Below, in pieces: positions 1-36,624 of a stretch of 36,624 bases of DNA. How positions within the stretch are numbered: position 1 is the stretch's first letter; every line of letters starts with the position of its first letter. Below the pieces are notes generated by a model. That model saw nothing but the letters and a program-made list of their open reading frames with translations. It had not been told where the DNA came from and ran no database searches. Position numbers and translations under genes: made by a program. Source of the stretch: Acetobacteraceae bacterium (GTDB lineage Bacteria; Pseudomonadota; Alphaproteobacteria; Acetobacterales; Acetobacteraceae); the NCBI GenBank assembly GCA_025360065.1, contig JANYCX010000157.1:1-36624 (forward strand), given 5' to 3'.

Positions 1-174
1 CTGCATCAGATCGGCAACGCTGCGGCCATCGCGCGCGCCTTCGACAACGAAGTCGCTGATCAGGGCAATGGCCTCGGGGTAGTTCAGCTTCACCCCGCGT
101 TCAAGCCGCCGGCGCGCCACCATCGCCGCCATTGAGATCAGCAGCTTATCCTTTTCCCTGGGCGTCAGGTTCAT
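1..174 (-). CDS. ureA: Urease subunit gamma, 5' part (cut by window start)
   Basis: The reading frame begins [20 protein letters not shown] and runs 58 codons off the left edge. It matches the start of the urease gamma subunit, which is about 100 residues long and helps form the UreABC nickel metalloenzyme that hydrolyses urea to ammonia and CO2 in the cytoplasm. The opening [11 protein letters not shown] and the following [20 protein letters not shown] stretch are the family hallmarks. The ATG at 174-172 has a GGAG ribosome site about 8 nt upstream. It lies 10 nt downstream of ureD on the same strand, the usual ureD-ureA order, so ureB, ureC and the nickel chaperones should follow just outside the window. 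Family identity is clear; only the C-terminal 40 or so residues are missing. Confidence 0.95.
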
Positions 175-184
175 TGCAATCTCC

Positions 185-1024
185 TCAACAATTCCACACG
201 CGCGGCAAGGCGCGGCCATCGCGCAATGCGGCCAGGCCCGCGATCACTGTCTGGCGCAATCGCGCACCATCGGCCGCAACCACACGCCCCACCAGCATCC
301 CGTTCCAGGCGCTGGCGCCGCATTCCGCGCCCGCAGCGTCCCATGCCGCACGCACCCCGTCGAGCCGGGCGGCGGCGTCGGGCGCGACATAAATCAGCGT
401 TGCCACCGCCCGCCCGCCGCCACCGATTGCCGGGCGGGCCAGCAGATCGGCGACCGCGCCATCCATCCGGATCGCCTCATGCAGGATCAGTTTTCCCGCC
501 CGGCGCACGCTGACCCGGTCCGTCAGACGTGAAGTTGCCACGGTTTCGCCCATTGCGGCGCGACCGAAGATCAACGCCTCAATGCCAATGAATGTCGCGT
601 CCTGCGCGAGCGTCACATCGAGCCGCCGATCCAGCGCGCAGCGATCGAACAGAATGCTTTCCTGCGGCAGCCATTCGGCCAAAGCGCCGGTCTGCACGTC
701 GATGGCAGTGGTGACGTTGGCTGGCGGATCGCCATCCAGCGCGCGATAGAACCGTTCCGCCGCCTGGGACGCGAAGCACGCCTGTGCGCCCGCACCCACC
801 ACCAGCCTGGTGGCCAGCCGGTCGCCACCGGCGACGCCGCCGGAACTGTTGAGCGTAATGATCTCGGTGATATCGACCGGACGTGGAAACCGCGCCTTCA
901 TGCAGCCATCTTGGCGTAAATCCCCCAGCACGGTGCGGCCGTCGCGCAAGCCCATTTCGACGATCAGTTCCCCCCACGCACGTTGGTGTTCAGACCGAGA
1001 GACGGCGGCGGACGTCGTGTTCAT
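185..1024 (-). CDS. ureD: Urease accessory protein UreD
   Basis: A 279-residue UreD (UreH) family protein. UreD forms the scaffold complex with UreF and UreG that delivers nickel to apo-urease. Family signatures visible are the N-terminal [23 protein letters not shown] stretch, the [16 protein letters not shown] block (the LNTPGGxxGGD-like core of the family), the AERFYRA motif and [12 protein letters not shown] longer frame opens at 1063, but the ATG at 1024 is preferred because a GGAGGAG ribosome site lies just upstream and the extra 13 residues show no family similarity. This start lies inside the end of urtE, overlapping it by 35 nt, so translation of transporter and urease genes is probably coupled. 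ureA follows after 10 nt. Confidence 0.93.
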
Positions 1025-1685
1025 CAAGCTCCTCCCGCGCGCCTTGCAGCACGATGTCGCCACGATCCATCACCGCGATGCGTTGGGCGAGTTCGCGGGC
1101 AAAGTCGAAATATTGCTCGACCAGCAAAATCGCCATCGTGCCTTGCGATTGTAGCAGTTTGATCACCCGTCCGATATCCTTGATGATGCTGGGCTGAATG
1201 CCCTCGGTCGGCTCGTCCAGCACCAGGAGTTTCGGTTTCATCACCAGCGCGCGGGCGATCGCCAGCTGCTGCTGCTGCCCACCCGACAGATCGCCGCCGC
1301 GCCGGCGCAGCATGGTTTTAAGGATTGGGAACAACTCGAAAATTTTCTCGGGCACAAATCGTTCGCGTCGTGGCAAGACGGCAAAGCCGGTTTCGAGGTT
1401 TTCCCGCACCGTCAGCAGCGGAAAGATGTCGCGGCCTTGTGGCACGCTGGAAATCCCCAGCCTGGCGCGATCATAGGTCGCCATCCTGGTAATATCGGCA
1501 CCGTTCCACAGGATTTTGCCCGCCGACACCGGATGCACCCCGGTCACCGCTCGCAATAGGCTGGTCTTGCCCACCCCGTTGCGGCCGAGCAGGCAGGTGA
1601 CCTCACCAATTTTTGCCGTCAGCGAAACGTTGCGCAGTGCAATCGCCGCGCCGTAGTGAAGATCGACAGACTGAATTTCCAACAT
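990..1685 (-). CDS. urtE: Urea ABC transporter ATP-binding subunit UrtE
   Basis: A 231-residue branched-chain-amino-acid-type ABC ATPase (LivF-like), the usual length for UrtE. Walker A is GRNGVGKTS near residues 34-42, the signature is LSGGQQQQ, and Walker B is LLVLDEP followed by TEGIQPSIIKDI, a sequence typical of UrtE rather than LivF. It energises uptake of urea with UrtD, the permeases UrtB and UrtC and the periplasmic UrtA. The ATG at 1685 lies 2 nt after the urtD stop. The 3' end overlaps ureD by 35 nt. Expression should follow the nitrogen-controlled urtA promoter. The ATPase family is certain; the urea assignment rests on the complete urtABCDE order next to urease genes. Confidence 0.95.
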   Translation of the reverse strand: MLEIQSVDLHYGAAIALRNVSLTAKIGEVTCLLGRNGVGKTSLLRAVTGVHPVSAGKILWNGADITRMATYDRARLGISSVPQGRDIFPLLTVRENLETGFAVLPRRERFVPEKIFELFPILKTMLRRRGGDLSGGQQQQLAIARALVMKPKLLVLDEPTEGIQPSIIKDIGRVIKLLQSQGTMAILLVEQYFDFARELAQRIAVMDRGDIVLQGAREELDEHDVRRRLSV

Positions 1686-1687
1686 CC

Positions 1688-2440
1688 TCAGCGCCCCAAA
1701 TACACTTCGACGACTTTCGGGTCGGCGCTGACATGGTCGATGCTGCCTTCGGACAGCACTGAGCCTTCGTGCAGAACAGTCACTTTCACCCCGAGCGCCC
1801 GCACGAAATCCATGTCGTGTTCGACCACAACAACGCTTTTGGTGCGGTTGATCTCGCGCAACAAATCGGCGGTCTGCGCGGTTTCGGCATCGGTCATCCC
1901 GGCGACCGGTTCATCGACCAGCAGCAATAGCGGCTCCTGGGCCAGCAACATGCCGATTTCGAGCCATTGCTTCTGGCCATGCGACAAATCGCCGGCGCGA
2001 TGCTGACGCAAATCCTTGAGACGGATTGTGGTGAGGATTTCCTCGATTTTATCCTGTTCCTCGGAGGTTTCGCGCGCCCACAAGGTAAAGCGCGGGCGGC
2101 GGTCGCCAGCCAGCGCCAGCAACAAATTATCCCATACCGAATGTGGCTCGAACACGGTGGGCTTCTGGAATTTGCGACCGATGCCAAGGGCAGCGATGGC
2201 GGGTTCGTCGAGCTTGGTGAGGTCGGTATCGGTGCCGAACACCACATCGCCCTGGTCGGGACGGGTCTTGCCGGTGATGACATCCATCATTGTCGTCTTA
2301 CCGGCGCCGTTCGGACCGATCACCGCCCGCATCTCGCCTTTTTCGACGATCAGGGACAGCGAATTCAACGCCTTGAAGCCATCGAAGCTGACCGAGACGC
2401 CGTTGAGGTACAGCAGCGTATCCGAATGGGGTCGTTTCAT
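1688..2440 (-). CDS. urtD: Urea ABC transporter ATP-binding subunit UrtD
   Basis: A 250-residue LivG-type ABC ATPase. Walker A is GPNGAGKTT around residues 39-47, the signature is the divergent LSHGQKQWLEIGMLL, and Walker B is LLLLVDEPVAGMTD, all typical of UrtD. The upstream frame extends to 2731, but that part merely overlaps urtC in another frame. The chosen start MKRPHSDTLLYL at 2440 overlaps the urtC stop as ATGA, the standard coupled junction, and begins where UrtD homologues begin. With UrtE it forms the nucleotide-binding pair of the urea importer at the cytoplasmic face of the membrane. Confidence 0.95.
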   Translation of the reverse strand: MKRPHSDTLLYLNGVSVSFDGFKALNSLSLIVEKGEMRAVIGPNGAGKTTMMDVITGKTRPDQGDVVFGTDTDLTKLDEPAIAALGIGRKFQKPTVFEPHSVWDNLLLALAGDRRPRFTLWARETSEEQDKIEEILTTIRLKDLRQHRAGDLSHGQKQWLEIGMLLAQEPLLLLVDEPVAGMTDAETAQTADLLREINRTKSVVVVEHDMDFVRALGVKVTVLHEGSVLSEGSIDHVSADPKVVEVYLGR

Positions 2441-3510
2441 TGGCTTTTCTCCGGCTTGCGACGGGCGAACAGGCCGAGCACCCCGTTGGGCAGCAGTAAC
2501 GTCACCAGAATGAATAGGGCTCCGAGCGCGAACAGCCACAGCTCGGGCAGGATGCCGGTGAAGATGGTCTTGCCGAAATTGACCAGAATTGCGCCGAGGA
2601 TGGCACCGATCAACGTGCCGCGCCCGCCGACCGCGACCCAGATCACCGCCTCGATGGAATTGGCCGGGGAGAACTCGCTCGGGTTGATGATGCCGATCTG
2701 CGGCACGTAAAGCGCCCCGCCAATGCCGCACATGACAGCCGACAGCACGAACACGAACAGCTTGTAGCGTTCCGGCCGATAGCCGAGGAAGCGTGTGCGG
2801 CTTTCGGTGTCGCGCACCGCGATCAGCACCTTGCCGAACCGCGACGTTACCAGGAAGCGCGCCACCATCAGTTGCAGCGCCAGCACCGCGGCTGTCAGCA
2901 GCAACAGGCCCGAGCGAGTGCTGTCGAGATGCAGGTCGAGTCCGACGATGTCCTTGAAATCGGTCAACCCGTTATTGCCGCCGAACCCCATGTCGTTGCG
3001 GAAGAACGCCAGCAGCAGCGCGTAGGTCAGCGCCTGGGTGATGATGGACAAATAAACCCCCGACACTCGGCTGCGGAAGGCGAGCCAGCCGAACACCAGC
3101 GCCAGCACGCCGGGTACCGCCAGCGCCATCAGGATGGCAAAGCCGGGATTGTCGAACCCCATCCAATACCACGGCAATTCCTGCCAGTTCAGGAACACCA
3201 TGAAATCGGGCAGCACGGCGTTGCCATAAACCCCGCGAGTGCCGATCTGGCGCATCAGATACATGCCCATCGCGTAGCCGCCGAGGGCGAAAAACGCGGC
3301 ATGGCCAAGACTCAATATGCCAGCAAACCCCCATACCAGATCGAGCGCCAGCGCCAGGATGGCAAAGCACAGATACTTACCGGCGAGCGAAACGACATAG
3401 GTCGAAACATGAAATGCCGAGCTTGGCGGCGCTGCCAGGTTGAGCACCGCCAGCAACGCCGCGCCACCCAGGATGACCAGCAGACTGAGGCTGAGAGAAA
3501 GCCGGCTCAT
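2437..3510 (-). CDS. urtC: Urea ABC transporter permease UrtC
   Basis: A 357-residue LivM-type inner-membrane permease. It has an N-terminal hydrophobic stretch (LSLSLSLLVILGGAALLAVL), roughly eight to ten further membrane segments, and the conserved permease block with the sequence ...LDLVWGFAGILSLGHAAFFALGG split across residues about 55-80, including the GILSLGHAAFFALGGY type signature of the branched-chain/urea permease family. A second landmark is the cytoplasmic loop RDTESRTRFLGYRPERYKLF that contacts the ATPase. It overlaps both neighbours by ATGA (urtB stop, urtD start). It pairs with UrtB to form the channel for urea. Confidence 0.95.
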   Translation of the reverse strand: MSRLSLSLSLLVILGGAALLAVLNLAAPPSSAFHVSTYVVSLAGKYLCFAILALALDLVWGFAGILSLGHAAFFALGGYAMGMYLMRQIGTRGVYGNAVLPDFMVFLNWQELPWYWMGFDNPGFAILMALAVPGVLALVFGWLAFRSRVSGVYLSIITQALTYALLLAFFRNDMGFGGNNGLTDFKDIVGLDLHLDSTRSGLLLLTAAVLALQLMVARFLVTSRFGKVLIAVRDTESRTRFLGYRPERYKLFVFVLSAVMCGIGGALYVPQIGIINPSEFSPANSIEAVIWVAVGGRGTLIGAILGAILVNFGKTIFTGILPELWLFALGALFILVTLLLPNGVLGLFARRKPEKSQ

Positions 3511-5084
3511 TGCTCCACCGCCCGGCCCTTGAGCGGGAACATCCCGCGCGGCTTGCGCTGGATGAACAAGATCAGCAGCACCAGCACCAAGATTTTGCCA
3601 AGCACGGCGCCGGCGATCGGTTCGAGGAACTTGTTGACGATACCCAGTGTCAGCGCGCTGACGACCGTACCCCAGAGATTGCCGACGCCGCCGAACACTA
3701 CCACCATGAAGCTGTCGATGATGTAGCCTTGGCCAAGATTGGGGCTGACATTATCGATCTGGCTCAACGCGACGCCCGCCATGCCGGCAATGCCCGACCC
3801 GAGGCCAAAGGTCAGTGCGTCAATCCAAGGGGTGCGAATACCCATGGCCGCCGCCATCCGACGGTTTTGTGTCACCGCCCGCATGCGCAAGCCCAAAGCG
3901 GTGTAGCGCAGCACCGCCAGCAAAGCGGCCAGCACCAGCACCGCAAATACAACGATGGTCAGGCGGTTATAGGTCACCGTGACGCCACCCCATTCGGTCG
4001 CGCCACTCATCCATTTCGGCGTGCCGACATCGCGGTTATTGGCGCCGAACAGACTGCGCACCGCCTGCTGCAGCACCAGCGACAAGCCCCAGGTCGCCAG
4101 CAAGGTTTCCAAGGGCCGGCCATACAAGAAACGGATCAACCCACGCTCAATCACGATGCCGATGCCGCCCGAAACCAGAAACGCCAGTGGCACCGCGATG
4201 AACAGGCTCGCCTCGAACAACCACGGCGCGCGGGCGCGGATCACTTCTTGCACCACGAAAGTGGTGTAGGCGCCGATCATCACCATTTCGCCATGCGCCA
4301 TGTTGATCACCCCCATCACCCCGAAGGTGATGGCAAGCCCGGCGGCAGCGAGCAGCAGCACCGAGCCGAGCGACAAGCCGTAAATCACACTTTGCACCAG
4401 CGACCAGAGTTGCTGCAGCCGGGCCAGCGCGGTCAGCGCCTCGCCTGCCGCATTGGCCACCGCCGGGGTTTGATCGCGCAACGATCCCAGCAGCGATTGC
4501 GCTTCCAATCCGCCCTTGGCGCGGATGATCGCCACCGCTGCCAGCTGCTCGGCTTCGGTCGCGTCCGGGTTGGCGAGTTGGCTCGCGGCCTGCGCCTGGC
4601 GTATCACCACGCGGACGCTGTCATTGGTTTCACCCGCAATCGCCTTGGCCAGTGCCGGCAAGATGGCTGGGTCACGCGACAGGAAAACGGCGGCAGCGGC
4701 CTTGCGGCGGATATCCGGGGTGGCTGCGAACAGATCGAGGCTGCCAAGCGCTGCATCGACCGCGCGGCGCACTTTATTGTTCACGCGGACAGCGATCAGA
4801 TCATCCTCAACCACATCGGCGACCGGCGCACCGGTGCGGGCATCGACATAGCCAGCGTCGGCCTTGATCAGCAAACTGCCGTCCGGCGCCGCATACAGCG
4901 TTTCGTCATGGATGGCGTGAATGGTGGGGGATGCCTGCTTGTCGCCGCTGAGGGCGAGTGCGGTGATCGCGGCGCCAATGGCATCGAAATCATTGGAGCC
5001 GAGGCCAGTGAAGGCGTCTTCGCTCTGCGCCATGGCGGGGGCGGTGAGCAGGATGAGCACAAGGCAGGTTCTCAGGAAATTCAT
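3507..5084 (-). CDS. urtB: Urea ABC transporter permease UrtB
   Basis: A 525-residue UrtB. Unlike LivH it carries a long N-terminal extracytoplasmic region: a signal peptide (MNFLRTCLVLILLTAPAMAQ) followed by about 200 residues of alanine-rich helical sequence, then the LivH-like membrane domain from about residue 230 with the GVMGVINMAHGEMVMIGAY signature and the QNRRMAAAMGI cytoplasmic loop. That architecture and length are diagnostic of UrtB. The ATG at 5084 follows directly on a cleavable signal sequence, so this start is preferred; its ribosome site is weak. The 178-nt gap to urtA is filled by a long palindromic repeat (5104-5249), unusual for an otherwise overlapping operon. Confidence 0.95.
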   Translation of the reverse strand: MNFLRTCLVLILLTAPAMAQSEDAFTGLGSNDFDAIGAAITALALSGDKQASPTIHAIHDETLYAAPDGSLLIKADAGYVDARTGAPVADVVEDDLIAVRVNNKVRRAVDAALGSLDLFAATPDIRRKAAAAVFLSRDPAILPALAKAIAGETNDSVRVVIRQAQAASQLANPDATEAEQLAAVAIIRAKGGLEAQSLLGSLRDQTPAVANAAGEALTALARLQQLWSLVQSVIYGLSLGSVLLLAAAGLAITFGVMGVINMAHGEMVMIGAYTTFVVQEVIRARAPWLFEASLFIAVPLAFLVSGGIGIVIERGLIRFLYGRPLETLLATWGLSLVLQQAVRSLFGANNRDVGTPKWMSGATEWGGVTVTYNRLTIVVFAVLVLAALLAVLRYTALGLRMRAVTQNRRMAAAMGIRTPWIDALTFGLGSGIAGMAGVALSQIDNVSPNLGQGYIIDSFMVVVFGGVGNLWGTVVSALTLGIVNKFLEPIAGAVLGKILVLVLLILFIQRKPRGMFPLKGRAVEQ

Positions 5085-5103
5085 TTAAGACCTACTCAGG
5101 CAA

Positions 5104-5249
5104 GGATGTTCTTTTTGTGAACAAAAAGAACCAAAAAAACTTTTTATCACTTTCCTGCCGTTGGCGTACGCACTCACCGAGTACGTACGCCGGAGGCAAC
5201 AAATTCGGAAGTTCTTTTGCTTCTCTTCTTTCAAGAAAAGAAGACCTTC
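5104..5249. repeat. Long intergenic palindromic repeat, copy A
   Basis: Sits between urtA and urtB. The left end holds an 11-bp inverted repeat GTTCTTTTTGT / ACAAAAAGAAC with a GA loop, then CAAAAAAACTTTTT, then TGCCGTTGGCGTACG. The right half is the same sequence inverted but more degenerate (GTACGCC, GGCAACAAATT, AAGTTCTTTTGCTTC, ending AAGAAGACC). The whole unit can fold into one long hairpin. The same unit occurs at 27446-27590 (best preserved), and its right half alone at 7557-7626. Short frames reading through it give lysine/phenylalanine-rich peptides and are not real genes. Confidence 0.85.
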
Positions 5250-5262
5250 CTGGCTTGCTGCC

Positions 5263-6576
5263 TTACTTGGAAGCCCCACCGCATTTGCCAGTCACGACAT
5301 TGAAGTTGCCGCACGACAAAGGCGCACGCCAATCAGCGATCAGGTCCTTCGATCCTTCAAGATATGGCGACCATTCATTGGCGACCACGGTGCCGGACGT
5401 CTGCCACACCGTGTTCATCTGGCCGTCGGCGCGAATTTCACCGATCAGCACTGGCTTGGTGATGTGGTGGTTCGGCATCATGGCGGAATAACCACCGGTC
5501 AGGTTCGGCACCGAAATGCCCACCATCGCGTCGATCACTTTCGCAGGGTCCGTTGTGCCGGCCTTCTGCACCGCTTTGATCCACATGTTGAAGCCAATGT
5601 AATGCGCTTCCATCGGATCATTGGTGGTCCGCTTGGGGTTCTTGGTATAGGCCTTCCACTGCGCAATGAACGCCTTGTTGGCCGGATTATTGACGCTTTC
5701 GAAGTAATTCCACGCGGTCAGATGGCCAACCAGCGGCTTGGTGTCGATGCCGGCGAGTTCTTCTTCGCCGACCGAGAACGCCACCACCGGAATATCGGTC
5801 GCCTTGATGCCCTGGTTACCGAGTTCTTTGTAGAACGGCACGTTGGCGTCGCCATTAATGGTCGATACCACGGCAGTCTTCTTGCCGGCCGAGCCGAACT
5901 TCTTGATCGAGGCCACAATATTCTGCCAGTCGCTGTGGCCGAACGGGGTGTAGTTGATCATGATGTCGTCGGCGGCAACGCCTTTGGCCTTGAGATAGGC
6001 TTCAAGGATTTTGTTGGTGGTGCGCGGATAGACATAGTCGGTGCCGGCCAGCACCCAACGCTTCACTTTTTCGTTCGCCATCAAATAATCAACCGCCGGG
6101 ATCGCCTGCTGGTTCGGCGCCGCACCGGTGTAGAAGACGTTCTTGCTGCTTTCCTCGCCTTCATACTGCACCGGGTAAAACAGAATATTGCCGGTTTCTT
6201 CGAAAACCGGCAGCACCGATTTGCGCGACACTGACGTCCAGCAGCCAAACACCGCCGCAACCTTGTCAACGGTAATCAATTGGCGAGCTTTTTCGGCGAA
6301 CAGCGGCCAGTTCGATGCCGGATCGACCACTACGGCCTGGAGCTTGCGGCCGAGCAAGCCGCCCTTTTTGTTCTGTTCTTCGATCAGCATCAGCATGACA
6401 TCTTTCAACGTCGTCTCGCTGATCGCCATGGTGCCGGACAGCGAATGCAGAATGCCGATTTTGATCGGCGGCGGGGCGGGGCTCTGGGCCTGAACCTGCG
6501 GGGCTAACATGGTGGTGGCGGCGAGGGCGGCGGTGGCCAACCCTATGCCGCGAAGCCAATGTCGCATTGATGCCAT
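5263..6576 (-). CDS. urtA: Urea ABC transporter substrate-binding protein UrtA
   Basis: A 437-residue periplasmic binding protein of the UrtA/FmdD type, normal length. The N-terminus has a signal peptide ending near VQAQ (positive RHWLRG, then a hydrophobic run). Family blocks are IKIGILHSLSGTMAISE, NKKGGLLGRKL, VFGCWTSVSRKSVLPVFE, NILFYPVQYEGEE and NDPMEAHYIGFNMW, all typical of urea rather than leucine binding proteins. The frame is open to 6636, but the ATG at 6576 is preferred because GGAAA lies about 7 nt upstream; the ATG at 6567 is a second possibility. A sigma-54 promoter lies at 6655-6670, so it is likely induced by nitrogen limitation and leads the urt-ure operon. Confidence 0.95.
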   Translation of the reverse strand: MASMRHWLRGIGLATAALAATTMLAPQVQAQSPAPPPIKIGILHSLSGTMAISETTLKDVMLMLIEEQNKKGGLLGRKLQAVVVDPASNWPLFAEKARQLITVDKVAAVFGCWTSVSRKSVLPVFEETGNILFYPVQYEGEESSKNVFYTGAAPNQQAIPAVDYLMANEKVKRWVLAGTDYVYPRTTNKILEAYLKAKGVAADDIMINYTPFGHSDWQNIVASIKKFGSAGKKTAVVSTINGDANVPFYKELGNQGIKATDIPVVAFSVGEEELAGIDTKPLVGHLTAWNYFESVNNPANKAFIAQWKAYTKNPKRTTNDPMEAHYIGFNMWIKAVQKAGTTDPAKVIDAMVGISVPNLTGGYSAMMPNHHITKPVLIGEIRADGQMNTVWQTSGTVVANEWSPYLEGSKDLIADWRAPLSCGNFNVVTGKCGGASK

Positions 6577-6654
6577 AAACAGTTTCCTTTTACCAAGCTG
6601 TGACGGCGAGAATGACGCAGGCTTAGTCGCCCGCACCGATGCCGTCAGTGGCTA

Positions 6655-6670
6655 AGCAAGCGCCATGCCA
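6655..6670 (-). promoter_or_regulatory. Sigma-54 (RpoN) promoter for urtABCDE-ureDA
   Basis: On the minus strand the sequence reads TGGCATGGCGCTTGCT. This matches the RpoN consensus TGGCAC-N5-TTGCW with one difference and exact spacing (GG at -24, GC at -12). Transcription would start near 6645, about 70 nt upstream of the urtA ATG. Sigma-54 control with NtrC is established for many urea and other nitrogen-scavenging operons. I do not see a convincing NtrC dyad in the remaining part of the 252-nt intergenic region (6577-6828), which is otherwise AT-rich around 6710-6750 and holds no gene. Confidence 0.75.
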
Positions 6671-6828
6671 GAAGGTTCCCTCACGATAACAACGCGGAAT
6701 CGCCTAAATTATGCCTAAAATTTCGTCATATTTTTAAAGAGGAGTAAAAATAAGGCAGAACTGCGACGTCCGGCAGGCAAGAGCAACCGTGATAGCCAAG
6801 GCCCCTGGCGGGATGACCGTGGCCAACT

Positions 6829-7452
6829 TCACTCCATTTTTGGCGCGGTTTTGCTGTCTGGCGTGACATCGACTGCGCTTGCGTGGCCGGTGATCCGCGC
6901 AGGCGGCTTACAGTCGGTCATGCACGGGGTGGCAACCCAGAAGCCGCGCTCGGCAGTTTCGCGGTCATCGTCATAAAATCCCGCTGCATTGGGCATCTTG
7001 ATGGTGGGCAGATTGGCCTGGGACGCGACAAAATCGTCCTTGACGATATCATTCAGATTCAAAATAAACGCCACCAGCGCGTAGATTTCGTCGGACTGCA
7101 ACGATTGCGCCTGGCCAAACGGCATGGCCCGGCGGATGTAATCGAAAGCCGTGGTGGCATGCGGCCAATAGGACCCCACGGTCTTGAACGGTCGTTCATG
7201 GGCCAGCGTGCCGACGCCACCGGCGAGCTCCGGCCAACGGCCGGCGCCCTCGCCAAACTCGCCATGACAGGCGGCGCAGCGTTCCAAGTACAGCGTCTCG
7301 CCCTGTTTCACGCTGCCTTGGCCGCGGGGCAGGCCCTGCCCGTCCGGGCGTGCATCGATGTCCCAGGCGGCGATTTCGGCGGGCAGGGGAGGGCGGCCGA
7401 CCGGGAGTTCGGCGGCGGAGAGATTTACGCACATCGCCGCAAGCATCGTCAT
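6829..7452 (-). CDS. soxD: Monoheme cytochrome c of the sulfane/sulfite dehydrogenase (SoxD-type)
   Basis: A c-type cytochrome directly downstream of soxC, so the electron acceptor subunit of the SoxCD/SorAB-type molybdenum enzyme in the periplasm. One heme motif, CAACH, lies near residues 59-63 with GEFGEGAGRWPELAGG after it; later SIRRAMPFGQAQSL-like sequence supplies the axial Met. C-terminal TIKMPNAAGFYDDD is typical of SoxD N-terminal domains. At 207 residues it is the single-heme form; the second heme domain known from Paracoccus SoxD is absent. The frame is open to 7659, but its first 69 codons read through two intergenic repeats. The best start is ATG at 7452, which lies inside a repeat arm; the resulting signal peptide MTMLAAMCVNLSAA lacks the usual positive charge. 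The exact N-terminus is therefore uncertain. Confidence 0.82.
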   Translation of the reverse strand: MTMLAAMCVNLSAAELPVGRPPLPAEIAAWDIDARPDGQGLPRGQGSVKQGETLYLERCAACHGEFGEGAGRWPELAGGVGTLAHERPFKTVGSYWPHATTAFDYIRRAMPFGQAQSLQSDEIYALVAFILNLNDIVKDDFVASQANLPTIKMPNAAGFYDDDRETAERGFWVATPCMTDCKPPARITGHASAVDVTPDSKTAPKME

Positions 7453-7530
7453 TGCGAGCCCTTGCCAAGCAATCCATCTTTCTATCGCCGAGCACCAAGG
7501 TGGATTGCTTGGCAAGGACTCGCAATGACG
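7447..7530. repeat. 84-bp inverted-repeat element with 30-bp arms
   Basis: Left arm 7447-7476 begins CGTCATTGCGAG and ends CAAGCAATCCA; right arm 7501-7530 is its reverse complement with 29 of 30 positions matching. The 24-nt loop (7477-7500) shows no gene. The CGTCATTGCGAG/GCAATCCA pattern resembles a dispersed non-coding palindrome seen in many proteobacterial genomes (recalled, not searched). The left arm contains the ATG proposed as the soxD start codon. No transposase is adjacent, so it is either a MITE-like element or a mobile palindrome. Confidence 0.85.
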
Positions 7531-7556
7531 AGGTTGGGGCGCCGCGCGCTCTCCTT

Positions 7557-7626
7557 GGTCCCACGCCAAAGGCAACAAATTAGTGAAGTTTTTTTGCTTC
7601 TTTTTGTTCACAAAAAGAAGACCTTC
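7557..7626. repeat. Half copy of the long palindromic repeat, copy B
   Basis: Corresponds to the right half of the elements at 5104-5249 and 27446-27590: CCCACGCCAAAGGCAACAA, then GTGAAGTTTTTTTGCTTC, then the 11-bp inverted repeat CTTCTTTTTGT / ACAAAAAGAAG with a TC loop, ending AGACCTT. No left half is present; the 84-bp element at 7447-7530 lies where it would be expected. Together they fill the 175 nt between soxC and soxD. The terminal hairpin followed by the soxD side could attenuate transcription from soxC into soxD. Confidence 0.8.
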
Positions 7627-7627
7627 C

Positions 7628-8887
7628 CTAAGAAACCTCAACATTCTCACAAATCCCATCCCCCCGCAGCAACCAGGTCTGAATGCCGTTGTTATGATAA
7701 ATCGAATTCACCCCGCGTATCTTGCGAAGGTCGTTCTTGCTGGGTTGCAAATACCCGGTGCTGTCCTGCGCCCGTGATTGCAGCAGCATTTCCTGCCCGT
7801 TCCAGTCGATATCGGCATAAAACCGCACCAGTGCCAAGGACTGCACCGGCCCGTCGATCCGCGCCGCCTGCCAGTTGCGCCCGCCATCGAGCGAGACATC
7901 CACCCGTGTAACGCTGCCGCGCCCCGACCAGGCAATGCCGCTGATCACCATCTGGCCCTTGGGCGAGGCTGCGGTTTGCGGGCTGGGGCTGGTGATCACC
8001 GATTTGGCGTCCATCACGAAGGTGGATCGGCGCGCCCGGCCATCGGCCAGCAGGTCGGTGTATTTCGAGGTTTCTTCACGGGTTTCCCAAGGTGCGTCGC
8101 CGATCTTGAGTCGCCGCAGCCACTTTACCCACATGTTGCCCTGCCAACCCGGCACCACCAGGCGCAGCGGGTAGCCCTGTTCCGGCCGCAGCGCCTCGCC
8201 GTTCATTGCAAAGGCGAGCATGCAATCATCCATCGCCTTGGCAAGCGGGATTGACCGATTAAGGCCGGCTGCATCGGCGCCCTCGGCCATCACCCATTTT
8301 GCCCGTGGATCAATGCCGAGCGCTTCGAACACGGATCGCAAACTCACCCCGGTATATTGCACGTTGTGGATCATGCCGTGGGTGAATTGCGCGCCGTTCA
8401 ACTGCGCGCCGCGCCATTCCATACCGGAATTGGCCGCACATTCGAGAAAGTAGATGCGGTTGCTGCGCGGCAGGCGTTTCAAATCCTGCATCGTCAGCAC
8501 CACGGGCTTGGCCACCATGCCGTGGATCATCAGCCGATGCTGATCCGGATCGACCGCGGCCACCCCGCTATGATGGCGCTCGAAACACAGCCCGTTCGGG
8601 GTGATGGTGCCGTCGAGCGCATGGATCGGGGTGAAGTTGACCGAGCTTTGCTGGCCCGCGGTCAGCCATTCGACATCGCGGCGGATGACGTGCTTCTCGA
8701 ACGGGGACGGCACGCCGTAGGGATGGGCCTGCACGCCGTCGCCCAGACTCTGGCTCCAGTCCGGCAGGGTGGTGATCGCGGGATCTGGGGTGGCAGCGGT
8801 CGCGGGCATCGCAAATGTGGTTGCGGCCGCAGCCACCAGTGCCCGCCGGCCAAGCCGATGCCGGTCAGGTGGTGATGAGTTTGACAT
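7628..8887 (-). CDS. soxC: Sulfane/sulfite dehydrogenase molybdopterin subunit SoxC
   Basis: A 419-residue sulfite-oxidase-family protein. Residues 13-31 form a Tat signal (GRRALVAAAATTFAMPATAA), as expected for a molybdenum enzyme exported folded. The catalytic cysteine is Cys150 in FLECAANSG, preceded by RIYFLE; LRLVVPGWQGNMWVKWLRRL and YPLRLV match the molybdopterin and dimerisation regions of SoxC/SUOX proteins, with the Mo-co dimerisation domain in the last 120 residues (VSLDGGRNWQAA). In the Sox multienzyme cycle SoxCD oxidises the sulfane sulfur bound to SoxY. The frame is open to 9181, but the start at 8887 fits the signal peptide and overlaps soxB by 23 nt. Confidence 0.93.
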   Translation of the reverse strand: MSNSSPPDRHRLGRRALVAAAATTFAMPATAATPDPAITTLPDWSQSLGDGVQAHPYGVPSPFEKHVIRRDVEWLTAGQQSSVNFTPIHALDGTITPNGLCFERHHSGVAAVDPDQHRLMIHGMVAKPVVLTMQDLKRLPRSNRIYFLECAANSGMEWRGAQLNGAQFTHGMIHNVQYTGVSLRSVFEALGIDPRAKWVMAEGADAAGLNRSIPLAKAMDDCMLAFAMNGEALRPEQGYPLRLVVPGWQGNMWVKWLRRLKIGDAPWETREETSKYTDLLADGRARRSTFVMDAKSVITSPSPQTAASPKGQMVISGIAWSGRGSVTRVDVSLDGGRNWQAARIDGPVQSLALVRFYADIDWNGQEMLLQSRAQDSTGYLQPSKNDLRKIRGVNSIYHNNGIQTWLLRGDGICENVEVS

Positions 8888-10541
8888 TGGATTGATCCCT
8901 GGGGCGCACTTCAGGATGGTTACGCAAATGGGCACCGACCACGTCCCAGATTGGCGGACCCTCGGTTGCCTGGTTGATGCTGGCCCAGCCTGCGACGCGG
9001 TAAAGACGGGCGGCATCAATCGCTGTCCCGGTGCGCAGCAGCACCATGTCCGAAATGCGCCTGCCGATCGCCGCGTTGGGATTGAGCGTGTAGCCAACCC
9101 CGCCGACCCGGACCATGTCGCCGCCTTGCTGGTAATAGGGATCGGGGTTGAACAGATTATCGGCAACGTCTTCCAGCACATCGCGCAATTGCGCGCCGGT
9201 CAAGACGGCGCGATAGCTGGCCGGATAGGTAATCGCAGTGGCGTTATAGACGTCGTCAGCCGTAATGTCCTGGCCCGGCAGCAGGCTGGGCCCCCAGCGG
9301 AAACCCGGCGACAGTGCAATTTCGGCGTCCCGTTCGGCGAGCATCGCATCGCAGATCAGATCGTCGAAGCTGCCATGGGCGTTGCCGCGCCGATACAACA
9401 GTCCCTGGGTGCGGCCGAGCACCTTGGACAGACCGGCAGTGTAGGGCGCGCGCTGTTTGGCGATCTCGGCCGCCATTGCCGGATCGGGGGTGATAGCGTC
9501 AGCGAAAACCGGGATTAGCTTGTAGCGCCAGCCGGCAACCTTGCCGCCCCGCACATCGAGATCAATCCGGCTGAGGAACTTACCGTTGCAGCCCGAGGCG
9601 ACCAGGATGGTGCTGCCGATCAGTTCCGGGCGGGGCATTGCATCATGGGTGTGGCCGGACAGGATGACATCGATCCCGCCAACCCGGACCGCGAGTTTGC
9701 GATCGACATCGTAGCCGTTATGCGACAGCAACACGACCACCGCCGCGCCGTCGGCCCGCGCGGCGGCGACGTTGGCGCGCAGCAATTCCTCCTGGATGCC
9801 GAAATTCCAGTCCGGCATCATCCAGCGCGGATTGGCAATCGGGGTGAAGGGGAAGGCCTGCCCGATAATGGCGATGTTCACCCCGCCGCGGGTGATCATG
9901 CGGCTGGCGGGAAAGACCGGTTCTTTCCACTCGTCGAGAATATTACTGGCAAGAAACGGAAAATCCTGCGCCTTGGCAAGTTCGAGAACCCGGTCCTGGC
10001 CATAGGTGAATTCGAAATGGCCAACCATCGCATCGGGTTTGAGCCGCGCCATGCAGGCGACCATGTCGGCGCCCTTGGTTTGCAGCGAGGTCCAACTGCC
10101 CTGCCAGGTGTCACCGCCATCGAGCAGCGCCACCCGGTCGGCGCCGCGTTCGGCGCGGATGGCGTTGACCAGCGTTGCGATGCGGTCAAGCCCACCCATG
10201 CGGCCATATTCGCGGGCGAGCGCCACGAAATCGTCACTGGTCAGCGCGAAGGCATCGGGGGAGCCATCGGCGATGGCAAAAAATTTGCGGAAGGCGGCAT
10301 CGCTTAAATGCGGCGGACGCCCATGTGCCTCGCCAACGCCGATATTCACCGAAGGCTCGCGGAAATTCATCGGCAGCAACTGGGCGTGCAAATCGGTGAC
10401 ATGGAGCAGGGTCACCTGGCCGAGCGGAGAAAATTCCAGCAGTTTATCCTGGGTGATGGATTGCGCCGCTGCGGCGCGGCGCACCGGCCCAACCGCGGCA
10501 AGGGCGGCGCTGGCGGCAAGCAAATCCCGCCGGGTAATCAC
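8865..10541 (-). CDS. soxB: Thiosulfohydrolase SoxB
   Basis: A 558-residue SoxB, the usual length. A Tat signal (ITRRDLLAASAALAAVG) leads into a 5'-nucleotidase-type metallophosphoesterase domain with metal ligands in HVTDLHAQ (Asp50, His52), LLDGGDTWQGS (about 139-149), GHFEFTYG (174-181), LSHNGYDVD and SGHTHDAMP, followed by the C-terminal 5'-nucleotidase domain from about residue 360. The GH(W/F)EFTYG motif in place of GNHEFD is a SoxB hallmark. It hydrolyses sulfate from SoxY-bound thiosulfonate using two manganese ions in the periplasm. The start is GTG and overlaps the soxZ stop as GTGA; the 3' end overlaps soxC. Confidence 0.96.
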   Translation of the reverse strand: MITRRDLLAASAALAAVGPVRRAAAAQSITQDKLLEFSPLGQVTLLHVTDLHAQLLPMNFREPSVNIGVGEAHGRPPHLSDAAFRKFFAIADGSPDAFALTSDDFVALAREYGRMGGLDRIATLVNAIRAERGADRVALLDGGDTWQGSWTSLQTKGADMVACMARLKPDAMVGHFEFTYGQDRVLELAKAQDFPFLASNILDEWKEPVFPASRMITRGGVNIAIIGQAFPFTPIANPRWMMPDWNFGIQEELLRANVAAARADGAAVVVLLSHNGYDVDRKLAVRVGGIDVILSGHTHDAMPRPELIGSTILVASGCNGKFLSRIDLDVRGGKVAGWRYKLIPVFADAITPDPAMAAEIAKQRAPYTAGLSKVLGRTQGLLYRRGNAHGSFDDLICDAMLAERDAEIALSPGFRWGPSLLPGQDITADDVYNATAITYPASYRAVLTGAQLRDVLEDVADNLFNPDPYYQQGGDMVRVGGVGYTLNPNAAIGRRISDMVLLRTGTAIDAARLYRVAGWASINQATEGPPIWDVVGAHLRNHPEVRPRDQSNVKLITT

Positions 10542-10864
10542 GCGACCGTAATCTTGGCCGTGGTTTTGGTCACCGTGCCGTCATCATCGGTCCAGGCGAA
10601 TTCAAACGTTCCGCTTTCCTCGACCCTGGCAAAAAAAGATTGATAGGGGTTGGCCGAAACCGACGGGTTCCAATCAGCGCTGAACACCGGGCGGCCGTTG
10701 AACTGGGCCTCAAATAATTTAATGATTTTGCGCGGCACCACGACGCCTGCGGAATCGCGGCGTTGCCCGGATTCCATGTCGTGACTGATCAGCGTCTTGA
10801 TCTCGATGATATCGCCCTTCTTGGCGATCGCCGGGAGTCGCACGCGCGGGGTGGCAATGGCCAT
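10538..10864 (-). CDS. soxZ: Sulfur carrier complex subunit SoxZ
   Basis: A 108-residue SoxZ, normal length. It is an immunoglobulin-like partner of SoxY; landmarks are RVRLPAIAKKGDIIEIKTLI, SHDMESGQRRD and the FEFAWTDDDGTV strand near the C-terminus. SoxYZ carries the sulfur intermediates as covalent adducts. It has no signal peptide and is presumably exported with SoxY through the Tat pathway, as known for this complex. It lies 16 nt after soxY and overlaps soxB by GTGA. Confidence 0.95.
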   Translation of the reverse strand: MAIATPRVRLPAIAKKGDIIEIKTLISHDMESGQRRDSAGVVVPRKIIKLFEAQFNGRPVFSADWNPSVSANPYQSFFARVEESGTFEFAWTDDDGTVTKTTAKITVA

Positions 10865-10880
10865 GGTTCAGGTCCCTCAA

Positions 10881-11336
10881 TCAGCCGCCGCATCCGCCGA
10901 TGGTGACCTTCACCTCGGCTTTGGCGATCAGCACGTCGTTGTTGGAAAGCTCGGCGATGGCAATGATGTCCTGGGTCTGGGCCAGGCGCATCCGCATCGA
11001 TGTCGCCGCCCGCCCTGACGCGGGGGTAAAGCGAAATGACGCCACCAATGGCACAGGGTTCTCAGGGGCAATCAGATGGATGGCGCGGACATAATCGGTT
11101 GCTGTCATCGGGCTCGCGACTGACAGATTGACCGGCACCACCAAGCCGTTTTCGGCGATCGATGGCACATCCAACGTCAGCCCTGTGGTTTTGGCGGTGC
11201 GGCCTGCCAGAATGCGGTTGATGTCAGCGTCGGCTGCGGCCGCACGGGCAGGGCGCCCGACCATCTGGCCAAGTGCTACAACCGCCCCGCCAACGACCAG
11301 CACCTGGCGTCGTGAAATCAACCTTTCGTCGCCCAT
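10881..11336 (-). CDS. soxY: Sulfur carrier protein SoxY
   Basis: A 151-residue SoxY ending in the carrier motif GGCGG, whose cysteine is covalently loaded with thiosulfate by SoxXA. The N-terminal SRRQVLVVGGAVVALG is a Tat signal. The middle contains the SoxY fold with PENPVPLVASFRFTPASG and AELSNNDVLIAKAEVKVTIGG. The frame opens at 11387, but ATG 11336 is chosen: AGGGGA lies about 8 nt upstream and the Tat motif then sits at the right distance. It heads the minus-strand soxYZBCD operon, diverging from soxA; a promoter with a TTCGAA centre lies at 11388-11416. Confidence 0.94.
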   Translation of the reverse strand: MGDERLISRRQVLVVGGAVVALGQMVGRPARAAAADADINRILAGRTAKTTGLTLDVPSIAENGLVVPVNLSVASPMTATDYVRAIHLIAPENPVPLVASFRFTPASGRAATSMRMRLAQTQDIIAIAELSNNDVLIAKAEVKVTIGGCGG

Positions 11337-11387
11337 CCGGCGTCCCCTAAAAAACTCTGGCGCTGTCTCATCCAATACCGCGAACAC

Positions 11388-11416
11388 ATATTGATTTTCG
11401 AATGCGACAATGTAAA
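11388..11416 (-). promoter_or_regulatory. soxY promoter with candidate SoxR/BigR-type operator
   Basis: On the minus strand TTTACA (11416-11411) and CAATAT (11393-11388) are spaced 17 nt, and a TTCGAA palindrome (11397-11402) within ATTCGAAAAT sits between them. The region separates divergent soxY and soxA, so one operator could control both. A very similar arrangement (TTGTAA, 16 nt, TATGAA, with CATTTCGAATAT between) lies upstream of the TauE-like gene at 14078-14105. The ArsR-family repressor encoded at 12906-13250 is the obvious candidate to bind here. This is inference from position and similarity; the -10 match is weak. Confidence 0.45.
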
Positions 11417-11473
11417 GCTGATTTTTATGGTCGCAGCTGCAATCGGCATGTGCCGAGTCGGGGGGGAACGATC

Positions 11474-12298
11474 TTGTCGAAATTACTGCGGATATTTGTG
11501 CTGTGTCTGCTGTTCCCAGCGGCGAGCCTGCGCGCCCAACCGGCCCCCGAACTCGACCTCGACAAGGAGTTGGATCGTTATCGGGCGATGATCAACGATC
11601 CGATGGCCAATCCGGGCTACCTCGCGGTGGATCGTGGGGAATTACTTTGGAGCCTGTCGCGGGGCAGCAAGAATGTTTCGCTCGAAACATGCGATCTCGG
11701 CGCGGGTTCAGGGGTGCTGGATGGCGTTGCCGCTGGTTTGCCGCGCTATTTCGCCGACACTGATCAGGTCATGGACCTTGAACAGCGCCTGCTGCACTGC
11801 ATGCGGGGACTGCAAGGGCTCGATACCAAGGATGTCGTGGCGCGCCGCTTTGGCAGCCCTGGCAAGACCAGCGACATGGAAGACCTTGTCGCTTTCATCA
11901 GCAACAAGTCGCTCGGCATGAAATATCAGGCATCCTTGTCGCATCCGAAGGAACGCGACATGGCGCTGATCGGCGAGGCGATGTTTTATCGTCGGTCGGC
12001 GATCAATGATTTTTCCTGCGCCACCTGCCACGGCGATGATGGCCGGCGCATTCGGTTGCAATCTTTGCCCGATCTCAGCAAGCCGGGCGATACCGCGCGG
12101 GAGGTGATCGGCACCTGGCCGGCCTATCGCGTGTCGCAAAGTCAGACCCGGACCATGCAGCACCGGCTATGGGACTGCTTTCGCCAGATGCGGATGCCGG
12201 CACCTGATTATGCGTCGGAAGGTTTGACTGCGTTGACGATGTACCTCGCCAAGCTCGGCGATGGTGCAACGATGAACGTTCCCTCGATCAAACGGTGA
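11474..12298 (+). CDS. soxA: Sulfur oxidation c-type cytochrome SoxA (monoheme form)
   Basis: A 274-residue SoxA when started at TTG 11474, where a signal peptide begins ([20 protein letters not shown]) and a GGGGGG(A)A purine run lies just upstream; the frame is open further to 11402 but without signal-like sequence. SoxA with SoxX attaches thiosulfate to SoxY. The C-terminal heme motif is CATCH (182-186), and Cys235 in [10 protein letters not shown] is the conserved cysteine ligand of the active-site heme. The N-terminal heme of diheme SoxA is missing; Cys73 (LETCDLG) and Cys109 ([10 protein letters not shown]) remain and probably form a disulfide, as known for monoheme SoxA proteins. It diverges from soxY and overlaps soxX by GTGA. 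Confidence 0.92.
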
Positions 12299-12909
12299 GC
12301 ACCTTGCGCGGCATCCTGCTTTTGACCTTGCTGTTGGCCCAGCCGGCCTTCGCCCAAACCCCCGATCCAGCGCGGGTTGAAGCGGTCGTGGCGGCAAGCT
12401 TTGCCTCAGCGCCCGAGGCATGGAAGGCGCGGGTATCGCAGGACCGGATGCAACAAATATGCAGCCTGACCCGCAATCAGCCCGACGCGGCCCAGGCCGC
12501 CGAGATTGCCAGCACCGCAAAGGCCAGCGTGGTGATGCCGCCGGATGCCGCGCTGAAGGGTGATTGGCGAAGTGGCGAGAAGATTGCCCAGAATGGCCAG
12601 GGCGGCCAGTTTTCCGATGGCCCCAACACCATCAGTGGTGGCAATTGCTATGCCTGCCATCAGATGGCGTTGTCCGAGATCAGCTATGGCACATTGGGGC
12701 CGAGCCTGTCTGGCTATGGCAAGCTGCGTAACTTCACGACTGAGGCCATTCGGGCGGCCTACACCAAGGTGTTCAACCCGCATGTCACGCTGGCGTGCTC
12801 GTCCATGCCACGCTTTGGCCTCAACAAAGTGCTGAGCGGCCAGCAGATCAGCGACGTGGTGGCCTATTTGTTCGACCCCGCCTCGCCAGTGAATGCCGAG
12901 TTCAAGTGA
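12295..12909 (+). CDS. soxX: Sulfur oxidation c-type cytochrome SoxX
   Basis: A 204-residue monoheme cytochrome with a signal peptide ([20 protein letters not shown]). The heme site is CYACH (118-122) and Met171 in CSSMPRFG is the likely axial ligand, matching SoxX. Residues 30-90 form an N-terminal extension with a further cysteine ([10 protein letters not shown], residue 56) found in the longer type of SoxX. It heterodimerises with SoxA in the periplasm. Start is GTG overlapping the soxA stop; the stop overlaps the regulator start at 12906, also as GTGA, so the three genes are translationally coupled. Confidence 0.93.
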
Positions 12910-13250
12910 ACGCACCGATCGGCGCAGCGGGTGTTGATCCTGCGCTTCTGAGCGCCTTGCGACACAAAGCCGGGGCGGCGAGCGTGTTGCTCAAGGCGCT
13001 CGGCCATCCGAACCGGCTGCTGCTGCTGTGTCTGCTGGTCGAGCAGGAACGGTCGGTTGGCGAGCTTGAGGGGTTGCTCGGCCTGCGCCAGGCCAATGTC
13101 TCGCAACAACTGGCCAAACTGCGTGCCGAGGGGTTGGTTGGCGCACGGCGCGATGGCAAGTCGGTCACCTACTTTATTGCGGACCCTGCGGCGCGGCGCA
13201 TTTTGATGGTGCTGTACGACATTTACTGTGGACCGGAGAGTTCGGGGTAA
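12906..13250 (+). CDS. ArsR-family sulfur-responsive repressor (SoxR/BigR/SqrR-like)
   Basis: A 114-residue winged-helix protein if started at GTG 12906, which overlaps the soxX stop as GTGA; the longer frame from 12795 lies inside soxX and is rejected. The fold matches ArsR: ALGHPNRLLLLCLLVEQ, then the recognition helix QANVSQQLAKLRAEGLV and the wing RRDGKSVTYFI. Cys42 and Cys108 are present; in BigR, SqrR and SoxR the equivalent pair forms a di- or tetrasulfide with reactive sulfur species and releases DNA. Encoded in the sox operon, it probably represses soxYZBCD, soxAX and the adjacent TauE-like gene. Which subfamily name fits best cannot be decided here. Confidence 0.88.
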   Translation: MNAPIGAAGVDPALLSALRHKAGAASVLLKALGHPNRLLLLCLLVEQERSVGELEGLLGLRQANVSQQLAKLRAEGLVGARRDGKSVTYFIADPAARRILMVLYDIYCGPESSG

Positions 13251-13251
13251 C

Positions 13252-13277
13252 GCGTCATTTCTTCCCAGCAATGACGC
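13252..13277. terminator. Bidirectional hairpin between convergent genes
   Basis: Perfect 8-bp inverted repeat GCGTCATT / AATGACGC with a 10-nt loop, filling the gap between the ArsR-type gene (plus) and the TauE-like gene (minus). There is only a short T run, so termination strength is uncertain. The arm sequence resembles the ends of the CGTCATTGC palindrome at 7447-7530. Confidence 0.55.
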
Positions 13278-14045
13278 TTAACGCGATAGAGTGCGCCAGA
13301 CCATGTATGCCGCAACAGCCAAAATCACACCGGCGAAAACCTGATTGAGGGTGTTTTTACGCGCGGCAAGATGAACCGCCAAGCGTAAGCCGATCTGCCC
13401 CCCCACCAACCCGCCGGCGATATACTCACCGGCCACCACCCAATCCACCAGCCCCGATAATGCGTAATTGGCAGCCGTGGTGAGGCCGAATGCGCCGACC
13501 GCCAGTAACGATGTGCCGATCGCATGGATCAGTTTCATCCGCGTTGCCATCACCAGGCCCGGAACGATCAGAAAGCCGCCGCCGATGCCAAAAAATCCGG
13601 CGAGCATGCCCACGCCAAGCCCGGTGCCGCCGACACCGAGGGTGTTGCGCAGGCTTGGTGCGCTGGCGAGGGCGCTGATTTGATTTTGCGTGCGCAGCAT
13701 CAGCAGCGCCACCGCGATCATCAATCCGGCGAACGCCAACAGCAGATTCTGCCCATCCACCAGCTTGCCGATAGTCGAGCCGACATAGGCCCCGCCCACC
13801 CCGGTTGCGGCAAATACCGCGCCGATTTTCCAGCGCACATGCCCAACCCGGGCGTGATGGGCGAGGTTGATGAACGCGTTAACCGATACCGCCAGCGCCC
13901 CGGTGCCGATCGCCAGATGCGGGTTCTTCATGCCGACAACATAGAGCATCAGCGGCGTTGCCAGGATCGAGCCGCCACCGCCGATCAACGCCAGAATGAA
14001 GCCGACCAGCGAACCACTGATTACCGCAAGCCCGTGCGACAGCAT
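13278..14045 (-). CDS. TauE/SafE-family anion exporter (sulfite/sulfonate type)
   Basis: A 255-residue membrane protein with about eight hydrophobic segments in two similar halves. The family markers are GFILALIGGGGSILATPLM in the first half and GMLAGFFGIGGGFLIVPGLV in the second, plus the NAFINLAHH segment. TauE/SafE proteins export sulfite or related anions, or import thiosulfate in some cases. Position at the end of the sox island, convergent with the persulfide-sensor-like regulator, and a promoter closely resembling that of soxY suggest export of sulfite produced by sulfur oxidation. Members of this family are also found in BigR-controlled operons. GGGAG lies about 8 nt upstream of the ATG at 14045. 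Confidence 0.88.
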   Translation of the reverse strand: MLSHGLAVISGSLVGFILALIGGGGSILATPLMLYVVGMKNPHLAIGTGALAVSVNAFINLAHHARVGHVRWKIGAVFAATGVGGAYVGSTIGKLVDGQNLLLAFAGLMIAVALLMLRTQNQISALASAPSLRNTLGVGGTGLGVGMLAGFFGIGGGFLIVPGLVMATRMKLIHAIGTSLLAVGAFGLTTAANYALSGLVDWVVAGEYIAGGLVGGQIGLRLAVHLAARKNTLNQVFAGVILAVAAYMVWRTLSR

Positions 14046-14077
14046 TGGCGACTCCCTTATTTCAGGTCTTACAGGCT

Positions 14078-14105
14078 TTCATATTCGAAATGCCGCATAT
14101 TACAA
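14078..14105 (-). promoter_or_regulatory. Promoter and candidate operator of the TauE-like gene
   Basis: Minus strand TTGTAA (14105-14100), 16 nt, TATGAA (14083-14078), with TTCGAA at 14084-14089 in the spacer, inside CATTTCGAATATG. The spacer sequence and its position relative to the promoter parallel the soxY site at 11388-11416. The predicted start of transcription is about 30 nt upstream of the ATG. Shared control by the ArsR-type regulator is inferred. Confidence 0.45.
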
Positions 14106-14179
14106 AACTATGACGACGACGGTCCTGCCCGCGCAATGGTTGACTTTGAGCGCTGGCGCGGGAAAATAGAAAAAGACGG

Positions 14180-14200
14180 TCGCGTTTTGGCAAAACGCGA
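14180..14200. promoter_or_regulatory. Perfect 21-bp palindrome upstream of ABC operon (candidate operator)
   Basis: Arms TCGCGTTTTG and CAAAACGCGA flank a single central G, ending 42 nt before the ATG of the first SBP gene. A weak sigma-70-like promoter (TTGACT at 14140, GAAAAT at 14162, spacing 16) lies just upstream, so the palindrome would sit downstream of the start of transcription, a usual place for a repressor site. It could instead form an RNA hairpin in the leader. No regulator gene is adjacent. Confidence 0.5.
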
Positions 14201-14242
14201 TATGAACCGCTTCGCCCGCCGCCCTTATCGGAGACAGGTCCC

Positions 14243-15832
14243 ATGACCCAAATCGAATTTCTGCAACAATTGCATCGCGCCGGTCGGATCGGGCGGCGTG
14301 AACTGCTCGGTCGGGTCTCCGCCCTTGGCGTCGGTGCGGCCGTGCTGAACTCGGTCATCGCGTCCGAAGACGCCCATGCCGCCGAAACCCCGCGCAAAGG
14401 CGGCACCATGCGGCTCGGCATTGGTGGCGGCAGCACCACCGATAGCCTTGATCCATCGACCTGGAATGACTCGGTTGCCACCACCGGTGGTTTCGCGTTT
14501 CTTGAGCCACTGGTTGAAACCGGCGTCGGCAACAAGCCCGAACCCGGCCTCGCAGCCAGCTGGGAAGCCAAGGCAGGAGCGACCGAATGGGTGTTCAACC
14601 TGCAGAAGGGCGTCACCTTCCATAACGGCAAGACCTTCAATGCCGATGATGCGGTATTCTCGCTCAACATGCATCGCGGTAAAACCAAGTCCGGTGCCGC
14701 CGGCGCGTTCGCGTCCATTGTCGATGTCAAAAAGACCGGTGAGTACCAGATCACCATCACCCTGAAATCGGGCGATGCGGAATTCCCAATGGTGCTGACC
14801 GACTACCACGCCCGCATGGTGCCGGATGGCACCACCGATTTCTCCAAGGCAACTGGCACCGGCGGCTATACGCTCGCGGGCTATCAGCCTGGGGTGCGGG
14901 TGCAGGGCAAGAAATTCGCCAATTACTGGCGCAAGGACCGTGCCTACATCGATGCCTTCGATCTGACGGTGATCAATGACAGCACCGCCCGGCTCAACGC
15001 GCTGATGTCGGGCCAGGTCGATGCGATCAATCGGGTCGATGCCAAGGTTGCCGGACTGATCAAGTCGAAGAAGGATTACGAACTGATCGTGTCCCCAGGC
15101 GGCTGGCACACGGTTGTTTCGCTGTTGCAGGACAAGGGCGCGCAGTTCGAAAACCACGATCTGCGACTGGCGATGAAATACGGCATCGACCGCGAACAGG
15201 TGGTCAAGACCCTGATGGGCGGTTATGGCAGCGTCGGCATGGATCACCCGATCCCGCGCGGCGATGCCAATTTCAACACGGCCATGAAGCCGGTCGCCTA
15301 CGACCCGGAAAAGGCCAAGTTCCATCTGAAGAAATCCGGTTTCGCCGGCAATATCACCATTCAGTCTTCCGAAGCCGCCTTCAACGGTGCGGTCGACATG
15401 GCGACCCTGTTCCAGGCCAATCTGGCCAAGGCGGGCGTCAAGGTCGATGTGAAGAAGGAGCCCGCCGACGGGTTCTGGAGCAATGTCTGGCTCAAAGGCA
15501 ATTGCGTGGTCAGCTATTGGGCCGGGCGCACCACCGCGACGCAAATGTTGGATGTTGCCTACGGCCCGACCGCGCCGTGGAACGAAAGCCGCTACAAGAA
15601 CCCGAAATTCGCCGGGTTGCTCAATGCCGCGCGTGCCGAACTCGATGCCGGCAAGCGCAAGACGATCCTGTTCGAGGCCCAGGCGCTAATGGCCGATGAT
15701 GTTGCAGCCCTGATCCCGGCTTTCCGCAACAGCCTGGACGCCCATAATTCCAAGGTCGGTGGCCATGTGCCGTCATCGCTGTCGGATATGAACAACTCGG
15801 CGATCACCTTGCGGGGCTGGATGAAAGCCTGA
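14243..15832 (+). CDS. Peptide/opine/nickel-type ABC substrate-binding protein (SBP_bac_5)
   Basis: A 529-residue family 5 extracellular solute-binding protein. The N-terminus has a Tat-like signal with GRRELLGRVSALGVGAAVL and a likely cleavage after SEDAHAAE. Family landmarks are LAASWEAKAGATEWVFNLQKG, VTFHNGKTFNADDAVFSL, the GTGGYTLAGYQPGVRV segment and DLRLAMKYGIDREQVV. It starts the operon that continues with both permeases and the fused ATPase, with GGAGA about 9 nt before the ATG. The ligand is not evident; members bind peptides, opines, glycosides, metal chelates and other small molecules. The phosphonate-ester hydrolase later in the operon makes an organophosphorus ligand possible, but that is inference. 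Confidence 0.9.
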   Translation: MTQIEFLQQLHRAGRIGRRELLGRVSALGVGAAVLNSVIASEDAHAAETPRKGGTMRLGIGGGSTTDSLDPSTWNDSVATTGGFAFLEPLVETGVGNKPEPGLAASWEAKAGATEWVFNLQKGVTFHNGKTFNADDAVFSLNMHRGKTKSGAAGAFASIVDVKKTGEYQITITLKSGDAEFPMVLTDYHARMVPDGTTDFSKATGTGGYTLAGYQPGVRVQGKKFANYWRKDRAYIDAFDLTVINDSTARLNALMSGQVDAINRVDAKVAGLIKSKKDYELIVSPGGWHTVVSLLQDKGAQFENHDLRLAMKYGIDREQVVKTLMGGYGSVGMDHPIPRGDANFNTAMKPVAYDPEKAKFHLKKSGFAGNITIQSSEAAFNGAVDMATLFQANLAKAGVKVDVKKEPADGFWSNVWLKGNCVVSYWAGRTTATQMLDVAYGPTAPWNESRYKNPKFAGLLNAARAELDAGKRKTILFEAQALMADDVAALIPAFRNSLDAHNSKVGGHVPSSLSDMNNSAITLRGWMKA

Positions 15833-15848
15833 ACCGGCGTATCGTCCA

Positions 15849-16796
15849 ATGTTGCGCCTGGTCATCCAGCGGCTGGGTTTTGGCGCAATGACGATCCTGG
15901 CGGCCTCGGTGCTCATTTTCGCGGGCACCGAGATCCTGCCGGGGGACCTCGCATCGGCGATCCTGCAAAATACCGCGACGCCGGAAAACCTTGCGGAAAT
16001 GCGGCTTCAGCTTGGCCTCGATCGGCCGGCTGTGGTGCGGTATGTGGAATGGATTGCCCGCGCAGCGCAGGGCGATCTCGGGGTCAGCCTGTCCAACCAA
16101 CGTCCGGTTGCCGACGAGCTGGCGCCGCGCTTGCGCAATTCGTTTTTTCTGGCTGGATTTTCCGCGCTGGTTGCGGTGCCGCTGGCTGTATTCCTAGGAT
16201 TGATGGCGGCGATTTACCAGAATTCCTTCTATGACCGGGCGGTGAATTTTTTCACCCTGATGACGATTTCTATCCCGGAATATCTGGTGGGCTATCTGCT
16301 GGTGAAATATTTGTCGGTGCGCTGGCAGATATTTCCATCGCTTGCCAATGTCATGCCCGAGACCACGTTTGTTGACCGCATCGACCTCACGTTTCTGCCG
16401 ATGTTGACCCTGGTGCTGGTGGTGGTCGCCCATATGATGCGGATGACGCGGGCGAGCGTGCTCAACATCATGGCCAGCCCCTATATCGAAATGGCGTTCC
16501 TCAAGGGCCTCACCAAAACCCGTGTGGTGGTGCGCCACGCTTTCCCCAACGCGCTGGCGCCGATTATTGCGGTTATCGCGCTTAATCTGGCGTATCTGGT
16601 GGTGGGTGTGGTGGTGGTCGAGTCGGTGTTTGTCTATCCCGGCCTCGGCCAGTTGCTGGTCGATGCGGTGTCCAAGCACGACGTGCCGCTGGTGCAGGCC
16701 TGCGGGCTGATTTTTTCGTGCGTGTTCATCCTGCTCAACCTCACCGCCGACGTGCTGGGCATCATCAGCAATCCGCGACTGCGACGCCCACGATGA
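15849..16796 (+). CDS. ABC transporter permease, DppB/OppB type
   Basis: A 315-residue inner-membrane permease with six predicted membrane helices. The first is residues about 9-30 (GFGAMTILAASVLIFAGTEI), followed by the typical periplasmic part with LGLDRPAVVRYVEWIARAAQGDLGVS. The coupling-loop motif that contacts the ATPase is YIEMAFLKGLTKTRVVVRHAFPNALAP, the EAA-x3-G-x9-I-x-LP equivalent. It begins 16 nt after the SBP stop and overlaps the second permease as ATGA. It forms a heterodimeric channel with its neighbour. Confidence 0.93.
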   Translation: MLRLVIQRLGFGAMTILAASVLIFAGTEILPGDLASAILQNTATPENLAEMRLQLGLDRPAVVRYVEWIARAAQGDLGVSLSNQRPVADELAPRLRNSFFLAGFSALVAVPLAVFLGLMAAIYQNSFYDRAVNFFTLMTISIPEYLVGYLLVKYLSVRWQIFPSLANVMPETTFVDRIDLTFLPMLTLVLVVVAHMMRMTRASVLNIMASPYIEMAFLKGLTKTRVVVRHAFPNALAPIIAVIALNLAYLVVGVVVVESVFVYPGLGQLLVDAVSKHDVPLVQACGLIFSCVFILLNLTADVLGIISNPRLRRPR

Positions 16797-17626
16797 GGTT
16801 CCGTCTTTACGGCCAGATCGTGCCGTTGCCGGCGATGATCGGGCTGCTGATCATCGGGGTGAATGTGGTCGGCGCGGTGTTTGCGCCGATAATTGCGCCC
16901 TTTGCCGAGGCCGACGTCGTTGGCGACGCCTGGGCAGACGCAGATTGGACCCATCTGCTCGGCCTCGACAATCTCGGCCGCGATGTTTTCAGCCGGTTGC
17001 TGTACGGCGCAAGATTATCGATCGGCTTGAGCCTGCTGATCACGACGCTAAGTTTCATCATCGGCGTGATCGGCGGTTTCACCGCGGCGATCGGCAAGGG
17101 CTGGATTGATACTGTTTTGTCGCGCTTCGTTGATCTTATCCTGGCGATGCCGACGCTGATATTCGCGTTTGTCGTGCTGTCGGTGATGGGCACTGATCTT
17201 GGGGTGCTGGTGGTGACCCTGGCCTGCCTTGACAGCGTCAAAGTATTTCGGCTGGCCCGCGCGCTCGCGGTCAACGTCTCGGCGTTGGAATATGTCGAGG
17301 TTGCAAGGTTGCGCGGCGAGGGGCTGTGGTGGGTGATCACCCGCGAAATCCTGCCCAATACCACTGCACCGTTGATCGCCGAGTTCGGCCTGCGCTTCAG
17401 TTTTGCGTTTCTGTTTGTCGCTGCTTTGTCGTTCCTGGGTCTGGGCGTCCAGCCGCCGACTGCTGATTGGGGCAGCATGGTGCGGGATTATCGCGAGGTA
17501 ATTGCGCTCGATCTGGCGGCCCCATTCTATCCGGCCGCCGCGATCGCGCTGCTCACCATCGGGGTGAATTTCGTGGTTGACTGGTTGCTGGCGGTGCAAT
17601 CGCGCGGCTACGGGGAAGGCGCATGA
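16793..17626 (+). CDS. ABC transporter permease, DppC/OppC type
   Basis: A 277-residue permease. The frame is open from 16718, but the start at 16793 (MRFRLYGQIVPLPAM) overlaps the previous stop by ATGA and begins just before the first membrane helix. The region LLGLDNLGRDVFSRLLYGARLS is the classic DppC signature, and YVEVARLRGEGLWWVITREILPN is the ATPase-coupling loop. C-terminal FLGLGVQPPTADWGSMV is also typical. It ends in an ATGA overlap with the ATPase gene. Confidence 0.93.
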   Translation: MRFRLYGQIVPLPAMIGLLIIGVNVVGAVFAPIIAPFAEADVVGDAWADADWTHLLGLDNLGRDVFSRLLYGARLSIGLSLLITTLSFIIGVIGGFTAAIGKGWIDTVLSRFVDLILAMPTLIFAFVVLSVMGTDLGVLVVTLACLDSVKVFRLARALAVNVSALEYVEVARLRGEGLWWVITREILPNTTAPLIAEFGLRFSFAFLFVAALSFLGLGVQPPTADWGSMVRDYREVIALDLAAPFYPAAAIALLTIGVNFVVDWLLAVQSRGYGEGA

Positions 17627-19233
17627 GCGATGGCCCGATCCTGGACATCGACAAACTCCGCATCGAAGTGCGCAATGATGCCGGGCCTGGACCGGTGCTG
17701 GTCGATGATATCAGCTTCACGTTGCACAAGGGCCAGGTGCTCGGGCTGATCGGGGAAAGCGGCGCGGGCAAATCGACAATCGGCATGGCAATCCTGGGCT
17801 ACACCCGCGCCAATTGCTACATCACCGGCGGGCGCCTGCTGTTCCAAGGCCGCGACATCCGTACCATGTCGCCCGACGAACGCCGTGCGCTGCGCGGCCC
17901 GGGGGTCGCCTATATCGCGCAGTCGGCGGCGGCGAGCTTTAATCCCGCGCACACGCTGATGGAGCAGATTTGCGAAATCCCGATCCAGCTTGGCCTGATG
18001 TCGCTGCCTGAAGCCCAGGCCCGGGCGATCGAATTATTCCGCGAGCTTGACCTGCCCAACCCGGATCATTTCGGCGAACGCTATCCGCATCAGGTCAGCG
18101 GCGGGCAGTTGCAGCGCGCCATGGCAGCAATGGCAATGGCGGCCAAGCCGGCAGTGCTGATCTTCGATGAACCGACCACGGCACTCGACGTTACCACCCA
18201 GGTCGAGGTGCTGGCATCGTTCCGCAAGCTGATCCGCGAGAATGGCACCGCGGCGATCTATATCACCCACGACCTTGCGGTGGTGGCGCAGATTGCCGAT
18301 GACATCATGGTGCTGCGCCACGGCAAGATGGTCGAATATGGCCGCGCCGACGATATCCTGCAGAACCCGCAGCAGGACTACACAAAACGTCTGGTCGCCG
18401 AGCGTGCCGAGGGCCATGGCGGCGGGCAGGCGCAGGCCCAGGCAGCTTTGCTCGAAATCCGCCATGTGACGGCCAGCTACACAGGGCTGGTCCGGGTAAT
18501 CGACGACGTCAGCCTCGCGGTCAGCCCGGGCGATACCCTCGCGGTGGTCGGCGAAAGCGGCAGCGGCAAATCGACCCTGGCGCGGGTGGTGATGGGGCTG
18601 TTGGCGCGCGAACAGGGCGATGTGCGTTTCGCTGGCGACAGCCTGCCGGCGCGGTTGAAAGACCGCACACGGGAACAATTGCGTCGGGTGCAGATGATCT
18701 ACCAGAGCCCCGATGTCGCGCTCAACCCGAGCCAGACCTTGCTGCAGATCATTGGCCGGCCGGTGCAGTTTTATTTCGGTCGCGACCGGGCGGCGGTGCG
18801 GGCGCGGGTGCTTGAATTGCTGAAGATGATGGATCTGCCAGCCGATTTCATCGACCGCAAGCCGGCCGCATTGAGCGGCGGGCAGAAGCAACGGGTTGGC
18901 ATCGCGCGCGCGCTGGCCGCCGAACCCGATCTGATTATCTGCGATGAAGTGACCTCGGCCCTCGACCAACTGGTCGGCGAGGAAATCCTTCGTCTGTTGA
19001 AGCGCTTGCAGGACGAACTCGGGGTTGCCTATTTGTTCATCACCCATGATCTCGGGGTGGTGCGCCGGATCGCCAACAAGGTCGCGGTGATGCGGCACGG
19101 GGTGGTGGTGGCAGCAGGCGAGACCAAAACCGTGTTCGCGCCGCCGATGCACCCTTACACCGAATTGCTGCTGTCGAGCGTGCCGGAAATGCGCAGCGAC
19201 TGGCTCGACGACGTGCTGGCCGGGCGGGCATAG
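17623..19233 (+). CDS. Fused double ABC ATPase (DppD-DppF type)
   Basis: A 536-residue protein with two nucleotide-binding domains in one chain. Domain 1 has Walker A GESGAGKST (44-52), signature VSGGQLQRA (about 157) and Walker B VLIFDEPTTALD (about 178-189). Domain 2 has Walker A GESGSGKST (about 310), signature LSGGQKQR (about 417) and Walker B LIICDEVTSALD (about 437). Both switch histidines (YITHDLAVV, FITHDLGVV) are present, so both sites look active. In many oligopeptide systems these are two genes; the fusion is common in alphaproteobacteria. ATG overlaps the permease stop by ATGA and the stop touches the MFS start. Confidence 0.94.
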   Translation: MSDGPILDIDKLRIEVRNDAGPGPVLVDDISFTLHKGQVLGLIGESGAGKSTIGMAILGYTRANCYITGGRLLFQGRDIRTMSPDERRALRGPGVAYIAQSAAASFNPAHTLMEQICEIPIQLGLMSLPEAQARAIELFRELDLPNPDHFGERYPHQVSGGQLQRAMAAMAMAAKPAVLIFDEPTTALDVTTQVEVLASFRKLIRENGTAAIYITHDLAVVAQIADDIMVLRHGKMVEYGRADDILQNPQQDYTKRLVAERAEGHGGGQAQAQAALLEIRHVTASYTGLVRVIDDVSLAVSPGDTLAVVGESGSGKSTLARVVMGLLAREQGDVRFAGDSLPARLKDRTREQLRRVQMIYQSPDVALNPSQTLLQIIGRPVQFYFGRDRAAVRARVLELLKMMDLPADFIDRKPAALSGGQKQRVGIARALAAEPDLIICDEVTSALDQLVGEEILRLLKRLQDELGVAYLFITHDLGVVRRIANKVAVMRHGVVVAAGETKTVFAPPMHPYTELLLSSVPEMRSDWLDDVLAGRA

Positions 19234-20445
19234 ATGTCGGATCGACGCCTCGAAAACCGCGTCCTGATCTGGGTTTGTCTGCTGGTGGGGGTCAATCAGC
19301 TCGGCTTTGGCGCCATTGTGCCGGTGCTGCCGCAATACGCGCAATCATTCGGCGTGTCGGTCTCAGCGATCGGCATGGCGACCGGGATTTACGGCCTCGC
19401 ACGCTTTTTGCTGGCCGCGCCCGCCGGTGGCATGGCGGATCGTTTCGGTCGCCGGCGCGCGCTGGCCTTGGGCGGACTGGCGACGGCGGCAGGCAATCTG
19501 TGGTGCGCCTATGCCAGTTCCTATCCGGAATTCCTGACCGCGCGTTTCCTTGCCGGGGCCGGGGCTGGATTGATCGTAACCACCGGGCAGATCGTGCTCG
19601 CCGATATCAGCCCGATCGAGCGGCGCGGGCGGATTTTGTCGATCTACATGTCGGCCTTCGTCTTTTCGGTCGGGATTGGCCCGCTGCCTGGCGGGGTGCT
19701 GGCGGAACATTTCGGACTTGCTGCGCCCTTTATTGGCTTTGCGGTGGCGGGTAGCCTGTCGGGGCTGCTGTCGTGGTTTGCCATCCCGGAAACCAGCCAC
19801 ATGGCGCATGCCGCCGCCGCCCAGGTGCCCGGCATCCGCCCATCCTATGGCCGCCAAGTTCAGGCGCTTGGACGTCAACCGGGCTTTGTATTGGCCTGTC
19901 TGGTCAACCTGATGAACACAGCGGCGCGCACCGGCGGACTATTCAGCATTGTGCCGCTGATCGGGGCGTCGCGCCTTGGCATGTCGGTGCAGGATATTGG
20001 CATTGCGATGGCGCTGGGCTTGGTGATCGGGTTGGTCGCCGCCTATCCCTCCGGGGTGCTGGTGGATTATTTCGGCCGCAAGGCGGTGATCGTTCCGGCA
20101 ACGATTGCGTCTGGCACCGCATTGCTGCTGTTCTGTATCGCCGACAGCCCAGCCGGGTATATCGCGGCAAGCCTGGTCTGGGGGCTGGCAAGCTCGATCG
20201 GTGGCTCGGCGCCCACCGCCTATGCCGCTGATGCCGCGCCGCCCGGGATGAATGCCACCACGTTAAGCCTGTTCCGCATGATCGGCGATTTCGGCTATGT
20301 TGTCGGGCCGGTCCTGATGGGGGTTATCGCCGACCTTGCCGGCGCAAATGCAGCCCTTGAGGTAATGGCTGCAACGATGGTCGGTGTCGCAGTGCTGTTC
20401 GCCTGGATTGCGCCCGAGACCTATCGACGGCGGGGAAAATTGTAG
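19234..20445 (+). CDS. Major facilitator superfamily transporter
   Basis: A 403-residue protein with about twelve membrane helices. The loop between helices 2 and 3 carries the MFS motif GGMADRFGRRRALALGG; the equivalent in the second half is PSGVLVDYFGRKAVIVP. Helix 1 contains NQLGFGAIVPVLPQYAQSFG, seen in drug/metabolite exporters of the DHA1 type. It begins immediately after the ATPase stop (no gap), so belongs to the ABC operon. Substrate unknown; it may export a product or toxic analogue of what the ABC system imports. 102 nt separate it from the hydrolase gene, with no visible terminator. Confidence 0.88.
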   Translation: MSDRRLENRVLIWVCLLVGVNQLGFGAIVPVLPQYAQSFGVSVSAIGMATGIYGLARFLLAAPAGGMADRFGRRRALALGGLATAAGNLWCAYASSYPEFLTARFLAGAGAGLIVTTGQIVLADISPIERRGRILSIYMSAFVFSVGIGPLPGGVLAEHFGLAAPFIGFAVAGSLSGLLSWFAIPETSHMAHAAAAQVPGIRPSYGRQVQALGRQPGFVLACLVNLMNTAARTGGLFSIVPLIGASRLGMSVQDIGIAMALGLVIGLVAAYPSGVLVDYFGRKAVIVPATIASGTALLLFCIADSPAGYIAASLVWGLASSIGGSAPTAYAADAAPPGMNATTLSLFRMIGDFGYVVGPVLMGVIADLAGANAALEVMAATMVGVAVLFAWIAPETYRRRGKL

Positions 20446-20547
20446 TGGGCAGGGCGGCCCCGGCTTGTCATAAAACCGTCTTCGCATCGTCATCGCCTGG
20501 TCCCATCCATCGCCTAAAAGCCCACCTCCGTTCCTGGGGAGCCTGTG

Positions 20548-22089
20548 ATGAAGCCGCGCAACGTCCTGCTGATTGTCGTCGACCAATGGCGTGCCGACCA
20601 CGTGCCGCATCTTGGCGCCACCCACCTGCGGACCCCCAATCTCGATCGGCTGTGCCGCGAGGGGGTGAGCTTCCGCAATCACGTCACCACCGCCGTCCCG
20701 TGCGGCCCGGCGCGTGCCAGCCTGCATACCGGGCTATATTTGATGAACCACCGCCAAGTGCAGAACTGGGTGCCGCTCGACAGCCGCCACGCCACTTTGC
20801 CCCAGGCCGCCCGCGCCGCCGGGCACGATCCTGCACTGATTGGCTATACAACCACCGTGCCCGATCCGCGTCGCACCTCCCATAACGACCCGCGCTTTCA
20901 AAACCTTGGCGACACCATGGAAGGCTGGCGCAGCGTCGGCGAGTTCGGCCCCGATCATGATGGGTATTTCGGTTGGCTGGCGCAGAAAGGCTATCCGGTT
21001 CCGGCCCAGCGCGAGGATATCTGGCTGCCGGAAGGCGAGGACGCGATGGCCGGCGCCACCACCCTGCCGGCGCGCATTCCGAAAGACCTGTCCGACAGTG
21101 CCTATTTCACCGAAAAAGCCCTGACCTATCTCAAGGGTCGCGGTCAGAAGCCGTTTTTTCTCCATCTCGGCTATTACCGCCCGCACCCGCCGTTCGTGGC
21201 AAGCGCGCCCTATAACGACATGTATCAGGCTGCCGACATGCCGGCCCCGGTTCGCGCGCCGACTGCGGATGGCGAGGCCGCGCAGCATCCTTTGCTCGGC
21301 CACTATCTTCGGCATACCCGCCAGGCGAGCTTCTTCCAGGGCGGGCAGGGTATGGCGGCCGACATGGACGACGCCACCATCCGCCAGATGCGCGCCACGT
21401 ATTGCGGCATGATTGCCGAGGTCGATGACTGTCTCGGTCAGGTCTTCGCCTATCTGGACGAGGCGAAATTATGGGACAACACCCTGGTGGTGTTCACCTC
21501 CGACCATGGCGAGCAGCTTGGCGATCATCATCTGCTCGGCAAGCTCGGCTATCACGACGAAAGCTTCCGCATTCCGCTGGTGATCCGCGATCCGGATCTG
21601 CTGGAGGAAGCCGGCCGCATCGAAGACGCCTTCACCGAAAGCGTCGACCTGATGCCGACCATGCTCGACTGGCTCGGCGCCGACATTCCGCCGGCCTGCG
21701 ACGGGCGCAGCGTGATGCCGCTGCTTGAAGGCGCGCGTCCGGCTGACTGGCGAACCGAGCTGCATTACGAATACGATTTCCGCGAGACATTTCATTCCAA
21801 GGCCGAAGCCGAGCTTGGGCTCGCGATGGATGACGCGAACCTGATGGTGATCCAGGACGCGCACTGGAAATACGTTCATTTCACCGCCTTGCCGGCGCTG
21901 CTGTTCGACCTCACCGCTGATCCCCAGCAATTCACCAATCTGGCCGACGATCCCGCTTACGCAGCAATGGTGGCCGACTACGCCCAGCGCGCGCTGTCTT
22001 GGCGGATGCGGCATGCCGACAGGACGCTGACCCATTACCGGGCCTCGCCCACCGGGTTGCAGATGCGCACGCGCGGAGCCAGATCGTGA
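20548..22089 (+). CDS. Phosphonate monoester hydrolase-like enzyme (alkaline phosphatase/sulfatase superfamily)
   Basis: A 513-residue metallohydrolase. The sulfatase-type nucleophile motif is C52-G-P-A-R56 (CxPxR), where Cys52 would be converted to formylglycine. Metal ligands are in VVDQW (Asp12) and TSDHGEQLGD (Asp319, His320). The stretches QNWVPLD, LIGYTTTVPDPRRTS, DIWLPEGEDAMAGAT, FLHLGYYRPHPPFVA and LHYEYDFR closely follow the phosphonate monoester hydrolase/phosphodiesterase group (PMH; pehA in Burkholderia) as I remember it, rather than arylsulfatases. PMHs cleave phosphonate monoesters and phosphodiesters and are promiscuous towards sulfate esters. No signal peptide, so cytoplasmic. 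GGGGA precedes ATG 20548 by 7 nt (a GTG at 20545 is less likely). It overlaps the following SBP gene as GTGA. Transport by the operon would bring the substrate in intact. Confidence 0.85.
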   Translation: MKPRNVLLIVVDQWRADHVPHLGATHLRTPNLDRLCREGVSFRNHVTTAVPCGPARASLHTGLYLMNHRQVQNWVPLDSRHATLPQAARAAGHDPALIGYTTTVPDPRRTSHNDPRFQNLGDTMEGWRSVGEFGPDHDGYFGWLAQKGYPVPAQREDIWLPEGEDAMAGATTLPARIPKDLSDSAYFTEKALTYLKGRGQKPFFLHLGYYRPHPPFVASAPYNDMYQAADMPAPVRAPTADGEAAQHPLLGHYLRHTRQASFFQGGQGMAADMDDATIRQMRATYCGMIAEVDDCLGQVFAYLDEAKLWDNTLVVFTSDHGEQLGDHHLLGKLGYHDESFRIPLVIRDPDLLEEAGRIEDAFTESVDLMPTMLDWLGADIPPACDGRSVMPLLEGARPADWRTELHYEYDFRETFHSKAEAELGLAMDDANLMVIQDAHWKYVHFTALPALLFDLTADPQQFTNLADDPAYAAMVADYAQRALSWRMRHADRTLTHYRASPTGLQMRTRGARS

Positions 22090-23713
22090 GCAGGCTTGGC
22101 CGTCGCGCCGCGCTCGGGCTTGCCGCCGGCATCGCCCTGCCGCGTTTTGCCATCGGCCAGTCCGACACAAGACCTGCAATCCGCATCGCGGTGCAGCGCA
22201 TCGCTAACTCCAACACGCTGGATAATCTGCGCGAGCAATCCAATGTCGGCGAGCGCACGTTGCTGATGTTCAATGAGCGGTTGATCGATCTGGACTGGCA
22301 CGGCAATCTCGCGCCGCGCCCGGGTCTGGCGGAATCCTGGCGGCGGATTGACGATACGACCGTTGAGTTCATCCTGCGCAGCGGGGTGAAATTTCATAAC
22401 GGCGATATCATGACCGCTGAGGATGTCGCCTTCCGTTTCAGTGCCGATGTGATGTTCGGCGCCTTGCGCCCGACCGTCGATGGCAAGACCCTGCCGCACC
22501 GGTTTTCGGCGATCGTCGGACAGGCGTCGAAGGACTTGCCGGCGGAAATTCCGCCAGTGGCGCGGCGGCTGTTTCCGGGGCTGGACCGGGTGGACATCGT
22601 CGATCGCCGTACGGTGCGCTTCGTCAATGCGACCCCCGATGTCACGCTTGAAGGCCGCATCGCCGCTTCCGGCGCCGAGATCATTTCGCGTCGCGCCTTT
22701 ACCGAGGCGGCAAGCTGGCTCGCCTATGCGCGCAAGCCGGTCGGCACCGGCCCTTACATGATCCGGGAATTCCGGCCTGACACCATGCTGATCCTGGACG
22801 CGCATGATGCTTATTGGGGTGGGCGTCCGCCGGTCAAATCGATCACCTTGGTCGAAGTGCCGGAAGTGTCATCGCGCATCAACGGGCTGTTGTCCGGCGA
22901 ATTCCATTTTGCCTGCGACATCCCGCCCGACCAGATTTCCACCATCACCCGTGCCCCAGGCTTTGAGATCAGCGGCGGCACCATCCTCAACCATCGCCTG
23001 ACACCAGCTTCGACATCCACAATCCCGCGCTCCGCGACCCACGGGTGCGCCAGGCGTTCAGCCACGCCATTGACCGCCAGGCGATCATCGCGTCCCTTTG
23101 GGATGGCCGCACCAGCGTGCCGGCCGGGCTGCAATTTCCCTATTTTGGAGAGATGTCGGTGGCTGACTGGAAGGTTCCGGCCTTCGACCCCACCCGCGCC
23201 CGCGACTTGCTGCGTGCCTCCGGCTACAAAGGCGAGCCGATTCCGTATCGGCTTTTGAATAATGACTACACCAATCAGGTGGCGACATCGCAGGTGTTGG
23301 TCGAAATGTGGCGCCAGGTTGGCCTCAACGTCGAAATTAGCATGAAGGAAAACTGGACCCAGATCCGTGATCGGTCATCCCCGCGCGGGGTGCGTGACTG
23401 GTCGGCCGGTTCGGCGTTCAGCGATCCGGTCGGGTCGATCATTTCCAATTTCGGTCCAAATGGTGCCGCCCAACAGGCCGGCGAATACGCCAACGCTGAG
23501 TTCAGCAAACTCTGTGTTCTGCTCGAGACATCGGCCGATCGGGCGCTGCGCCGCAAGGCGTTCGCACGCATGCTGGAAATCGCCGAGCGGGATGACCCGG
23601 CCTATACCGTGCTGCACCAGAATGCGGCTTTTACCGGCAAGCGGCGCGATATCGGGTGGACGTCGATACCATCTTTCGCGATGGATTTTCGACCGGGGAA
23701 TTTTCGGGTCTGA
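22086..23713 (+). pseudogene. Second SBP_bac_5 gene, interrupted by a 1-nt frameshift
   Basis: Starts at GTG 22086, overlapping the hydrolase stop as GTGA, with a Tat-like signal (RLGRRAALGLAAGIALPRFA). The first frame reads as a family 5 binding protein through ILRSGVKFHNGDIMTAEDV and GTGPYMIREFRP to about residue 305 (TILNHRL), then turns into nonsense. From 23009 the -1 frame continues the family sequence with FDIHNPALRDPRVRQAFSHA and IDRQAIIASLW, to a proper C-terminus at 23713. Adding one base near 23001-23005 restores a protein of about 542 residues. The remaining codons look intact, so the break is recent or a sequencing error. As read, the product is truncated and non-functional. Confidence 0.85.
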
Positions 23714-23717
23714 AGGC

Positions 23718-23759
23718 AGGCAAGCTGTTCTTTTGTGAACAAAATGCAGCTTCTTGCCT
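23718..23759. terminator. Bidirectional hairpin between convergent operons
   Basis: AGGCAAG-CTG (23718-23727) pairs with CAG-(CTT bulge)-CTTGCCT (23747-23759), and inside it TTTTGT / ACAAAA pair across a GA loop. It lies 5 nt after the SBP stop and 4 nt before the antiporter stop, so it probably terminates both transcripts. The inner TTCTTTTGTGAACAAAA core is a short version of the terminal hairpin of the long repeats at 5104, 7557 and 27446. Confidence 0.65.
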
Positions 23760-23762
23760 ACC

Positions 23763-24938
23763 CTATTCCGCTTCCTGACGGATCAATCCTAACCGCCTGA
23801 CCAGCGCCGGCATCGTCAGCCCCTGTGCGAAGACCGAGAACGCCACCACCGCGAAAGTGGCGACAATAATCGTGTCGCGGCCCTCCACCCCGCCGGGCAG
23901 GCTAAGTGCGAGCGCCAGCGCCAGCGCGCCGCGCAGGCCGCCCCAGACCAGCACGTGCTGGTGGCGCATTTCCACCGCCAGCCGGCTTTGGCGGAACGGC
24001 GCGCAGAGCGCGTAGACCGCCACTGCCCGTCCGACCATCACCGGGGCGATCACCACCCAGGCGGCCGCGCTGAACATCGCCGAGGCGCGCTGGCTTACCT
24101 CCAGCCCGATCAGGATGAAGATGATCGAATTGGCGAGAAACGCCGCATATTCCCAGAATGCCAGCATCGGCGCCCACGAAACAGCGCGGGCACCCCGGCG
24201 GTTGCCCACCACCAGCCCGGCGGCAAGGGCTGCCAGAATGCCCGACGCATGGGTTGCTTCGGCGATCAGGAACGAGCCATAGGCGATGATCACCGTGAGG
24301 GTGATTTCCACCAGGTGATCATCGGTGCGCCCGGCCAGCAGCAGCATCGCGCCGGCAACCGCGGCCCCGATTACCAGACCGCCGCAGATCGTCCAGCCCG
24401 CCATGCCAGCGATCGCGACCGGACCCAGCATTGCACCGCCGGCGACCGCGAGCGCGATGCTGAACCCAACTGCGGCGATGCCGTCATTGAGCAGGCTTTC
24501 GGCTTCCACCAGCAGCGCCAGACGCGGTTCGACGCGAAGTTCCTTGAAGGCCGCGATCACCGCGACCGGGTCGGTGGCGCCGATCAGGATGCCGAACAGG
24601 ATCGCCCCCGCCCACGCCCAGCCCAGCAGCGCATGAACCCCAAACGCGACAATCGCCGCCGACAGCGCCACTCCGATGATTGCAAGCACCAAGGTAACTG
24701 CCAAATCGCGGCGGAACTGCGCCCACGGGAGCTGCACCGCTGCCTCGAAAATCAGCGGCGGCAGCAGCACGTTGAAGATCAGTGCCGGGGTCAGCTGCAA
24801 ATCGACCTTGATCGGCATGAACGCCAGCGCCATCCCGGCTGCCACCAGCGCCACGCTGTAGGGCAGGCACAGGCGGCGGCTGATCACTGCTACCAGCGAA
24901 GCGACCAGCAGCACGATGCCCAAAGTTGCCATTGGCAT
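23763..24938 (-). CDS. CPA1-family Na+(K+)/H+ antiporter
   Basis: A 391-residue, strongly hydrophobic protein with about 11-12 membrane helices. The family motifs are PPLIFEAAVQLPW (residues 60-72), GATDPVAVIAAFKEL (120-134, Asp123 in the ion site) and EAESLLNDGIA (145-155), which together define CPA1 antiporters of the NhaP/NhaA2-like type. A third conserved region, WGGLRGALALALALSLP, is near the C-terminus. There is no long cytoplasmic C-terminal tail. It exchanges monovalent cations for protons across the inner membrane. It lies 4 nt downstream of the flavin oxidoreductase gene and is probably co-transcribed with it. ATG at 24938 is used; 24932 is a second in-frame choice. Confidence 0.9.
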   Translation of the reverse strand: MPMATLGIVLLVASLVAVISRRLCLPYSVALVAAGMALAFMPIKVDLQLTPALIFNVLLPPLIFEAAVQLPWAQFRRDLAVTLVLAIIGVALSAAIVAFGVHALLGWAWAGAILFGILIGATDPVAVIAAFKELRVEPRLALLVEAESLLNDGIAAVGFSIALAVAGGAMLGPVAIAGMAGWTICGGLVIGAAVAGAMLLLAGRTDDHLVEITLTVIIAYGSFLIAEATHASGILAALAAGLVVGNRRGARAVSWAPMLAFWEYAAFLANSIIFILIGLEVSQRASAMFSAAAWVVIAPVMVGRAVAVYALCAPFRQSRLAVEMRHQHVLVWGGLRGALALALALSLPGGVEGRDTIIVATFAVVAFSVFAQGLTMPALVRRLGLIRQEAE

Positions 24939-24942
24939 TGTG

Positions 24943-25800
24943 TCAGGCCTTTACCATGTCCATGAACCGGCGCAGCGTGTCGATCTGGGCGTCGAAATTC
25001 GGCATCCGATACATCGGATAGAGCATTACGCGCTTTGCCCCGAGCCGTTTCCAGCCAGCCACCGCCTTGGCCCATAAATCCTCGTCCGGGGTGTCCATGC
25101 GCAGCCAGGCCTCCAGCCCGAAGGTCGCTGGATCGCGGCCGAATTCGCGCAGATAGCCGTGCAGTTGGGCAAGTTTGGCCTCACCCGCCTCATTCGGCGC
25201 CAGAATTGGCATCCAGCCATCGCCGATCCGGGCGCAACGGCGGATCACCGCATCGGCCGAGCCGCCGAACCAGATCGGGATTGGCCGCTGCACCGGCGGC
25301 GGCAGGATGTTGACGGCGTTGAGGGTGTGGAACTTGCCCTCGAAGGTGACGAGGTCTTCGGTCCATAGCTTGCGCATCACCGCGATCTGTTCGGCCTGAC
25401 GCGCGCCACGGGTTTTCCACTCCATCCCGAGCGATTCGTACTCGATGTGGTTCCAACCCACCCCGACACCGAGCCGCAGCCGGCCGCCGCTTAACAGATC
25501 GACCTCGGCGGCCTGCTTGGCGACCAGCGCGGTCTGGCGCTGCGGCAGGATCAGCACGCCGCTGGTCAAGGTCACTTTGCTGGTGACGGCGGCAATGAAA
25601 GCCATGGTGGTGAAGGTTTCGTGGAACGGGTCGTTTTCGTTGTAGGTCGGCGCCCAACCGTCGCGCGGGGCGGCACCTAGGACATGGTCGGCGACCTCGA
25701 TATCGCTATAGCCCATCGCTTCGGCGGCCTGCGCCCAGTCGCGGATTTTGGCCGGGTCATTTCCGATGTCGCGGGTCGGGAAGAAGGCGCTATATTGCAT
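24943..25800 (-). CDS. LLM-class (luciferase-like, F420-type) flavin-dependent oxidoreductase
   Basis: A 285-residue protein with the bacterial-luciferase TIM-barrel fold. Markers are YSDIEVADHVLG near the N-terminus, VTLTSGVLILPQRQTALVAKQAAEVDLLSGGRL (split: VLILPQR and AAEVDLLSGGRLRLGVGVGW) and RPIPIWFGGSADAVIRRCARIGDGWMP, all typical of the TIGR03619-type branch. The frame is open to 25899, but ATG 25800 (QYSAFFPTRD) fits family starts. The substrate cannot be told; members oxidise diverse small molecules with FMN or F420. It precedes the antiporter gene by 4 nt. The upstream 248-nt intergenic region is shared with the candidate 6S RNA on the other strand. Confidence 0.87.
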   Translation of the reverse strand: MQYSAFFPTRDIGNDPAKIRDWAQAAEAMGYSDIEVADHVLGAAPRDGWAPTYNENDPFHETFTTMAFIAAVTSKVTLTSGVLILPQRQTALVAKQAAEVDLLSGGRLRLGVGVGWNHIEYESLGMEWKTRGARQAEQIAVMRKLWTEDLVTFEGKFHTLNAVNILPPPVQRPIPIWFGGSADAVIRRCARIGDGWMPILAPNEAGEAKLAQLHGYLREFGRDPATFGLEAWLRMDTPDEDLWAKAVAGWKRLGAKRVMLYPMYRMPNFDAQIDTLRRFMDMVKA

Positions 25801-25873
25801 GGGGAGCCTCGCTGTCGGTCGTTGCCGCAAATCTAGGGCAATCGGGATGCTGGCACCATGCTGCTGATTATCC

Positions 25874-25902
25874 TTGCAGCGGCCAGCGCCGAGGCACATA
25901 TA
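25874..25902 (+). promoter_or_regulatory. Sigma-70-like promoter for candidate 6S RNA
   Basis: TTGCAG (25874-25879), 17 nt, CATATA (25897-25902). The predicted start of transcription is near 25910, at the 5' side of the structured RNA described next. No other strong promoter is seen between 25801 and 25930 on this strand. Confidence 0.5.
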
Positions 25903-25909
25903 TGCGCCG

Positions 25910-26041
25910 TGGAGCTGCTGGGTGCGTCAGGTCAACATCCCCAGGGCCAACTAGTACTCCCAGGGAGCTGGCTCTGATGTGATCTTGGTCACACTACCCG
26001 GTGCCCACCTGCTTACGCGGGCCTTGGGAGGATGTATAACC
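25910..26041 (+). ncRNA. ssrS: Candidate 6S RNA (SsrS)
   Basis: The region directly upstream of 5-formyltetrahydrofolate cyclo-ligase is the classical ssrS locus. The sequence folds as 6S RNA should. A closing stem pairs CATCC-CCAGGGCC (25936-25948) with GGCCTTGG-GA-GGATG (26020-26034), with GGU/ACC adding to the base. An internal bubble follows, with a small hairpin CCTGC/GCGGG on its 3' side (26008-26021, competing with two bases of the stem). The distal stem pairs GGGAGCTGG (25963) with CCCGGTGCCC (25997), topped by hairpin TGTGA-6 nt-TCACA (25978-25993). 6S RNA mimics an open promoter and sequesters RNA polymerase. Ends are approximate: the 5' end is set from the promoter, the 3' end from the stem. 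Length (about 130 nt) is on the short side. Confidence 0.68.
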
Positions 26042-26048
26042 AACGGCC

Positions 26049-26618
26049 ATGGCGGCTCCACACTCTGATCTTCCGGCCGCGAAGGCTGCTGCCCGCGCCA
26101 TTGCGATGTCGCGTCGTGATGCGTGCGACCCTGGGCTTGGTGCCGCCCTGGCGCGGCATGTGCTGACCGCAATCGACATTCCCCCCGATGCAATCATTGC
26201 CGGATTCTGGCCGATGGGCCGCGAAATTGATATTCGGCCATTGCTGGACGCGCTGTTGCGCCGGGGCCACTGCATTGCGCTGCCGGAAACCCCACCGCGC
26301 GGGCAACCGCTGATCTTTCGCCATTGGCAGCCCGGCATGGCGATGATTGCCGAGCGTTTTGGCACGCAGCGTCCGACGGGCGCAATCATCACCCCCGATC
26401 TGCTTTTCATCCCGTTGCTCGCCTTTGACCGCGCCGGAAACCGGCTTGGCTATGGCGGTGGCTATTACGACCACACCCTGGCCATCCTGCCGCGCGCGAC
26501 GGCAATTGGCTGCGGCTATGCGTGCCAGGAACTGGACGAAGTCCCGGCTGACGCTTACGACGCGCGCCTGTCGGCCATTGCCACCGAGGCAGGCATCATC
26601 ACCGTCGAAAGCTCCTGA
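26049..26618 (+). CDS. 5-formyltetrahydrofolate cyclo-ligase (5-FCL)
   Basis: A 189-residue 5-FCL/MTHFS family protein, normal length. It converts 5-formyltetrahydrofolate to 5,10-methenyltetrahydrofolate with ATP in the cytoplasm. The nucleotide/folate site motif LGYGGGYYDHTL is at about residues 133-144; other landmarks are FWPMGREIDIRPLL, IALPETP and DLLFIPLLAFD. The N-terminal AAKAAARAIAMSRRD corresponds to the conserved KxxxR helix, which supports the ATG at 26049 even though no good ribosome site is seen. It lies right behind the candidate 6S RNA, as ygfA follows ssrS in E. coli, and abuts the next gene with no gap. Confidence 0.93.
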   Translation: MAAPHSDLPAAKAAARAIAMSRRDACDPGLGAALARHVLTAIDIPPDAIIAGFWPMGREIDIRPLLDALLRRGHCIALPETPPRGQPLIFRHWQPGMAMIAERFGTQRPTGAIITPDLLFIPLLAFDRAGNRLGYGGGYYDHTLAILPRATAIGCGYACQELDEVPADAYDARLSAIATEAGIITVESS

Positions 26619-27431
26619 ATGCGTATTTTGTTTCTCGGCGACATTGTCGGCCGCACTGGCCGCGATGCGGTGGCGGCAGGGTTGCCTGACCTCCGCCAGC
26701 GCCTGCGGATCGATCTTGCGGTGGTGAACGCCGAAAACGCCAGCCACGGCTTTGGCCTGTCGCCAGACATGGCGCGCACATTGTTCGCCGCCGGTGCCGA
26801 TGTGCTGACCCTGGGCAACCATTCGTGGGACCGCAAGGAAATCATCCCCTTCCTCGCCGACAGCAAAACCGTGATCCGGCCCTTGAACTACCCGCCCGGC
26901 ACGCCTGGCGCTGGAAGCTGCATCGTCAGCCTTGCCGATGGCCGCCGCGCGCTGGTGCTGCAAGCGATGGGGCGGCTGTATATGGACCCGCTCGACTGTC
27001 CTTTCCGCCTCACCGCGCAGGAGCTCAGCCGATATAAACTCGGTGTGGCGGTGCAGGCGGTGGTGATCGACTTCCACGCCGAGGCCACCAGCGAGAAAAT
27101 GGCCTTCGGGCACAGCTTCGACGGCCAGGCCAGCCTGATCGTCGGCACCCATACCCATTGCCCGTCCGCCGACCATCAGATTTTGCCCGGCGGCACTGCC
27201 TTTCAGTCCGATGCCGGCATGTGCGGCGATTATGACAGCGTCATCGGCATGACCAAAACCGCTGCCATTCCGCGCTTCTGGACCAAAATGCCGGGCGAGA
27301 AACTGGCGCCCGCCGACGGGCCGGCGACGATTTGCGGGGTGTTTGTGGTGACCGATGATGCGACCGGGTTGGCGGTTTCGGTGCATCCGGTTCGGGTTGG
27401 GGGGCGGTTGTCGCAAACCATGCCGCTTTAG
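26619..27431 (+). CDS. YmdB-type metallophosphoesterase (TIGR00282 family)
   Basis: A 270-residue calcineurin-like phosphoesterase. Metal-ligand motifs are LFLGDIVGR (Asp8), VVNAENASHG (Glu39, Asn40), LGNHSWDRKE (about 66-75) and VGTHTHCPSADHQIL (about 173). Characterised relatives such as Bacillus YmdB hydrolyse 2',3'- or 3',5'-cyclic nucleotides; the exact substrate here is unknown. The start codon follows the 5-FCL stop without a gap, a common pairing in alphaproteobacteria. The C-terminus lacks additional domains. A long palindromic repeat begins 14 nt after the stop and probably acts as terminator. Confidence 0.9.
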   Translation: MRILFLGDIVGRTGRDAVAAGLPDLRQRLRIDLAVVNAENASHGFGLSPDMARTLFAAGADVLTLGNHSWDRKEIIPFLADSKTVIRPLNYPPGTPGAGSCIVSLADGRRALVLQAMGRLYMDPLDCPFRLTAQELSRYKLGVAVQAVVIDFHAEATSEKMAFGHSFDGQASLIVGTHTHCPSADHQILPGGTAFQSDAGMCGDYDSVIGMTKTAAIPRFWTKMPGEKLAPADGPATICGVFVVTDDATGLAVSVHPVRVGGRLSQTMPL

Positions 27432-27445
27432 GATACCGCAGGTGA

Positions 27446-27590
27446 GATGTTCTTTTTGTGAACAAAAAGAACCAAAAAAACTTTTTAATACTCTGTTGCC
27501 GTTGGCGTGGGACTTCACCGCGGTCCTACGCCAACGGCGACAGAGTGAGGAAGTTTTTTTGCTTCTTTTTGTTCACAAAAAGAAGACCTT
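27446..27590. repeat. Long palindromic repeat, copy C (best preserved)
   Basis: Both ends carry an 11-bp inverted repeat: GTTCTTTTTGT / ACAAAAAGAAC (27449-27472, GA loop) and CTTCTTTTTGT / ACAAAAAGAAG (27562-27585, TC loop). Inside, CAAAAAAACTT (27473-27483) faces AAGTTTTTTTG (27551-27561), and CTCTGT-GCCGTTGGCGT-GGAC (27491-27513) faces GTCC-ACGCCAACGGC-ACAGAG (27523-27545), with only G-U type mismatches and a 9-nt loop. The element is one long hairpin with smaller hairpins at each end. It lies between the YmdB-type gene and the HisD-like gene. Same family as 5104-5249 and 7557-7626. Confidence 0.9.
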
Positions 27591-27630
27591 GCCTTACTGA
27601 CTTCACTCCCTTTCGTTTGGAGTCCGCCCG

Positions 27631-28938
27631 ATGATCCGCCACCTCAAAACCGCGCGCAGCCAGCAAGATCGCGCCGAGGATGACATTCAGGTTCGCAGCA
27701 CCGTCGAAACCCTGCTCGCCGACATCAGCAAGCGCGGCGATGCGGCGGTGCGCGAGATGTCGATCAAGTTCGATGGCTGGGACCGCGCCGATTACCGGCT
27801 GACAGATGCCGAAATCCGCGATTGCCTTGCGGAATTATCGCCGCGCGATCTCGACGATATCCGCTTTGCGCAAGAACAGGTGCGCAATTTCGCCCAAGCC
27901 CAACGGGCGGCGTTGCGCGATATCGAGGTTGAGACCTTGCCGGGGGTGATTCTCGGCCACAAAAACATCCCGGTGAACTCGGTGGGCTGCTACGTGCCAG
28001 GCGGCAAATATCCGCTGCTGGCGTCAGCCCATATGTCGGTGGTGACGGCCGGTGTTGCCGGCGTGCCCAGAATTGTGACCTGCGCACCGCCCTTCCATGG
28101 CAAGCCGGCGCCGGCGATTGTCGCCGCCCAACATCTGGCGGGCGCACAGGTGATTTATTGCCTCGGCGGCATTCAGGCGGTGGGGGCGATGGCGCTGGGG
28201 ACCGAGAGCATCACCCCGGTTGATATGCTGGTCGGCCCGGGCAACGCGTATGTTGCCGAAGCCAAGCGCCAGCTTTATGGCCGGGTTGGGATAGATCTGT
28301 TCGCCGGCCCCACCGAAACCCTGGTGATCGCCGATGACACGGTCGATGGCGAACTCTGCGCCACTGATCTGCTCGGGCAAGCCGAACACGGCCCCAACTC
28401 CCCGGCGATCCTGCTGACCACCAGCGAAAAGCTGGCACGCGCGACGATGGCCGAAATCGACCGGCTGCTGACGATCTTGCCGACCGCACCGGTCGCATCG
28501 GTGGCGTGGCGCGACTATGGCGAGGTGATTTTATGCGACACCAAAGCCGAGTTGCTGGCCGAGGCCGACCGGATTGCCTCGGAACACGTCCAGGTGATGA
28601 CCGATGACGATGATTATTTCCTCGCCAACATGACCAATTACGGCGCGCTGTTTCTCGGCCCGCGCACCAACGTGGCCTATGGCGACAAAGTGATCGGTAC
28701 CAACCACACGTTACCGACCAAAGGATCGGCGCGCTACACGGGCGGTTTATGGGTCGGCAAGTTCCTCAAAACCGTGACCTATCAGCGGGTGCTGACCGAT
28801 GCGGCATCGACCATGATCGGCGAATATTGTTCGCGGTTGTGCATGCTGGAAGGTTTCGCCGGCCATGCCGAGCAGGCCAATATCAGGGTGCGGCGCTATG
28901 GCGGCCGCAACATCGCCTATGGCACGGCGGCTGATTGA
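27631..28938 (+). CDS. Histidinol-dehydrogenase paralogue, HpsN (sulfopropanediol dehydrogenase)-like
   Basis: A 435-residue NAD-dependent dehydrogenase of the HisD fold. Zinc ligands Gln250 and His253 (QAEHGPNSP), Asp352 ([10 protein letters not shown]) and His412 (FAGHAEQ), and catalytic Glu318-His319 (SEHVQVM), correspond to the HisD set. Stretches [30 protein letters not shown] and [20 protein letters not shown] match the HpsN group as I recall it, which oxidises (R)-2,3-dihydroxypropane-1-sulfonate to sulfolactate, better than biosynthetic HisD. No other his gene is nearby, which supports a catabolic role. GGAG lies about 9 nt before the ATG. The SDR gene follows after 1 nt. Substrate remains open, as this subgroup is broad and no desulfonating enzyme is in the window. 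Confidence 0.85.
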
Positions 28939-28939
28939 C

Positions 28940-29704
28940 ATGGACCTCCCGCAAACCCCATCCTTCCGGCTTGACGGCAAGCGCGCGCTGGTGAGCGGCG
29001 CCGGGCGTGGCATTGGCCTCGCCATGGCGGCAGCCCTTGCCGGGGCAGGCGCGCATGTTACGCTTATCGCACGCACCGCGTCCGAGATCGAAGACGCTGC
29101 CGCCGCCTTGCGCGACCGCGGCGATGCCGCCGATGGCGTGGCGTTGGACATTAACGATACCAAGGCGGTTGCCGCCATGCTCGATGGCCGGCCGGCTTAC
29201 GATATTTTCGTCAATAATGCCGGCACCAACCGGCCGAAACCCTTCACCGAGGTCACCGAAGACGATTACGACGCGGTGATGGGTCTGAACCTGCGCGCCG
29301 CGTTCTTTGCCGCCCAGTTGGTCACCAGGGGGATGATCGAGGCGGGAATTGCCGGATCAATCATCCATGTCTCATCGCAAATGGGCCATGTCGGCGGGCC
29401 GGCGCGGACGCTTTATTGTGCCTCGAAATGGGGCATGGAAGGGATGAGCAAGGCCATGGCGCTCGATCTTGCGCCGCATCGGATCAGGTCCAACACCTTG
29501 TGCCCGACCTTCACCGAAACCCCGCTGACCAAGCCGTTCCTGGCCGATCCGGACTTCCGCGCCTTTGTGTTGGGCAAGATCAAGCTTGGCCGGTTGGGTC
29601 GGGTCGAGGATTTGATGGGGGCGGCGGTCTTCCTGGCATCCGATGCGTCGTCGTTGATGACCGGGACGTCGTTGATCGTGGATGGTGGCTGGACGATCGG
29701 CTGA
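28940..29704 (+). CDS. Short-chain dehydrogenase/reductase (SDR)
   Basis: A 254-residue classical SDR of the Rossmann fold. Cofactor motif GAGRGIG is at residues 20-26, NNAG near 92-95, and the catalytic Tyr159 and Lys163 are in YCASKWG; the active-site serine is in HVSSQMGHVGG. C-terminal MTGTSLIVDGGWTIG is typical of sugar-alcohol/gluconate-type SDRs. The frame is open from 28865 inside the HisD-like gene; ATG 28940 (DLPQTPSFRLDGKRAL) is the family start and lies 1 nt after the previous stop. It probably handles the second hydroxyl oxidation or epimerisation of the same polyol-like substrate, an inference from pairing. It ends directly against the convergent DMT gene. Confidence 0.9.
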   Translation: MDLPQTPSFRLDGKRALVSGAGRGIGLAMAAALAGAGAHVTLIARTASEIEDAAAALRDRGDAADGVALDINDTKAVAAMLDGRPAYDIFVNNAGTNRPKPFTEVTEDDYDAVMGLNLRAAFFAAQLVTRGMIEAGIAGSIIHVSSQMGHVGGPARTLYCASKWGMEGMSKAMALDLAPHRIRSNTLCPTFTETPLTKPFLADPDFRAFVLGKIKLGRLGRVEDLMGAAVFLASDASSLMTGTSLIVDGGWTIG

Positions 29705-30571
29705 TCAGACCGCCCGCGCGCGGGCCCGCACCCGCTCCCGATGGACGGTGTACAGCCCGCTTGCGGTGATGATCGCGGCGCCCAGCAAAGTCATGGTATC
29801 GGGCAGGGTTGCGAAGATGAAAAACCCGAAGATCGTTGCCCATAGCAGTTGCACGTAGCTGAACGGGGCGAGCAGCGCCGCCCCGGCATGGCGATAGGCC
29901 AGTACCATCCAGTATTGCCCGATCGTCGCCACCGCGCCCATGGCGATGTTGAGGGCGAAATAGCCCGGACTTGGCATCACGAAATTGAACGGCACCACCA
30001 CGGTCAGCACGCCGAGGCCGACCAGCGCCGTCCACAGCATGGTGGCGGCGGGATTGTCCAGGCCGGACAGCCGACGGGTGAGGATCGAGGCCACCGACCA
30101 GGTCAGCGATGATGCCAGCACCAGGAAGGCCGCCGGGTGGAAGGTGCTGCCACCGGGGCGGATCACGATCAGCACGCCCGCGAACCCCACCGCAATCGCG
30201 GTCCAGCGACGGATGCCGACCACCTCGCCCAGCATCGGCACGGATAAGGCGGTGATCAGCAATGGCGAGACGAAGCCCACCGCGGCGGCGTCCGCAATCG
30301 GCAGAAAGCGCAACGCGGCGACAAAGGCGAGCATCGAGGTCACCATCATCACTCCGCGCACCAGCTGCGTGCCGGGCTGGTTCACCCGCAGGCGCAAATC
30401 GCCGCGCCGCAAGCCAACGGCTACCACCATCACCACCGAGGTGAGGTAGCGGAACCAGCCGATCTCGATCACCGGCAATTCGGCGCCAAGGATTTTTGCC
30501 ATCACATCCGAGATGCAAAAGCACAGCGTTGCAGCGAGCAGGAGCAGAATGCCCTTGGTGGGGTTTTCCAT
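29705..30571 (-). CDS. DMT-superfamily (EamA-type) metabolite transporter
   Basis: A 288-residue membrane protein with ten helices in two EamA repeats (about residues 5-140 and 150-285). Repeat 1 begins GILLLLAATLCFCISDVMAK and holds WFRYLTSVVMV; repeat 2 holds AFLVLASSLTWSVASILTRR and ends with a helix before a positively charged RERVRARARAV tail. Members export amino acids or other small metabolites, or act as importers in some cases. The frame is open to 30682; ATG 30571 gives the usual family length, ATG 30595 adds eight residues and is possible. No clear ribosome site is seen at either. It lies convergent to the SDR and divergent from the CoA-transferase genes. Confidence 0.85.
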   Translation of the reverse strand: MENPTKGILLLLAATLCFCISDVMAKILGAELPVIEIGWFRYLTSVVMVVAVGLRRGDLRLRVNQPGTQLVRGVMMVTSMLAFVAALRFLPIADAAAVGFVSPLLITALSVPMLGEVVGIRRWTAIAVGFAGVLIVIRPGGSTFHPAAFLVLASSLTWSVASILTRRLSGLDNPAATMLWTALVGLGVLTVVVPFNFVMPSPGYFALNIAMGAVATIGQYWMVLAYRHAGAALLAPFSYVQLLWATIFGFFIFATLPDTMTLLGAAIITASGLYTVHRERVRARARAV

Positions 30572-30702
30572 GATGCGGCGGAGGTAAGTCGGCATCGCCG
30601 GTTTCGTGCAAACGCCAAGGCGACGCGGCAGACATGCGCGGGGTCTTCCCGTGATCGCCAGATCGCGCCAGACTTGTCGCAATCAATCAGGAGGCAGGCG
30701 CG

Positions 30703-31452
30703 ATGGCGCAGCAAACCAAGGAAATTGCCAACTTTGCCGATGCGGTGCGCGATATCCCGGACGGCAGCGTGATCGCCTTTGGCGGCTTCGCCTATCCGGG
30801 GACCCCGTTCAATCTGATCCAGGCGCTTGCCGATCAAGGGGCGAAGAACCTGACGCTGGTGGCCAACAGCACCGGCGGCGCCGCCCAGCCGCGCCTGCCC
30901 GATATCGGCTTGCTGGTCGAACGCGGGCAGGTGCGCAAGGTGATTTGCGCCTTCACCGCGGCGACCCGGGCGTCCGATGTGCTGCCCTTCACGAAATACT
31001 ATGAATCAGGCGAGGTCGAAGCCGAACTGGTCCCGCAAGGCACCCTTGCCGAACGTTTGCGCGCGGCCGGTGCTGGCATTCCGGCGTTCTATACCCCGAC
31101 CGCCGTTGGCACCGAATTGGCTGAAGGCCGGGAAACCAGGATGTTCAACGGCCGCGAATATCTGATCGAATATGCCCTGCCAGTCGATTTCGCCTTCGTC
31201 AGCGCCATTCGCGCTGACACCATGGGCAATTTGCAATACCGACGCAGCCAGCGCAATTTCAATCCGGTGATGGCGATGGCGGCAAACATGACCATTGCCG
31301 AAGTCGAGGAAGACATCCTGCCAGCCGGCGCGATTGACCCTGATGAGGTCCACACATCGGGCATCTTCGTCCAACGCGTGGTGAAAATCCCGCCAGCCCC
31401 GATTGGCATCTGGCCTGGCAAACGCGCGCCCCGTGCAGGTGCAAAATCATGA
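30703..31452 (+). CDS. CoA-transferase subunit A (3-oxoacid/acyl-CoA type)
   Basis: A 249-residue family I CoA-transferase alpha subunit. Markers are GSVIAFGGFAYPGTPFNLI (the SxIxxGGFG-like CoA-binding loop), VEAELVPQGTLAERLRAAGAGIPAFYTPTAVGT and GREYLIEYALPVDFAFVSA. Such enzymes move CoA between a donor such as succinyl-CoA or acetyl-CoA and a carboxylic acid. A strong ribosome site GGAGG lies 8 nt before the ATG. The stop overlaps the subunit B start as ATGA. It diverges from the DMT gene across about 130 nt. Substrate cannot be told from sequence. Confidence 0.93.
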   Translation: MAQQTKEIANFADAVRDIPDGSVIAFGGFAYPGTPFNLIQALADQGAKNLTLVANSTGGAAQPRLPDIGLLVERGQVRKVICAFTAATRASDVLPFTKYYESGEVEAELVPQGTLAERLRAAGAGIPAFYTPTAVGTELAEGRETRMFNGREYLIEYALPVDFAFVSAIRADTMGNLQYRRSQRNFNPVMAMAANMTIAEVEEDILPAGAIDPDEVHTSGIFVQRVVKIPPAPIGIWPGKRAPRAGAKS

Positions 31453-32141
31453 GCGGCACGACCATAGCCAGCCCTGGGGGCCTCGGCCGCCAGCAGATCG
31501 CCGATCGGCTGGCCCAGGCGTTCGAGGATGGCTGGATCGTCAATCTTGGCGTCGGCATGCCGACGTTGTGTTCCAACACCCCGATCGGCGATCGTGGCAT
31601 CATCTATCACGCCGAAAACGGGGTGATCGGCTATGGCGGGGTGCTGGCGGACGGCGAGGAGGATTTGCATCTGGTTAATGCCGGCGGCCAGCATGTGTCA
31701 CTCAATCCCGGTGCTGCTATCGTCAACCATGCCGACAGCTTCGCGATTATCCGCAGCGGGCGGATCGATGTGACCGTGCTGGGGATCTACGAGGTTGCGG
31801 CCAACGGCGACTTCGCCAACTGGAAGGTCGCCGGCGCCAAGGGTGGCGGGATTGGCGGGGCGATGGACCTCGCAGCCTGTGCGAAACGCGTGTTCGTCAT
31901 CCTTGAACACACCACCCGCGACGGCAAACCGCGATTGCTGCGCCAATGCGCGCTGCCGGTGACGGCGCGGGGCGTGGTGACGCTGGTGGCGACAAATCTC
32001 GGGTTGTTTGAGCCGGCGGGCGAGGCGTTCCGGTTGCGCGAGATTGCGCCGGGGGTAACGGTGGAGCAAATTCGGGCGGCCACTGGGGCGGAGGTCATTG
32101 TGGCGGAGAATTTGCAGGTGATCCAAGTGTTGACGGGGTGA
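31449..32141 (+). CDS. CoA-transferase subunit B
   Basis: A 230-residue family I CoA-transferase beta subunit. Catalytic Glu56 lies in HAENGVIGYGG (the SENG motif, with alanine in place of serine), preceded by IVNLGVGMPTLCSN; the later GGAMDLAACAKRVFVILEHTTRDGKPRL block is diagnostic of the family. With subunit A it forms the active heteromer in the cytoplasm. It is translationally coupled to subunit A by ATGA. It may activate the product of an upstream oxidation to a CoA thioester for the CaiB- and crotonase-type enzymes further downstream, which is inference from context. Confidence 0.93.
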   Translation: MSGTTIASPGGLGRQQIADRLAQAFEDGWIVNLGVGMPTLCSNTPIGDRGIIYHAENGVIGYGGVLADGEEDLHLVNAGGQHVSLNPGAAIVNHADSFAIIRSGRIDVTVLGIYEVAANGDFANWKVAGAKGGGIGGAMDLAACAKRVFVILEHTTRDGKPRLLRQCALPVTARGVVTLVATNLGLFEPAGEAFRLREIAPGVTVEQIRAATGAEVIVAENLQVIQVLTG

Positions 32142-32174
32142 CGGAAAGGGGCGCGGTTTCGCGAAAAGCGCTGT

Positions 32175-32211
32175 AAACCCGCGCACTCGCCTCGCCTGAT
32201 CGCGCGGGATT
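32175..32211 (+). terminator. Possible hairpin after CoA-transferase genes
   Basis: CCCGCGC (32178-32184) pairs perfectly with GCGCGGG (32202-32208) across a 17-nt loop; AAA before and ATTT after extend it slightly. There is no real T tract, so it may be a weak terminator or a leader structure for the SBP gene at 32258. The rest of the 116-nt gap shows nothing certain; the ribosome site GGGGGA lies just before the SBP ATG. Confidence 0.35.
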
Positions 32212-32257
32212 TGCTATCTGTCAGCACAAGGCTCTGAACAAACCGGGGGAACCATCC

Positions 32258-33829
32258 ATGAAACGCCGCAGTTTTATTGCCGCCTCTGCCGCCACTGCCT
32301 TGGCGCGCCCGGCAATCGCCCAGGGTAAGAAACCCCTCGTCTTCGTGCCGCAGGGCAACCTCGTCACCATGGACCCGGTGTGGACCACCGCGACGGTGAC
32401 CCGCAACGCGGCCAACATGGTCTACGAGACCCTCTATGGCCGTGACCAGAAGATGAACCCCAAGCTGCAAATGCTCGAAGGGGTGGTGACTGAGGATGAC
32501 GGCAAACGCCTGACAATGACCTTGCGCGACGGCCTGACTTTTCATGACGGCGAGAAAGTTCTGGCGCGCGACGCGGTGGCGTCTCTCAAGCGTTGGATGA
32601 AGCGCGACGGCGGTGGCCAGACCATCGAAAGCCGGCTTGACGTGCTGGAAGCCAAGGATGATCGCACTTTGGTTTTCCGCCTGAAAAAACCGTTCGCCGG
32701 CCTGCCGATGGCGCTGTCAAAGACCCAGCAGACCCCGGCGATTATGCCCGAACGCATCGCCGCCACCGACCCGTTCAAGCAAATCCCCGAAGCGATCGGC
32801 AGTGGCCCGTTCCGCTACATGGCCAAGGAATATGTATCCGGCCATCGGGCCGTGTTTGCGCGCAACGAAAAATATATCCCGCGTGACGAGCCGGCGAGCA
32901 ATACCGCAGGTGGCCTGCGCGTGCTGGTAGATCGGGTCGAATGGCGGGTTATTCCCGATGCGGCGACCTCGGCCGGCGCGTTGGCGTCCGGCGAAGTTGA
33001 CTGGATTGAAGCGCCGTTGCCGGATTTGCTGCCCATGTTGCGCAAGGCACCAGGCGTATCGGTCGGGGTGCTCGACGAAGCGGGCTATTATGGCGTGTTG
33101 CGGCCCAACTGGCTGCATGGCCCGACCGCCAATGTTGGGGTGCGCCGGGCGATGCTGGCCGCGATCAACCAGGTCGATATCATGACCGCGACGATGGGCG
33201 ACGATAAATCGTTGTTTCGCGCGCCGGTGGGCATTTTCGTGCCCGGATCGCCGGGCGCGAATGAGGCCGGCATGGAATTGGTGCGCAAGCAGAAATCCAT
33301 CCCCGAGATCAAGGCGATGCTGAAAGAGGCCGGCTATAACGGCGAAAAGATCGTGCTGTTCCACCCGACCGATCAGGTTTTCTATAACGGCATCGTCAGT
33401 GTCGCGGCATCGGTGTTCCGTGCCATCGGCCTCAATATCGATGAACAAAGCGTCGATTGGGGCACGGTTGTTGAGCGTCGGACCAGCAAAGAACCGCTCG
33501 ACAAGGGTGGATGGTCGATGTTCCCCGCCGGTTTCCCAGCAGCCGAAAGTGTCGATCCGTTGCTGACCACCAGTGTGCGGGGCAATGGCGCCAAGGCCTG
33601 GTTTGGCTGGCCGACCGATGAAAAGCTTGAGCAATTGCGCGAAACCTGGCTCGACACCACCGACCCTGTCGAACAGAAAAAACTCTGCGAGCAAATCCAG
33701 GCGCGCTGCTTCGATCAGGTAACGCTCATCCCGGTCGGGCAATATTTGCCAGCTTCGGCCTGGGGCAAGACAATCTCCACCCCGTTGAAGGGCTTGTGCC
33801 CGATCTTCTGGGGGGTGACCAAAATATGA
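32258..33829 (+). CDS. Orphan SBP_bac_5 substrate-binding protein
   Basis: A 523-residue family 5 binding protein with a Tat signal (KRRSFIAASAATALARPAIAQ). Family blocks are LVTMDPVWTTATVTRNAANMVYETLYG, GLTFHDGEKVLARDAVASLKRW, GSGPFRYMAKEYV and VGVRRAMLAAINQVDIM. It differs clearly in sequence from the binding proteins at 14243 and 22086. No permease or ATPase gene is next to it, so it either serves the 15849-19233 transporter or one encoded elsewhere. Its stop overlaps the allantoinase-like gene as ATGA, so it is translated together with an enzyme, suggesting a common substrate. Ligand unknown. Confidence 0.9.
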   Translation: MKRRSFIAASAATALARPAIAQGKKPLVFVPQGNLVTMDPVWTTATVTRNAANMVYETLYGRDQKMNPKLQMLEGVVTEDDGKRLTMTLRDGLTFHDGEKVLARDAVASLKRWMKRDGGGQTIESRLDVLEAKDDRTLVFRLKKPFAGLPMALSKTQQTPAIMPERIAATDPFKQIPEAIGSGPFRYMAKEYVSGHRAVFARNEKYIPRDEPASNTAGGLRVLVDRVEWRVIPDAATSAGALASGEVDWIEAPLPDLLPMLRKAPGVSVGVLDEAGYYGVLRPNWLHGPTANVGVRRAMLAAINQVDIMTATMGDDKSLFRAPVGIFVPGSPGANEAGMELVRKQKSIPEIKAMLKEAGYNGEKIVLFHPTDQVFYNGIVSVAASVFRAIGLNIDEQSVDWGTVVERRTSKEPLDKGGWSMFPAGFPAAESVDPLLTTSVRGNGAKAWFGWPTDEKLEQLRETWLDTTDPVEQKKLCEQIQARCFDQVTLIPVGQYLPASAWGKTISTPLKGLCPIFWGVTKI

Positions 33830-34752
33830 TGTCCGATTATCCCCGCGATTTGGTCGGCTACGGTCGTACCCCGCCCGACCCGAAATGGCCCAATGGGGCC
33901 AAGCTCGCGCTTAATATCGTGGTAAATTACGAGGAGGGCGGGGAGGCCAGCGTCCTGCATGGCGATCCGCAAAGCGTTGCCTTCCTGACCGAACATATCA
34001 CCACCGCGGTGGTCGGCGCGCGGAACCTCACCGCCGAAAGCCTGTGGGAGTTCGGCAGCCGGGTCGGGTTCTGGCGGCTGTGGCGGGTGCTGTCGTCACG
34101 CAAGCTGGCGGTGACATGTTTCGGCGTCACCATGGCGATGCAGCGCAACCCCGAGGCCGTCGCGGCAATGCGCGAGGCGGGTTGGGAAATCGCCACCCAC
34201 GGGATGCGTTGGAATATCAGCCCGCCCGCCGACGAAGCCGGGGAACGGGCGGAGATCGAGGCGACCTTGGCGCTGCACGCCGAATTATGCGGGGAGCCGG
34301 CGGTCGGTTGGTACAACCGGTCCAGCGCGCAGACTTACCGATTACTCAGCGATATTGGCGGGATGCTGTATTTCGCGGACAATTATGCCGACGAATTGCC
34401 GTTCTGGGCTGATGTCGCCGGCAAGGCGGAATTGTTCGTGCCCTATACGCTCGAAGCCAACGACATGCGCTTTGCGGTGCCGGGCGGTTTCCCCGATGGC
34501 GACGCGTTCTTCACCTATCTGCGCGACACCTTCGATGTGTTGTATCGCGACGGGCAGGAAGGCCGCCCGCGGATGATGAGCCTGGGCTTGCATGGCCGGC
34601 TTGCCGGCCGGCCAGGGCGCACCGCGGCATTGGAACGGTTTCTGGATTATGTCGGAACCCATTCTGACGTGTGGGTGGCGACGCGGGCCGATATTGCGCG
34701 GCATTGGCGGGATAATTTTCCGGCTGAGGGCGTGCTGCGCAGTAAGTGGTAG
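33826..34752 (+). CDS. PuuE-type allantoinase-like polysaccharide deacetylase family protein
   Basis: A 308-residue protein of the NodB/polysaccharide-deacetylase fold, PuuE branch. Matching features are YPRDLVGYGRTPPDPKWP at the start, NIVVNYEEGGEASVLHGD, SLWEFGSRVGFWRLWR, FGVTMAMQRNPEAV, ATHGMRWN, PYTLEANDMRFAVPGGF and LGLHGRLAGRPGR, as in the metal-independent allantoinase PuuE, which hydrolyses allantoin to allantoate. No uricase or allantoicase gene is nearby, so the substrate may be another cyclic amide. ATG 33826 overlaps the SBP stop (ATGA); ATG 33829 is an adjacent alternative. A large hairpin follows the stop. Fold assignment is firm, exact activity is not. Confidence 0.85.
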   Translation: MMSDYPRDLVGYGRTPPDPKWPNGAKLALNIVVNYEEGGEASVLHGDPQSVAFLTEHITTAVVGARNLTAESLWEFGSRVGFWRLWRVLSSRKLAVTCFGVTMAMQRNPEAVAAMREAGWEIATHGMRWNISPPADEAGERAEIEATLALHAELCGEPAVGWYNRSSAQTYRLLSDIGGMLYFADNYADELPFWADVAGKAELFVPYTLEANDMRFAVPGGFPDGDAFFTYLRDTFDVLYRDGQEGRPRMMSLGLHGRLAGRPGRTAALERFLDYVGTHSDVWVATRADIARHWRDNFPAEGVLRSKW

Positions 34753-34763
34753 GCTGGTAGTTG

Positions 34764-34812
34764 GGTGGAGCGATTCACCTAACGCTCGGGTAGTGAGCGT
34801 TAGGATCGCACC
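34764..34812. repeat. Strong 18-bp stem hairpin after the PuuE-like gene
   Basis: Perfect 10-bp arms CCTAACGCTC (34778-34787) and GAGCGTTAGG (34795-34804) with a 7-nt loop, extended by CGAT/ATCG and GGTG/CACC across two 3-nt left-side bulges (TCA and GAG). It lies 12 nt after the PuuE-like stop and 64 nt before the CaiB-like start. No T tract follows, so it is more likely a repeat unit, an mRNA 3'-end stabiliser or a regulatory structure than a simple terminator. The 123-nt gap holds no gene. Confidence 0.7.
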
Positions 34813-34875
34813 ACTGGGCTTGGCGAAACCGCCTTCAGGGTGGATCATAGCGCCAAGCACATCCCGGAGACTTTC

Positions 34876-36066
34876 ATGCCCGACATCGCCCAACCGCAAC
34901 TGCCCTTGGCCCGCCTTGTGGTGCTGGACCTGACGCTTGCCCGCGCTGGCCCGACCTGCGTGCGCCACCTCGCCGATTGGGGGGCGGATGTGATCCGCAT
35001 CGAACCGCCGGCGGCCGGCGGGGAAGATATTGCCGGTGATCGCGACGGGTTTGATTTCCAAAACCTGCATCGCAACAAGCGCTGCATCAATCTCGATCTG
35101 AAATCGCCGGAGGGCCACGCAGCCTTTATGCGGCTTGCGGCCAAGGCCGATGTGATCGTGGAAAACATGCGGTCAGCGGTGAAGTTCCGCCTCAAAGTTG
35201 ATTACGACACCGTGCGCGCGATCAATCCGCGCATTGTTTATGGCAGTATTTCGGGCTTCGGTCAGGACGGGCCGTACGGCAAGCGTGCTGGCGTCGACCA
35301 GATCGCGCAGGGCATGGGCGGGCTGATGTCGATCACCGGATTGCCGGGGCAGGGGCCAGTGCGGGTCGGCATCCCGATCGCCGACCTGACTGCCGGCAAC
35401 ATGCTGGCGTTTGGCATCATGACGGCGCTGTTCGACCGCGAGAAGACCGGGCTGGGCCGTTGGGTGACGACCAGCCTGCTGGAAGTGCAGGTCTTCATGC
35501 TGGATTTTCAGGCGTCGCGCTGGCTGATGAAGGGTGAAGTCGCACCGCAGGCTGGCAACGATCATCCAACCGGCATCCCGACCGGGGTGTTCCCGGCATC
35601 CGATGGCTTCATCAACATTGCGGCCTCGGGCGGCAGGTTGTGGGTGCGGCTTTGCGAAACCATTGAGCACCCGGAATGGGCGCAGCACCCGGACTGGAAA
35701 ACCCAAGCCGGCCGCAGCAAGAACCGCGCGGCAATCAACGCCGCAATCGGCGAGGTCACCAAGCTGAAACCGGCCGAGTATTGGATTGACCTGTTCGAGG
35801 AAGCCGGTATTCCCTGCGGCCCGATCAACACCATCGACAAAGTGTTTGCCGATCCGCAGGTCAAGCATCTCGGGATGGCGCAACCGATCACCCATCCGCG
35901 CCTTGGGGTGGAACATATTGTTGCATCCCCGGTCAATCAGGTTGGGTTGTCGCGCGCCATCCGCACCGCCACCGCTGAAGCCGGCCAGCACACCGACGAG
36001 GTGTTGGCGAGCGTGGGGTATTCGCCCGCCGAAATCAGCGCGATGCGTGCCAAGGGGGTGGTTTGA
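34876..36066 (+). CDS. CaiB/BaiF (family III) CoA-transferase
   Basis: A 396-residue family III CoA-transferase. These enzymes exchange CoA through an aspartyl-CoA thioester; the catalytic Asp141 is in RAGVDQIAQGMGGLMS. Other family markers are RLVVLDLTLARAGPTCVRHLADWGADVIRIEPP (split: ARAGPTCVRHLADWGADVIRI), HRNKRCINLDLKSPEG, DVIVENMR and YGSISGFGQDGPYG. The frame is open from 34840; ATG 34876 has GGAG about 8 nt upstream and is the family start. It overlaps the crotonase gene by one base (TGATG). Together they suggest activation of a carboxylate to a CoA thioester followed by crotonase-type chemistry. Substrate unknown. Confidence 0.92.
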   Translation: MPDIAQPQLPLARLVVLDLTLARAGPTCVRHLADWGADVIRIEPPAAGGEDIAGDRDGFDFQNLHRNKRCINLDLKSPEGHAAFMRLAAKADVIVENMRSAVKFRLKVDYDTVRAINPRIVYGSISGFGQDGPYGKRAGVDQIAQGMGGLMSITGLPGQGPVRVGIPIADLTAGNMLAFGIMTALFDREKTGLGRWVTTSLLEVQVFMLDFQASRWLMKGEVAPQAGNDHPTGIPTGVFPASDGFINIAASGGRLWVRLCETIEHPEWAQHPDWKTQAGRSKNRAAINAAIGEVTKLKPAEYWIDLFEEAGIPCGPINTIDKVFADPQVKHLGMAQPITHPRLGVEHIVASPVNQVGLSRAIRTATAEAGQHTDEVLASVGYSPAEISAMRAKGVV

Positions 36067-36624
36067 TGGCCAAGACCTATGCTGACGGCAAAATGCTGGC
36101 CGAAACCGCCGGCGGCATCGGCTGGATCACCTTCAACCAGCCGGAAAAGCGCAACGCGATGTCGGTGGGCATGTGGACCGGGCTTGAGGAGATCCTCAAC
36201 GATTTCGACGCCGATGCGGGCCTGCGCGTCGTGGTTATGCGCGGCGCGGGGGACAAGGCGTTCGTGTCGGGCGCCGATATCAGCCAGTTCGAATCCCAGC
36301 GCGCCAGCGGCAATGCCCAGATTGAGTATGACCGCCTGACCAGCGCTGGCCGCGCCCGGCTGGGGGCGTTCGCCAAGCCGGTGATTGCGTGCATCCAGGG
36401 GTTCTGCCTCGGCGGGGGTTTGGGGATCGCCATGCAGGCGGATATGCGGTTTGCCGCTGCCGGATCGTCGTTCGGCATTCCGGCGTCCAAGCTCGGCATC
36501 GCCTATGGCTATGACATGACGCGCAAGCTGACCAATCTGGTGGGCCCCGCGCATGCGTCGATGATGCTGTTCACCGGAGCCAGGATCGATGCGACCGAAG
36601 CCGCGCGCATCGGGCTGATCAATC
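36066..36624 (+). CDS. Crotonase-fold (enoyl-CoA hydratase/isomerase) protein, cut by window end
   Basis: The first 186 codons of a crotonase-family protein, about 70 percent of the usual length. The CoA-binding and oxyanion-hole landmarks are present: ITFNQPEKRNAMS near the N-terminus, AFVSGADISQF and GFCLGGGLGIAMQADMRFA. At the two positions that hold the catalytic glutamates of enoyl-CoA hydratase (Glu144 and Glu164 in the rat enzyme) this protein has Gly120 (GGGLGIA) and Ala140 (GIPASKLG). It is therefore unlikely to be a plain hydratase and may be another crotonase activity. Start ATG overlaps the CaiB-like stop by one base. Confidence 0.9.
   Translation, partial: MAKTYADGKMLAETAGGIGWITFNQPEKRNAMSVGMWTGLEEILNDFDADAGLRVVVMRGAGDKAFVSGADISQFESQRASGNAQIEYDRLTSAGRARLGAFAKPVIACIQGFCLGGGLGIAMQADMRFAAAGSSFGIPASKLGIAYGYDMTRKLTNLVGPAHASMMLFTGARIDATEAARIGLIN

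Follow-up and report, generated by a model that had tools for sequence, protein, structure and literature searches.

The ENEs of MALAT1 and PAN, which are eukaryotic and viral, form U·A-U RNA triple helices that clamp the poly(A) tail and protect 3' ends, and among bacterial operons a REP element lies between malE and malF. In clostridial ABC importers, internal terminators set the ratio of binding protein to permease (PMC9045158). Intrastrand triplex motifs have been known in bacteria since about 2000, the PIT elements or BoxC having been described by Hoyne and Maher (2000, 2002, as cited in PMC4666352), and the account of such motifs by Holder et al. 2015 (PMC4666352) has its focus on the G/C-rich TM-ECO, formerly BoxC/PIT. 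Its main text reports no gene-orientation bias for TM-ECO and, for earlier tests, no terminator activity (Hoyne and Maher 2002, as cited in PMC4666352); as far as that main text goes, there is neither an agreed function for the motifs nor evidence of covariation of the third strand, the string 'covari' being absent from it.

Here we describe a family of intergenic repeats in which evolution seems to be keeping a triple helix in the non-coding DNA or RNA of bacteria. The window, by which we mean the whole stretch of 36,624 nucleotides that was analysed, comes from an Acetobacteraceae bacterium and contains two complete units, one single arm and one collapsed miniature of the family (Table 1); the original prediction had named three related elements and a miniature, and all four sites are as it described them. 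Copy A lies between urtA and urtB; by NCBIfam names the gene set is urtABCDE, in agreement with the earlier assignment of these genes. The single arm lies flush with the stop codon of soxC, between soxC (7628-8809) and a gene at 6829-7452 that has weak cytochrome c matches. Directly adjoining this arm is an inverted repeat at 7457-7528, which starts CATTGCGAG.. and ends ..CTCGCAATGACG and which, judged by the title of PMC3733652, is of the CGTC-tagged REP type; the string CGTCATTGCGAG from it also occurs in loci L019, L068, L072 and L074 of the same genome. Elsewhere in the window, a 6S RNA (Rfam RF00013, 71.4 bits) lies on the plus strand at 25909-26062, and overlapping plus-strand frames at 22086-23258 and 23045-23713 look like one frameshifted gene of a putative binding-protein family, the frameshift being either real or an assembly error.

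Table 1. Positions of the repeat family members and their parts in the window.
Feature	Position	Strand	Description
Copy A, complete unit	about 5098..5251	-	urtA-urtB gap; minus strand is the gene sense
Copy A, downstream (left-type) arm	5108..5143	-	hairpin 5108-5131 and A-tract 5133-5139 (T-tract in sense)
Copy A, core stem	5144..5208	-	GCCGTTGGCG... type
Copy A, upstream (right-type) arm	5209..5243	+	tract 5212-5218, hairpin 5220-5243
Single arm	about 7561..7629	-	tract 7589-7595, hairpin 7597-7620
Miniature	23718..23759	unassigned (.)	outer ends and shortened hairpin, no A-tract; convergent gene gap
Copy C, complete unit	about 27441..27594	+	between a metallophosphoesterase-like gene and hisD
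Copy C, left arm			hairpin 27449-27472, A-tract 27474-27480
Copy C, right arm			tract 27554-27560, hairpin 27562-27585

A complete unit consists of two inverted arms around a variable G/C stem, and each arm is a 10-bp hairpin beside a 7-nt tract. Read outward from the core, an arm has AAG, the tract of seven T, a G, and the hairpin with its UUCA (or UGAA) loop. It is the outermost hairpin pair that distinguishes left-type from right-type arms. We aligned 42 sense-oriented codirectional units, 36 from the genome of the window itself (G000; assembly of 3.72 Mb in 252 contigs, 91.8% complete) and 6 from G004, one of its four congeners G001-G004; by two key columns of this alignment, the two arms of a unit are of different type in 32 units, of the same type in 2 and ambiguous in 8.

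The minimum-energy fold of single sequences is one long hairpin, and over the 35 complete rows the energy of this fold is -55, versus -47. The covariation supports three separate hairpins over that long one, in agreement with the earlier proposal of a larger hairpin with a smaller one at each end. In the 42-unit alignment the three-hairpin structure has 88.7% of its cells paired, with two-sided changes in 85 cells versus 38.0 in shuffles (0 of 500 shuffles as high) or, counted by pairs, 20 versus 14.7 (11 of 500 shuffles). The end hairpins are 95.4% and 96.1% paired, and where the upstream hairpin belongs to a second sequence type, 106 of 110 cells still pair locally and 173 of the 220 cells with letters on both sides pair across the two arms. 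The single long hairpin was rejected: it is the best by energy, yet its inter-arm covariation is that of the shuffles, 396 of 500 being at least as well paired. A closing outer stem was rejected as well, its own partners scoring 3.68 versus 3.89 for shuffled ones (1724 of 2000 as high, 31 rows). Given all 42 rows, RNAalifold predicted no pairing; restricted to the 35 complete rows, it recovered the two end hairpins and nothing else. Among core mismatches G·U numbers 53 versus 32 for A·C, and among the mismatches of the end hairpins there is no excess of G·U over A·C (7 v 10 and 2 v 5).

An A-tract had been listed as a block shared by the elements, and shared it is, but it is more than that: the tract covaries with the hairpin, and does so in parallel, or mirror, order. 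In the upstream arm of copy A, for example, a C at 5214 in the tract goes with a C at 5228 and a G at 5235 in the hairpin as one concerted change. For a pooled count we took 427 arms, 357 from Acetobacteraceae and kin and 70 from Rikenella, with repeats removed by context; loci of one genome under two names are included in this number, duplicates having been filtered by 100-nt context only, and to be counted an arm had to keep at least 9 of the 10 hairpin pairs and to lie in the AG-tract-G frame. Wherever the purine strand carries G at paired hairpin positions 5-9, the tract has C (80 of 80 cells; 47/47 in Rikenella and 33/33 in the rest). Opposite the 1,695 purine-strand A cells the tract has T in 1,690, C in 4 and A in 1, and opposite a purine-strand C, which marks an inverted pair, it has T in 338 and C in 1. 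Reversed DNA passed through the same arm filter yielded 0 arms versus 427. As the copies are related, a second count took each tract/hairpin combination once: the 38 distinct classes gave 11 matches versus a permuted mean of 1.47, with 0 of 10,000 permutations as high. When the two groups were held apart, giving 41 classes, a register shift of 1 or 2 left 0 matches and the reversed order gave 3 versus 13; the order being parallel, antiparallel pairing of tract and hairpin was rejected. Copying as a source of the pattern was rejected by reasoning, since DNA copying gives direct or inverted copies and never mirror ones.

The mirror rule holds in the Acetobacteraceae and in Rikenella (Bacteroidota), the letter codes of the two differing. 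Rikenella variants change in threes, from hairpin T-A to C-G (or from G-C to C-G) together with the parallel-opposite tract position, and among the rows listed there is no compensated hairpin change without a tract change, though such a change needs only two mismatches. In one Rikenella MAG, over 385 kb, all 38 in-frame arms, which fall into 7 classes, follow the rule from position 5 to position 9. Position 4 lies at the helix end, where in some arms a tract G faces C. The two arms carry different codes in 12 of 12 unit pairs of this MAG, and the rule is thus local. Within the Acetobacteraceae, a genome of another genus (G008) has 74 arms, 16 of them with C-G at position 9. A tract C accompanies this pair in 16/16 arms and is seen in 0/58 of the remainder, and G420 has this same code in the ten rows listed.

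A strip that corresponds to a purine strand in parallel order is what characterises a pyrimidine-motif triplex (T·A-T, C+·G-C), or else a purine motif on the other strand. An intrastrand T·A-T / C+·G-C triplex can produce mirror covariation; antiparallel pairing and copying cannot. From the triple covariation we infer that the arms may form a triple helix and that this helix may be active; for it to form, the basal four base pairs must melt or be bridged by one nucleotide. Three-way covariation in several codes and in two phyla is the kind of evidence by which RNA base pairs come to be accepted, applied here to base triples.

The original prediction held that the elements form a dispersed family in and between operons, and 98 units were called in the surveyed part of G000 (85 stretches fetched around copies, plus the window), unit counts being lower bounds in that some contigs (C110, C118) end within a copy. 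The 22-bp end palindrome, at up to 3 mismatches, has 133 sites in G000 and 0 for the backwards-pattern control, which excludes that the copies in the window are the only ones. Searching G000 by blastn with copy C gave at least 80 matches (40 of the 148 candidates scored; one copy can match on both strands). The left-arm and right-arm patterns, whose sets overlap, occur at 104 and 80 places in G000 at up to 3 mismatches and exactly at 43 and 19. An arm profile search of 896 kb of G000 and G004 DNA found 191 matches at E<0.1, or 169 arms once overlaps were removed, with 106 of 297 nhmmer matches left out at E>0.1; the reversed-DNA control gave 3 matches, every one at E>4.

The palindrome is present in all four congeners, and the palindrome/arm family in 8 of the 43 other same-family genomes sampled. 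Forward palindrome matches number 391 in G003, and G037 and G047 have 249 and 206 arms. Arm patterns occur in 2 of 398 sampled Pseudomonadota genomes, namely G000 itself and G420, both of the window's family and among the 6 genomes of that family in the sample; in 8 of 9 family genomes, most of these picked for having matches; and, out of 296 Bacteroidota genomes, in one, G473 itself. With 2/398 and 1/296 the exact arm is narrow, and a wide taxonomic distribution was rejected. When reference genomes were scanned with the exact 34-nt left arm, at least 111 stretches matched; the matches listed are from MAGs named Acetobacteraceae, Rhodospirillales, Rhodovastum, Asaia or Alphaproteobacteria, and also from five Rikenella or Rikenellaceae assemblies, of another phylum. 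The presence of the isolate genome Rikenella microfusus DSM 15922 among the matches argues against binning error. The Rikenella sequences shown differ outside the arm, and with up to 3 mismatches allowed, the arm counts of four Rikenella genomes are 59, 96, 81 and 26. Carriage by phages or plasmids was rejected, as neither blastn of copy C against plasmids and phages nor an exact 34-mer search of viral contigs gave a match at the sensitivities used.

On a G000 gene map made with a codon-usage gene caller, 55 of the 98 units lie in codirectional gaps, 26 in convergent and 7 in divergent ones, 9 are at a contig edge, and one, near a contig start, falls within a called gene; of the armless gaps in these loci that are 40 nt or longer, 78 are codirectional, 12 convergent and 65 divergent. 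Divergent (promoter) gaps are thus avoided (P=5e-9) and convergent gaps favoured (P=1e-5), and G004 goes in the same direction with few units (divergent 1/17 units versus 42/166 armless gaps, P=0.08). Complete units are codirectional in 36 cases and convergent in 3, single arms in 19 and 23 (P=4e-6). Position relative to stop codons, a measure already named with the original prediction, fits 3'-end elements, 71 of 107 stop-facing unit ends falling between -10 and +20 nt relative to the stop codon; units in codirectional gaps often extend to some 15-40 nt before the next start. There is a weak bias for the left-type arm to lie downstream (22 of 32 unambiguous units, 22 v 10, P=0.05; with ambiguous units 26 of 36, 26 v 10, P=0.011), 6 of 42 units having been left out of this scoring. 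In Rikenella, on a cruder gene map, no strong gene-position bias was seen: the unit pairs are 7 codirectional, 4 convergent and 1 divergent, against 89, 35 and 45 armless gaps, and the single arms are 8 codirectional, 1 convergent and 3 divergent, with 2 at edges. Among gaps of up to 400 nt, convergent ones with a single arm (e.g., L026, L030, L046, L072, L074, L077) recurrently have a palindrome near TTACGATATCGTAA or GTTTCGTTATCGAAAC at the far side, and at L060 8254-8390 in G000 a paired-hairpin repeat (TATACCAAGCGCCC...) adjoins a unit in a convergent gap.

Comparison with the congeners goes, like the mirror covariation, beyond the original prediction, in that copy A and the single arm of the window are common to sister species. 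Copy A is at the same place in G002, G003 and G004 and absent in G001; its downstream arm is nearly unchanged in all three orthologues (36/36 identical in G003, 35/36 in G004 and 35/36 in G002), and its upstream arm has decayed in two (35/36 in G003, 27/36 in G004 and 19/36 in G002). The single arm, for which the same three were compared, is orthologous in G002 and G004 and a remnant in G003. Over 6 orthologue pairs, identity is 213/216 for one arm, 186/216 for the other and 298/376 for the core; these are 6 of 7 pairs, L044/L146 being left out and the L052 and L085 orthologues having been chosen for having arms. The flanks of orthologous sites are mostly 85-97% identical. Arm identity between orthologues could stem from gene conversion.

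In 385 kb of G004 DNA not picked for arms, both flanks were found for 7 of the 98 G000 units: 3 sites keep arms (L029, L042, L044), 2 are remnants (L022 and the copy C site, L155, where a CGTC-type repeat has taken the place of most of the unit), 1 is empty and 1 has another repeat. The empty site corresponds to a single arm at L028 2994-3063 in G000 and is a 13-nt gap at L152 18879-18892 in G004, where the flanking genes overlap or touch with only 13 nt unaligned between them; no target duplication was recognised there. Copy A and some units are common to sister species, and others are reduced, replaced or absent there. The miniature, which had been taken as a terminator from which the family might have arisen, looks like a collapsed member rather than an ancestor, and its G004 orthologue (L154) is a different repeat, of the paired-hairpin TATACCAAGCGCCC... 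type.

We suggest, tentatively and at somewhat less than an even chance, that the family is an intergenic intrastrand-triplex repeat that acts in the RNA of the preceding gene, at 3' ends. The A/G-rich strand of the hairpin would bind the neighbouring T/C tract in parallel to give T·A-T and C+·G-C triples, two different arms, inverted, flanking the G/C stem. As transcription ran on past the stop codon, core stem, U-tract and downstream arm would all be made; the tract could then leave the RNA-DNA hybrid and dock on the hairpin, which would favour transcript release, and/or, once docked, could cap the new 3' end against 3'-5' exonucleases. Being inverted, the unit could act for both strands, and at urtA-urtB it would leave more mRNA for the binding protein than for the permease. 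The gene-end position, the avoidance of promoter gaps, the T-tract and the constancy of the arm favour a role of this kind, whether it lies in termination, in attenuation or in the protection of 3' ends. With units placed at gene ends, the function can be tested by reporter. It is possible, if rather doubtful, that the same holds as a general device, that is, that an RNA triple helix serves at gene ends in two phyla, the U-tract of a bidirectional terminator also supplying the third strand in a U·A-U/C+·G-C helix whose interchangeable codes are kept by three-way compensation; a search of the literature did not find a bacterial RNA triple helix at 3' ends.

Against a role in RNA only weigh the about equal fit of the two arms, the lack of a G·U excess in the hairpins and a simple scan of 4900-7800 that saw no canonical terminator. 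The downstream, RNA-capable arm fits the triplex rule in 29/37 cases and the upstream arm in 26/39 (P=0.31, no significant difference), much as would be expected if the triplex acted in DNA, as a single-strand fold formed during replication or transcription that affects replication or recombination, with gene position reflecting tolerated insertion space. A DNA-level triplex would have a purine motif on one strand and a pyrimidine motif on the other, as proposed for the TM/PIT motifs, which also provide its precedent (PMC4666352); the mirror rule fits A·A-T/G·G-C on the other strand equally well, and hairpins without G·U bias and the turnover of sites such as those of copy C and L028 in G004 are in keeping with it. 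We nevertheless consider it unlikely, since the depletion of divergent gaps, the flush placement at stop codons and the presence of copy A in three congeners with its downstream arm almost unchanged point to a gene-end function. That function could be served by an ordinary bidirectional terminator or a REP-like mRNA stabiliser whose hairpins and T-tract each work on their own, the mirror relation being a by-product of some other constraint. The gene-position data suit such an element, as do a core stem and a 7-T tract in both directions, the stem and the T-run having A/T-rich sequence between them, and internal terminators after binding-protein genes are known in ABC importers (PMC9045158); however, a simple terminator scan of 4900-7800 made no call inside copy A or the single arm, and the co-change of tract and hairpin in parallel order is not predicted, which leaves this reading quite unlikely.

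A very unlikely reading is that the units are non-autonomous mobile elements (MITE or REPIN-like), whose left and right ends are recognised by a transposase as folded single strands and whose position marks tolerated space in compact operons. High copy number, inverted ends, arms usually of different type within one unit, the occurrence in 8 of 43 other same-family genomes with an exact arm in Rikenella, and the empty L028 site would all be accommodated. The original prediction had noted no transposase nearby. A transposase search of G000, an assembly 91.8% complete, found one weak Y1 match (PF01797, 24.4 bits, contig C31) with no arm in the surrounding 6 kb, and linkage to a RAYT was rejected. 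Arms flanking a transposase were rejected too, two wide inverted arm pairs in G000 and G004 stretches having none (one is geneless, and the other, L024, holds a thiolase and an unmatched frame). The failure to recognise a target duplication and the lack of matches in plasmids, phages and viral contigs at the sensitivities used also speak against mobility.

The gene-end triplex reading can be set beside the known systems feature by feature. Six 18-22-nt arm strings had no match in the text of the papers searched, in which sequences split by line breaks would be missed. The docking of a U-rich strip on an A-U hairpin is like that of the MALAT1/PAN ENE, with no homology claimed. Like the internal terminators of ABC importers described in PMC9045158, the urtA-urtB unit is a stem-loop after a binding-protein gene and before a permease gene; unlike them, it is a member of a dispersed triplex-coded family. 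With REP, BIME and REPIN elements (PMC3733652, PMC3116915, PMC2817692) the family shares extragenic palindromes, often in inverted pairs, between genes, but it has no linked RAYT, its arm shows no GTAG or CGTC tag, and this arm includes a third-strand tract; on present evidence the family does not belong to the REP/RAYT systems. As a repeat of its own, the TM-ECO pattern has 4 occurrences in 511 kb of G000 loci (L016 3059, L024 3922, L030 1178, L058 3019), close to an A/T-rich arm in L016, L030 and L058. The arms of the present family do not fit the TM-ECO/BoxC pattern CCCTCNCCC-N3-6-GGGNGAGGG-N3-GGGNGAGGG, and differ from PIT/TM-ECO as described in PMC4666352 in being A/T-rich rather than G/C-rich, with a fixed AAG-tract-G(G/C)TTC..TTCA frame, in having several triple-covarying letter codes and, in G000, in being biased to gene ends. 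Alike in the two are a high-copy intergenic hairpin with a third strand placed by base-triple rules and, sometimes, inverted pairs. By this base-triple grammar, the closest known kind is that of the PIT/TM intrastrand triplex repeats, of which the present family may be regarded as an A/T-rich variant.
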